From NCBI GenBank assembly GCA_027013815.1, contig JALWFY010000082.1, forward strand, positions 1 through 44,082: 44,082 nt of DNA. Reading direction: 5' to 3'. Every line of letters starts with the position of its first letter. The stretch's first letter is position 1. The position numbers and the translations under genes were made by a program. Below are positions 1-44,082 of the stretch, in pieces. The notes beneath the pieces are model-generated. The model was given only the letters and a program-made list of their open reading frames with translations. It was not told where the DNA came from and searched no databases. The stretch is from Desulfohalobiaceae bacterium (GTDB lineage Bacteria; Desulfobacterota; Desulfovibrionia; Desulfovibrionales; Desulfothermaceae).

Positions 1-774
1 TAGAAAACTAACCCCTGCATTATACAATGATTTGGGTAGTCCTATCCTCAATGCCATATTTCTATAATGCATAATGGATTTTTCTATGTCTTGGAGATTC
101 AAAATAAAACCATAGGTCAAGGCCATTAATACCCTAATATTATTTCCTGAAACCCCATCCATGATCCTTAGCCAATCTTTCTTTTCCCTGACAAGGTCAA
201 GTTCTTCAAACCAGTAGGAAATACTGTTTGTATTAAGTAAAAGGGAAAAAAATTTTGAGGGTCTTGAGGAGCCAGTTGCCTTAATTAATTCCTGACAAAC
301 CCTTTCCTTTGAGATCCTTCTCATAAGCCTGCTATCTGATCCTACCCTTTTCATTATGGAAATAAGTTCAGGGTCAATGGAAAAATCTGGAAACTGTGCA
401 TAAAACCTAGCAGCCCTATGGACCCTTAAGGGATCCTTTATAAAATTTTCTAGGGATATTGGCCTAATTATTTTATTTTTTAAATCCGAGAGCGCCATTG
501 GATGGGAAAACAGATTGCCATCATTGTCCTTTGCCATTGCATTTATAGTAAGGTCCCTGGACATGAGGTCTTCATGGATATTTTTACACCCTGAAATAGT
601 GTATTCATCTCTTCCAACTAGATATACTGGTATCTTTTTCCCAACCTTTATTGCCCTGGGAAACCTTTTAAAAAATTCCCTTTCTGTACAACCAAATACC
701 ACATAGTCTCTGTCTTTAGAAACCCTACCCAAGAGCTCATCCCTAACACAACCACCAACTAGATATATCCTCAT
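1..774 (-). CDS. CCA tRNA nucleotidyltransferase / poly(A) polymerase family, N-terminal part (runs off window)
   Basis: The first 258 codons of a class II nucleotidyltransferase that adds or repairs the CCA end of tRNAs in the cytoplasm; the frame stays open to base 1, so the C-terminus is missing. The N-terminus carries the nucleotide-binding GGCVRDELLG (residues 7-16), the metal-binding DRD and the RDLTINAM motif of the family, followed by the RRA-type region (PLRVHRAARF) that selects ATP/CTP. The ATG at 774-772 is chosen because GGCVRD follows directly; the ribosome site (GTGGA) is weak. Whether the product is a CCA-adding enzyme, with or without an HD domain, or a poly(A) polymerase cannot be settled from this fragment. 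It is transcribed away from the repeat region at 800-1066. Confidence 0.85.
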   Translation of the reverse strand, partial: MRIYLVGGCVRDELLGRVSKDRDYVVFGCTEREFFKRFPRAIKVGKKIPVYLVGRDEYTISGCKNIHEDLMSRDLTINAMAKDNDGNLFSHPMALSDLKNKIIRPISLENFIKDPLRVHRAARFYAQFPDFSIDPELISIMKRVGSDSRLMRRISKERVCQELIKATGSSRPSKFFSLLLNTNSISYWFEELDLVREKKDWLRIMDGVSGNNIRVLMALTYGFILNLQDIEKSIMHYRNMALRIGLPKSLYNAGVSFL

Positions 775-799
775 GTGTTTATCCACTCTTATTTCTATA

Positions 800-1066
800 T
801 GCTTTTATTCTCAAAAACGATAAAAAATCTACGTTTTTTCTAAATCCTAAGTCATTGTATATAATGGCTAAGGGCTAAAGGCTAAGGGCTAATGGCTATT
901 TGTTAAATTTTGAATTTTGAATTAAAATAAGGAACAAAATCTCTTTTAAAAATTAATCCAAAATCCAAAATTCAACATCCAAAATCATATTGGAGCCCTT
1001 TAACCTTTTGCCTTTCGCCGTGTTTCATATTAACCTGCAGTTTCCAGAAGGTTAGTTTATTATATC
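800..1066 (-). repeat. Mosaic intergenic repeat, family I, copy a (left, inverted)
   Basis: Fills most of the 340-base gap between the CCA gene and the Nudix gene. Read on the minus strand it has three parts: A (1062-984, around TTAATATGAAA), B (about 1003-890, rich in TTTGAATT and CCAAAATT) and C (875-800, around AACGT and TTCTCAAAAA). A and B match 2750-2946 and C matches 2655-2740, all in the opposite orientation. The joints between parts are runs of GGCTAAGGGCTAAAGGC and its complement. No reading frame is present. It looks like a non-autonomous, MITE-like or REP-like element; mobility is inferred. Confidence 0.75.
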
Positions 1067-1115
1067 TTTAATCACCTAGTCATTTAATCTAAGTTATACA
1101 AGGAGACAATGCAAT

Positions 1116-1604
1116 ATGAAACAGACCATAAAATGCCCAAGATGTGGTGAAAAAATAAAGGTATATAAAAATCCTATACCCACTGTTGACGTTATTTTAT
1201 ATAATGAAAAAAAGGAAGTGCTACTTATTAAAAGGAAAAATCCTCCATATGGATGGGCCATCCCAGGGGGATTTGTGGATATTGGTGAGAGCTTAGAAAA
1301 AGCGGCCCAAAGGGAGATACAAGAAGAAGTAGGCCTAAGGATTAGTGTCAAAATAGTCTTTGGTGTATATTCTTCCCCAAACAGGGACCCAAGGCAACAC
1401 ACCATCACAACTGTTTTTGCCTGTAAATTACCAGAGAATCAAACCCCTGTTGCTGGGGACGATGCAAAAGAGTTTAAATTATTTCCCCTAAATAATCTCC
1501 CCAAAATGGCCTTTGATCACAGGGAAATACTCACAGACTTTTTAGATAGATTTGACCACTTAAAACAAAACACCACCACACCTGGCAGGAGCATATTCAT
1601 ATGA
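1116..1604 (+). CDS. Nudix hydrolase with N-terminal CxxC
   Basis: Cytoplasmic Nudix hydrolase of 162 residues; members cleave nucleoside diphosphates linked to another moiety, such as ADP-ribose, NADH or oxidised nucleotides. A complete Nudix box spans residues 52-74 (G52, E58, R66, E67, E70, E71, G73), giving the metal site. A CPRC motif at residues 7-10 resembles half of a zinc ribbon, as in the NADH-pyrophosphatase-like and ADP-ribose pyrophosphatase-like branches. AAGGAG lies upstream of the ATG. The stop codon overlaps the start of the ROK gene by four bases, so the two are translationally coupled. The exact substrate cannot be read from sequence. Confidence 0.9.
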   Translation: MKQTIKCPRCGEKIKVYKNPIPTVDVILYNEKKEVLLIKRKNPPYGWAIPGGFVDIGESLEKAAQREIQEEVGLRISVKIVFGVYSSPNRDPRQHTITTVFACKLPENQTPVAGDDAKEFKLFPLNNLPKMAFDHREILTDFLDRFDHLKQNTTTPGRSIFI

Positions 1605-2530
1605 GTCAAAAAAATATTCCATGTGGTGTTTGTCTTGATATAGGGGGGACCAATATAAGAGGAACCTGGGTTAATACAAAGGGAGATCATGGGGAGTTGT
1701 TTACTTTAAAAAGGCCTAAACTACTCCCACACATCAAAGAATCCCTTATTTATTTGATAAACAAAATATATCTATCATGCCCAAATAGACCTGAAGTAAT
1801 AGGGATTGCCAGTGCAGGCCCCTTGGATCACAAAAAAAAGACCTACCTCAAGACCGCAAATATGACTGAGCTTGACTTTTTCCCAATAGGAAAATTCCTG
1901 GAAGATAAATTTTCCTTACCAGTATTTCTAGAAAACGATGCCCAAGCATCTGCACTTGGGGAAGCAATGTTTGGCCCTTTTAAAGAAAAGCAAGACAGTA
2001 TTACTTTGACCCTTGGTACAGGGCTTGGCACTGGAGTGATTATTAATAAAAAGATATGGAGAGCTTCCCATGTTACAGGGCCAGAGCTTGGACATATCTA
2101 TCTTGGAGGGAACTTGAGGTGCGGATGTGGTCAAATAGGATGCGCTGAGACCTTACTCAACAAAAATGCATTGCTTAAATTATCAAAAGAATATGGCGTA
2201 AATCTAAAAGACCCTAAAGAACTCTATGAGATTGCAATTAAAGATATAGACCCAGTTAAAGAAATACTAAGAGAATATGGCACAAGACTAGGGCTATTTA
2301 TATCTCAACTCCAAGTAATCTTTGGCATTAAAAATATTTGTATAAGTGGTGGAATGAGTCCCCTGGCCAGGCTTTGTGATGATTTTATAAAAAATACCAT
2401 TAAAACAAATCTAGTTAAGAGGAAATGGTGGCAACCAGAGGAAATAGTCTATAGCAGGGAACCAAATTTAAGTGCCCTATATGGTATGATGGCCAAATAT
2501 ATGGAGCACGCCTACCTAACTCGAATATAA
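1601..2530 (+). CDS. ROK family sugar kinase (glucokinase-like)
   Basis: 309-residue ROK protein. The N-terminus has the ATPase phosphate loop LDIGGTNIRGTW (about residues 12-23); a second phosphate motif GTGLGTGVII sits mid-protein, followed by PELGHIYLGG and the ROK zinc motif CGCGQIGCAE. There is no DNA-binding N-terminal domain, so it should be a kinase rather than a repressor, with glucose, N-acetylglucosamine or mannose the usual substrates. The ATG overlaps the TGA of the Nudix gene. The pair forms a small operon bracketed by inverted repeats. The sugar is not determined. Confidence 0.88.
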   Translation: MSQKNIPCGVCLDIGGTNIRGTWVNTKGDHGELFTLKRPKLLPHIKESLIYLINKIYLSCPNRPEVIGIASAGPLDHKKKTYLKTANMTELDFFPIGKFLEDKFSLPVFLENDAQASALGEAMFGPFKEKQDSITLTLGTGLGTGVIINKKIWRASHVTGPELGHIYLGGNLRCGCGQIGCAETLLNKNALLKLSKEYGVNLKDPKELYEIAIKDIDPVKEILREYGTRLGLFISQLQVIFGIKNICISGGMSPLARLCDDFIKNTIKTNLVKRKWWQPEEIVYSREPNLSALYGMMAKYMEHAYLTRI

Positions 2531-2534
2531 ACAT

Positions 2535-2740
2535 ATTAAACTAAAGTTCCGAAAACTGTAGGTTAATATAAGAGGTGGCAAAAGGCCAAAGGCGAAAGAC
2601 TGAAGATATATGGGGCAAGAGGAAAATTCTTTCCCTTAGCCCTTCGCCCTTAGCCTTTAGCCTAATGTAAACAATAACTTAGGATTCAGAAAAAAACGTA
2701 AATTTTTTTCACGTTTTTGAGATAAAAAGCTTAATTGCAT
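2535..2740 (+). repeat. Mosaic intergenic repeat, family I, copy b
   Basis: Begins with module A (AGTTCCGAAAACTG then GGTTAATAT) and ends with module C (CTTAGGATTCAG ... ACGTTTTTGAGATAAAA), both matching the reverse complement of copy a. Module B is absent; instead the centre (about 2581-2663) is a short imperfect hairpin with arms of AAAGGCCAAAGGCGAAAG and CTTAGCCCTTCGCCCTTAGCC type. This implies an element with fixed ends and a swappable core. Confidence 0.7.
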
Positions 2741-2749
2741 AAATATATA

Positions 2750-2946
2750 TATCAAACTGAAGTTCCGAAAATTGCAGCTTAATATGAAAGCTGGCAAAAG
2801 AGTAAAGGCAAAAGGCTAAAGGGCTCCAATATGATTTTGGATGTTGAATTTTGGATTTTTGATTAATTTTTAAAAGAGATTTTGTTCCTTATTTTAATTC
2901 AAAATTCAAAATTTATAATTCAAAATTTAACAAATAGCCCTTAGCC
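2750..2946 (+). repeat. Mosaic intergenic repeat, family I, copy c
   Basis: Starts with module A (GAAGTTCCGAAAATTGCAG) and runs through AAAGGCAAAAGGCTAAAGGG into module B, ending in CAAATAGCCCTTAGCC. Over its whole length it matches the reverse complement of 877-1062 with few differences. Module C is missing. With copy b it fills most of the 552-base gap between the ROK gene and the thiolase start; the last 130 bases before the thiolase are AT-rich and featureless to my eye. Confidence 0.75.
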
Positions 2947-3082
2947 TAAATATTTTTAATTCTACATCCTCCATTTTAAATTCTAAATTGGCATAACCAT
3001 TTAAAATACAATTTTACATCTTGATATTTATAGTATGTTTATTAAGCTTGCACAAAAATTTCACAAAACAGGAGGTATTGTT

Positions 3083-4282
3083 ATGAAAAATGAAGCAGAT
3101 GTGGTAATAGTATCTGCATGTAGGACTGCTATTGGAAAATTTGGAGGAATATTCAAAGACTTTAGGGCATCTCAACTTGCAAGCCATGTATTAAATGAAG
3201 TGGTAAACAGGGTAAATTTAGAAAAATCTCTGGTAGATGATATTATCCTAGCTGATTGCATACAACACCCAGCTGAGGCAAACACAGCACGTACTGCTGC
3301 CTTACTGGCCGGTTTTCCAGTTGAGGTCCCTGCATGTACCATTCAAAGGCAATGTTCATCTGCCATGCAGGCCGTTGAGCTAGGCTATCTAAAGATAAAG
3401 AACAATGACGCTGATATTATTATTGCAGGTGGTGTGGAGTCAATGTCCAGTGCATATTATTATGTTGATGGTGCAAGATGGGGCATGAGGCTAAGGCATG
3501 GTGAATTTACTGATGCCATGTGGGAACTTCTACATTCTGGGAGCAGGTTACTTGGGGATCCAATAATAATGGGACAGACTGCTGAAAACCTGGCTCAGAT
3601 GTATAATATCTCCAGGGAAGAGCAGGATGAGGTTGCCTTACGAAGCCATAATAATGCTGAAAAGGCCATAAAAGAAAATAAGTTCAAAGATGAAATAACC
3701 CCTATCACTATAGAAAAAAAGGGGAAAAAACTGGTACTAGATACAGACGAACATGTAAGGTTTGGTATTACCTTAGACGATTTAAAGAAATTAAAACCAG
3801 TATTTAAAAAGGACGGGACTGTGACAGCTGGAAACTCCTCTGGTCTCAATGATGGTGCAGCAGCAATCCTACTTATGAGCAGGAAAAAGGCCAAGGAACT
3901 TGGTCTCAAACCTCTGGCAAAAATAATTGGTTTTGCTGTAGCAGGGGTCGATCCCAAAATAATGGGATATGGACCTGTACCAGCAACAAAAAAACTATTA
4001 AAAAAGACCAAGCTGGACCTTGATCAGATAGGGCTTATTGAACTAAACGAGGCATTTGCAGCCCAATATCTTGCATGCGAAAAAAAACTGGGCATAAACA
4101 GGGAAATAACTAATGTAAATGGAAGTGGTATAGGGCTTGGACACCCTGTGGGTTGTACAGGAGCCCGGATAATAGTATCCCTTATGTATGAGATGAAAAA
4201 AAGGGATGTAGAACTTGGACTTGCGACCCTGTGTGTTGGCGGTGGTATGGGAATGGCCACTATTATTGAAAACGAAGATTAA
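3083..4282 (+). CDS. Thiolase (acetyl-CoA C-acetyltransferase type)
   Basis: 399-residue thiolase that joins two acetyl-CoA to acetoacetyl-CoA, or cleaves 3-ketoacyl-CoA. The nucleophile lies in [11 protein letters not shown] (Cys91 from this start); the second half has [23 protein letters not shown] with the catalytic His, and CVGGGMGMA with the second Cys, so all catalytic blocks are present. An in-frame ATG at 3035 exists, but GGAGG at 3071-3075 sits seven bases before the ATG at 3083, where homology begins. It is convergent with the atoE-like gene across a shared hairpin terminator. The neighbouring transporter suggests acetoacetate or butyrate metabolism, an inference. Confidence 0.92.
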
Positions 4283-4293
4283 GCTCTAAAAAT

Positions 4294-4327
4294 GCAGGAT
4301 ATGGCACAACTTGTGGCCATATCCTGC
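4294..4327. terminator. Bidirectional hairpin between thiolase and AtoE-like gene
   Basis: A perfect 12-bp inverted repeat, GCAGGATATGGC (4294-4305) and GCCATATCCTGC (4316-4327), with a 10-base loop. It lies in the 53-base gap between two convergent stop codons and would end both transcripts. The flanks are AT-rich without a long T run on either side, so efficiency is uncertain. Confidence 0.75.
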
Positions 4328-4335
4328 TATTACCT

Positions 4336-5670
4336 TTAAAATAATAAAAGCGCCAATATAAATATTGGGATACCCAAAAACATAAGGGTCATACAATATC
4401 CCATTATATCCCTTGCCCTTACACCACAAATACCAAGAAGGGGCAAGGCCCAAAATGGCTGAAATAGATTAGTCCACTGGTCCCCATAGGCCAAAGCCAT
4501 CACTGTTTTTGGGATAGAAAAATGAAGGGCCTGTGCTGCCTTTACAATTACAGGACCTTGAACAGCCCATTGTCCACCGCCAGATGGAACAAATAGGTTT
4601 ACAATGGCTGCACTTATAAAAGTAAACACAGGATAGGTGGTGGTATTAGATACTGCAACAAACCAACCTGCCATTACTCCCACTAGTCCTGAAAACTTCA
4701 TCATACCCATTATTCCAGCATAAAATGGGAACTGCAAGATTATACCAGCACATCCCCTAACACCTTCACTCACAGCCCTTACATAACGAATAGGCCTTTT
4801 ATGCAACAAAATGCCCACCATCAAGAAGGTAAAATTTACAATATTTAAGTTTAAACTAAATCCCTTTGTGGCAAAATAATAAATTATGTAAATCAATCCA
4901 GCAATTCCAATGACCATTGAAAGGATTACACTGTTTTCTAACCTATCTGCAAATGTCCAATTTTCTTTTCGCTCTCCTTTATCTTCTCCTATCTTACACA
5001 ACTCAGGATCTATGGTAACTACCTTTTCTCCTTCCTTTGGTGCCATGAAAAAAAACACTAATGGAATTAAGATAAGGAGTACAATAATTAGTACAATATT
5101 TAAGGTACTTCCAAGGGTTTGGGACACAGGTATTATTCCAATCTCCTTTTGCAAAAAATGACCAGGGGTTGCCACTAAAAGGGGAGCAGAGCCAGATAGA
5201 CCCTGATGCCATATGGCTAATCCTGTATACCCTGCTGCTACTAGTAGGGGATAATGGAATTTCCTATTATTCAAATATCCCTGTCTCCCCACCTCTAAAG
5301 CAAAAATCGCACCCACGATCAAACCTAGTCCCCAATTGATCAGTCCAGCAATACAAGCAACCAATGCAACTAAACAAGCAGCAGCAGCTGTGCTCTTTGG
5401 GATAGAGGCAAGCCATTTTAAAAATTTTTGAATCAGAGGAGTGGTTGCAAGTGCATAGCCTGTAACTAGGATAACACACATCTGCATACCAAATTTTAAC
5501 AGGACCCAAAAACCCTTATACCAATATTGGATCATTTGAAATGGAGAAGTATTGGTAAGCAAGATTCCAAGAAGATAAGTGAGGATAGTAAGTAAAATAG
5601 CAAAGATCATTGGGTCAGGCATGTACTTCTGTGCCCAATTACAAAAATAATTACCCATTCTCTCTAACAT
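4336..5670 (-). CDS. atoE: Short-chain fatty acid transporter (AtoE family)
   Basis: Inner-membrane carrier for short-chain fatty acids such as acetoacetate or butyrate, with about 444 residues and ten to twelve hydrophobic segments. Family marks include the start MGNYFCNWAQKYMPDP, the GLINWGLGLIVGA segment, AIWHQGLSGSAPL and NLFVPSGGGQWAVQGP. The frame opens at 5685, but GGAGG sits inside those first codons and fits the ATG at 5670 better. It is the last gene of a five-gene operon, 19 bases after the alpha/beta hydrolase stop, and ends at a shared terminator with the thiolase. Confidence 0.9.
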   Translation of the reverse strand: MLERMGNYFCNWAQKYMPDPMIFAILLTILTYLLGILLTNTSPFQMIQYWYKGFWVLLKFGMQMCVILVTGYALATTPLIQKFLKWLASIPKSTAAAACLVALVACIAGLINWGLGLIVGAIFALEVGRQGYLNNRKFHYPLLVAAGYTGLAIWHQGLSGSAPLLVATPGHFLQKEIGIIPVSQTLGSTLNIVLIIVLLILIPLVFFFMAPKEGEKVVTIDPELCKIGEDKGERKENWTFADRLENSVILSMVIGIAGLIYIIYYFATKGFSLNLNIVNFTFLMVGILLHKRPIRYVRAVSEGVRGCAGIILQFPFYAGIMGMMKFSGLVGVMAGWFVAVSNTTTYPVFTFISAAIVNLFVPSGGGQWAVQGPVIVKAAQALHFSIPKTVMALAYGDQWTNLFQPFWALPLLGICGVRARDIMGYCMTLMFLGIPIFILALLLF

Positions 5671-5689
5671 CTCTCTCCCCTCCATAGGT

Positions 5690-6412
5690 TTATGTTAAAA
5701 AATCTATCAAGACCCTATTCACCTCCTTTGGTTTTTCTAACATAACCATGTGCCCAGCATCCTTTATAATCTCCACCTTTGCCCCCAAGACATCCCCAAA
5801 AAACCGAGCATATTTTGGAGGAGTAAGTACATCCTTGTTGCCTACAATACAGAGCATAGGCACATTTATTTCTATCTCTTTATTTTTATATTTTTCAAGT
5901 AAATCAAATTTATCACATGCATTAAAATCCCTAAAACATATTTCACTGCCACAATCTAATATATCATCCAAAATTTCTTTTATTACTTCCTTTTCATTAA
6001 ATCCTTTATAAAACAAAAAATCTATTGATTTATGGGCAGTACTCAAAAAGTTATTCTTAAATCCCCATAATATCTCAGGAAGTACCCTAAGCCTGGCCCC
6101 ACTACCAACTAATACTATGCCCTTAACACAGTCCCTAGACAACAGATATGTCATTTGTGCAACCGCTCCACCAAGTGAATGGCCTATCACATAACCTTTG
6201 CCAATCTTTGTCTTAATAAAATCCACAACATGTTTTGCATAATCTTCTACACTGGAAATATTCTCATCATCAGGAGAACCGCCGTGTCCTGGGAGATCTA
6301 TACCATATCCTCCTACTTCTGAAATCTGATGGATCCATATGTTCTTAGAACATCCTGACCCATGTATATATACATAAGGGGCCTCTTTTTTTACCAAATA
6401 ACTAAGTGTCAT
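5690..6412 (-). CDS. Alpha/beta hydrolase
   Basis: 240-residue alpha/beta-fold hydrolase. It has the oxyanion HGSG near residue 18, DLPGHGGSPDD, the nucleophile elbow GHSLGG (catalytic Ser), the acid in GNKDVLTPP, and the base in DAGHMVMLEKP, so the triad is complete. No signal peptide is present, hence cytoplasmic. Such enzymes act on esters, thioesters, lactones or C-C bonds, and no substrate is evident here. It sits 21 bases after the HDAC-like gene and 19 bases before atoE, in one operon. It may supply the acid carried by AtoE, an inference. Confidence 0.88.
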   Translation of the reverse strand: MTLSYLVKKEAPYVYIHGSGCSKNIWIHQISEVGGYGIDLPGHGGSPDDENISSVEDYAKHVVDFIKTKIGKGYVIGHSLGGAVAQMTYLLSRDCVKGIVLVGSGARLRVLPEILWGFKNNFLSTAHKSIDFLFYKGFNEKEVIKEILDDILDCGSEICFRDFNACDKFDLLEKYKNKEIEINVPMLCIVGNKDVLTPPKYARFFGDVLGAKVEIIKDAGHMVMLEKPKEVNRVLIDFLT

Positions 6413-6433
6413 AGATCCTTCCTTAACATTGTG

Positions 6434-7753
6434 TTATTTATCATACCTAAGTACTCTCTTCCCTGGTCTGTCTATAAATTGGATATGTCTAAATCTACCC
6501 TTTTTCTTTGCCTCTATAAATTCCTCCTCTCCCCTCTTTATACACTTATCACATGCACCCACTGGGACTTCTATGCCCAAACAGTCCTTAACCCTGCTTG
6601 AGCTACTGTAAATCTTTATAACCCCCCTACAATTATCACAATCTAAAACAAACTCCCTCTGTCTCTCAATAATATATGAGGTATCATAAAATATCTCTTT
6701 ACTCCTAACTATCCAATCCCCGTCCCTATCAAGTGCTATTTCCAATGGTGGGGTGGAAAAATAACTACCAACACATTTCTCACATGTCCTTTTTATATAA
6801 TCCATGGTGCGTTTATCCATACGAAATTCATCAGGATCATAGTTTGGCTCTTTTACGTAAGAATAATCTAGTCCTGCAAGAGACAAAACAATACCTAGAT
6901 TCACATAGGGCAGGGCCCCTTGGATTGAATATCCACCTTCAAGTACCACCAGATCAGGGTCTAGTATCTCGCTTAAGCGGGCATATCCACTAGCTGAAAA
7001 ATCCATATTAGTAATAGGATCAGTAAAATGATTGTCTTGACCTGCAGAATTTACAACTATCTCAGGTTGAAAATCATCCAATATAGGACGGACCACATTC
7101 TCCATGGCATATAAAAAACCTTCATCACTTGTGTGTGGGGGCAATGGGATATTTATTGTCTTTCCCCTTGCCTTGGGTCCCCCCATCTCACCTGTGAATC
7201 CAGTACCAGGATATAGGGTCCTCCCATCTTGATGTATTGAAATGTACAGCACATCAGGGTCATGCCAATATATATCTTGGGTACCATCTCCATGGTGACA
7301 ATCAGTGTCCACTATAGCCACCTTCCTTATACCATATCTTTCCCTGAGATATTCCACCATTATGGCCTCAATATTGATATTACAAAACCCCCTTCCACCG
7401 TGTACCACCTTCATAGAATGGTGACCTGGAGGACGTACTAATGCAAAGGCCTTTTGTTTTTCCTTTTCCATAATTAGTCTAGCGGCCTTAATAGTGCCTC
7501 CTGCAGATATTAGATGAGAATCAGTTATATTTGACTCCACATCTGGAAAACAAAAGTGTACCCTCTCCACGTCCTTGATTCCAGCAACATCTGGTTTATA
7601 TTCCCTGATACCAGGGATATCAAAGACCCCTTCTTCCTTTAATTGATCCATTGTATATAATAATCTCTCCTGTCTCTCTGGATGGGTTGGGAAAATAGCC
7701 CAATCAAAGGCAGGAAAAAACACAACCCCTATTTTATTTTTTACCCTTTGCAT
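6434..7753 (-). CDS. Histone-deacetylase-family amidohydrolase with cysteine-rich C-terminal extension
   Basis: Class II HDAC/acetylpolyamine amidohydrolase fold, a zinc enzyme removing acyl groups from amines. In numbering from the GTG at 7759, it shows RPPGHH (109-114), DTDCHHGDG (zinc ligands Asp153 and His155), SAGQD (Asp242, third ligand) and GGY (Tyr277), so the catalytic site is intact. After residue 320 comes an added region of about 120 residues with three CxxC pairs (326/329, 374/377, 403/406) plus Cys393, resembling paired zinc knuckles. The ATG at 7753 follows GAGG by five bases and is preferred over the GTG. It overlaps the HyuA gene end by 13 bases, indicating coupling. The substrate is unknown. 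Confidence 0.87.
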   Translation of the reverse strand: MQRVKNKIGVVFFPAFDWAIFPTHPERQERLLYTMDQLKEEGVFDIPGIREYKPDVAGIKDVERVHFCFPDVESNITDSHLISAGGTIKAARLIMEKEKQKAFALVRPPGHHSMKVVHGGRGFCNINIEAIMVEYLRERYGIRKVAIVDTDCHHGDGTQDIYWHDPDVLYISIHQDGRTLYPGTGFTGEMGGPKARGKTINIPLPPHTSDEGFLYAMENVVRPILDDFQPEIVVNSAGQDNHFTDPITNMDFSASGYARLSEILDPDLVVLEGGYSIQGALPYVNLGIVLSLAGLDYSYVKEPNYDPDEFRMDKRTMDYIKRTCEKCVGSYFSTPPLEIALDRDGDWIVRSKEIFYDTSYIIERQREFVLDCDNCRGVIKIYSSSSRVKDCLGIEVPVGACDKCIKRGEEEFIEAKKKGRFRHIQFIDRPGKRVLRYDK

Positions 7754-9432
7754 ATACACCTCACTGAATTTTTATAATCTTTACATATACCAGGCTTTAC
7801 CTGACACTTGACTCGTATATCTTGGCCTACTGTAAACACGTCCTTTACCATATTCATTGAACTTTCCTCTATTACTTCTATCTCATCTGGTTCAATATCC
7901 CAACCAAATTCCTTGGTTATATAATCTATCATCTTATTAATCAGGTCCTCTCTTGCCTGTTTTAGATTATAAGAGCCAGGTATAGTCTCCTTTATCTCAA
8001 ATACAGGTATGGTCTTTATCTTTTTCTCAGTATCAGCAAAGAGTTCTGCCTGTGTAGTAGGCCTAGATAGGGCTGCACCAACTGCATTTGCAACCCCATA
8101 AAAATCTGGGACAATAACTGGAAGTCCAAATTCCTCTTCAATATAACTGGCAAGGATCTTAGCAGGACCTCCCATTAAATATATTTTTTTAGGCTCTATC
8201 CTCCTATATTGCAATAATTCATGTATGGTGTATATGGGCCTCTCATTTATTTCATCTAAAAAACTCATGACCTCTTGTTTTAAAGTGGCACACCCCTGTT
8301 TAATCACCTTTAAGGCCACCTCTTCCAATGGACAATTAAGTCCCTGACCAATCTCCATTATTGCCCTGTTGGATGCATCTGTATCACCATAACCCTCTTT
8401 TGAAATACAATTTAAGGCATCTAAAAACGCAGGTACTTTCCCCCCTTTCGCTACACATGGTCCCAATCTCTTAGGGCCCACTTCCAATATATTGTTTTCC
8501 ACACTTACTGCAGAATCCCCACCTAGTCCAATGGATTTTACCTTCATGGCCCTAACCAAGGTAGGTCTATGTCTTAGTTGGACATTTTCTGGTTCAATTA
8601 AAGGAACACCAGAGGCAAATACCCCAATATCCGTTGTAGTTCCTCCAACATCCAAAACAATGGCGTCTTCTTGTATTTCACACAGGGAAACTATCCCCAT
8701 AACACTAGCTGCTGGGCCAGAGAATATACTCTCCACTGGTATCCATCTCGCCCTGTTCATTGGCATGGTTCCACCATCTGCCTTTAAGATATTTATCTGA
8801 GGAGTTAAGTTAAATTCCTTTAAACAACCCTCCACTGATTTTAAAAAATTGTTAAAAATAGGCCACACTGCACTATTATAATATGCAGTGGCAATCCTCC
8901 TTGGGAAATTTAACTGACCAGACAAGGTGTGTCCCATGGTTACAAATCTAGCCTTGCCATTTAGTAGGTCAGCAATCTTTTGTTCATGCACTGGATTTCT
9001 AGGGGAAAACTTTCCAATCACAGCAAATACTTTGATTCCATCTTTTAAAAACCTAGACACCACACCATCAACATAATCCATGTCAATTGGAGCGATCTCT
9101 GTTCCCCTATGGTCAAGTCCACCTGGTATTACTTCATAAAAATCCCCAATCTTAAATGACCAAGGATCTATCCCTGGTCCTGCACTGACCAACACACCAA
9201 CTGGTTCAAGTGCATCCTGGACAATGGCATTTGTGCACAATGTAGTACTCAAATTAAAACGCCTAATATTGACCTGTTTTTCCTGACTCAATATCTCCTT
9301 TATGGCCATCCTAATGGACCCTAAGAGATCTTGAGGATCTGTGGGGATCTTTGTCCATGCCTTGATCCCACTCTGTCTATCTATGAGTACTGCATCAGTA
9401 TGAGTCCCCCCAACATCTATTCCAAACAGCAT
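7741..9432 (-). CDS. Hydantoinase/oxoprolinase family protein (HyuA-like)
   Basis: 563-residue member of the HyuA/acetone-carboxylase-beta superfamily, which uses ATP to open cyclic amides or activate carboxylation substrates. The N-terminus begins with the phosphate loop FGIDVGGTHTDAV (3-15); the central domain has FSGPAASVMG and the second loop VLDVGGTTTDIG; GLGGDSAV follows, and the adenosine motif YLMGGPA lies near residue 415. It is shorter than the roughly 650-700 residues usual for HyuA. No HyuB partner gene is nearby, so hydantoin hydrolysis is doubtful. AGAGGGGGG precedes the ATG. It lies 27 bases after the aminotransferase and overlaps the HDAC-like gene. Confidence 0.85.
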   Translation of the reverse strand: MLFGIDVGGTHTDAVLIDRQSGIKAWTKIPTDPQDLLGSIRMAIKEILSQEKQVNIRRFNLSTTLCTNAIVQDALEPVGVLVSAGPGIDPWSFKIGDFYEVIPGGLDHRGTEIAPIDMDYVDGVVSRFLKDGIKVFAVIGKFSPRNPVHEQKIADLLNGKARFVTMGHTLSGQLNFPRRIATAYYNSAVWPIFNNFLKSVEGCLKEFNLTPQINILKADGGTMPMNRARWIPVESIFSGPAASVMGIVSLCEIQEDAIVLDVGGTTTDIGVFASGVPLIEPENVQLRHRPTLVRAMKVKSIGLGGDSAVSVENNILEVGPKRLGPCVAKGGKVPAFLDALNCISKEGYGDTDASNRAIMEIGQGLNCPLEEVALKVIKQGCATLKQEVMSFLDEINERPIYTIHELLQYRRIEPKKIYLMGGPAKILASYIEEEFGLPVIVPDFYGVANAVGAALSRPTTQAELFADTEKKIKTIPVFEIKETIPGSYNLKQAREDLINKMIDYITKEFGWDIEPDEIEVIEESSMNMVKDVFTVGQDIRVKCQVKPGICKDYKNSVRCICKG

Positions 9433-9459
9433 AACCCCCCTCTCTATTGTTTTTAGTTT

Positions 9460-10626
9460 TTATTTATAAAATTCAAATATACTCTCCACTATATAATCCA
9501 ATATCTCATCTTTTAAATAAGGATGCATTGGCAGGGCAAGGATCTCTTTGGAAACCTGTTCGCTTACCCCCATATCTCCCTCTTTGTATCCCAGGTAGGA
9601 AAAGGCCCTTTGCAAATGTAATGGAGTCTTATAATATATATTTGTTGGTATTTTTCTCCCTTTTAAAAATTCAATCAACTCATCCCTCTCCTCTACCAAG
9701 ATACAGTACTGGGCCCAAGCAGACAAAATATGTTCGGGTACATTGGGTAGTTTTATATTGGGAATTGAGTCCAGTCTTGCACTATATTTTTGTGCAACCT
9801 CTTGTCTCTTATTTATTTCTTCATCAAATATATCTAATTTTGCAAGTAATACTGCAGCCTGAATAGTATCCATTCGTCCATTTATCCCAAGCCTAATATT
9901 CTCATATTTATCCCTTCCCTCACCGTGGACCCTAATGGACCTCATTATATCCGCCAGTTCCTCTGAGTCAGTAAAAATAGCACCGCCATCACCATATGCC
10001 CCCAAGGGCTTAGCTGGAAAAAAAGAAGTACAACCAATATGGGCTAGTGAACACGCCATTTTACCGAAATATTTTCCTCCAAATGATTGGGCCCCATCTT
10101 CTATAACAAATAAATGATTTTCCAGGGCAATATTATTTATTTCCCTATATTCAGCACATATCCCAAAAAGATCCACTCCAATAATTCCCTTTAGGTTGAA
10201 TTCTTTGTGCAGGATTATTTCTGGAATAGGATATATACTATTATCCCTATTTTTAACTGCTTGTATGGCCCTTTTTAATCCATCTGGATTAATATTATAT
10301 GTTTTGGGATCAATATCCACAAAAACAGGTATTGCGCCAGTGAGTGCTATAACCTCTGCAGTTGCCATAAAGGTAAAAGGAGATGTAAAAACCACATCTG
10401 TTTCATGTACATCTAAAGCCATGAGGGACATCAAAAGTGCATCTGTTCCTGATGAACAGGACACACAGTATGAGGTACCAACATAGGCTGCCAAACGATC
10501 TTCAAGTTCATTGACCTCTGGACCTAATATAAACCTTCCATGTGATAGAACTCTATCTATATTTTTCAATACATCCTTTGCTATTCTTTTATACTGGGCA
10601 TTAAGATCAATAAATGGTATCTCCAT
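9460..10626 (-). CDS. DegT/DnrJ/EryC1/StrS-family aminotransferase
   Basis: PLP-dependent aminotransferase of the type that aminates keto-sugars for surface polysaccharide or antibiotic synthesis. In numbering from the adjacent upstream ATG (10629), it has FIDLNAQY (6-13), GRFILGPEV, SSGTDAL (59-65), the cofactor aspartate in IEDGAQSFGG (Asp178) and the Schiff-base lysine in FFPAKPLGAYGDGGA (Lys207). A stretch of about 20 residues (126-147) inserted before GVDLFG is unlike the compact family form. AGGAG is five bases from the second ATG (10626) and two from the first, so the second is used here. It heads the operon with HyuA, HDAC, hydrolase and AtoE, not a sugar cluster, which is odd. Confidence 0.88.
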   Translation of the reverse strand: MEIPFIDLNAQYKRIAKDVLKNIDRVLSHGRFILGPEVNELEDRLAAYVGTSYCVSCSSGTDALLMSLMALDVHETDVVFTSPFTFMATAEVIALTGAIPVFVDIDPKTYNINPDGLKRAIQAVKNRDNSIYPIPEIILHKEFNLKGIIGVDLFGICAEYREINNIALENHLFVIEDGAQSFGGKYFGKMACSLAHIGCTSFFPAKPLGAYGDGGAIFTDSEELADIMRSIRVHGEGRDKYENIRLGINGRMDTIQAAVLLAKLDIFDEEINKRQEVAQKYSARLDSIPNIKLPNVPEHILSAWAQYCILVEERDELIEFLKGRKIPTNIYYKTPLHLQRAFSYLGYKEGDMGVSEQVSKEILALPMHPYLKDEILDYIVESIFEFYK

Positions 10627-10759
10627 CATGACTCCTTATATAACACAAATTTTCATTTTTTAATTTATTTTTTATGATATTTAGGGTTATCTTCTTAAAA
10701 TTCCATTTCAGGGCATTTTTATTAAGAATAAGATTTTTATTAAAAAGGAGCAAGCCCTA

Positions 10760-10869
10760 AAGTAGAACTCTGTTCCATTTCTTGTTGGCCTTCCAGCCCA
10801 ACTTCAATAAGAAATAAAATCCTTATATAATAGGCATAATCCCTTAGAGGGGAGCAAAGCTTCACTCTA
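10760..10869 (+). repeat. Three-hairpin intergenic repeat, family II, copy a
   Basis: In the 465-base gap before birA. Three stem-loops follow each other: 10760-10780 (9-base arms, TCT loop), 10784-10802 (GTTGG/CCAAC outer stem) and 10845-10869 (11-position stem with an AAA loop and one mismatch). Between the second and third is TTATATAATAGGCATAAT. The same order of hairpins and linker occurs at 30165-30354, with paired base changes in the stems. Apart from this repeat the gap is AT-rich with no reading frame or recognisable RNA gene. Confidence 0.65.
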
Positions 10870-11094
10870 TAGTCAAGAAAATTATTTTGTATAAATCAAT
10901 AACAAGAGCTTAGGCCTCTCATACTCTAACATCAAATTTATTATCGTAGTTATATATTTTTAGTTCTTTATCTATTAAGCTTGTAATCTATTTAAAATTT
11001 GCATAAAATTTTACTTGCCAATATTGCTATTAAACCTTTATACAGGGCAAATATAAAATCAAAAAAATAATCATATATTCTATCTAGATCAAAT

Positions 11095-12078
11095 ATGAAA
11101 AAAGATCCCTTAGACCATATCCTGGTAGAATTAAAAGACAAAGAGTGGGTCTCTGGAGAAGAGATTGCAAAGAGCCTTAACATATCCAGGACATGGATCT
11201 GGAACCATATAAATAAATTAAAAAAAATGGGATTTAACATATCCTCTTCAGCAAAAAAAGGCTATAGACTAATTGATATACCAGATGTGTTGATCCCCTC
11301 ATTAATTAAATCCTATTTACAAACCCAATTATTGGGAAATAATATCCATTTTTTTGAACAAATAGATTCCACCCAAAACAAGGCCAGGGAACTTGCAGAA
11401 CAAGGTGCATTAGAAGGCACAGTAGTAGTATGTGAATCACAGACAAAAGGCAGGGGAAGACGGGGAAGGAATTGGATACATATTCCCTATAAATCCATTG
11501 CATTTTCTATTATCCTCAGACCTCCCCTAATACCCTCTCAGGTTATGCAACTTCCTCTAATGGCTGGCGTGGCATTGGCTGATACAATAAGGGGAGTCTT
11601 TAAATTAAATTGTTCCTTAAAATGGCCAAATGACCTCTTGATTAAAGACAAAAAACTAGCTGGTATCCTTGCTGAGATCTCAGGAGATTCTGAAGAGATC
11701 AATTATATAATTTTAGGCATAGGAATAAATGTAAATAGCAGCCCCCAAGACATTCCTAATGACATTAAAGATATTGCAACATCCATATTTATTGAAACCC
11801 AAAATAATTACCTAAGGGCAGAATTAATTGCACATATATTAAAAAAACTAGAATATTGGTATAATTTATATATTAAAGAGGGTTTTTTGCCAATAAAGAA
11901 AAAATGGATGGAAATGAATGCAACAATAGGAAGAGATGTAATAATATTTTTAAAAGACAAAAAAATAAATGGGAAGGCAACAGAAATAGATAATGTTGGA
12001 AATTTAGTAATTTTAGATGAATCTGGATTCAGGCAAAAGGTCTTTTATGGTGATGTAAGTTTGAGAAACAAAGAGTAA
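11095..12078 (+). CDS. birA: Biotin-[acetyl-CoA-carboxylase] ligase / biotin operon repressor
   Basis: 327-residue bifunctional BirA. It activates biotin with ATP and attaches it to carrier proteins; the N-terminal winged helix (residues 5-58, WVSGEEIAKSLNISRTWIWN) can bind DNA as a biotin-sensing repressor. The ligase domain shows DSTQNKARE (91-99), the biotinyl-AMP loop GRGRRGR (119-125), LKWPNDLL and LAGILAEISGD, then the C-terminal SH3-like part. No good ribosome site precedes the ATG, but the HTH begins at once, so the start is sound. The lysA gene follows after 19 bases. Confidence 0.92.
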   Translation: MKKDPLDHILVELKDKEWVSGEEIAKSLNISRTWIWNHINKLKKMGFNISSSAKKGYRLIDIPDVLIPSLIKSYLQTQLLGNNIHFFEQIDSTQNKARELAEQGALEGTVVVCESQTKGRGRRGRNWIHIPYKSIAFSIILRPPLIPSQVMQLPLMAGVALADTIRGVFKLNCSLKWPNDLLIKDKKLAGILAEISGDSEEINYIILGIGINVNSSPQDIPNDIKDIATSIFIETQNNYLRAELIAHILKKLEYWYNLYIKEGFLPIKKKWMEMNATIGRDVIIFLKDKKINGKATEIDNVGNLVILDESGFRQKVFYGDVSLRNKE

Positions 12079-12097
12079 ATTAAAGGAGAATATAACT

Positions 12098-13342
12098 ATG
12101 CACTACTTTAATTTAAGGGATAATAGATTATTTGCAGAAGAAGTTGAAGTAGAAAAAATAGTAGAAAAATATGGCACACCTATATATATTTATTCATCTC
12201 GCACATTGAAAAGACATTTCCATGCCTTTGATTCTGCTTTTTATAGTATCCCACACATCACATGTTTCTCAGTAAAATGCAATTCCAATTTACATGTCTT
12301 AAAGACCTTGAAAGAAGAAGGTGCAGGCTCAGACATAGTCTCAGGTGGAGAGTTATTTAAGGCACTCAAGGCTGGGATTGATCCTAAAAAAATAGTATTT
12401 TCTGGAGTTGGTAAACAGGATCATGAAATAAGAGAAGCCCTATATGCAGACATTTTGATGTTTAATGTAGAATCAATGCAAGAGTTGGAAAAGATAAACC
12501 AAATTGCCATTTCCTTAAATAAAAAGGCCAGGATCAGTTTTAGAATAAACCCAGATGTGGATCCCAAAACACATCCATATATCTCCACTGGACTTAAACA
12601 AAATAAATTTGGGATAGACATAAACGATGCCATATATGCATACAGGACAGCAAAAGAATTAAAGGGGATAGAGCCAGTTGGGATAGATTGTCATATTGGA
12701 TCACAATTAACAGAAATATCACCATTTTTAGAGGCTTTGGACAAATTAAAATACCTATATACTGAGTTAAAAGAATTAGGTATTAATATCCAATACCTAG
12801 ACCTTGGAGGGGGGCTAGGCATTACATATAAAGAAGAAGAACCTCCCCATCCCAAAGAATTTGGTGAAGCACTCTCAAAGTCACTTGCTGGATATCCCTT
12901 GACCCTTATTCTAGAGCCAGGAAGGGTTATAGCTGGAAATGCAGGGATCCTTGTCACAAAGGTTATTTACACAAAAAATACCAGTGAGAAAAACTTTCTC
13001 ATAGTAGATGCAGGAATGAACGACCTAATAAGGCCCTCTTTTTATGGTTCATATCACCGAATAGCCGAGGTCAAACCCAGTGGAAGGCCTATTAAAAAAT
13101 ATGATGTAGTAGGTCCCATTTGTGAAAGTGGTGATTTTCTAGCAAAAGACAGAGAACTCCCTGAGGTATTTGCAGGAGAGATCTTATGTATATTCTCTAC
13201 AGGGGCATATGGCTTTGTGATGTCTTCCCAATACAACTCTAGACCAAGGGCAGCAGAAGTAATGGTCCAAGGGGATGAGTTCTTTTTGATCAGACAAAGA
13301 GAGACTTACCGTGACCTGGTTTATTTAGAGGAAAATGTGTAG
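12098..13342 (+). CDS. lysA: Diaminopimelate decarboxylase
   Basis: Last enzyme of lysine synthesis, converting meso-diaminopimelate to L-lysine with PLP; 414 residues. The PLP lysine is Lys60 in FSVKCNSN, followed by GSDIVSGGEL, HIGSQL, the phosphate-binding DLGGGLG, LEPGR and, from the partner subunit, CESGDFLA with the catalytic Cys. AAAGGAG lies before the ATG. It follows birA by 19 bases and is probably cotranscribed. No unusual features. The downstream 170 bases are AT-rich and lead to a convergent gene. Confidence 0.93.
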   Translation: MHYFNLRDNRLFAEEVEVEKIVEKYGTPIYIYSSRTLKRHFHAFDSAFYSIPHITCFSVKCNSNLHVLKTLKEEGAGSDIVSGGELFKALKAGIDPKKIVFSGVGKQDHEIREALYADILMFNVESMQELEKINQIAISLNKKARISFRINPDVDPKTHPYISTGLKQNKFGIDINDAIYAYRTAKELKGIEPVGIDCHIGSQLTEISPFLEALDKLKYLYTELKELGINIQYLDLGGGLGITYKEEEPPHPKEFGEALSKSLAGYPLTLILEPGRVIAGNAGILVTKVIYTKNTSEKNFLIVDAGMNDLIRPSFYGSYHRIAEVKPSGRPIKKYDVVGPICESGDFLAKDRELPEVFAGEILCIFSTGAYGFVMSSQYNSRPRAAEVMVQGDEFFLIRQRETYRDLVYLEENV

Positions 13343-13515
13343 TATTGACCTAGCAGGAAAATATTTAATATAAAAAACAGATAAGAAAAAAATCTATATT
13401 ACCTGAGGTAGTTAATCTAATTCATGTTGATTGATTCTAGTAAAAAAACTTTGAATGAATAATATAAAAAATTTTATATATTGAATTTTGACAAACTATT
13501 TGAGGACAATTTTGT

Positions 13516-14736
13516 TTAAATAGTCATTCTTTGCAATATACTCCCAAAAACATTATTCAACCTTGTAGACGCAAGATTAATTCCAAATGAAAGGATATAT
13601 ATAAATAAAAAGTATATTATAAACCAAAGTGATAATGGTTTTCTAAATAAGAAAAAATCGTAATATACCATAAAAGGCATATGAATTAAAAATATTTCAA
13701 ATGAATATTTTCCCAAAACAATTAGAAATTTAGATCTAATGACAGAATTATCTAACAAAAAAGTTGTTATTGTAAGTAAGATAATCATTGAAATTGGTTG
13801 TAACGTAGTAATAAATTGATGATATATCCAGAATGATAAGATATGCTTAATACTATATATACCAATTTCCTTATAATATTGACAGAATAAAATCATTACC
13901 AAAAATATAGATAAAAGTTTTGAGGAACAAATTCTTTTCAAAATATTTTTGATATTCTTCCTATATATCCCTATAGCAACAGATAAAGGAAATACACTCG
14001 AATATTGCATCCAAATAAAAAATTTATTAAAAATATTTACGTATGCAATAATCAGAAAACATAAATATGAACAAACCAATATAATAAATGGTTTCAAATT
14101 GTTATTTAAATTAATGCGAGAAACAAAGAAGAAAAACAAATACAACACAAATATATATGTAACAAACCAAGCTGGACCATCTGGAGGAGTTGGCCTTAAT
14201 ATACAAAAAACGCTTAACAATATATGTTTGAACGAGTACGATTTATGTAATAAAATAAAGTCCAACAAATAAAATATAGTAAGACCCAACCATGTTGGAA
14301 TAAGGAGCCTTCTTATCCTTTTCAAAATAAATGATGAACTTAAACTATCCAGTCCATAAGTCTTAACCAGTGCAATTCCTGAAATATACAAAAATATTAT
14401 AACTGCCCATCTACCTGCCCATTCAAAAAATTGATATCCATCAATACACTTGATGCATAAGTGTCCAAAAATTAATAAAAGTATAGCTATACCTCTTAGA
14501 GTATCTCCTGTATCGCGAGAAAGGAAATCATTTTTATTATATTCTTCTTTTTTCTGAAGGGTCGCAACAACAATAAATAATAGAATAGCAAAAATATACA
14601 ACAACTGCTGACGGAAATATTCTTGATTGATTTGATTTAATCCTTTAAAATGGGTAACAAATATTTGCTGCATAATAAATTTTTTTAATTTTTTATGTGT
14701 TAGAACTAACTTGACACTATAGACATAAAAACTCAC
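13516..14736 (-). CDS. Acyltransferase-3 family membrane protein
   Basis: Integral inner-membrane protein of up to 406 residues with about ten transmembrane segments. The first conserved block TLRGIAILLLIFGHL (near residue 82) with its His, then RIRRLLIPTW and PPDGPAWFV, identify the acyltransferase-3 (OafA/NodX-like) family, which O-acylates surface sugars. Base use is even richer in A and T than the neighbours, and it lies beside a toxin-antitoxin pair, suggesting horizontal acquisition. The start is uncertain: the longest frame begins with GTG at 14736, and an ATG lies at 14673; neither has a strong ribosome site. Confidence 0.85.
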   Translation of the reverse strand: MSFYVYSVKLVLTHKKLKKFIMQQIFVTHFKGLNQINQEYFRQQLLYIFAILLFIVVATLQKKEEYNKNDFLSRDTGDTLRGIAILLLIFGHLCIKCIDGYQFFEWAGRWAVIIFLYISGIALVKTYGLDSLSSSFILKRIRRLLIPTWLGLTIFYLLDFILLHKSYSFKHILLSVFCILRPTPPDGPAWFVTYIFVLYLFFFFVSRINLNNNLKPFIILVCSYLCFLIIAYVNIFNKFFIWMQYSSVFPLSVAIGIYRKNIKNILKRICSSKLLSIFLVMILFCQYYKEIGIYSIKHILSFWIYHQFITTLQPISMIILLTITTFLLDNSVIRSKFLIVLGKYSFEIFLIHMPFMVYYDFFLFRKPLSLWFIIYFLFIYILSFGINLASTRLNNVFGSILQRMTI

Positions 14737-14873
14737 CTAACGATAATTAACTATTGTAATAAATGGTTATTCCCTGTGTGTCAGGCTAGATGTCGCCTCA
14801 AGGTGTTTAGATTAGACGACTACCTTAATCTTCGTGTAGCTAAAAAATAAAAAAGACCCATCAAAAAGGCCTC

Positions 14874-15293
14874 TTAGTGTTTGTATAATGTGAAATCTCT
14901 ATCTATCCACAATATATAAAAAACTCTTCCCACTCGATATCCCACCATTGGAGCTTTGCCTATACATCTAAAAGATAAATAATCCCGCCTGGCATCTGCT
15001 TCTGGATGTAATTTTGCACGAATCTGTTTCGCAGGAATTTTTTCAAAACCCACTTGATGTCTGCCCGAACTCTGAATTTCTGCCCACGTTAGTTGACTAA
15101 GTTGAACAATTTTTTCAATAAACCTGCTTTTTTCATCAGAACTACATTTAGAAAGGCCATATCTGGCATCATGATTTAAAAATTCAAATGAAAATAAAGG
15201 TTTCTCTAATTGTGAAGACCTGTTGCCAACCTCATGTAACTTAAGTCTTTTGCCTTTATTTCGCTTAGGTTGCTTAATTCCCATTATCGACAA
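14874..15293 (-). CDS. Probable toxin partner of Panacea-domain antitoxin
   Basis: 139-residue protein of no family I can name with certainty. The N-terminus is basic (KQPKRNKGKRLK), followed by a mixed fold and a C-terminal strand-like stretch RVGRVFYILWIDRDFTLYKH, of a kind seen at the end of RelE-like or other small toxins. It starts 20 bases inside the end of the Panacea gene, the tight coupling typical of toxin-antitoxin pairs. The gene order (antitoxin first) also fits. Its base composition is less AT-rich than the surrounding genes. A role as an mRNA or translation toxin is inferred from the pairing only. Confidence 0.6.
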   Translation of the reverse strand: MSIMGIKQPKRNKGKRLKLHEVGNRSSQLEKPLFSFEFLNHDARYGLSKCSSDEKSRFIEKIVQLSQLTWAEIQSSGRHQVGFEKIPAKQIRAKLHPEADARRDYLSFRCIGKAPMVGYRVGRVFYILWIDRDFTLYKH

Positions 15294-15720
15294 GCAGAGT
15301 TTTGAAATATTCCCTCATGTCAGCTTGATTAATAACACCATCTTTCTTATATGCATTTTGCCAGGGAGCTTCTTCATGCGTCATATTGCGAAGTTTCCAT
15401 GCAGAAAATTGTCCATACACGGACCATACTTCATTAAGCAGTTCCCTGACCTGACTGTCGTATTTGGAAAAATCAATCTCTCTTGGTTTTTCAATAGCCC
15501 CTGAGCCATAGGTTTTAAAACGATGATAAAGTTCCGGCACTACCGGCCCATGATCCCACGCCTCAATTTTTTCCTTAAAAAGAGGCTCGTCAAACATGGC
15601 CAGATGAAATCCCTGAGCATAATAAACCAGCTTTTGGAGTTTCATATTTGAAATGGTATCTCCCGCATCTTCATCAACCAACGCCAAAAAATAATCAGCT
15701 ACATCATGGCAGGTTAGCAT
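15274..15720 (-). CDS. Panacea-domain (DUF4065, SocA/GepA-like) antitoxin
   Basis: 148-residue protein with the Panacea/DUF4065 fold: start DVADYFLAL, then MKLQKLVYYAQGFHLAMF, IEAWDHGPVVPELYHRF and the C-terminal KLRNMTHEEAPW. These blocks define the family of SocA and phage GepA, now known as a broad antitoxin domain that neutralises many unrelated toxins. GAGGT precedes the ATG. The stop overlaps the start of the 139-residue partner. An operator-like dyad lies at 15751-15779. The pair sits with the acyltransferase in a patch interrupting metabolic genes, consistent with a mobile defence or stability module. Confidence 0.85.
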   Translation of the reverse strand: MLTCHDVADYFLALVDEDAGDTISNMKLQKLVYYAQGFHLAMFDEPLFKEKIEAWDHGPVVPELYHRFKTYGSGAIEKPREIDFSKYDSQVRELLNEVWSVYGQFSAWKLRNMTHEEAPWQNAYKKDGVINQADMREYFKTLLVDNGN

Positions 15721-15750
15721 ATTATTTACCTCACTTTTTTACAAAAAATT

Positions 15751-15779
15751 GATCTCGTTCATTTCTTTGAAACGATATC
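15751..15779. promoter_or_regulatory. Imperfect dyad upstream of Panacea antitoxin, possible operator
   Basis: GATCTCGTTCA (15751-15761) and TGAAACGATATC (15768-15779) form an imperfect inverted repeat centred about 45 bases before the antitoxin ATG. Toxin-antitoxin operons are often autoregulated through such sites. No clear promoter hexamers could be assigned around it. Confidence 0.35.
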
Positions 15780-15981
15780 TATCCTGACCTAGGGAGTTTT
15801 TGTTATTTACAAATTAAATCATATAGTTACAATGTTATCATTATTTATCCATGAATGTCCCATTTGTTCGCTTTATAAGCCCTTTTTTAGAATTCTTAAT
15901 TGTTCTCTCCCCTGTTACCACATTTTTTACTTTTTTTATCTTTGACTGGATAGAAATATTCTGTAGGGCCTATAAAGCTAC

Positions 15982-16377
15982 CTAAGAGATTACCTTGAAC
16001 TTAGGCAAAAAGGTATTACCACAACTCTTCCATACCACTTCAACCTTTTTGTCTATTTTAATTTCATTTAAAGGAGTATCTACAATATTACTAACCAATT
16101 TTGGACCTTCATCAAGTTCTATTATGGCAACGGTATATGGTACTTTATCTTTAAAGGCTTTATGAAAAGCTACTCTAAAAATTGTAAATGTATATATACT
16201 GCCATAACCTTTTAATTCTATTAGTTCAAAATTGTTATTGTAACACCTAGGACAGAACAATGAATTTGGCCATATTATATGGGCACAATTTTTACATTTT
16301 TGGAATATAAGTTTTTTCTCTTTACATCCATTGTAAAAAATCTCAGTATCAAATGTTGAAACAGGAAATAATTCCAT
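15982..16377 (-). CDS. DUF35 OB-fold/zinc-ribbon protein, partner of thiolase-like protein
   Basis: 131-residue protein with an N-terminal rubredoxin-like zinc ribbon, CKNC and CPRC (residues 28-31 and 42-45), and a C-terminal OB-fold (GYGSIYTFTIFR ... PYTVAIIELDEGPKLVSNI). This is the DUF35 family, whose members form complexes with thiolases or SCP-x-like proteins, for example BbsA with BbsB in anaerobic toluene degradation or the steroid retro-aldolase partners. It lies ten bases after the thiolase-like gene and is surely in its operon. The substrate is unknown. Confidence 0.88.
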   Translation of the reverse strand: MELFPVSTFDTEIFYNGCKEKKLIFQKCKNCAHIIWPNSLFCPRCYNNNFELIELKGYGSIYTFTIFRVAFHKAFKDKVPYTVAIIELDEGPKLVSNIVDTPLNEIKIDKKVEVVWKSCGNTFLPKFKVIS

Positions 16378-16387
16378 AACCTAGCCT

Positions 16388-17569
16388 TTAGAGTTTTCTT
16401 AAAATAATAGTTGAATGACTTTGAAGAACTCCTCCATTATCGCAGCAAAGTATTATTTCAGGCTCTTTTGTCGAGGTCTTTTCCCCTAACTGTCTATCCC
16501 CACATCTCCCCATTAGCTGCATCACTCCTTCAGTAACAGGGGTAAGCCCCATAAAATAAGCTTCTGATAATAACCCTCCAGAAGTGTTTACAGGTAAAAC
16601 CCCTCCAGGGGCTGTGGCGCCATTTTTGAAAAAATCAACCCCTTCTCCAGGTTTAAAAAAACCATAGTCCTGCATTGTAATTTCAACAGTATAAGTGAAA
16701 CAATCGTAAATTTCACAACCATCTATTGCGTCCAATGATATATCAGCCATTTTAAATGCCATTTCCCCTGATTGTTTGGCTCCAGTATTTTTAGCAAGAT
16801 AATTTGCCTGATGAACATCAACAGAAGGATTTGCTTCTCCTAATCCCATAATGGTTACCACAGGATTCTTTAAATCCCTTGCCCTTTCCACTGTTGTGAC
16901 AATACATGCCCTGCCTCCATCACTGATTAAGGCTGCATCATATTTTCTAAATGGATCCGCAATTAAAGGTGCGTTAATATAGTCTTCCTCTGTTAATGTC
17001 TCATTAAAGTATTGTGCTATAGGATTGAGGTTTGCCCATTTCCTCTGATTTATTGCTATATGTTTCCATGTCTCAGGACCTGTGGAGAATTCAAACATTG
17101 CTCTCTGGGCAGCCATTGCATAATCTCCAACAAAGCCAAATTCGCCATATGCTGCATTATCATTGAAAGGTTCTCCATGAGTGGCTTCTTCTATAAACAT
17201 CCTCCTGCCTGATGCAGCATTGTCAGCGTAGATTATAAGAATATTCTTGCAAAAATTGGCTTCAAGTAGAGATACTGCTTGAATAAACTGATTCCTCTGA
17301 CAAAATGACTCCTGACTTAGCACAGTAGGTTTTATACCAAGATGTTGTGCAACAAGGTAGGGAGTAGCTACTGGCTCGTTAAGCAAAGGATTGAACTGTC
17401 TGTAACAAATCAGACCGTCAATATCCTCTTTACTTAATCCTGCATCTTTAATTGCATTAATGCCAGCTTCAATATAAAAGCTAAGTGCAGTCCTTCCAGG
17501 AACTTTACCCTGAGGAGTGTAACCAACACCAACTATAGCATATTTATCTTTTAATTTTCTTAAATTCAT
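16388..17569 (-). CDS. Thiolase-like protein (SCP-x / lipid-transfer type)
   Basis: 393-residue thiolase-fold protein of the SCP-x group. It begins KDKYAIVGVGYTPQGKVPGRTALSFY and contains KYDAALISDGGRACIV, CEIYDCFTYTVEITMQDYGF and VNTSGGLLSEAYFMG, as in acetyl-CoA acetyltransferase-like/retro-aldolase subunits that need a DUF35 partner. The canonical nucleophile block is atypical (SQESFCQRNQFIQAV), so it may act as an aldolase or a CoA-ester C-C lyase rather than a biosynthetic thiolase. The ATG has no ribosome site, and a promoter at 17576-17604 would start the RNA at this ATG. It is followed by the DUF35 gene. Confidence 0.82.
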   Translation of the reverse strand: MNLRKLKDKYAIVGVGYTPQGKVPGRTALSFYIEAGINAIKDAGLSKEDIDGLICYRQFNPLLNEPVATPYLVAQHLGIKPTVLSQESFCQRNQFIQAVSLLEANFCKNILIIYADNAASGRRMFIEEATHGEPFNDNAAYGEFGFVGDYAMAAQRAMFEFSTGPETWKHIAINQRKWANLNPIAQYFNETLTEEDYINAPLIADPFRKYDAALISDGGRACIVTTVERARDLKNPVVTIMGLGEANPSVDVHQANYLAKNTGAKQSGEMAFKMADISLDAIDGCEIYDCFTYTVEITMQDYGFFKPGEGVDFFKNGATAPGGVLPVNTSGGLLSEAYFMGLTPVTEGVMQLMGRCGDRQLGEKTSTKEPEIILCCDNGGVLQSHSTIILRKL

Positions 17570-17575
17570 GATTTG

Positions 17576-17604
17576 ATTTTATTCTAAATATATCTTTTTG
17601 TCAA
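17576..17604 (-). promoter_or_regulatory. Sigma-70-type promoter, predicted leaderless start of thiolase-like gene
   Basis: On the minus strand TTGACA (17604-17599), a 17-base spacer and TAAAAT (17581-17576). Six bases separate the -10 hexamer from the ATG at 17569, which places the expected transcription start on the A of the ATG. There is no Shine-Dalgarno sequence, in keeping with a leaderless mRNA. Confidence 0.6.
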
Positions 17605-17767
17605 AAAAGTTATTTAAATTTAATCATTAGTCAATAAGTGAACTACTCCTCACTCGGTTACGCGTCATCATCTTCTCCGATGAAATACCAGTGTAAATAG
17701 TAAACTTCAATTACCACAAGAACTAGAAGGTATCTAATAAGAATAGGGATCCATATTTCCCATGTTT

Positions 17768-19522
17768 TTAATTCAATCTATATCCATCCCTCTCAATAGA
17801 GGCATCAAAATATTTACCTACTCCATATTCCCTTCTCCTAAAGAATTTTTCTGGATCAGGCCCGATTATCTGCATCTCTGGATGTTTTCTTTGTTCTTCC
17901 AGGGCTATCTTCATCTCCTTGGTACAACCAGTAGAAAATGTAGCATCTTTTCCTGCCCATATTGGAGGGACCTTTTCTCCCATAAGCTCAAAGCTCTTTT
18001 CAATATCAGATACAGATTGAAAGCGCCATATATCAATTAGCCCACTTCTCTGTACCATCTCCCACATGTACATAAGGTCATCCCCATCCATACCAGGCTC
18101 AAAATGTTCAGCAGGATTTATTATAAAGGTCCCCTCTAATTTTTGTCTCAAATAATTGACAAATGTATTCAAGACTCTAATAGCAACCTGAGTTTGACCA
18201 GGTATACTACCAACAATGGCACTGTAGAACATTACCTTTTGACCATTGGCCTTTGCCTGTCTCATCTCTTCTATTATTGCACGTGCCTTGGCAATGATCT
18301 CTTTTTCAGTAATCTTTCTAACCCTGGGGCTCTTTTCCTTAAAAGAAAAGCTCACTATACCCTGCTTATCCCTGTATATGGCAATAATATCCCTAGTAAA
18401 CTTATGGGAATTCAATATAAGACGCCTATAATTCCCATGCCCCTTTGAAATTATTAGATCAGATTCTTTCCATGCCCTGGCAAATGTAACTGATGTCCTA
18501 TATAAATTTAATCTTTCCCTGGTTCCATCTGAAATAATCACTAATTTTGCCTCATTTAGATGCTTAAGCAACTCCTTTTTTGAGACCTCTTTTTTGTCCA
18601 CTATCCTTGCATCCTGAAATAGATGTTCCAATACATCACAGTGTTCCCTGTCCCAAAATGTTGGATAATCAAAGTAAAATCCCTCTTTTAAGGCCAAAAT
18701 CACCCTGTGTCCCATCCTGATTAGCCTTTTTATAATAAGAAAATCAAACAAGATCCCCCCACTGGAATCTGGGAGATACAAGATAGTGAGTTCATCTTCT
18801 CTTGTCTCAAACAACCCTTTATGGAGCACTCCATCAAATCCATCCATCTGTCTCAGCAAGGAGTAGTTTTTAGCTATTTCCCCATTTTTCCAGATTTCAC
18901 TTTGAAGGGATAGGCAAAAAAGCCTTTTTAATTCCATTAAATCCAAATAATTTCTCACTTCGTGAATATTCTTGCACTGGATCTGTTCAGAGTCACATGA
19001 GGTAATAAAACTTGAAAATTCTTTGGTATCTATAAATTCCTTGGCCCTTTTATTGAACTCATGTTTCCTTTTTAGATATGGGTCCATTTGAGCCGATTGG
19101 GAGAGTACAATTGTGAGCATCCTCTTATTTAGACGAGAGGGTATTATAAAAGGAGACCTGTATGCCTTTTGAAACTTGTGTTTGCAAAGGGTGATAATCT
19201 TTTTATGGGAATATTTATCGTGTACAATCAAATAAATAAGTTTTGCCATATTTTTCCACAATTCCCTGTATTCCTTTTTTAGTTCCTCACTCTTTTCTGA
19301 GTAAAGCAAATTCTTTAGCATCCAATCAGAACATGGAGCAAAGATCTGATTTTCATCTAAGTCCACCATAAACCTAAGTTGCTCTGGTGAGGCATTTTCA
19401 TATGGGTTTGCAAGGTGTTCTATGTTGTTTTCTGTCATAAAATGTAAGATCCATGCATCTAAATATGGATCTTTTCCATAATACAAGTCCAGCACAGAAT
19501 CTAATTTTGGTAATGGAAACAA
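17768..19522 (-). CDS. ARMT1-like (DUF89) domain protein
   Basis: 584-residue protein. The second half matches the DUF89/ARMT1-like fold of metal-dependent damage-control phosphatases: LPDSSGGILFDFLIIKRLI, LVIISDGTRERLNLYRTS and the hallmark DLIISKGHGNYRRL (about residues 354-367). The N-terminal 240 residues are helical and unassigned; a C-terminal part with PAEHFEPGMDGDDLMYMWE and IWAGKDATFSTGCTKEM is also unassigned. Family members hydrolyse phosphorylated damaged metabolites; the substrate here is unknown. The start is a TTG at 19522 with GGAGG eight bases upstream. It follows trmFO by about 75 bases. Confidence 0.75.
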   Translation of the reverse strand: MFPLPKLDSVLDLYYGKDPYLDAWILHFMTENNIEHLANPYENASPEQLRFMVDLDENQIFAPCSDWMLKNLLYSEKSEELKKEYRELWKNMAKLIYLIVHDKYSHKKIITLCKHKFQKAYRSPFIIPSRLNKRMLTIVLSQSAQMDPYLKRKHEFNKRAKEFIDTKEFSSFITSCDSEQIQCKNIHEVRNYLDLMELKRLFCLSLQSEIWKNGEIAKNYSLLRQMDGFDGVLHKGLFETREDELTILYLPDSSGGILFDFLIIKRLIRMGHRVILALKEGFYFDYPTFWDREHCDVLEHLFQDARIVDKKEVSKKELLKHLNEAKLVIISDGTRERLNLYRTSVTFARAWKESDLIISKGHGNYRRLILNSHKFTRDIIAIYRDKQGIVSFSFKEKSPRVRKITEKEIIAKARAIIEEMRQAKANGQKVMFYSAIVGSIPGQTQVAIRVLNTFVNYLRQKLEGTFIINPAEHFEPGMDGDDLMYMWEMVQRSGLIDIWRFQSVSDIEKSFELMGEKVPPIWAGKDATFSTGCTKEMKIALEEQRKHPEMQIIGPDPEKFFRRREYGVGKYFDASIERDGYRLN

Positions 19523-19596
19523 GACAAATACCTCCTACTAGTGAAATACCATAATGCCATCATTATCTTTTTTAACTTTACTATCCTAAGAGTGGA

Positions 19597-20922
19597 TTAT
19601 TTTATACCTAAACCCTGCTTCCAGTCCTCGAAGTATTTGAGCGCCCTTTTTGCCATCATCTCTCTTCTCTTAGACTTTTTTGCCCGTATATTTAAAGGCG
19701 CCATAAGTCCAAAGTTCACATTCATTGGTTGAAAATCCTTTTTTTCTTCCCTTAAATGAGACAGTAACCCACCAAGGGCGCATTCCTTTGGGGGAAGGGA
19801 TATTTTATGTCCAGAAAATTTACTTGCCAAATAGAGCCCTAAAAATAGTCCACATGCAGAAGACTCCACATATCCTTCCACCCCAGTTATCTGACCTGCC
19901 AAATATACATTTTTCAATGATTTCAGTTCCAGATACTCAGATAATACCTTGGGACCATTTACATAAGTGTTTCTATGTATGCTCCCAAGCCTCAAAAATT
20001 CCGCATTCTCTAGACCAGGGATCATTCTAAATACCCTCTTCTGTTCATTGTATTTAAGTTTAGTCTGAAATCCCACAAGATTGAACATGGTCTTTTCTAG
20101 GTTTTCAGCCCTAAGCTGTACCACTGCAAAAGCGCTCTTCCCAGTTTTGGGGTCTATTAGTCCAACTGGTTTTAATGGCCCATATGCAAGGGTCAATTCT
20201 CCCCTCTGTGCCATTGTCTCAATTGGGAGACAACCTTCAAAATGGATTTCCTTCTCAAAACCCTTTGGTTCTACTTTTTTTCCATTTATAAGCCCTTCCC
20301 TAAATCTATAATATTCTTCTTCTGTCATTGGACAATTTACATAGTCCTTTGATTCCATGTCATAGCGAGACCCCCAAAAGACCTTATCCCAATTTATACT
20401 ATCAGCACTGACAATTGGTGCTATTGCATCATAAAAATATAGCTCATCTTCCCCAATACTATTTAATAAGTCCTTTGCCAGGGGCTCAGAAATAAGGGGA
20501 CCTGCAGCAATTACCAGCACGTCATAAGGGGTAAGTACAGGGTCATGGAGAGACAGGATTTCTCTCCTTATGATCTCCACATTGGAACTTTGATCTAAGG
20601 TATTGGTAATATATTCTGAAAACCTCTCTCTATCCACTGCCAATGACTTACCAGCAGGGACCTCGGTTTTAAGGGCCGCTTTTATAACAATAGAATCTAA
20701 CTCTTGCATCTCATACTTTAATAAACCCACTGCGCTGGTAATTTCTTTGGATCGAAGGGAATTGGAACACACCAATTCACCTAATTTTTCCGATTTATGG
20801 GCAGGGGAAAATTTCTCAGGTTTCATCTCATAAATGTGGGTCTTAAACCCACGCATCATCAATTGATTTGCCACTTCACAACCAGCAAGTCCCCCACCAA
20901 TTATTGCAATCTTTGGCTTCAC
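19597..20922 (-). CDS. trmFO: Methylenetetrahydrofolate-tRNA-(uracil-5-)-methyltransferase TrmFO
   Basis: Flavoenzyme that makes the T54 methyl group of the tRNA T-loop using methylene-THF and FADH2. It has the FAD motif IGGGLAGCEVANQL, YEMKPEKFSPAHKS, the characteristic LVCSNSLRS with the flavin-linked Cys, CPMTEEEY, and AGQITGVEGYVESSACG. The frame opens at ATG 20943, but AAAGGAGG lies just before an in-frame GTG at 20922, directly ahead of the FAD motif, giving 441 residues, the usual family size. It follows the DUF2333 gene closely and precedes the ARMT1-like gene. Confidence 0.93.
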   Translation of the reverse strand: MKPKIAIIGGGLAGCEVANQLMMRGFKTHIYEMKPEKFSPAHKSEKLGELVCSNSLRSKEITSAVGLLKYEMQELDSIVIKAALKTEVPAGKSLAVDRERFSEYITNTLDQSSNVEIIRREILSLHDPVLTPYDVLVIAAGPLISEPLAKDLLNSIGEDELYFYDAIAPIVSADSINWDKVFWGSRYDMESKDYVNCPMTEEEYYRFREGLINGKKVEPKGFEKEIHFEGCLPIETMAQRGELTLAYGPLKPVGLIDPKTGKSAFAVVQLRAENLEKTMFNLVGFQTKLKYNEQKRVFRMIPGLENAEFLRLGSIHRNTYVNGPKVLSEYLELKSLKNVYLAGQITGVEGYVESSACGLFLGLYLASKFSGHKISLPPKECALGGLLSHLREEKKDFQPMNVNFGLMAPLNIRAKKSKRREMMAKRALKYFEDWKQGLGIK

Positions 20923-20954
20923 ACCACCTCCTTTGTACAACAAGGTACTAAGTA

Positions 20955-21992
20955 CTATCTATTCAATGAACTAGTTACATCGTTTAATCTCTCCATAACT
21001 GTAATTAAATATCTTGCCATCTTACCCCTGTGGTCTGCAAAGATAGAATCTTCTGATCCCCTTAAGACAATCAATGGATCAAAATTGCATATCTTGTCCA
21101 TGGCATCAAATGCCAGTTTTAAATTATCAGCCCCTCCTCTATTTTCTATCTCAGGATAAAGATGGGCAAGTACATGTAGGAAATCTCTTAAAACCAGTAT
21201 TACTCCCTGGGTATAATATATCCTGTCATCTAATTCTGAATATTTCACCTTTTCATTTGGCTCCACCAGAAGACCAAGGGGTTGATCTAAAAATTCAGGG
21301 CTCAAGATATAAGCGAAAACAGCATATAGTTTATCACTCCTCACATTGAACACTGCCTCTCCCTTGAGCAGCCTTTTTTCATATCTCCTTATCATTGCAA
21401 TACCTTTTTTATATTGATCCTCTGAGGAAGGGAACCACCAGCTATCTGGAGAAAAGGCAAAGTACTGTTCCCTGGCCTTTTTTAGGTCCTCGTCCTCTGC
21501 CCCAGCACCTCCATATTTTGCAAAATTTGTTGACAAAAAGTTTACAAGGAGCCTTGTGGCAAAGATAACCCCTCTCTGTCTATTCCTTCTATTGTCAGGC
21601 CATGCAGTGGGCGAGATAGCCAGGTCATTTACTGTCCATCCAAATCTTGAATTTAATTCATCATTTAGCCTATTTATTATGGCCTCGCAAATGGCCACCC
21701 CTTTTTTTGCCTCAGGTGAATCTGGACCTGTGGTCTTCATCAAGTTCACTATGTTGGAATCTAGCTTGGGAAACCTCGTTGGATCAATCATTCTATACAA
21801 ACCATTTAGAGACCACAAGATACCAAGACCTATGGGCCAAATAAGTACCACGACCAAGGAAAATATAATTAAATATTTGACCCACCAGACCATGGCCTTA
21901 GCAGGTATTGGTGGCAATACCTTTTTACGGGTCTTTTTAGCTGAAATACTCTTTTTGGTTCGCTTAACACCCTTGTCTTTTTTATTTTCCAT
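20955..21992 (-). CDS. DUF2333 family membrane-anchored protein
   Basis: 345-residue protein with a very basic N-terminus (residues 1-26), a single membrane segment (about 37-62) and a large remaining domain with ICEAIINRLNDELNSRFGWTVNDLA, SPTAWPDNRRNRQRGV and AREQYFAFSPDSWWFPSSEDQY, which identify DUF2333. The function of the family is unknown; the topology suggests an inner-membrane anchor with a periplasmic domain. It lies 33 bases ahead of trmFO on the same strand and is divergent from the M23 peptidase, with a 178-base shared upstream region. Confidence 0.85.
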   Translation of the reverse strand: MENKKDKGVKRTKKSISAKKTRKKVLPPIPAKAMVWWVKYLIIFSLVVVLIWPIGLGILWSLNGLYRMIDPTRFPKLDSNIVNLMKTTGPDSPEAKKGVAICEAIINRLNDELNSRFGWTVNDLAISPTAWPDNRRNRQRGVIFATRLLVNFLSTNFAKYGGAGAEDEDLKKAREQYFAFSPDSWWFPSSEDQYKKGIAMIRRYEKRLLKGEAVFNVRSDKLYAVFAYILSPEFLDQPLGLLVEPNEKVKYSELDDRIYYTQGVILVLRDFLHVLAHLYPEIENRGGADNLKLAFDAMDKICNFDPLIVLRGSEDSIFADHRGKMARYLITVMERLNDVTSSLNR

Positions 21993-22170
21993 AATACAAC
22001 TCCTTGATTTAATAGATTCATATTTTTTATGGCACTTTAAATATAGACCTGGCTAAAACTCACTCCATTTTATGGATTTCTAAAAAACACTTGAAAATTA
22101 ATATATATCTGAGTATATGCACAGACAAATTAGTTAACCGAAATTCCAAAAAATCACAAGAAGCCAGTCA

Positions 22171-23040
22171 ATGAGAACAAAAATATTTTCTAAAATTATA
22201 TACCTGTCCCTTTTCTACTTAATAATCTTTGCCCTATTCTCCCAAGGGGCCATTGCAAAGGGATACATAAAAGTTAGTGCCCCCAAATATACAGTCCTTG
22301 GAGAACCATTTAAAATCCTGATACATTCCAGGCAAAATAGTCCAATTTCACTGTATTGGCTTGGTAGGAAGATAACCCTTTATCCCAAAAACAAATTATA
22401 TTCTTATTCTCTGATCTTAGGTAGTGATGTAAAAAAGGATCGGCCAGGTTATAAAGAACTAAAAATTTATGCAAAACATATAAAAATAATTAGATTAATT
22501 CAGCTAAAAAAAAGGAGGTTATCCATAACTAGAATTAGGGTCTCAAAAAAATTTTCCCATCTAACCAGAGAAGAACTTCACAGATATTTTAAGGACCAAA
22601 AAATAATAGAAAAGATCCTCTCTAGGTTCACTCAAAAGAGATATTTTACTCCTCATTTTATAAGACCTGTGCCTTATCCTATTACCTCGCCCTATGGGAG
22701 GGTAAGAATCATAAACGGGAGCAAGAAATCCATTCATACTGGCGTGGATTATAAGGCCCCTATTGGATCTAAGATCAGGGCCATAAATTCAGGTATGGTA
22801 GTATTTATAGACAATCAACTATTTACAGGAAGATCCATTTACATTGACCATGGCATGGGTATTGTGAGTATGTATTTTCATCTGTCTAAACCCTTGGTAT
22901 ATGAAGGAGAATATGTAAAAAAAGGACAAATAATAGGACTCTCTGGTGCCACAGGAAGGGTATCTGGCCCCCACCTCCACCTTGGAGTAAGTATATTGGG
23001 GAAATTAGTTGACCCTTGCGCTCTCATTAAAAAATTCTAA
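22171..23040 (+). CDS. Exported M23-family (LytM-like) peptidase
   Basis: 289-residue periplasmic protein with a signal peptide (residues 1-29, ending in GAIAKG), an N-terminal region of unknown function and a C-terminal LytM/M23 domain from about 165. The zinc ligands are His189 and Asp193 (HTGVD) and His270 of GPHLHLG; catalytic His237 (FHLS) and His268 are also present, so it should be an active peptidoglycan endopeptidase. The linked neighbours do not narrow its role. Its stop codon overlaps that of the convergent unknown gene. Confidence 0.9.
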   Translation: MRTKIFSKIIYLSLFYLIIFALFSQGAIAKGYIKVSAPKYTVLGEPFKILIHSRQNSPISLYWLGRKITLYPKNKLYSYSLILGSDVKKDRPGYKELKIYAKHIKIIRLIQLKKRRLSITRIRVSKKFSHLTREELHRYFKDQKIIEKILSRFTQKRYFTPHFIRPVPYPITSPYGRVRIINGSKKSIHTGVDYKAPIGSKIRAINSGMVVFIDNQLFTGRSIYIDHGMGIVSMYFHLSKPLVYEGEYVKKGQIIGLSGATGRVSGPHLHLGVSILGKLVDPCALIKKF

Positions 23041-23465
23041 TCTCCTTTTTCCAAGGAGTAAGTACTATAATCAAAAAATTTTGCAAATAATAGTCCCTTA
23101 CCTTTAAACATATTCACTGAACTCATTATATAAGAAGCTAGGCCCTGCCTAGTTTCAAGGTCTAGGGAATTAAAAAACAAAAAAACCTCATCATCGTCCA
23201 TCTCCTTTATCTTTTCCCATAACTTTTCAGGAGAATTATCTTCCATACCTATCCTTTCCTCCTCCTGTTGTTTAAAAAATTCTTCACCCTGGATTAAGAC
23301 GTTGTCTAGGCTATTTTTTAAATGGTAAATATAGGTCTTAAATGTATCAAGGTTCTCAATGTGATCGGCAATTGATATCTTTTTATCCCCATTTATAAAA
23401 AAGATATCAAGAGAAACAGAACCATCTGTCTTATAATCTTTTGTAATTATAAATCTATGTTCCAT
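23037..23465 (-). CDS. Hypothetical protein, 142 residues
   Basis: I do not recognise this protein. It is acidic, without a signal peptide or membrane segment. The first half (TKDYKTDGSVSLDIFFINGDKKISIADHIENLDTF in pieces) looks beta-rich, and the second half is helical, with KLWEKIKEMDDDEVFLFF. It starts 13 bases after the hypE stop, so it is probably the last gene of the argB-hypD-hypE operon, and it ends in a tail-to-tail overlap with the M23 gene. A role in hydrogenase maturation is only suggested by position. Confidence 0.65.
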   Translation of the reverse strand: MEHRFIITKDYKTDGSVSLDIFFINGDKKISIADHIENLDTFKTYIYHLKNSLDNVLIQGEEFFKQQEEERIGMEDNSPEKLWEKIKEMDDDEVFLFFNSLDLETRQGLASYIMSSVNMFKGKGLLFAKFFDYSTYSLEKGD

Positions 23466-23478
23466 GACAAAAACCTAT

Positions 23479-24480
23479 TCAGCAGATCCTTGGTAGATGT
23501 TCACCTTCTAACATAGAAAGGAGTCTCCTACCTCCAATAGGTGTCTCTAATATTACCTTTCCTTTGGGGGAATCTACTACCTGTCCTATAATTTTTGCAT
23601 CCTTTCCAAGCTCATCTTTCTGAAGAATATTTAAGGCGTTAGTAGAATATTCTTTAGGTAATATACATATAAACTTTCCTTCATTTGCAAGATATAGCGG
23701 GTCTAACCCAAGTATATCACAACCTTCCTTTATTCCAGGCTTTATGGGTATATCCTCTTCCTTTACCTCTATGCCAACATTGGACTGCAATGCAATTTCA
23801 TTTAACGTGGTTGCAAGTCCTCCCCTTGTAGGGTCTCTAAGTACATGGATTTGAGGTATTCTTGTTATCAACTCTAAAATCAATTTATTTAACGGGGCAC
23901 AATCACTCTTTAAATCAAAATCCATTGAAATCCCTTTTCTTGTACTAAATATTGTAAGCCCATGGTCTCCTATTGTGCCGCTCACAATTACAACATCACC
24001 AGGACACGCACTACTACCAGATAGGGGAGTATCCATAATTACCTCACCTACTCCACTGGTATTTATAAAGATCCTGTCCACACTTCCCCTTGGAACCACC
24101 TTGGTATCACCAGTTACTATGTAGATCCCAGCCTTTTTCGCAGTATTTGCCATGGACTCAACTATTTTCTCCAGGTCATCAAAATCCATGCCCTCTTCAA
24201 TAATAAATCCACAACTAAGATATCTTGGAATTGCGCCTAACATTGCAATATCATTTACTGTGCCTGATACACACAAAGAACCAATATCCCCCCCAGGGAA
24301 AAATATTGGATCTATGGTATATGTGTCAGTACTAAAAGAAATCTTACCATTTAATTCAAGATATGCTGCATCGTCTAAAGAATCCAATATTTGATTTGAA
24401 AGGTGTTTCACAAAAATCTCTTTTATAAGCCTCTGACTTGCAAGCCCGCCACTACCATGATCCAATAAAATGGTATCCAT
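23479..24480 (-). CDS. hypE: Hydrogenase maturation protein HypE
   Basis: 333-residue HypE, which dehydrates a C-terminal thiocarboxamide made by HypF to a thiocyanate, the source of the cyanide ligands of the NiFe hydrogenase site. It begins LLDHGSGGLASQRLI, has the ATP-binding core (SFSTDTYTIDPIFFPGGDIG, PRGSVDRIFI) and ends exactly in LPRIC, whose last Cys carries the ligand precursor. GGGAGAG precedes the ATG. It follows hypD by 71 bases. HypF, HypC, HypA and HypB are not in the window. Confidence 0.94.
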   Translation of the reverse strand: MDTILLDHGSGGLASQRLIKEIFVKHLSNQILDSLDDAAYLELNGKISFSTDTYTIDPIFFPGGDIGSLCVSGTVNDIAMLGAIPRYLSCGFIIEEGMDFDDLEKIVESMANTAKKAGIYIVTGDTKVVPRGSVDRIFINTSGVGEVIMDTPLSGSSACPGDVVIVSGTIGDHGLTIFSTRKGISMDFDLKSDCAPLNKLILELITRIPQIHVLRDPTRGGLATTLNEIALQSNVGIEVKEEDIPIKPGIKEGCDILGLDPLYLANEGKFICILPKEYSTNALNILQKDELGKDAKIIGQVVDSPKGKVILETPIGGRRLLSMLEGEHLPRIC

Positions 24481-24551
24481 ATCCTCTCCCTAAAAAATAG
24501 ATTTCTTTGTGTTCAAAAAACTTATAACCATAGCATTTATTTCATGTCCTT

Positions 24552-25637
24552 TTAATCATTTGAGCCTAGGCCATATTTATAAAAAGCAGCACAACTGCCC
24601 TCAGTTGAAACCATACATGGCCCAACTGGACTTAATGGAGTACATTTTTTGCCAAATAATGGGCATTTGTCTGGAGATATCTTACCCTGCAATACCTCTC
24701 CACACCTACATCCCTTTGGTTCTTTAACATCTTGAAATTTCAAATCAAATCTTTTTTTTGCATCAAATTTTGAATATTTATCTGAGATCTCCAATCCACT
24801 CCCTTCGATTGTCCCTATACCCCTCCAAAGGCCATCATGGGGCCTAAATACCTCACTTATTATCTCCTGGGCCCTTTTATTCCCCTCTGCCTTTACTGCA
24901 CGAGTATATTGATTTAAAATCCTTACATTTCCTCCTATGTCCATCTTTATCATCAAGTATATTGCTTGTAATATATCTATTGCCTCAAAACCAGAAATAA
25001 CAGCAGGTATATTGAATTCTTTGGCCAAGAATTCATATGGTTTTACACCAATTACAGTGGACACATGTCCTGGTAACAAAAATCCATGGATCTCTATATC
25101 CTTTGAAGTAACCAGAAACCTCAATGCCGGGGGAACCAATTTATGACACGACAAAACACTAAAATTTTCAATCCCCATCTTTTGAGCCTGGACTATTGTA
25201 GCACCTACTGTAGGCACAGTGGTCTCAAAACCAATACCCCAAAAAACCACCTCTTTATCTGGATTTTCAATTGCAATCTTTAAGCTATCCAATGGAGAAT
25301 AACATATTTCAATTTTCGCCCCTTTCGCCCTAAGTTCTTTTAAGGTCATACCCCTATGGTCTGGCACCCTCATCATATCCCCAAATATGGTGAGTACCAC
25401 ATCTTTTTGCTCTGCCAGATCCATGCCCAGGGCAATCTCAGCAGGATGAGTGACGCATACAGGACATCCGGGACCAGAAACATGCTTTAATTTATCTGAA
25501 AATAAAGAGCGAAGACCAGTTCTAAATATTGCCACAGTATGAGTCCCGCACACCTCCATAAACCTAAATGGAGCTGACAAAAGTCCATCTATTTCCTGTA
25601 AAAGTGTATTTATCTCTTGTCTTTCATTTGATTTCAA
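24552..25637 (-). CDS. hypD: Hydrogenase maturation protein HypD
   Basis: 361-residue Fe-S scaffold that, with HypC, assembles the Fe(CN)2CO unit of NiFe hydrogenases. It shows EVCGTHT (Cys30), GPGCPVCVTH (Cys58 and Cys61), GFETTVP, GFLLPGHVS, and the C-terminal cluster region GCRCGEVLQGK and CPLFGKKC, with GPCMVSTEGSCAA. All expected cysteines are present. It is placed 11 bases after argB, an unrelated arginine gene, and 71 bases before hypE. Confidence 0.94.
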   Translation of the reverse strand: MKSNERQEINTLLQEIDGLLSAPFRFMEVCGTHTVAIFRTGLRSLFSDKLKHVSGPGCPVCVTHPAEIALGMDLAEQKDVVLTIFGDMMRVPDHRGMTLKELRAKGAKIEICYSPLDSLKIAIENPDKEVVFWGIGFETTVPTVGATIVQAQKMGIENFSVLSCHKLVPPALRFLVTSKDIEIHGFLLPGHVSTVIGVKPYEFLAKEFNIPAVISGFEAIDILQAIYLMIKMDIGGNVRILNQYTRAVKAEGNKRAQEIISEVFRPHDGLWRGIGTIEGSGLEISDKYSKFDAKKRFDLKFQDVKEPKGCRCGEVLQGKISPDKCPLFGKKCTPLSPVGPCMVSTEGSCAAFYKYGLGSND

Positions 25638-25648
25638 ATAACACTCCT

Positions 25649-26524
25649 TTATTTTAGTATTTCTGTACCAATTCCAGCCTTGGTAAATAGTTCTAAAATA
25701 ATTGAATTCTCGATCCTTCCATCTATTATATGGGTTTTTTCAACACCTTCTTCAATTGCCTCAATACAACATTTTACCTTTGGGATCATCCCACCAGTAA
25801 TAATACCTCTGGAGATTGCTTCAAGGGCATCCCTTCTGGTAATTGATGAGATGAGCTCTCCCTTGGACATAATACCAGCCACGTCTGTCAAGAGTATAAG
25901 CCTCTTGGCCTTTAAGGCACACGCTATTGCAGCAGCTACGTCATCTGCATTTATATTATATGTAGTTCCATCTCCATCTACTCCTACTGGTGCAATTACA
26001 GGGATAAACCCCTTTTCCTCCAGAGTACTTATAAGCTCACTTTGTATCTCTACAACCTCTCCAACCCTTCCAAGGTCAATTATCTCAGGAGGGGCATGGT
26101 CCTTTGAAATAACCATCTCCAACTTTCTGGCACGAATGAGCCATCCATCTTTTCCCGACAACCCAACTGCTGTGCCTCCCATCAGATTTATTTGATTCAC
26201 TATTTCCTTATTTACTTTACCAACTAACACCATCTCCACTACATCCATGGTGGCCTCATCAGTTACCCTGAGTCCTTCTTTAAATTCTGAGTCAATCTTT
26301 AATTTTTTCAACATCTTGCCTATCTGCGGCCCACCTCCATGCACAATTACTGGATTTATGCCAATATATTTTAATAAGATTATATTTAGGGCAAAACTCT
26401 TTTTTAATTTTTCATCCAGCATTGCATGGCCACCATATTTTATTACAACAGTTTTTTTGTAAAATTCTCTGATATATGGAAGGGACTCAAGCAATATCTT
26501 GGCCTTTTGCTTTTCTAGGTCCAT
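25649..26524 (-). CDS. argB: Acetylglutamate kinase
   Basis: 291-residue ArgB, which phosphorylates N-acetylglutamate in the second step of arginine synthesis. It has the phosphate-binding [19 protein letters not shown], the substrate loop GLRVTD and [15 protein letters not shown] with [14 protein letters not shown] lies eight bases before the ATG. It is the first gene of a run with hypD, hypE and an unknown gene, an unusual companion for hydrogenase maturation. A strong terminator separates it from cooS, so it needs its own promoter or read-through. Confidence 0.94.
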
Positions 26525-26544
26525 GGGACATGCTCCTCTTAAAC

Positions 26545-26592
26545 TAGGGAATAAAAAAGGGAGTCCAAAAACAGACTCCCTTTTATTCCCTA
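26545..26592. terminator. Long hairpin terminator after cooS
   Basis: GGGAGTC (26559-26565) pairs with GACTCCC (26574-26580), extended by AAAA/TTTT and, across a two-base bulge, by TAGGGAATA (26545-26553) with TATTCCCTA. On the minus strand the stem is followed by a T-rich run. It sits between the cooS stop and the argB start. Confidence 0.85.
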
Positions 26593-26611
26593 ATAATATT
26601 TAAGTCAAATA

Positions 26612-28603
26612 TTATGCAGCAGCAGCATCCAACTCACGTCTTGCAGCCATATCAAAGAGGATCCTTTCCCTGGCCTTATCAATTCCAAGGGCCTTTCTCT
26701 TCTTATCAATGTGTGCAATCATAAGTTTTGCCATTTCATATGGATCTTCTGCAAATCCCCAATAACCAAGCCCCATTTTTTCCAATCCACCAAATAAGAG
26801 GTCATGGAACTTAGTGTTCTTGGTAGTTGGGAAACTTACTCCAAATACTGTGTATACACCTGATGCAACAAAGTACTGACCAATAGATATGGCCTTTTCA
26901 CTCATCCATTCTGGTGCTGCACCTGCAGCTGGAAGATCTGCAATGGAATTGCCAAGGCCACCTGTCTTTACGACCTCTGCAGCAGCTATTAAAATACGAC
27001 TATTATCAACACATGAACCCATCCCAAGTACAGGTGGCATACCAACAGTCTCACACACTTCAGCAAGTCCTGAACCTGCAAGGTGAGCAGCCTCTGGGAC
27101 TAAGAGACCTGCCTTGGCAAGGGATATTTGTGAACACCCAGTCTGAAGTACAAGCACGTCTTTTTTAATGAGCTCTTTTACTAGCTCAACGTGAACATAA
27201 TCGTGTTTTACCCTTGGATTGGTACAACCAACTACCCCGGCAAGTCCACGAATCCTACCATTTATAATATTTTCATTTAAAGGCTTATAAGATGCTCTAA
27301 ATGTCCCACCAAGCATATATTTGATGTATTCATGAGAAAAACCGTGGATACCAGGATTTACTATTTGAGGAATCTCTACCTTTACCTTTCTATTCTTGAA
27401 CCTGGCAATTGCCCTCATAACTATCTCATCAGTACATTTCCTTGGCTCATCTTCTTTTAAAGGAATATGTGTTGTGCCTTCTATCTTTGCCCTTGGATTG
27501 GTGGTGAACAAAAATGTATTATAGCACTTGGCAACTGTGCTAAGGCCTTGCATAATACATTGTACATCAACACCCATAGCATCAACTGCACCAGTGGCCA
27601 GTACATATTCAGTGGAGAGGAAATTACCTGCATGGGGTATCCCATGCCTGGACAACACCTCAGCACCAGAGCAGCACATACCCGCAATATTTATACCCTT
27701 GGCCCCTGCGTCCTTTGCTGCCTGTATAAGTGCTGGATCATTTACAGATGCAAGCATAGATTCAAAGAGGTTTGGTTCATGACCATGGATTATCACGTTT
27801 ACATAATCTTCTTTTAATACCCCCATATTCACATTGGCCAAAATAGGAGTTGGGGTTCCATACAATATATCAGATAGTTCAGTGGCCACCATAGAACCGC
27901 CCCAACCATCAGACAGGGCACACCTGCTAAACTGTAAGGTCAAATTTTCATAGTGTTGATCCACACCAATATGTGTCCTGTGCATGGTCTCCATAATCTC
28001 TCTCATTGCACCTCTCGGCACAATACCTAGTTTTCTCCATGTCTCCAAGGTAGCCTCAGGAACCCTTTTGGCAAATGGGATCTCTCCCTCTACCTGGGTG
28101 TATGTCCTTTCTAACTCTTCATATAAATCCTTTGCTATCTCTTCTATAGACCTTCCCTCTGTCTCAATATCTATAGCCTTGGCCACTTCAATTAATTTAA
28201 TAGGGTCCTTTATCCTATAGTCTGTGATCTTTCCATTCACCACTTCCCTAAAGAGATCCAACATTGCCATACCATGATCTGTATGAGCTGCTGCACCACT
28301 TGCAACCATCCTGGAAAAGTTCCTTGCTTGAATAGTATCTATTGTAGCACCACATACACCTGTCTTTCCATATGGATCCTTTGCATTTAATCTGCATGGT
28401 CCCATGGAGCAATGCTTACAACAAGCAGAATCAGACCCAATAGGACATGGCTTCATATCAGCAGCACGTTCAAATACTGTGGACACTCCATCCTTGTGAG
28501 TCTTCTCAAGCATCTGGGCAGTGGCTTCACAAATAGTAAACTCCTGAGGAGAAAATTCCTTTGCCTTTGCACTTGCTTTACCTTTTACGGCCTTTTTTTC
28601 CAT
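26612..28603 (-). CDS. cooS: Anaerobic carbon monoxide dehydrogenase catalytic subunit
   Basis: Nickel CO dehydrogenase, 663 residues from this start, interconverting CO and CO2 in the cytoplasm. Cluster D/B cysteines occur with the classic spacing CX7C, then CX2CX4CX13C (from CPIGSDSACC to GVCGA, residues 53-84). By spacing, all cluster C ligands are present: His275 (HGHEP), Cys310 (AGMCC), Cys349 (DVQC), Cys460 (GVVGC), Cys490 (QTGCS) and Cys531 (GSCVDNS). An upstream in-frame ATG at 28636 exists, but GGGAGG fits the ATG at 28603. No cooF, cooC or acetyl-CoA synthase gene is beside it, so its electron partner lies elsewhere. A promoter and a Rex-like site lie upstream. Confidence 0.95.
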   Translation of the reverse strand: MEKKAVKGKASAKAKEFSPQEFTICEATAQMLEKTHKDGVSTVFERAADMKPCPIGSDSACCKHCSMGPCRLNAKDPYGKTGVCGATIDTIQARNFSRMVASGAAAHTDHGMAMLDLFREVVNGKITDYRIKDPIKLIEVAKAIDIETEGRSIEEIAKDLYEELERTYTQVEGEIPFAKRVPEATLETWRKLGIVPRGAMREIMETMHRTHIGVDQHYENLTLQFSRCALSDGWGGSMVATELSDILYGTPTPILANVNMGVLKEDYVNVIIHGHEPNLFESMLASVNDPALIQAAKDAGAKGINIAGMCCSGAEVLSRHGIPHAGNFLSTEYVLATGAVDAMGVDVQCIMQGLSTVAKCYNTFLFTTNPRAKIEGTTHIPLKEDEPRKCTDEIVMRAIARFKNRKVKVEIPQIVNPGIHGFSHEYIKYMLGGTFRASYKPLNENIINGRIRGLAGVVGCTNPRVKHDYVHVELVKELIKKDVLVLQTGCSQISLAKAGLLVPEAAHLAGSGLAEVCETVGMPPVLGMGSCVDNSRILIAAAEVVKTGGLGNSIADLPAAGAAPEWMSEKAISIGQYFVASGVYTVFGVSFPTTKNTKFHDLLFGGLEKMGLGYWGFAEDPYEMAKLMIAHIDKKRKALGIDKARERILFDMAARRELDAAAA

Positions 28604-28651
28604 ATAATCCTCCCTTATGGAACATTTAAAACCCAAATAATTTAACTATCT

Positions 28652-28669
28652 TATTGAAATCCTTCACAA
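28652..28669. promoter_or_regulatory. Putative Rex-type operator upstream of cooS
   Basis: TATTGAA (28652-28658), four bases, TTCACAA (28663-28669). Rex, the NADH-sensing repressor, recognises TTGTGAA-N4-TTCACAA; here one half is perfect and the other matches five of seven. It lies just downstream of the predicted transcription start, where a bound repressor would block cooS. Confidence 0.4.
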
Positions 28670-28687
28670 TCTTATAAAATTCACTGT

Positions 28688-28716
28688 ATTGTATGTTTTA
28701 AATAATTCTTTGTCAA
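28688..28716 (-). promoter_or_regulatory. Sigma-70-type promoter of cooS
   Basis: On the minus strand TTGACA (28716-28711), a 17-base spacer and TACAAT (28693-28688), about 85 bases before the cooS ATG. This is one of the best consensus matches in the window. Confidence 0.7.
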
Positions 28717-28788
28717 GCAACTAGGACTTTTTTTGTATACATCTTAAAATAGTTACCCAAAATTGTGCAAAGCCCAAAATATAGTACG

Positions 28789-28882
28789 TTAGGCTGAAGG
28801 CAAAGGGCTAAGGGTGAAAGGCAATAAATATTAGACCATGGGTCAGAAATTCTTCCTTCAGCCTTTTGCCATTAGCCTTCTA
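28789..28882. repeat. Core hairpin repeat related to family I
   Basis: Arms TTAGGCTGAAGGCAAAGGG and CTTCAGCCTTTTGCCATTAG flank about 40 bases including TTAGACCATGGGTC. The arms resemble the module joints of the repeats at 800-1066 and 2535-2946, but modules A, B and C are not evident. It lies in the 361-base gap between cooS and gpsA, which otherwise holds only the cooS promoter. Confidence 0.55.
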
Positions 28883-28964
28883 CCTCTCCCAACTATTTAA
28901 GTAAATAAAACTTAACGAGAATTGGTATTAGTAGAAAAACTATATTATTGTATAGAAAGTTATG

Positions 28965-29960
28965 CTAATATTCTGACTTTAAGTCCCTAAGCATGAGTTC
29001 TTCCACTGCTGTCTTTGGATCCTTATCTTTATATAGGATTTTATACACCTGTTCTGTTATAGGCATTTCCACTGCCTTAGACCTTCCCAATTCATATAAT
29101 GCCTCACAGGTCTTTACACCTTCTGCAACCATCTTCATATTATTTAAAATATCTTTTAATGTCTCTCCCCTACCAATCCTGAGTCCTACCTGCCTATTCC
29201 TGCTCAAGTCACCTGTACATGTAAGTACCAGGTCACCTAGACCAGATAATCCCATAAAGGTCTCTTTCTTTGCACCTAAGGCAACACCGAGCCTAGACAT
29301 TTCAGCAAGTCCTCTAGTTATAAGTGCAGCCCTTGGATCATATCCAAATCCAAGTCCATCGCAGATACCAGCACCTATGGCTATTACGTTTTTAATCGCC
29401 CCACCTAATTCTACCCCCCTGTAATCAGTATTTGTATACACCCTAAACCACCTTGTAGAAAACAGTTGTTGTATATCGTTACCAATCTCTTGTATCTCAC
29501 ATCCTAAACTAACTGCTGTTGGATAATTAAGGCTTACCTCTTTTGCAAATGAAGGCCCAGATAACACCGCATAAATGGGATCAATCTCTTTTAACTCCTC
29601 AAATACCACTTGAGACATGGTTTTATAAGAGCCTACTTCAATTCCCTTACTTGCACAAATAATTATTTGATTCTTTTTTAGTCTATCCCGTATGCTGAAC
29701 AAGGTAGAGCGCACAAATTGTGCTGGGACCACTACTAAGATATAATCTTTGTCTTTAACTACCTCTGGCAAAGAATTTGAAAAACTTAGATCTTCAGATA
29801 ATTTAATACCTGGGAGAAACCAAATATTTTCACGTGTTTTGTATATCTGTTCAAGAAGCTCCTTCTCTCTAACCCAAAGTATCACATCATATCCTTTTTT
29901 TGCCAATAGATTGGCAAGGGTAGTACCCCATGATCCTGCTCCTAATACTCCTATTTTCAA
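28965..29960 (-). CDS. gpsA: Glycerol-3-phosphate dehydrogenase (NAD(P)+)
   Basis: 331-residue GpsA, reducing dihydroxyacetone phosphate to sn-glycerol 3-phosphate for phospholipid synthesis. The N-terminal Rossmann motif is GVLGAGSWGTTLA; then come KGIEVGSYKTMSQV, LSGPSFAKEV, the catalytic lysine region GAIKNVIAIGAGICDGLGFG, and GLSGLGDLVLTCTGDLSRNR. Length and motifs are typical. AAGGAGAT precedes the ATG. It appears to be a single-gene unit, read away from ahbB across a repeat-bearing gap of about 400 bases. Confidence 0.95.
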   Translation of the reverse strand: MKIGVLGAGSWGTTLANLLAKKGYDVILWVREKELLEQIYKTRENIWFLPGIKLSEDLSFSNSLPEVVKDKDYILVVVPAQFVRSTLFSIRDRLKKNQIIICASKGIEVGSYKTMSQVVFEELKEIDPIYAVLSGPSFAKEVSLNYPTAVSLGCEIQEIGNDIQQLFSTRWFRVYTNTDYRGVELGGAIKNVIAIGAGICDGLGFGYDPRAALITRGLAEMSRLGVALGAKKETFMGLSGLGDLVLTCTGDLSRNRQVGLRIGRGETLKDILNNMKMVAEGVKTCEALYELGRSKAVEMPITEQVYKILYKDKDPKTAVEELMLRDLKSEY

Positions 29961-30126
29961 AACCCTATCTCCTTTTTTTATTTAGATATCTAACCCTTTT
30001 GTCCCTTAGGGTCAAGGAAGATAAGACCTCCTAAAACCAGAATATAAGTTATATCATAAATAAATAATCTATTTGTACAAACAAAAATCAGGATCTAAAA
30101 ATTTCTTGTCTTTATTTTCTAGAAAG

Positions 30127-30146
30127 GTTATGGATATTTCCATAAC
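30127..30146. other. Perfect short palindrome in gpsA-ahbB gap
   Basis: GTTATGGA (30127-30134) and TCCATAAC (30139-30146) are perfect complements with a four-base spacer. It lies about 170 bases upstream of gpsA and 220 upstream of ahbB, so it could be an operator or a small hairpin; nothing distinguishes the two. Confidence 0.4.
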
Positions 30147-30164
30147 AAAAATAGTCAATTACAT

Positions 30165-30354
30165 AAAGTGGAACAAAGCTCCACTTTTTCTTGGCCTTTC
30201 AGGCCAAATTTAATAGGGAATTTTGTAATAATTTTGAATTAAAAAAACAGTTCATGGGTTTTGGTTAAATTAATATTAAACCAACATCCAAAATTTTAAA
30301 TCCAAAACTTTTTCTTATAATAGGCATAAGCCCTAAGCGGAGCAAAACTCCGCT
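30165..30354 (+). repeat. Three-hairpin intergenic repeat, family II, copy b
   Basis: Hairpins at 30165-30187 (10-position stem, AAA loop, one mismatch), 30191-30207 (TTGGCCT/AGGCCAA, TTC loop) and 30336-30354 (AGCGGAG/CTCCGCT). The linker TTATAATAGGCATAAGCCCT before the third hairpin matches copy a at 10760-10869. About 95 bases resembling module B of family I (AACATCCAAAATTTT) lie between hairpins two and three and are absent from copy a. The third hairpin ends next to GAGG, the ribosome site of ahbB. Confidence 0.65.
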
Positions 30355-30365
30355 GAGGACATGTA

Positions 30366-30848
30366 ATGGACATAAAGGCCATGTTTACAGACAAAGAAAT
30401 TAAAATCCTTAAGATTATTCAAGATAATATCCCAGATTCTGCCACTCCTTTTCTTGATATTGCCAAACAAGTAGGGGTCCAGGAACAGGAGGTCTTGGAC
30501 CTAATAAAAAAACTGAAGAAAAATGGATTTATAAGGAGATTTGGAGCTACCTTAAAACACCAGGTAGCGGGATACGATTGTAATGTGATGGTGGCATGGA
30601 GGGTTGATACAGAAGAAAAAATTGAAGAAATAACAAATGTACTAGTCAATAAACAGGAGATCACCCATTGTTATATAAGAAAGACCCACGAGCTATGGCC
30701 ATATAATCTTTACACCATGATACATGGCAGGTGTGAAGAAGACTGTATTTTATTAGTTGAAAAGATAAAACAAGAAACTGGGCTAAGTGATTTTCAGCTT
30801 TTATTTAGTGATGAGGAATTAAAAAAAACATCCATGAAATATTTTTAA
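30366..30848 (+). CDS. ahbB: Siroheme decarboxylase subunit AhbB-like
   Basis: 160-residue Lrp/AsnC-fold protein. The winged-helix start (FTDKEIKILKIIQDNIP) and IRRFGATLKHQVAGYDCNVMVAWRV, then THCYIRKTHELWPYNLYTMIHGR, match the AhbB/NirG-type subunit, which with AhbA turns siroheme into 12,18-didecarboxysiroheme in the alternative heme pathway of sulfate reducers. The usual HNYERDHEYN-type motif of AhbA is missing, which decides for AhbB. The ATG at 30366 follows GAGG by seven bases; a second in-frame ATG lies at 30381. hemL follows after 38 bases, reinforcing a tetrapyrrole role. Confidence 0.85.
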   Translation: MDIKAMFTDKEIKILKIIQDNIPDSATPFLDIAKQVGVQEQEVLDLIKKLKKNGFIRRFGATLKHQVAGYDCNVMVAWRVDTEEKIEEITNVLVNKQEITHCYIRKTHELWPYNLYTMIHGRCEEDCILLVEKIKQETGLSDFQLLFSDEELKKTSMKYF

Positions 30849-30886
30849 AAACCAACAAGAAGCTTATTAGTTAAAGGTAGATTGTC

Positions 30887-32158
30887 ATGAAGGATTCAAA
30901 GGTATTATATGAAAGGGCAAAAAGAATCATTCCAGGTGGTGTCAACAGTCCAGTTCGCGCATGTGGGAGCGTTGGGAGCACACCTCTTTTTATTAAAAAA
31001 GGGAAAGGGAGCAAAATCTACACAGTAGAAGGATATGAACTCATAGATCTTGTACTTTCATGGGGTCCTTTAATACTTGGCCACGCCCACCCCAGTATAG
31101 TAGATGCCGTTAAAAATGCAGTAGAGCAGGGATCTAGTTTTGGTGCCCCATGTGAAGGAGAACTACAGCTTGCTCAGATGATCACCCAGGCTATTCCTGG
31201 GATTGAAATGGTGAGGATGGTAAATTCTGGCACTGAAGCCACAATGAGTGCCATTAGACTGGCAAGGGGTTACACAAAGAGGAATAAGATAGTTAAATTT
31301 GTAGGTTGTTATCATGGACATGTGGACCATCTACTTGCACAGGCAGGATCAGGAGTAGCCACTTTTTCCATCCCTGGGACACCTGGAGTCCCAGAAGACA
31401 TAGTGAAAAATACTATATTGATAAATTATAATGACACTGATGGGGTAAAGGACACATTTAAAAAATATGGAGATGAGATTGCATGTGTAATAGTAGAACC
31501 CATTGCTGGCAACATGGGACTTGTAATGCCAGAAAATGATTTTCTAAAAATTCTTAGAGAAATAACAGAGGAAAATCAGTGCCTGTTGATATTTGATGAG
31601 GTCATAACTGGTTTTAGGTTCCATTATGGAGGTATTCAAGACCTATTTGATATAAGGCCAGACCTAACCTGTCTTGGGAAGATAATTGGCGGAGGCTTCC
31701 CTGTTGGTGCATTTGGAGGCAAAAAAAAGATAATGAAACACCTTGCACCAGAAGGCGATGTGTATCAGGCAGGGACCTTATCAGGAAATCCAGTGGCCAT
31801 GGCCGCAGGGGTGGCCCAACTGAACACATTAAAAGAAATGAACTACAATGCTCTGAGCGAATATACAAAACATTTGGTACAGGAAATTAAAAAAATCTTT
31901 CAAAAAAAACATATCCCTGTAAAAATTAATCAATTTGGTTCAGCATTTACTATATTTTTTACAGACAAACAAAATGTAGCTAATTTCAACGATGCAAAGA
32001 CCACAAACACAGATATTTTTTCTAAATTTTATATTCATATGAGAAAGTTAGGGGTTAATATACCACCATCTAATTTTGAGTGCCTTTTCACCTCCTTTGC
32101 TCATGATTTTAAGGACCTTGAAAAAACATTGGAGGTTGTGCAAAAATTTTCCATTTAA
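30887..32158 (+). CDS. hemL: Glutamate-1-semialdehyde 2,1-aminomutase
   Basis: 423-residue PLP enzyme making 5-aminolevulinate, the first committed tetrapyrrole precursor. It has IIPGGVNSPVRA (14-25), NSGTEATMSAIRLAR (113-127), CYHGHVD, the cofactor aspartate in LIFDEVITGFR, and the PLP lysine Lys265 in LGKIIGGGFPVGAFGG. AAAGG precedes the ATG. It follows ahbB in an evident tetrapyrrole operon and precedes a cytochrome c3 gene, the heme consumer. Confidence 0.95.
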   Translation: MKDSKVLYERAKRIIPGGVNSPVRACGSVGSTPLFIKKGKGSKIYTVEGYELIDLVLSWGPLILGHAHPSIVDAVKNAVEQGSSFGAPCEGELQLAQMITQAIPGIEMVRMVNSGTEATMSAIRLARGYTKRNKIVKFVGCYHGHVDHLLAQAGSGVATFSIPGTPGVPEDIVKNTILINYNDTDGVKDTFKKYGDEIACVIVEPIAGNMGLVMPENDFLKILREITEENQCLLIFDEVITGFRFHYGGIQDLFDIRPDLTCLGKIIGGGFPVGAFGGKKKIMKHLAPEGDVYQAGTLSGNPVAMAAGVAQLNTLKEMNYNALSEYTKHLVQEIKKIFQKKHIPVKINQFGSAFTIFFTDKQNVANFNDAKTTNTDIFSKFYIHMRKLGVNIPPSNFECLFTSFAHDFKDLEKTLEVVQKFSI

Positions 32159-32183
32159 AAAACATTGAATGAACCTTCTTGCC

Positions 32184-32212
32184 TTGACAAAAATATTTTT
32201 ATTAAATTACTA
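32184..32212 (+). promoter_or_regulatory. Possible promoter of cytochrome c3 gene
   Basis: TTGACA (32184-32189), a 17-base AT-rich spacer and TTACTA (32207-32212), 59 bases before the cytochrome ATG. The -35 box is perfect and the -10 is weak. Confidence 0.45.
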
Positions 32213-32270
32213 GATAAAAAGGAATAAATCATAGTTGATGCACTAAAAAACGCAAAAGGAGGTAAACTCA

Positions 32271-32693
32271 ATGAAAAGGCTACTCTTAAGTGTAGTTGTC
32301 TGTGCAATGGCAATCTGTTTGTATGATCTAACTAGCTTAAATGCCATGAAAATGCCAAAACAAATCCTAATGAATGCTTGCCAGGGAAAGACGAAAAACC
32401 CAGTCTATGCACCTGTGGATTTTCCACATCAAAAGCATATTAGATTAGGATGTAATGTTTGTCACCACAAATGGACAAATAAAAAAAATCCACCTAGGAC
32501 ATGTACTAGCAGTGGTTGTCATGACTTGTTAAGTGCCAAGGGAGCTCAGATGATGGCACAAAATTCTGCATATAATGCATTCCACAATAGGACAAGCAAA
32601 CATAGTTGTTTAGGTTGTCATAAACTAAAGAAAAAGGAACATGTGGCCGCAGGCCCCATTGCCTGTAATAAGTGTCATATAAAAAACAAATAA
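32271..32693 (+). CDS. Tetraheme cytochrome c3 (class III)
   Basis: 140-residue periplasmic electron carrier with a signal peptide (about residues 1-25). Four heme sites are visible: CNVCH (61-65), CTSSGCH (78-84, the CX4CH form), CLGCH (113-117) and CNKCH (132-136), with FPHQKH (51-56) and further histidines as distal ligands. In Desulfovibrio the type I cytochrome c3 takes electrons from periplasmic hydrogenases. AAAGGAGG precedes the ATG. Its placement after hemL is a link between heme synthesis and use. Confidence 0.92.
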   Translation: MKRLLLSVVVCAMAICLYDLTSLNAMKMPKQILMNACQGKTKNPVYAPVDFPHQKHIRLGCNVCHHKWTNKKNPPRTCTSSGCHDLLSAKGAQMMAQNSAYNAFHNRTSKHSCLGCHKLKKKEHVAAGPIACNKCHIKNK

Positions 32694-32698
32694 AATTA

Positions 32699-32728
32699 AG
32701 GGGGGTTAAAGCCCCCTACTCCACGGGG
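32699..32728 (+). other. G/C hairpin with alternative pairing to the next ribosome site
   Basis: AGGGGG (32699-32704) can pair with CCCCCT (32712-32717). The same CCCC could instead pair with GGGG at 32725-32728, the ribosome site of the acidic-protein gene. There is no T run for a classic terminator. It may weakly separate the cytochrome gene from the next or modulate translation. Confidence 0.35.
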
Positions 32729-32735
32729 TATTTGC

Positions 32736-33716
32736 ATGGCAAAAAAAGAAGAAATAGTTGAACTCACAGAAATAGTAGATGAAGGAGAAAATTTAGAACA
32801 AACCAAAGATCAGGAACACGATTTGGACAAGGAATTAGATGAGCTTCTGGGAGACAATGATCTCTCAAGTGAAACTTCTAAAGTCACCACTGACACCAAA
32901 GAGGAATCATCCATTGAAGACGAGCTAGATTCCCTTTTAGAAGAGGAAGAAAAAAAATCCAATAAATCAGATAATAACACTGAAGAAGATATTGATATAG
33001 ATTCAATCTTTGAAAAATTAGATGAAGACCTAAATATAGATGACGAGGAAGAGCAGCCTGCCATAGATAAGGAAGAAACTACAAAAACAGTAGGACAGGA
33101 TGAAATAGATGCCCTTTTTGAAGAATCAGAGGACCAACCACAACAAGAACCTATTGAGGAGGATTTGTCCCAGGATAAATCAGAACTAACAACTGAGGAT
33201 ATAAAGGATAGCACAGACCTAGAAACAGGGGATGAGGATCAGGAAAAATTACCAGATGAATCAACACAAGAAAGAGCCAAGGATCTAAGCAAAGAAAAAT
33301 CAGGACCTCCGATAATAGATAAAGAGTTAAAAGATACCATAGATCAATTAAAGGAAAAATTGGGCTTAATTGACACAAGATTTCAGGAACTTGAAAAAAG
33401 TATAGGAGAGAAATTAGAAGCTATTATTTCCTCCACTTCTTCTGGAGATTCAAAGATAGACCTTAAAGAGATCACCCAAGATATAGATAAATTAAAACAA
33501 GAAATCAGGGATGTAAATGCCAAGCTTACTGAAAAAATAGAATCCATTTCAGAAAAATTGGATGGCTTACTCAGCAAAGAAAAAGAAGTCATTACCTCGT
33601 TTTTTTCTGACTTAGAACAAGAATTAATAAAAGAAGTTCAGAGGTTAATCCCTGCAGAAGCTGCTAGGGTAGTGAGGGAAGAAATAAGGGCAATTGAACA
33701 AGAATTAGAAGGATAG
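32736..33716 (+). CDS. Acidic coiled-coil protein with four short repeated motifs
   Basis: 326-residue cytoplasmic protein I cannot assign. Residues 1-190 are extremely acidic and probably disordered, with four copies of a short motif at 34-40 (LDELLGD), 64-70 (LDSLLEE), 88-94 (IDSIFEK) and 124-130 (IDALFEE). The last, within GQDEIDALFEE, resembles the SQDEIDALL motif at the FliM N-terminus that binds CheY. Residues 195-280 look like a coiled coil, and the end (LIPAEAARVVREEIRAIEQEL) resembles the C-terminal oligomerising tail of PopZ-like polar proteins. A scaffold or hub role is inferred from these marks only. Confidence 0.7.
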   Translation: MAKKEEIVELTEIVDEGENLEQTKDQEHDLDKELDELLGDNDLSSETSKVTTDTKEESSIEDELDSLLEEEEKKSNKSDNNTEEDIDIDSIFEKLDEDLNIDDEEEQPAIDKEETTKTVGQDEIDALFEESEDQPQQEPIEEDLSQDKSELTTEDIKDSTDLETGDEDQEKLPDESTQERAKDLSKEKSGPPIIDKELKDTIDQLKEKLGLIDTRFQELEKSIGEKLEAIISSTSSGDSKIDLKEITQDIDKLKQEIRDVNAKLTEKIESISEKLDGLLSKEKEVITSFFSDLEQELIKEVQRLIPAEAARVVREEIRAIEQELEG

Positions 33717-33721
33717 AAAAC

Positions 33722-33759
33722 AAAAAGAGGGGGTGCCTATCCTGGTTTCTCCTCTTTTT
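33722..33759 (+). terminator. Hairpin terminator after acidic-protein gene
   Basis: AAAAAGAGG (33722-33730) and CCTCTTTTT (33751-33759) form a nine-base stem whose 3' arm ends in five T. It begins six bases after the stop codon at 33714-33716. Confidence 0.65.
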
Positions 33760-33760
33760 A

Positions 33761-33820
33761 CCGTCCGGAAAAAGTTCTGGTATAGGCCAGGCCATTTCCC
33801 TAAAATTCCGGACGGTTTTT
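33761..33820 (+). terminator. Second, stronger hairpin terminator
   Basis: CCGTCCGGAA (33761-33770) and TTCCGGACGG (33806-33815) make a perfect ten-base stem followed by TTTTTT, with an unusually long loop of 35 bases. ATAGGC in the loop (33782-33787) can also pair with GCCTAT (33735-33740) in the first hairpin's loop. Confidence 0.75.
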
Positions 33821-33878
33821 TATTTAAAGCAATTTAATCTGCTAATAAACCAATAACATAAAAAAGGGGATAAGATCC

Positions 33879-34067
33879 ATGGAGGACAAGGCTATTCAAA
33901 AAATGGCAGTCCAGGTGACAAAAGAAATAATTGTAAAATTTATTGAAATAGGCAGGATATCTCCCACAAATTTTAATCAATTCTTTGCCCCCATCTATCG
34001 TGAGATACTAGATACCATTAGGGGACATGGACCAGAAACCAATACCATAGACCAGAAAAAAGATTAA
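33879..34067 (+). CDS. Small conserved-looking protein, 62 residues
   Basis: Short protein that is likely real: AGGGGAT lies before the ATG, its stop is four bases before the menG start, and codon use matches its neighbours. It is mostly helical (VQVTKEIIVKFIEIGRISPTNF, with FAPIYREILDTIRG), has no membrane segment, and ends in a charged tail. I do not recognise a named family. The coupling to menG suggests cotranscription. Confidence 0.65.
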   Translation: MEDKAIQKMAVQVTKEIIVKFIEIGRISPTNFNQFFAPIYREILDTIRGHGPETNTIDQKKD

Positions 34068-34070
34068 GGG

Positions 34071-34760
34071 ATGAAGAACAAAGACAAAACAATTGCCCAG
34101 ATGTTTTCTCGGATATCTCCGTGGTATGATTTTTTAAACCATTTCCTGAGCCTTGGTACAGATATATATTGGCGTAAAAAATTAATAAGATCCATACCAA
34201 CACTAAATAGGCCGGTAGTTTTTTTAGACCTGGCCACAGGTACTATGGATGTAGTTAGAGAGATAGAAAAAAATTTTACAGATCCCAAAATTATTGGATT
34301 AGATCTATCTTATGAAATGTTGTCTATTGGCAAGAAAAAAACCAAGATAAAAAATATCCTACCTGTATGTGGTAATGCTAAAGGACTTCCCATTAGTTCA
34401 AATTCTATAGATATAGTTACCATAGCATTTGGTATTAGGAATATAGTTCCAAGAAAAGAGACTTATGAGGAAGTACTACGTGTATTAAAGCCTGGAGGTG
34501 TATTTCTAATATTGGAATTTGCATCTACAAAAAAAATTATACTATTTGGGCTATATAATTTTTATTTGTCATACTTATTGCCAATTATTGGGAATCTTAT
34601 ATCAAAAGATAAAATTGCATACACCTATTTGCGCGACACAATAAAAAAATTCCCCTTAGCAACTGAATTAAAAAACGAACTCTTAGGTTCTGGATTTAAT
34701 GAAGTGGAATTTCAATCCCTAACAGGGGGAATAGTGAACCTGTACAAGGCAAAAAAATAA
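34071..34760 (+). CDS. ubiE: Demethylmenaquinone methyltransferase (UbiE/MenG family)
   Basis: 229-residue SAM-dependent C-methyltransferase that completes menaquinone. It begins FSRISPWYDFLNHFLSLGTDIYWR, the family signature, then has the SAM motif FLDLATGTMDV (the usual GTGD has M in place of G/D), GLDLSYEML, FGIRNIVPRKETYEEVLRVLKPGG and LEFASTK. AAGGG precedes the ATG. It is transcribed with the 62-residue gene and ends ten bases from the convergent DUF2065 gene. Menaquinone is expected in a respiring sulfate reducer. Confidence 0.92.
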   Translation: MKNKDKTIAQMFSRISPWYDFLNHFLSLGTDIYWRKKLIRSIPTLNRPVVFLDLATGTMDVVREIEKNFTDPKIIGLDLSYEMLSIGKKKTKIKNILPVCGNAKGLPISSNSIDIVTIAFGIRNIVPRKETYEEVLRVLKPGGVFLILEFASTKKIILFGLYNFYLSYLLPIIGNLISKDKIAYTYLRDTIKKFPLATELKNELLGSGFNEVEFQSLTGGIVNLYKAKK

Positions 34761-34770
34761 AGACAATGAT

Positions 34771-34971
34771 TCAATGGATAGAAAAATAGACTATAATAAG
34801 TCCTATAATTATTATCCATAACCCCATATTTCTCAAAAAAGTAGGTGGGAATTGTTCTAAGTTTTCTAAAAGTTTTTTAATTCTTAAGGGAAATAAAAAA
34901 TATAACATCCCCTCTAAAATAAAGGCAAGCCCTAAGGCACAAAAAAATAATTGTAGTGGTGTAACAACCAT
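34771..34971 (-). CDS. DUF2065 family small membrane protein
   Basis: 66-residue protein with two membrane segments (LFFCALGLAFILEGMLYFLFP and LWIIIIGLIIVYFS) joined by a basic loop RIKKLLENLEQFPPTFLRNMG; this is the DUF2065 pattern, of unknown function. The frame is open further upstream to a TTG at 35016, but that codon falls in the loop of a strong hairpin (34997-35033), so the internal ATG at 34971 is preferred and gives the usual family length. It is convergent with menG. Confidence 0.75.
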   Translation of the reverse strand: MVVTPLQLFFCALGLAFILEGMLYFLFPLRIKKLLENLEQFPPTFLRNMGLWIIIIGLIIVYFSIH

Positions 34972-34996
34972 AAGGAATGACTTTGTTAATATTTTA

Positions 34997-35033
34997 ATTC
35001 CATTGCCAGTCCTCAATCTCCTGGCAATGGAAT
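34997..35033. terminator. Hairpin after the MetV-like gene
   Basis: ATTCCATTGCCAG (34997-35009) and CTGGCAATGGAAT (35021-35033) are perfect complements, a 13-base stem with an 11-base loop, starting 11 bases past the MetV-like stop on the minus strand. An AT-rich stretch without a clean T run follows. Confidence 0.75.
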
Positions 35034-35043
35034 AGATTTATAC

Positions 35044-35721
35044 TTATCTCATATATCTTTCTTCATAACCATATTGAACAATAGTCCTCTGGATCTGATT
35101 TTTCCATTCTACAGGAGGATGTATCTTCAATATATCTTCCAATCTATTTTGTTCCTTGAGCCTATTATATATTTCATACCATGCACAGGGGATATTGGGA
35201 TTTACTTCACACATACCCTTGTTAGTACCACCACAGGGTCCATTAAAAAGGCTCTTGGCACATCTAGTCACTGGACATATGCCACCTGTATAACCAATAA
35301 CACAATCCCCACATGCCCTGCACCTCTCTTCATAAAGTCCGATATCCCTATCTATCCCTATGGCTATGGTATTTACAGCAGGGAATACAGGTATTAGAGG
35401 AAATTTTTCTGCAATTAATTGGGTACCAGCAGAGCAAGACATTGTTAGTATACAGTCATAACCTCCCTGTTTTACCCTATCCTCTAAATTGAGAAAACAT
35501 TTTTCATTACAGGCCCTTTCAACTGTATATCCTGCTATTTCTTTGTCTATACCATTTTGGTTTAAAAAGATTTTAATCTCTTCGTTTAAGATATTTATCT
35601 CTCTTTGCCCACCACCAAGACATACAGATGCACAACCACCACATCCCACATTTAAGATATTCTTATATTTCTCAATACATCCAAGTATTTCATCAAAGGG
35701 TTTTCTCTTTACCTTTATCAT
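35044..35721 (-). CDS. MetV-like protein (methylenetetrahydrofolate reductase C-terminal domain family)
   Basis: 225-residue protein with 16 cysteines, many in clusters: CGGCASVC (27-34), C71 and C75, Cys90, Cys96, and ERCRACGDCVIGYTGGICPVTRC with GPCGGTNKGMC near the end. This is the MTHFR-C (MetV) family, which in acetogens partners MetF, the methylene-THF reductase, and carries metal centres that pass electrons to it. No metF is nearby. AGGAGG lies before the ATG. It follows an Fe-S protein and a membrane protein in one operon, so electrons may come from or go to the membrane; that part is inferred. Confidence 0.85.
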   Translation of the reverse strand: MIKVKRKPFDEILGCIEKYKNILNVGCGGCASVCLGGGQREINILNEEIKIFLNQNGIDKEIAGYTVERACNEKCFLNLEDRVKQGGYDCILTMSCSAGTQLIAEKFPLIPVFPAVNTIAIGIDRDIGLYEERCRACGDCVIGYTGGICPVTRCAKSLFNGPCGGTNKGMCEVNPNIPCAWYEIYNRLKEQNRLEDILKIHPPVEWKNQIQRTIVQYGYEERYMR

Positions 35722-35777
35722 GTCTATCCTCCTGGAAAATTTTTTTTTATTTCTTAGCTATACACTCAGTTAACTAT

Positions 35778-36125
35778 TTAATCATATGTTTTAAAGACCC
35801 CATTTAATCTACAATAGTCTCTGGCAAGGGATATGAGCCATGGAATATCAATCCCAAGAGAACAATAACATCTTGTACATAAAACACATTTTTCCCACGC
35901 TATTTCCCTCACTTTTTCCAGTTCTTCTTTATTTAACCTACCCTTCTTTTTATAAATAAGTCCTATGGAATTTATCATCTTATAAGAAGGCATATATTCA
36001 GGGTCCTTATCTTTTGCCATGTATAAAAAACAACTCTGTGCACACATACCACATCTAGCACATACGGACATGGCCAGCTTTATTTTGGACTTATATTTTT
36101 TAAGGACCTCCCTATTCCAATCCAT
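35778..36125 (-). CDS. Two-cluster 4Fe-4S protein (HdrC-like)
   Basis: 115-residue soluble protein with two iron-sulfur motifs: C22-C25-C28-C32 (CARCGMCAQSC) and C80-C83-C86-C88 (CVLCTRCYC, followed by GIDIPW). The layout of two clusters separated by a helical stretch is that of HdrC-type and GlpC-type subunits that bridge a membrane cytochrome and a soluble enzyme. In the second motif the usual CxxxCP is replaced by CxC, which is unusual. GGGGGTG precedes the ATG. It lies 45 bases after the membrane protein and 56 before the MetV-like gene. Confidence 0.82.
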   Translation of the reverse strand: MDWNREVLKKYKSKIKLAMSVCARCGMCAQSCFLYMAKDKDPEYMPSYKMINSIGLIYKKKGRLNKEELEKVREIAWEKCVLCTRCYCSLGIDIPWLISLARDYCRLNGVFKTYD

Positions 36126-36170
36126 GAGTTCACCCCCTAAGATTTATAATATACTGTACAATTATTTATA

Positions 36171-36845
36171 CTAGGTCCACACCCTATTTCCTGTCTTAAA
36201 AAAAGAATACTCACTTTTTATAAAAAACCTATTTAAAAAGAAAAATATCATATGCTTGAGTTTAGAAAAAGGTATACAGATAAGCATAATCTCTCCAGAA
36301 ATCATATGAATAATAATCATTGTCTTGTATGGAAAAATTTGATGATATGCCAAAAAACCAGTAAGATATGGAATAAATACAATCAAAAACATAAAAAAAT
36401 CTCCACCTGAAGTAATGGCCTTGATCTTTGAGACAAATAGACGTCTGTATAAAAAATATACTCCAAAGGCCAAGATCGTAATGGTGAGTATATCAGAAAC
36501 CCTCTCAGAAAAGGATGGCGGGAATATTCCCCAGGATTCCTGGATCAATATATTATGAGCTAATAAAAAAATTGGAGTTATTATAACCAAGATATGAAAT
36601 ATAGAAGTTAAGATGGTAAATACCGGCTCCATGGACCATGCACTCCCCTCCCACCTAGCCAATCTCTTTATATCTTCAGATGGATAAAGTGAGCTAATTT
36701 CCTTTTTAGAAGGAAGAGGGCCATATATCTTGGCTGGTTCTTGTTTTGTTGTATTTTTAAAAAAATAAACCACTTGATAGATAATCCCCAAGAAAAAAAT
36801 AATAAAAGAGACCAGTGCCAGTGGACCCCTCACTAATTCATACAT
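36171..36845 (-). CDS. Membrane cytochrome-b-like protein (NarI/DsrM/HdrE-like)
   Basis: 224-residue inner-membrane protein with five or six segments (about 8-29, 75-100, 113-131, 149-169, 174-197). Histidines inside or beside segments (FHILVI, AHNIL, YHQIF, IHMIS) could ligate heme b as in the NarI, DsrM, TmcC and HdrE group. A soluble loop at 30-70 precedes the second segment. GGAGG is six bases before the ATG. As first gene of the trio with Fe-S and MetV-like proteins, it is probably the quinone-reactive module. The family call rests on topology and context. Confidence 0.75.
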   Translation of the reverse strand: MYELVRGPLALVSFIIFFLGIIYQVVYFFKNTTKQEPAKIYGPLPSKKEISSLYPSEDIKRLARWEGSAWSMEPVFTILTSIFHILVIITPIFLLAHNILIQESWGIFPPSFSERVSDILTITILAFGVYFLYRRLFVSKIKAITSGGDFFMFLIVFIPYLTGFLAYHQIFPYKTMIIIHMISGEIMLICIPFSKLKHMIFFFLNRFFIKSEYSFFKTGNRVWT

Positions 36846-36892
36846 ATCTTACCTCCTCATCTTAAATAAAAGTCATTAAACCAGCATCTAAA

Positions 36893-36936
36893 CTAATTAA
36901 ACAAATGGGTTTTAATTAATTAGATTAACTAGTTAA
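36893..36936. promoter_or_regulatory. Palindromic boxes upstream of the cytochrome-b-like operon
   Basis: CTAATTAA (36893-36900) pairs with TTAATTAG (36916-36923), and TTAACTAGTTAA (36925-36936) is a perfect 12-base palindrome. They lie 50-90 bases upstream of the operon's first ATG, a position suited to a regulator. The rest of the 430-base gap to 37274 is AT-rich without a reading frame; it ends in the hairpin at 37220. Confidence 0.4.
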
Positions 36937-37219
36937 AAATAATTATTTGACCTAGCTGGTAAACCTTAAAATGTCAAGAAGGGTGACTCAAAAAACAATA
37001 TATTAAAAAAACTGTGCAAAATGTTTATTTATACCTTGTATATTATTAAACTATGTTTATTAAGTAGTGGAATTTGGGGAAAATAGATAATTCCTTTAAA
37101 CTGAAGGAAGGGAAAACTGTACAAAATAGAATTTGTATTTTTTCAAAGAGTTAATTTTAAAAACCATAATAATATACAGCAAGTTAGCAAAAAGTGTATA
37201 ATTTTATTGAGATATGCGC

Positions 37220-37243
37220 TGTGGGGTCACAATGGACCCCACA
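37220..37243. terminator. Hairpin after chalcone-isomerase-like gene
   Basis: TGTGGGGTC (37220-37228) and GACCCCACA (37235-37243), a perfect nine-base stem with a six-base loop, 31 bases past the stop of the broken gene on the minus strand. It lacks a strong T run. Confidence 0.6.
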
Positions 37244-37274
37244 CCTTTGGAGGAGAGAGGGATACACTAAAAAT

Positions 37275-37842
37275 CTATTTACCCAATAATGCATCCCTTA
37301 AATCTTTTTGTACACAATTGTCTGATATCCAGATCCCAAAAAGAGCCTTTTTAAAGTCCTGTCCTTTTATCAGCTTAAGTTCCTTACCATTTTTTATTGA
37401 ATGTACTCCTTCTCCTGGGACATAAATAAATTCAAACACATCGTGCTTTTTTATAGGTTCAGATTTAAACAAAGAAATAAACTCATCTATCCTGTGCTCC
37501 AATCCAGATAAATTCCCACCAGTGGACTTTTCGAACCCTTCTCTAGTAGCCTTTTCCATATTACTGCTACTTATTAACCTAGATATAATCTCTAGCCTAA
37601 TACCTACTGGCACATCTGAGTCTAAAATTTCATTGGCAGAAGAAGTTTTTTGTTTTACATATAACCCTGCAACATATAATTTTAAAAAAAAATTTTTTTC
37701 TTATTCCAGCACCATTTAAAATCAAAACTTGCTTGCCAGCCGGTATGCTATCAGGCAAAGTAACTCCCCCAATTTCAAAACCCATCACCATTGAAGGGAA
37801 TAATAAAAAAAATAGCATACCAAAAAACATTTTTCTTAGCAT
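37275..37842 (-). pseudogene. Chalcone-isomerase-like exported protein, split by a frameshift at a T9 run
   Basis: Two adjacent frames encode one protein. The upstream one (from ATG 37842) has a signal peptide (MLRKMFFGMLFFLLFPSMVMG), then FEIGGVTLPDSIPAGKQVLI and GAGIRKKFFF. At nine T on the minus strand (about 37684-37692) the frame is lost; removing one T restores KLYVAGLYVKQKTSSANEIL, which joins the downstream frame IRLEIISRLISSSNMEKATREGF ending at 37275. The joined 188-residue product fits the bacterial chalcone-isomerase-like family, of unclear, often periplasmic function. It may be a true mutation, a sequencing error, phase variation or transcriptional slippage. Confidence 0.85.
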
Positions 37843-37985
37843 AATTACAACCCCCTTATCTTATTTTATTTTTATGACCATTTTTTTAAATATATAACAA
37901 AGTTTTTTGTTTTTCAATCCTTTTTTGTAAAAAAACCATTATTATTTAACATCTCTTTACCTCTTTAAAGCTATGTCCTATAAAA

Positions 37986-38004
37986 TTTCCAATAGAATTG
38001 GAAA
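37986..38004. promoter_or_regulatory. Perfect palindrome upstream of marR, probable operator
   Basis: TTTCCAAT (37986-37993), AGA, ATTGGAAA (37997-38004): eight-base arms with a three-base spacer. It lies 23 bases before a TTGACA box and between the divergent marR and chalcone-isomerase-like genes. MarR proteins bind such short palindromes and usually regulate themselves. Confidence 0.5.
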
Positions 38005-38027
38005 AATAAATATCTCAATATTTCCCC

Positions 38028-38056
38028 TTGACATTTTTCTTAATTACCATTAACAG
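38028..38056 (+). promoter_or_regulatory. Possible marR promoter with almost no leader
   Basis: TTGACA (38028-38033), a 17-base spacer and a weak TAACAG (38051-38056). The expected start of RNA is one to two bases before the ATG at 38065, and no ribosome site is present. Confidence 0.4.
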
Positions 38057-38064
38057 TTTACAAC

Positions 38065-38541
38065 ATGAACTATGAAAAATCTAACAAGACATTAACGGAA
38101 TATCAGGCCCATAAGTTACGTGAAATAGTGGACAGTATTGTTACCTGTTGTAATGACAAAAGGACATATACAAAGGAAAAATTTGGTATTCCATATGCAG
38201 AAATTACTTGTTTACTCTTGTTTAAAGGAGAGAGGTATCTTACTGTAAAAGACCTTGCTGTAAAAATGGAGGTAGCAAAGAGTAGGATAACAAAGATTAT
38301 TAAGGGACTAATGGCAAAAGGACTTGTAGAAAAAATAGAAGATCCCAAAGACAACAGGGTAAAATTACTCAGTCTCACCCCTAATGGTTATAAAAAAATA
38401 GAAGAAATAGAGAAATTTAGACTGGAGATACACAAAAAATTAATAAATAATATTGACCCACATGAAAGGGGAAAACTGTTTTATTATCTAGATAAACTCA
38501 TAGAAAGTATGCAACTAGTTAAAGAAGAACTCTTAAAATAA
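38065..38541 (+). CDS. MarR family transcriptional regulator
   Basis: 158-residue winged-helix regulator. The DNA-binding core is EITCLLLFKGERYLTVKDLAVKMEVAKSRITKIIKGLMAKGLVEKI, shown in pieces about residues 47-92, followed by the wing EDPKDNRVKLLSLTPNGYK. Helices at both ends would dimerise. The start has no ribosome site. It lies 53 bases before the DsrE-like gene and opposite the chalcone-isomerase-like gene, and may control either or both through the palindrome at 37986. The ligand is unknown. Confidence 0.88.
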   Translation: MNYEKSNKTLTEYQAHKLREIVDSIVTCCNDKRTYTKEKFGIPYAEITCLLLFKGERYLTVKDLAVKMEVAKSRITKIIKGLMAKGLVEKIEDPKDNRVKLLSLTPNGYKKIEEIEKFRLEIHKKLINNIDPHERGKLFYYLDKLIESMQLVKEELLK

Positions 38542-38594
38542 TTTTTTTTAAATAAACGGTTAATACTATTTACTTTTTTTACTAGGAGGTAGAT

Positions 38595-39146
38595 ATGGAC
38601 CTCTCAAGATTAGAAAAAGAATTTGAGCTACTTAAACAAAATCTTGAAGAACTTAAAGGTTTGACCCCAAAGGACAAGCTCTCTATGGTTGTCTTTAGCG
38701 GTGAAATGGATAAATTACTTGCCGCCTTTATTATTGCCACAGGGGCCGCTGCAATGGACATGGAAGTATGTATGTTTTTTACTTTCTGGGCAACACCAGC
38801 CCTTAGGGATCCAAGGAAGAAACCTGGCATAAAAAATTTTATGGAAAGAATGTTTTCCTTTATGTTACCAAAGGGAATAGATGGGGTAAAATTGTCCAAA
38901 ATGAACTTTGGTGGAATGGGAACAAAGATGATGAAGTCCCTTATGAAAAAGAAAAATATAAAGGGACTAGATGAACTTATAAAAATAGCCGCTGAATTAG
39001 AGATAAAAATATACATATGCGAGATGTCTATGGACCTTATGGGATTCAAGCCAGAAGAAATGATCGATTACCCAAACCTAGAATATGCAGGAGTCGCTAC
39101 CTTTTTAGCAGAAGCAGGAGATAGTAAGGTACAGTTATTTATATAA
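38595..39146 (+). CDS. DsrE/DsrF-like family protein (DsrE2 type)
   Basis: 183-residue protein. A helical start leads into DKLSMVVFSGEMDKLLAAFIIATGAAAMDMEVCMFFTFWA, given in blocks at about residues 27-66, and a C-terminal IYICEMSMDLMGFKPEEM, the pattern of DsrE2 proteins, which bind sulfur on a cysteine (candidates CMFF and CEMS) in sulfur trafficking. A methionine-rich middle (KMNFGGMGTKMMKSLMKKK) is typical of DsrE2. TAGGAGG precedes the ATG. It follows marR and its last codons overlap the convergent exported-protein gene. Confidence 0.85.
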   Translation: MDLSRLEKEFELLKQNLEELKGLTPKDKLSMVVFSGEMDKLLAAFIIATGAAAMDMEVCMFFTFWATPALRDPRKKPGIKNFMERMFSFMLPKGIDGVKLSKMNFGGMGTKMMKSLMKKKNIKGLDELIKIAAELEIKIYICEMSMDLMGFKPEEMIDYPNLEYAGVATFLAEAGDSKVQLFI

Positions 39147-39869
39147 ACTGTTTGTTGTTGCCATGGGTAAACAATTTAACACACAGGGTCTCTCTGATTC
39201 AAATACAGAGAGGCCTTTTGTCTGTATTGGAACAATAGGCGATAGAAACACAGACGGTTTTAGTGTATTTATATCTTCCCAAGTTATGTGACCATTAAAG
39301 ATTCCATTATTGCATTTGACCTGTATTATGGTTGGGAGAAGATAATTGCCAACATCTAAAAAATCCTTAAATAAATAAGTCCTCCCATTTATAATCTTCT
39401 TTCTTATTACATAATTCTCAATATCAATGAAAATCCTATTTAGAGAATTACCTATTGCTATACATGGGACATGATCAACATATTCATATGAAACACAATT
39501 TACATCTATACCCCATCTTACCCAGTCATTATATGGATCAGAAAAATCCTGAAGGGAGAGAGGCAAAATAGGATATTTTTTCAATGATAATTTTTTATTA
39601 TTGTCCAAATTAGAATCCTCTATTATTAGAGGTATTATATTATCCTTGTCTTTTTTTTCCCACAAAAGCTTCCAGTTCTCTCCCCTTTGCCAATATTTTG
39701 CAATATAAGAGCCTCCCCCTATGTCCTCAAAAGAAACCTTCATTGAAAATGATTCAAGCCCCTTATATTTCTTTGATATCAAATTAGCTACATCTAAGGG
39801 AGAAGGTAATCTCGCCATGGTCTGGGGACATATTGAAAAAATAAAGAAAAAAATTAAACCTAGTCTCAT
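39135..39869 (-). CDS. Exported protein of unknown function
   Basis: 244-residue protein with a signal peptide (MRLGLIFFFIFSICPQTMARL). The rest begins LDVANLISKKYKGLESFSMKVSFED and continues with beta-rich segments (GSYIAKYWQRGENWKLLWEKK, TYLFKDFLDVGN), reminiscent of LolA/outer-membrane-lipoprotein-carrier-like folds, though I cannot confirm a family. The ATG at 39869 overlaps the galU stop as ATGA, so it is translationally coupled at the end of the ftsH-folP-glmM-galU run. Its 3' end overlaps the convergent DsrE-like gene by 12 bases. Confidence 0.7.
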   Translation of the reverse strand: MRLGLIFFFIFSICPQTMARLPSPLDVANLISKKYKGLESFSMKVSFEDIGGGSYIAKYWQRGENWKLLWEKKDKDNIIPLIIEDSNLDNNKKLSLKKYPILPLSLQDFSDPYNDWVRWGIDVNCVSYEYVDHVPCIAIGNSLNRIFIDIENYVIRKKIINGRTYLFKDFLDVGNYLLPTIIQVKCNNGIFNGHITWEDINTLKPSVFLSPIVPIQTKGLSVFESERPCVLNCLPMATTNSLYK

Positions 39870-40738
39870 GAACAAGGAATCAACTCCCTTATCCTTTTTA
39901 TGATATCGTCCCTTAATTCCTCATCCTGAATAGCAAAATATATGTTTGCAATTAAATAGTCCACCCAATTACCAATATCAAATCTCATACCCTGGAGCCT
40001 CACTGCCAGGAGTTTATTCTCCTTTGCTAGCATCCTCAGACCTTCAGTTAGTTCTAGTTCTTGATTCATTGATGGATCAAATATCTTTTCTAAATAATAA
40101 AATATCTGCGGAGTAAGTATGTATCTTCCTACCACTGCAAGGTTTGAAGCAGCTTCTTCTACACTTGGCTTTTCTTGTAAATCTCTAACCCTATACAAAT
40201 GGGGTCCAATCTCTTCTGCACTGATTATTCCATAATTACTCACCTTATTTTTCTCAACAGGCATCACCCCAATAACTGCCATATTCTCTGCCTGAGCAAT
40301 GTCTATTAATTGCTTTATCCCTGGAACACTGCTAAATAGTAGGTCATCTCCTACTATAACTGCAAAAGGTTCATCCTTTATAACTTCCTTGGCACACAAC
40401 ACAGCATGCCCAAGCCCCATTTGTCTCTTCTGACGAACCGTTATAATGTTTACCAATTCTGCAACCTTTCTCACCTCTTTTAAGAGTTCCATCTTTCCAC
40501 TTCTCTCTAATACCCACTCCAGAGACAAATTATAGTCAAAATGATCTTCAATAATGGTCTTGTTCTTATTAGTAACAAATACTACATTTTCTATTCCTGA
40601 ATCTATGGTCTCTTCTACAATATATTGTATACAAGGCTTTTTAAAAACAGGAAGTATCTCTTTTGGGAGATTCTTTGTGGCTGGAAGAGACCTAGTTCCC
40701 CATCCTGCCACTGGGATTATCACTTTGCTTATCTTCAT
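39866..40738 (-). CDS. galU: UTP-glucose-1-phosphate uridylyltransferase
   Basis: 290-residue GalU forming UDP-glucose for surface polysaccharides. The nucleotide-binding motif reads AGWGTRSLPATKNLPKEILPVFKKP, quoted from residues 10-34 in family alignment; then come QKRQMGLGHAVLCAK, VGDDLLF and the late GNWVDYLIANI. Trp and Ser replace the usual Leu and Phe in GLGTRFLP, a mild variation. It lies 17 bases after glmM. Confidence 0.92.
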   Translation of the reverse strand: MKISKVIIPVAGWGTRSLPATKNLPKEILPVFKKPCIQYIVEETIDSGIENVVFVTNKNKTIIEDHFDYNLSLEWVLERSGKMELLKEVRKVAELVNIITVRQKRQMGLGHAVLCAKEVIKDEPFAVIVGDDLLFSSVPGIKQLIDIAQAENMAVIGVMPVEKNKVSNYGIISAEEIGPHLYRVRDLQEKPSVEEAASNLAVVGRYILTPQIFYYLEKIFDPSMNQELELTEGLRMLAKENKLLAVRLQGMRFDIGNWVDYLIANIYFAIQDEELRDDIIKRIRELIPCS

Positions 40739-40755
40739 ATCTCCACTCCATTTTT

Positions 40756-42117
40756 TTAATTACAAAGACTTGTCCTTACCACATCAGCCAAGTCTTGGGC
40801 AAATTTCTCCACTAATTCCATGTCCTCTCCCTCAACCATTATCCTGGCCTTTGGTTCAGTACCAGAATATCTGAGTAGGACTCTCCCCTTGCCCTTTAAT
40901 TTTTCCTCTACTTCCTCCACCATCTTCTCTATCTCTGGTATATCTTTAAATGGGATCTTTTTATCCACCCTTATATTTATCATCTTTTGTGGAAATAAAT
41001 CCAATTTACCAGCTAATTCTGAAAGTCTTTTTTGTGTTTGCTGCATAATCTTTAATGCCTGGAGCGCAGCAAGTATCCCATCTCCTGTAGTAGAATGTTT
41101 TAAAAAGATTAAATGTCCAGACTGTTCTCCCCCAAAACTTGCTTGTATATCCCTCATCTTTTCCACCACAAACCTGTCACCAACAGGGGTCCTTACAAGC
41201 TCTCCACCAAGGTCTTTCATAAACAATTCCAATGCCATATTACTCATAACAGTGGCCACCAACCTGCCACCACTTAACTCCCCTTCTTTCATCATCTCCT
41301 CAGCACAAAATGCCATAATCTGGTCTCCATCTATTATACGGCCTTTTTCATCCACTAATATCACCCTATCCCCATCACCATCAAGTGCTATCCCTATATC
41401 AGCACCGTACTTTAAAACCTCATCCCTAACCCTATCAGGAAATAATGCACCACATTTCTCATTTATATTGATCCCATTTGGTTGCACACCTATCTTTATT
41501 ACTTCAGCACCTAGTTCTTCAAATACCAATGGTGCAACACGATAGGTTGCACCATTGGCACAATCCAATACTATTTTAATATTATCTAGGGTAAGATGTG
41601 GAGGAAAACTATGTTTTAATGAAACTATATATCTACCTGGGCTATCCTCTATCTTAAATGCCCTCCCCACCTTATGGCTCTTAGGATAATCCCATTTCCT
41701 ATTTTTGTCTAATACCATTTGAGTAATCTCAAACTCTGCTCCATTATTTAATTTAAAACCATACTTATCAAAAAATTTTATCCCATTGTCATAATAGGGA
41801 TTATGGGAAGCAGAGATTACAATCCCAAGGTCTGCCCTCATATTTCTAGTAAGAAAAGAAATCGCAGGGGTAGGCAGAGGACCAACCAAATATACGTCCA
41901 TACCTGATGCACATAGTCCTGAGGTCAGTGCAGTTTCAAATATATATCCCGACAGACGAGTGTCTTTGCCAATCAATACCTTGTGTCTCCTGTTTCCTTC
42001 TCTAAAGTACTCACCTGCTGCAAGCCCAAGTCTCAGGGCTATTTCTGGAATCATAGGAAATTCATTTACCAAACCTCTAATGCCATCGGTTCCAAAAAGA
42101 TTTTCCTTATCCACCAT
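40756..42117 (-). CDS. glmM: Phosphoglucosamine mutase
   Basis: 453-residue GlmM converting glucosamine-6-phosphate to glucosamine-1-phosphate for peptidoglycan and lipid A. It starts FGTDGIRG (8-15), has the phosphoserine site ISASHNP (Ser104), the magnesium loop [20 protein letters not shown] and [15 protein letters not shown]. All catalytic blocks are intact. AGGAGGT precedes the ATG. It follows folP by 11 bases. Confidence 0.95.
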
Positions 42118-42128
42118 ATATTAACCTC

Positions 42129-42971
42129 CTACCCAATACCTTGTACTATACAAAGGGTATCTTTTGTGAGTTTCACATCGTGTACCCGATGGATCAAAAC
42201 CCCTTTAAGGGCCAATATCCCTGTTGCCACCTGGGTCGCGACCCCCCTTTCCCCAACCTTGAGGCCAAGTAATTTCTCCCACATGGACTTATTAGAAAGG
42301 CCCATATATACTGGCCTTCCCAGGGAATAAAACCTTGTAATATTTTTTAATATCTCAAGGTTATGTTCCAATAATTTTCCAAATCCTATACCAGGGTCTA
42401 TTACTATATTTTCTTCTGGAAGACCAGCATCTGTTAATTTTTTTAGGTTTTGTTCAAAAAAATCAAGGAGTTCATCAACAACACTGTGGTATTTGGGATC
42501 CTTCTGCATATCCTCAGGTCTGCCTAGAGAATGCATAAGCACATAACCTGGCTTATATTCAGAGATTATATCTAAAAGATGAGGATCAAACCTGCAAGCA
42601 GACACATCATTTATTATAAGTGCACCCCTTTTTATTGCCTCCTCAGCTACCCTTGCCTTATAAGTATCAATAGAAATAATAACTCCGTCAATACTCTTAG
42701 TCAGTGCTTCTAAAACAGGAATGACTCTACTCTTTTCCTCTTCTACATCTACTCTTTTTGAAAATGGCCTGGTAGATTCCCCACCAATATCAATTACATG
42801 GGCACCATCTCTTAACATATCCTTAGCATGTTCCACTGCCCTGTTGGTATCAAAAAACCTCCCACCATCAAAAAAAGAATCTGGGGTTATATTCAAAATC
42901 CCAACTATTAAAAAGGGATCAAGTACAATCTCCTTCCCACCAAATACCTTCCACACACGGCTCTTATCCAT
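42129..42971 (-). CDS. folP: Dihydropteroate synthase
   Basis: 280-residue FolP joining p-aminobenzoate to the pterin in folate synthesis. It has GILNITPDSFFDGG, DIGGESTRPFS, NDVSA, IDPGIGFGK and HRVHDV. The substrate-binding SRK motif reads SNKS here, an Asn in place of the usual Arg. The frame opens at 42998 inside ftsH, but AGGAGG fits the ATG at 42971, after the ftsH stop. It is part of the conserved ftsH-folP-glmM run. Confidence 0.92.
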   Translation of the reverse strand: MDKSRVWKVFGGKEIVLDPFLIVGILNITPDSFFDGGRFFDTNRAVEHAKDMLRDGAHVIDIGGESTRPFSKRVDVEEEKSRVIPVLEALTKSIDGVIISIDTYKARVAEEAIKRGALIINDVSACRFDPHLLDIISEYKPGYVLMHSLGRPEDMQKDPKYHSVVDELLDFFEQNLKKLTDAGLPEENIVIDPGIGFGKLLEHNLEILKNITRFYSLGRPVYMGLSNKSMWEKLLGLKVGERGVATQVATGILALKGVLIHRVHDVKLTKDTLCIVQGIG

Positions 42972-42984
42972 TATCTCTTTCCTC

Positions 42985-44082
42985 CTATCCCTCATCATCT
43001 TCTAAAGAAAATATCTCATCATCTTCATCTAGATCCATGTGTTGTGTTTTTTCTTCTCCCTTTATTACTTCCTTCTTTTTTACAGATGCAAGTTCCTTAC
43101 CCTCTAAAATCAAAGTAAGCTCTTCCCCACTTAAAGTCTCCCTTTCTAATAGATATTCCACCACCCTGTGCATATTGTCCTTGTTTTCTTCTAATATCTT
43201 CTTTGCCCTATCATAGGCCTGTTTTACAATCTTCATTACCTCTCTATCTATGAGTTTGGCAGTTTCTTCACTATAGTGTTTGTGTTGCACAAGTTCTCTT
43301 CCTAAAAAGACCTCCTGTCCATTTTCACTAAGTGCTATGGAACCAAAGGTATCACTCATACCCCATTCACACACCATCTTTCGCGCCATCTTTGTTGCCC
43401 TGTCTAAGTCATTTGAAGCCCCTGTAGTCATCTCGTTTAAAAATAGTTCTTCAGACACCCTTCCACCCATAAGCACTGAAAGGGTATGTTCTAAGTATTC
43501 TTTTGTATAATTGTGTCTGTCATCTAAAGGTAATTGCATGGTTATACCTAGAGCCTGTCCCCTGGGAACAATAGATACCTTGTGCACAGGGTCTGCCTTA
43601 GGCAAGACTTTTGCGACAATGGCATGACCTGCTTCATGATAGGCAGTAATCTTCTTCTCCTCATCACTAAGTATTACGCTCTTTCTCTCCTTGCCCATGA
43701 GTATCTTATCCTTTGCCTCTTCAAGGTCATCCATCTCTACCTTATCCTTATTCTTTTTTGCTGCAATAAGGGCTGCTTCATTTACCATATTTTCTAAATC
43801 TGCCCCAGAAAATCCAGGTGTTCCCCTTGCCAGTACCTCAAGGTCTATACCATCAGACATGGTCACCTTTTTGGAATAGATCTTTAAAATCTCAAGCCTC
43901 CCCCTTACATCTGGATTGGGAACAACCACCTGTCTATCAAACCTCCCAGGCCTAAGGAGTGCAGGGTCCAATACATCAGGCCTATTTGTGGCAGCAATTA
44001 ATATCACACCCTCATTGGTCTCAAATCCATCCATTTCAACCAAGAGTTGGTTCAAGGTCTGCTCCCTTTCATCGTGACCGCC
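42985..44082 (-). CDS. ftsH: ATP-dependent zinc metalloprotease FtsH, C-terminal part (runs off window)
   Basis: C-terminal 365 residues of membrane-bound FtsH, which degrades misfolded membrane proteins and regulators. The fragment starts in the AAA module ([14 protein letters not shown]), continues with the arginine fingers [14 protein letters not shown], and carries the protease site [12 protein letters not shown] with the later zinc ligand in [12 protein letters not shown]. The tail is very acidic ([16 protein letters not shown]). The N-terminal membrane segments are beyond the window edge. It heads the folP-glmM-galU operon. Confidence 0.95.

Follow-up and report, generated by a model that had tools for sequence, protein, structure and literature searches.

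Gene organization of the locus

The sequence analysed here, referred to as the window, is a stretch of 44,082 nucleotides that constitutes contig C82 of the draft genome of a Desulfohalobiaceae bacterium (G000; 2.59 Mb, 219 contigs, 95% complete). On its minus strand lie three intact, co-directional open reading frames, here called the trio, which are separated by intergenic gaps of 45 and 56 bp. An earlier, sequence-only reading of this DNA had described a MetV-like protein encoded in one operon with a membrane cytochrome and an Fe-S protein. Our analysis agrees with this gene arrangement, and the third product is assigned as MetV by PF12225. The features of the locus are as follows.

36171-36845, minus strand: TmcC/HmcE-type membrane cytochrome b, 224 aa (NCBIfam TmcC/HmcE), a predicted transmembrane electron conduit
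35778-36125, minus strand: short dicluster ferredoxin, 115 aa, equivalent to the N-terminal part of TmcB/HmcF and lacking the C-terminal CCG part
35044-35721, minus strand: MetV of the trio clade, 225 aa (PF12225), the presumed electron-entry subunit for MetF
36851..36858, minus strand: Shine-Dalgarno-like gaggaggt ahead of the first trio gene, read from the sequence
34771..35016, minus strand: DUF2065 small membrane protein (PF09838, 7.3e-18), downstream of the trio and co-directional with it

Every gene of the trio has a Shine-Dalgarno-like stretch (gaggaggt, gggggtg and aggagg, respectively). The DUF2065 gene keeps its position beside the MetV gene in G001, G009 and G010, and it was not observed at the trio loci compared from other families. 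Its product is possibly a passenger outside the trio core. Just past metV, an inverted repeat (CCATTGCCAG...CTGGCAATGG, 34998-35030) that is not followed by a T run overlaps the start of the listed DUF2065 open reading frame. Also upstream within the window, at a distance of 6-10 kb from the trio, are genes for a CO dehydrogenase catalytic subunit (26612-28636, minus strand; TIGR01702, 2e-173) and for the hydrogenase maturation protein HypD (24552-25637, minus strand). A chalcone isomerase-like gene (37275-37613, minus strand) is seemingly truncated, its 112 residues corresponding to positions 60-165 of the profile and its orthologue in G003 having 189 residues. A long A/T homopolymer lies near 37700, just upstream of this gene, and a frameshift or a sequencing error is possible there.

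Proteins encoded by the trio

The best NCBIfam models for the membrane protein were TmcC (1.6e-54) and HmcE (8.6e-47), with both matches falling under the curated cut-offs. The match to the Pfam NarI family was weak and at threshold. A profile of the membrane proteins of the trio module matched E. coli NarI at 4e-5, and the best PDB matches of the structure model were also NarI, again weak, with a TM score of about 0.42. DsrMK and HdrDE were considered as identities for the trio and rejected, their models matching far more weakly. The designation of this protein as NarI/DsrM-like is thus right as regards a membrane cytochrome, while the closer assignment is TmcC/HmcE, the matches to NarI and DsrK being weak. 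His84, His97, His180 and His198, the putative heme ligands, are invariant in all 80 homologues compared, 14 of which come from the trio module and 66 from ordinary Tmc/Hmc. A second TmcC homologue was not found in G000 at E<=0.01.

The 115-residue Fe-S protein covers only positions 46-151 of the 457 in the HmcF model (7.3e-28) and 32-137 of the 430 in the TmcB model (6.2e-25; both NCBIfam), and the C-terminal CCG part of TmcB/HmcF is absent. On the basis of this coverage, the protein, which had been called HdrC-like and is indeed an Fe-S protein, is better named the N-terminal ferredoxin part of TmcB/HmcF. Its first cluster motif is normal. The second, CVLCTRCYCSLGIDIP, has the pattern CxxCxxCxC and is two residues shorter. 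This odd CxC cluster had been pointed out previously and proved to be real; C..C..CYC is present in 45 of the 45 short proteins in which the region is visible and in 0 of 75 full-length TmcB/HmcF proteins, which without exception (75/75) contain CxxCxxCxxxCP. Because the split is complete, the CYC second motif is, as judged from these sequences, a diagnostic mark of the trio module. A Tmc or Hmc complex was rejected as the identity of the trio, as a full-length TmcB/HmcF was not found in G000.

The MetV of the trio matches PF12225 at 9.8e-38 and is 53% identical to the canonical MetV of the same genome. Trio MetVs within the Desulfohalobiaceae display 66-80% identity to one another, and the cluster cysteines are kept. 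In the MetV tree, all 44 trio sequences group together (support 95/92) as one clade that is present in 96% of the bootstrap trees, and the coupling of MetV to the conduit therefore probably arose only once. Neither a TmcC gene nor a gene for the Fe-S protein was found beside non-trio MetV genes (0 of 50 loci). As for structural information, neither the MetV profile nor the Fe-S protein profile matched a solved structure. The C-terminal half of the MetV structure model is of low confidence, and its fold matches in the PDB are meaningless. The trio MetV at L114:4612-5211 (G307) is without a 27-residue cysteine-rich stretch, in frame, representing either a real variant or an assembly error.

Distribution of the trio

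Within the family, the trio is present in G000, G001, G003, G009 and G010. G002 has it as well, but its genes contain frameshifts, and no trio was found in G004-G008. At the G002 locus (L046, contig C10), the neighbours of the trio also carry many frameshifts, which is more suggestive of a low-quality assembly than of pseudogenes.

The conserved stretches of the Fe-S protein were searched across 84,980 species genomes, and 80 loci were kept. The short protein is encoded at 11 of these, all of which adjoin genes for MetV and a TmcC-like protein, whereas the other 69 encode full-length TmcB/HmcF and have no MetV. Seven of the 11 short-form loci are from Desulfobacterales-type genomes (Desulfosudis, Desulfococcus, Desulfobacterium and others). 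One genome, G304, harbours two further copies of the trio (L247 and L248). In a sample of 297 genomes of the window's class, which did not take in every family member, the short form was found among the matches listed only in G000 and G003. It is present in 33 of 395 genomes of the phylum, G000 counted.

For the Desulfobacterota in total, MetV adjoins the short Fe-S gene at 45 of 47 loci and the full-length gene at 0 of 75. One of the two short-form loci devoid of MetV, L286, lies at a contig edge. The other, L306, is intact and situated in a CODH/ACS operon (L306:2-6186, G556), in which the TmcC-like gene and the CYC gene are found directly 3' of genes for acsB, a corrinoid protein and a pterin-binding methyltransferase, with no MetV nearby; this context points to the Wood-Ljungdahl pathway. 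Taking into account that the gene set of the trio is found again, in shuffled order, in a dozen or more families across the phylum, we judge from these neighbourhoods that the association is far above chance.

Linkage to MetF and to periplasmic cytochromes

The sequence-only reading had suggested looking for co-occurrence of metF with the trio. Such co-occurrence was observed in relatives. Among the 32 short-protein loci of the phylum sample, MetV is encoded at 30 and MetF, in the same co-directional group, at 27; with the addition of L114, MetF is found in the same operon at 28 loci in all. Two gene orders are common, MetF-TmcC-FeS-c3(4 hemes)-MetV and TmcC-FeS-MetV-MetF-cytochrome (16-17 hemes). 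In the Desulfobacterales we found the orders c3-MetV-TmcC-FeS-MetF (L114), TmcC-FeS-c3-MetV and MetV-TmcC-FeS. The gene order thus varies while the content stays. Such a pattern is typical of functional units and suggests that the trio forms one with the MetF and cytochrome genes.

A TmcA-like tetraheme c3 is encoded at 22 of the 32 loci of the phylum sample. Cytochromes with 16 or 17 hemes are encoded at six according to our distance rule, and at eight if L298 and L300 are added; the two that were scored (415 and 463 bits) both pass the HmcA cut-off of 400. A nearby cytochrome c gene was not found at the window trio or at L109, L110 and L302. As for metF, it is absent beside the trio at all six Desulfohalobiaceae loci and also at L273, L275 and L276. 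In the MetF tree, the MetFs from trio loci are intermingled with hdrA-linked MetFs and with the orphan MetF2s, without separation by partner.

Several operons contain additional genes. An additional MetF-like gene that is divergent (290-300 aa) is present beside MetV at L279:3651-4544, L280:7828-8700 and others, and a protein of about 525 residues, resembling methylene-THF reductase (MTHFR) and carrying a MetV-like cysteine-rich tail, is encoded in the operon beside MetV at L281:3245-4816 and L290:265-1851. At L280:604-4241, genes for NuoE-, NuoF- and NuoG/Fdh-like small subunits are situated directly 5' of a MetF-TmcC-FeS-c3-MetV operon. These might possibly provide an input for NADH or formate.

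C1 genes in the genome harbouring the window

G000 contains two metF and two metV genes. The pair metV1-metF1 is on contig C114 together with two HdrA-like genes and genes of the CODH-maturation type. The second gene, metF2, lies at the end of contig C116, with a tetraheme cytochrome gene and a phospholipase-like open reading frame upstream. This cytochrome, 0.9 kb upstream of metF2, passes the TmcA model (161 bits, cut-off 114), and a similar tetraheme c3 is found upstream of metF2 in G003, G004 and G010. An acetyl-CoA synthase gene is also present in G000, cut by a contig end. Beside the window trio there is neither a MetF nor an Hdr gene, and the trio operon itself contains no TmcA or HmcA gene. 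In the window organism, the partner of the trio MetV is most likely MetF2. As TmcA adjoins metF2, and as no other TmcC and no full-length TmcB/HmcF were found in the genome, we infer that the TmcA and TmcC-type parts of G000 accompany MetF2 and MetV2.

The window contains a further tetraheme cytochrome c3 gene (32271-32693, plus strand), located near hemL and the siroheme decarboxylase gene ahbB, whose product is 53% identical to the c3 encoded at the equivalent place in G009. This cytochrome was considered as a partner of the trio and rejected, scoring only 34 bits against the TmcA model as opposed to the 161 of the c3 beside metF2.

The relatives display various combinations of these genes. 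In G009, the trio is present and a MetF2 orthologue was not found, while in G004, TmcA-MetF2 is present and MetV was not found; both are incomplete metagenome-assembled genomes. In G005, a MetF2-like gene is present in the absence of the trio.

Two observations had been named beforehand as arguments against a role of the trio in methylene-THF reduction, namely a canonical metV beside metF elsewhere in the genome, and relatives that have the same C1 pathway and no trio. Both were made. A canonical metV-metF pair exists on C114 with the two HdrA-like genes, and G005, G006 and G007 possess acetyl-CoA synthase and are devoid of the trio. Neither outcome turns out to be decisive, as the wider comparison overrides them. 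We rejected the canonical metV-metF neighbours as a disproof because MetF is co-operonic with the trio at 28 other loci, and the proposal of a membrane-linked path to methylene-THF reduction stands in outline in spite of the two observations. The coexistence of the canonical metV-metF-hdrA operon with the trio, along with the relatives that bear acetyl-CoA synthase and have no trio, indicates that the trio is a second, optional system beside the canonical one.

Proposed electron path and alternative explanations

The Tmc and Hmc complexes transfer electrons through the membrane, with periplasmic cytochromes c at one end and, at the other, a cytoplasmic CCG protein that is thought to act on DsrC (PMC10553843). 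We consider it very likely that such a transmembrane conduit has been re-targeted from DsrC to MetVF, resulting in a membrane-bound methylene-THF reductase of which the trio would supply the membrane part and the MetV subunit. The CCG part would have been lost and MetV would take its place at the cytoplasmic end. The remaining N-terminal ferredoxin, with its second cluster reshaped, would hand electrons to MetV and then to the flavin of MetF. The whole chain would run from a periplasmic TmcA/HmcA-type cytochrome c and/or menaquinone to the two b hemes of the TmcC-like protein, from these to the pair of [4Fe-4S] clusters in the short Fe-S protein and on to the MetV clusters, and finally via MetF to methylene-THF/methyl-THF, each step being open to both directions. 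The formation of a complex, its cofactor content, the electron path, its direction and the coupling to energy conservation are predicted here from gene content and sequence.

In the reductive direction, electrons from the oxidation of periplasmic H2 or formate would reduce methylene-THF inside the cell, a process that would be electrogenic. In the oxidative direction, during acetyl-CoA oxidation, electrons from methyl-THF would pass to menaquinone or cytochrome c3. Menaquinone has a potential of about -74 mV, and the oxidation of methyl-THF by it corresponds to roughly -24 kJ/mol per electron pair. The E0' of the methylene-THF/methyl-THF couple is -200 mV (PMC9430772), and as a result both directions are downhill, the reduction of methylene-THF by H2-derived electrons via c3 as well as the oxidation of methyl-THF by menaquinone.

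Candidates for the electron partner of the conduit are periplasmic cytochrome c3 and menaquinone, which may also act together. As a TmcA-like or HmcA-like periplasmic cytochrome recurs at the trio loci, the c3 pool appears at least as likely a partner as the quinone, alone or together with menaquinone. The sequence-only reading had suggested a coupling to the quinone pool. It is conceivable, though we tend not to favour it, that menaquinone is the only electron partner of the TmcC-like cytochrome b and that periplasmic cytochromes are not required, a variant of our proposal with a different partner. The protein is of the NarI-like diheme fold family, for which quinol oxidation is known, the trio loci of the window, L109, L110 and L302 have no cytochrome c gene nearby, and a quinone-reactive MTHFR has been measured in membranes of Thermacetogenium phaeum (PMC6895022). 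These points have to be weighed against the TmcA-like or HmcA-like cytochrome found in most trio operons, and against TmcA adjoining metF2 in the window's own genome.

The absence of metF beside the trio at all six Desulfohalobiaceae loci, shared with L273, L275 and L276, raises a separate question concerning this family. Here the trio MetV might serve another enzyme or substrate, such as a MetF-like protein or a methyltransferase, with the link to methylene-THF lost once metF had left the operon. We regard this as unlikely in view of the strong conservation of MetV in the family (66-80% identity with the cluster cysteines retained), the orphan metF2 present in most trio genomes of the family, in several cases beside TmcA, and the acetyl-CoA synthase that these genomes carry. 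That the trio is a degenerate or partial Tmc/Hmc complex still serving sulfite reduction via DsrC, with metV adjacent by chance, would account for the homology of its TmcC-like and Fe-S proteins to Tmc/Hmc subunits, but is highly improbable given the absent CCG part, the specific and uniform alteration of the second cluster motif (45/45 versus 0/75), and the adjacency of MetV at 45 of 47 loci and of MetF in 28 operons.

Returning to the re-targeted conduit, the module is likely to represent a respiratory methylene-THF reductase of the Desulfobacterota that has so far gone undescribed, in which a Tmc/Hmc conduit would have been permanently diverted away from sulfite reduction and into the service of the Wood-Ljungdahl pathway.

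Relation to known systems and significance

Relatives are known for all the individual parts of the module, and what appears to be new is their combination. With the Tmc complex of Desulfovibrio (TmcABCD), the trio shares a TmcC-type diheme subunit, the N-terminal ferredoxin part of TmcB and a TmcA-type tetraheme c3, the latter encoded in the operon in relatives of the trio and elsewhere in G000. It differs in having no TmcB CCG part, in its altered second motif, and in having MetV (and MetF) instead. Similarly, the trio has in common with the Hmc complex (HmcABCDEF) an HmcE-like membrane subunit and the N-terminal part of HmcF, and in one group of its relatives there is an HmcA-type 16-heme cytochrome that exceeds the NCBIfam cut-off. 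In contrast to Hmc, a full-length HmcF is missing, MetV-MetF is added, and HmcB, HmcC and HmcD were not seen beside the trio. DsrMK and NarGHI modules resemble the trio in that their membrane subunit is of the same fold family and has two pairs of heme-ligand histidines, but their catalytic partner differs, and the trio sequence matches DsrK and NarI weakly.

On the MetVF side, the core of MetV and MetF is shared with MetVF-HdrABC-MvhD of Moorella and Sporomusa (PMC5861303, PMC9430772). That system relies on soluble HdrABC-MvhD, whereas the trio itself encodes an integral cytochrome b and a dicluster protein, and an Hdr-linked MetVF is encoded separately in the window's genome. MetVF-RnfC2 of Acetobacterium woodii likewise combines the MetV-MetF core with an extra subunit for electron input, this being NADH via RnfC2 in place of the membrane cytochrome of the trio.

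In Sporomusa, the MTHFR was found in 2022 to be a membrane-associated MetVF that works with H2, and its membrane-integral partner was stated as unidentified (PMC9430772). For acetate oxidisers, the methyl-THF electrons at -200 mV are a recognised energetic barrier (PMC6895022). The papers on sulfate reducers that we consulted (including PMC10553843) place metF with Wood-Ljungdahl genes or HdrABC and mention no membrane partner. A description of MetV linked to TmcC/HmcE was not found in open-access full text.

The trio module offers a dedicated and genetically linked membrane subunit, together with a periplasmic cytochrome, in many families of the Desulfobacterota, and the question of the membrane MTHFR thereby becomes testable with membranes of cultured sulfate reducers. 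For annotation, the presence of C..C..CYC in a short TmcB-like protein encoded beside MetV can be used as a marker of genes that may otherwise pass as fragments of Tmc or Hmc. In 1977 it was already proposed that a chemiosmotic chain might have methylene-THF as its terminal acceptor. If the reading presented here is true, the methylene-THF/methyl-THF couple would be a site of chemiosmotic energy conservation.
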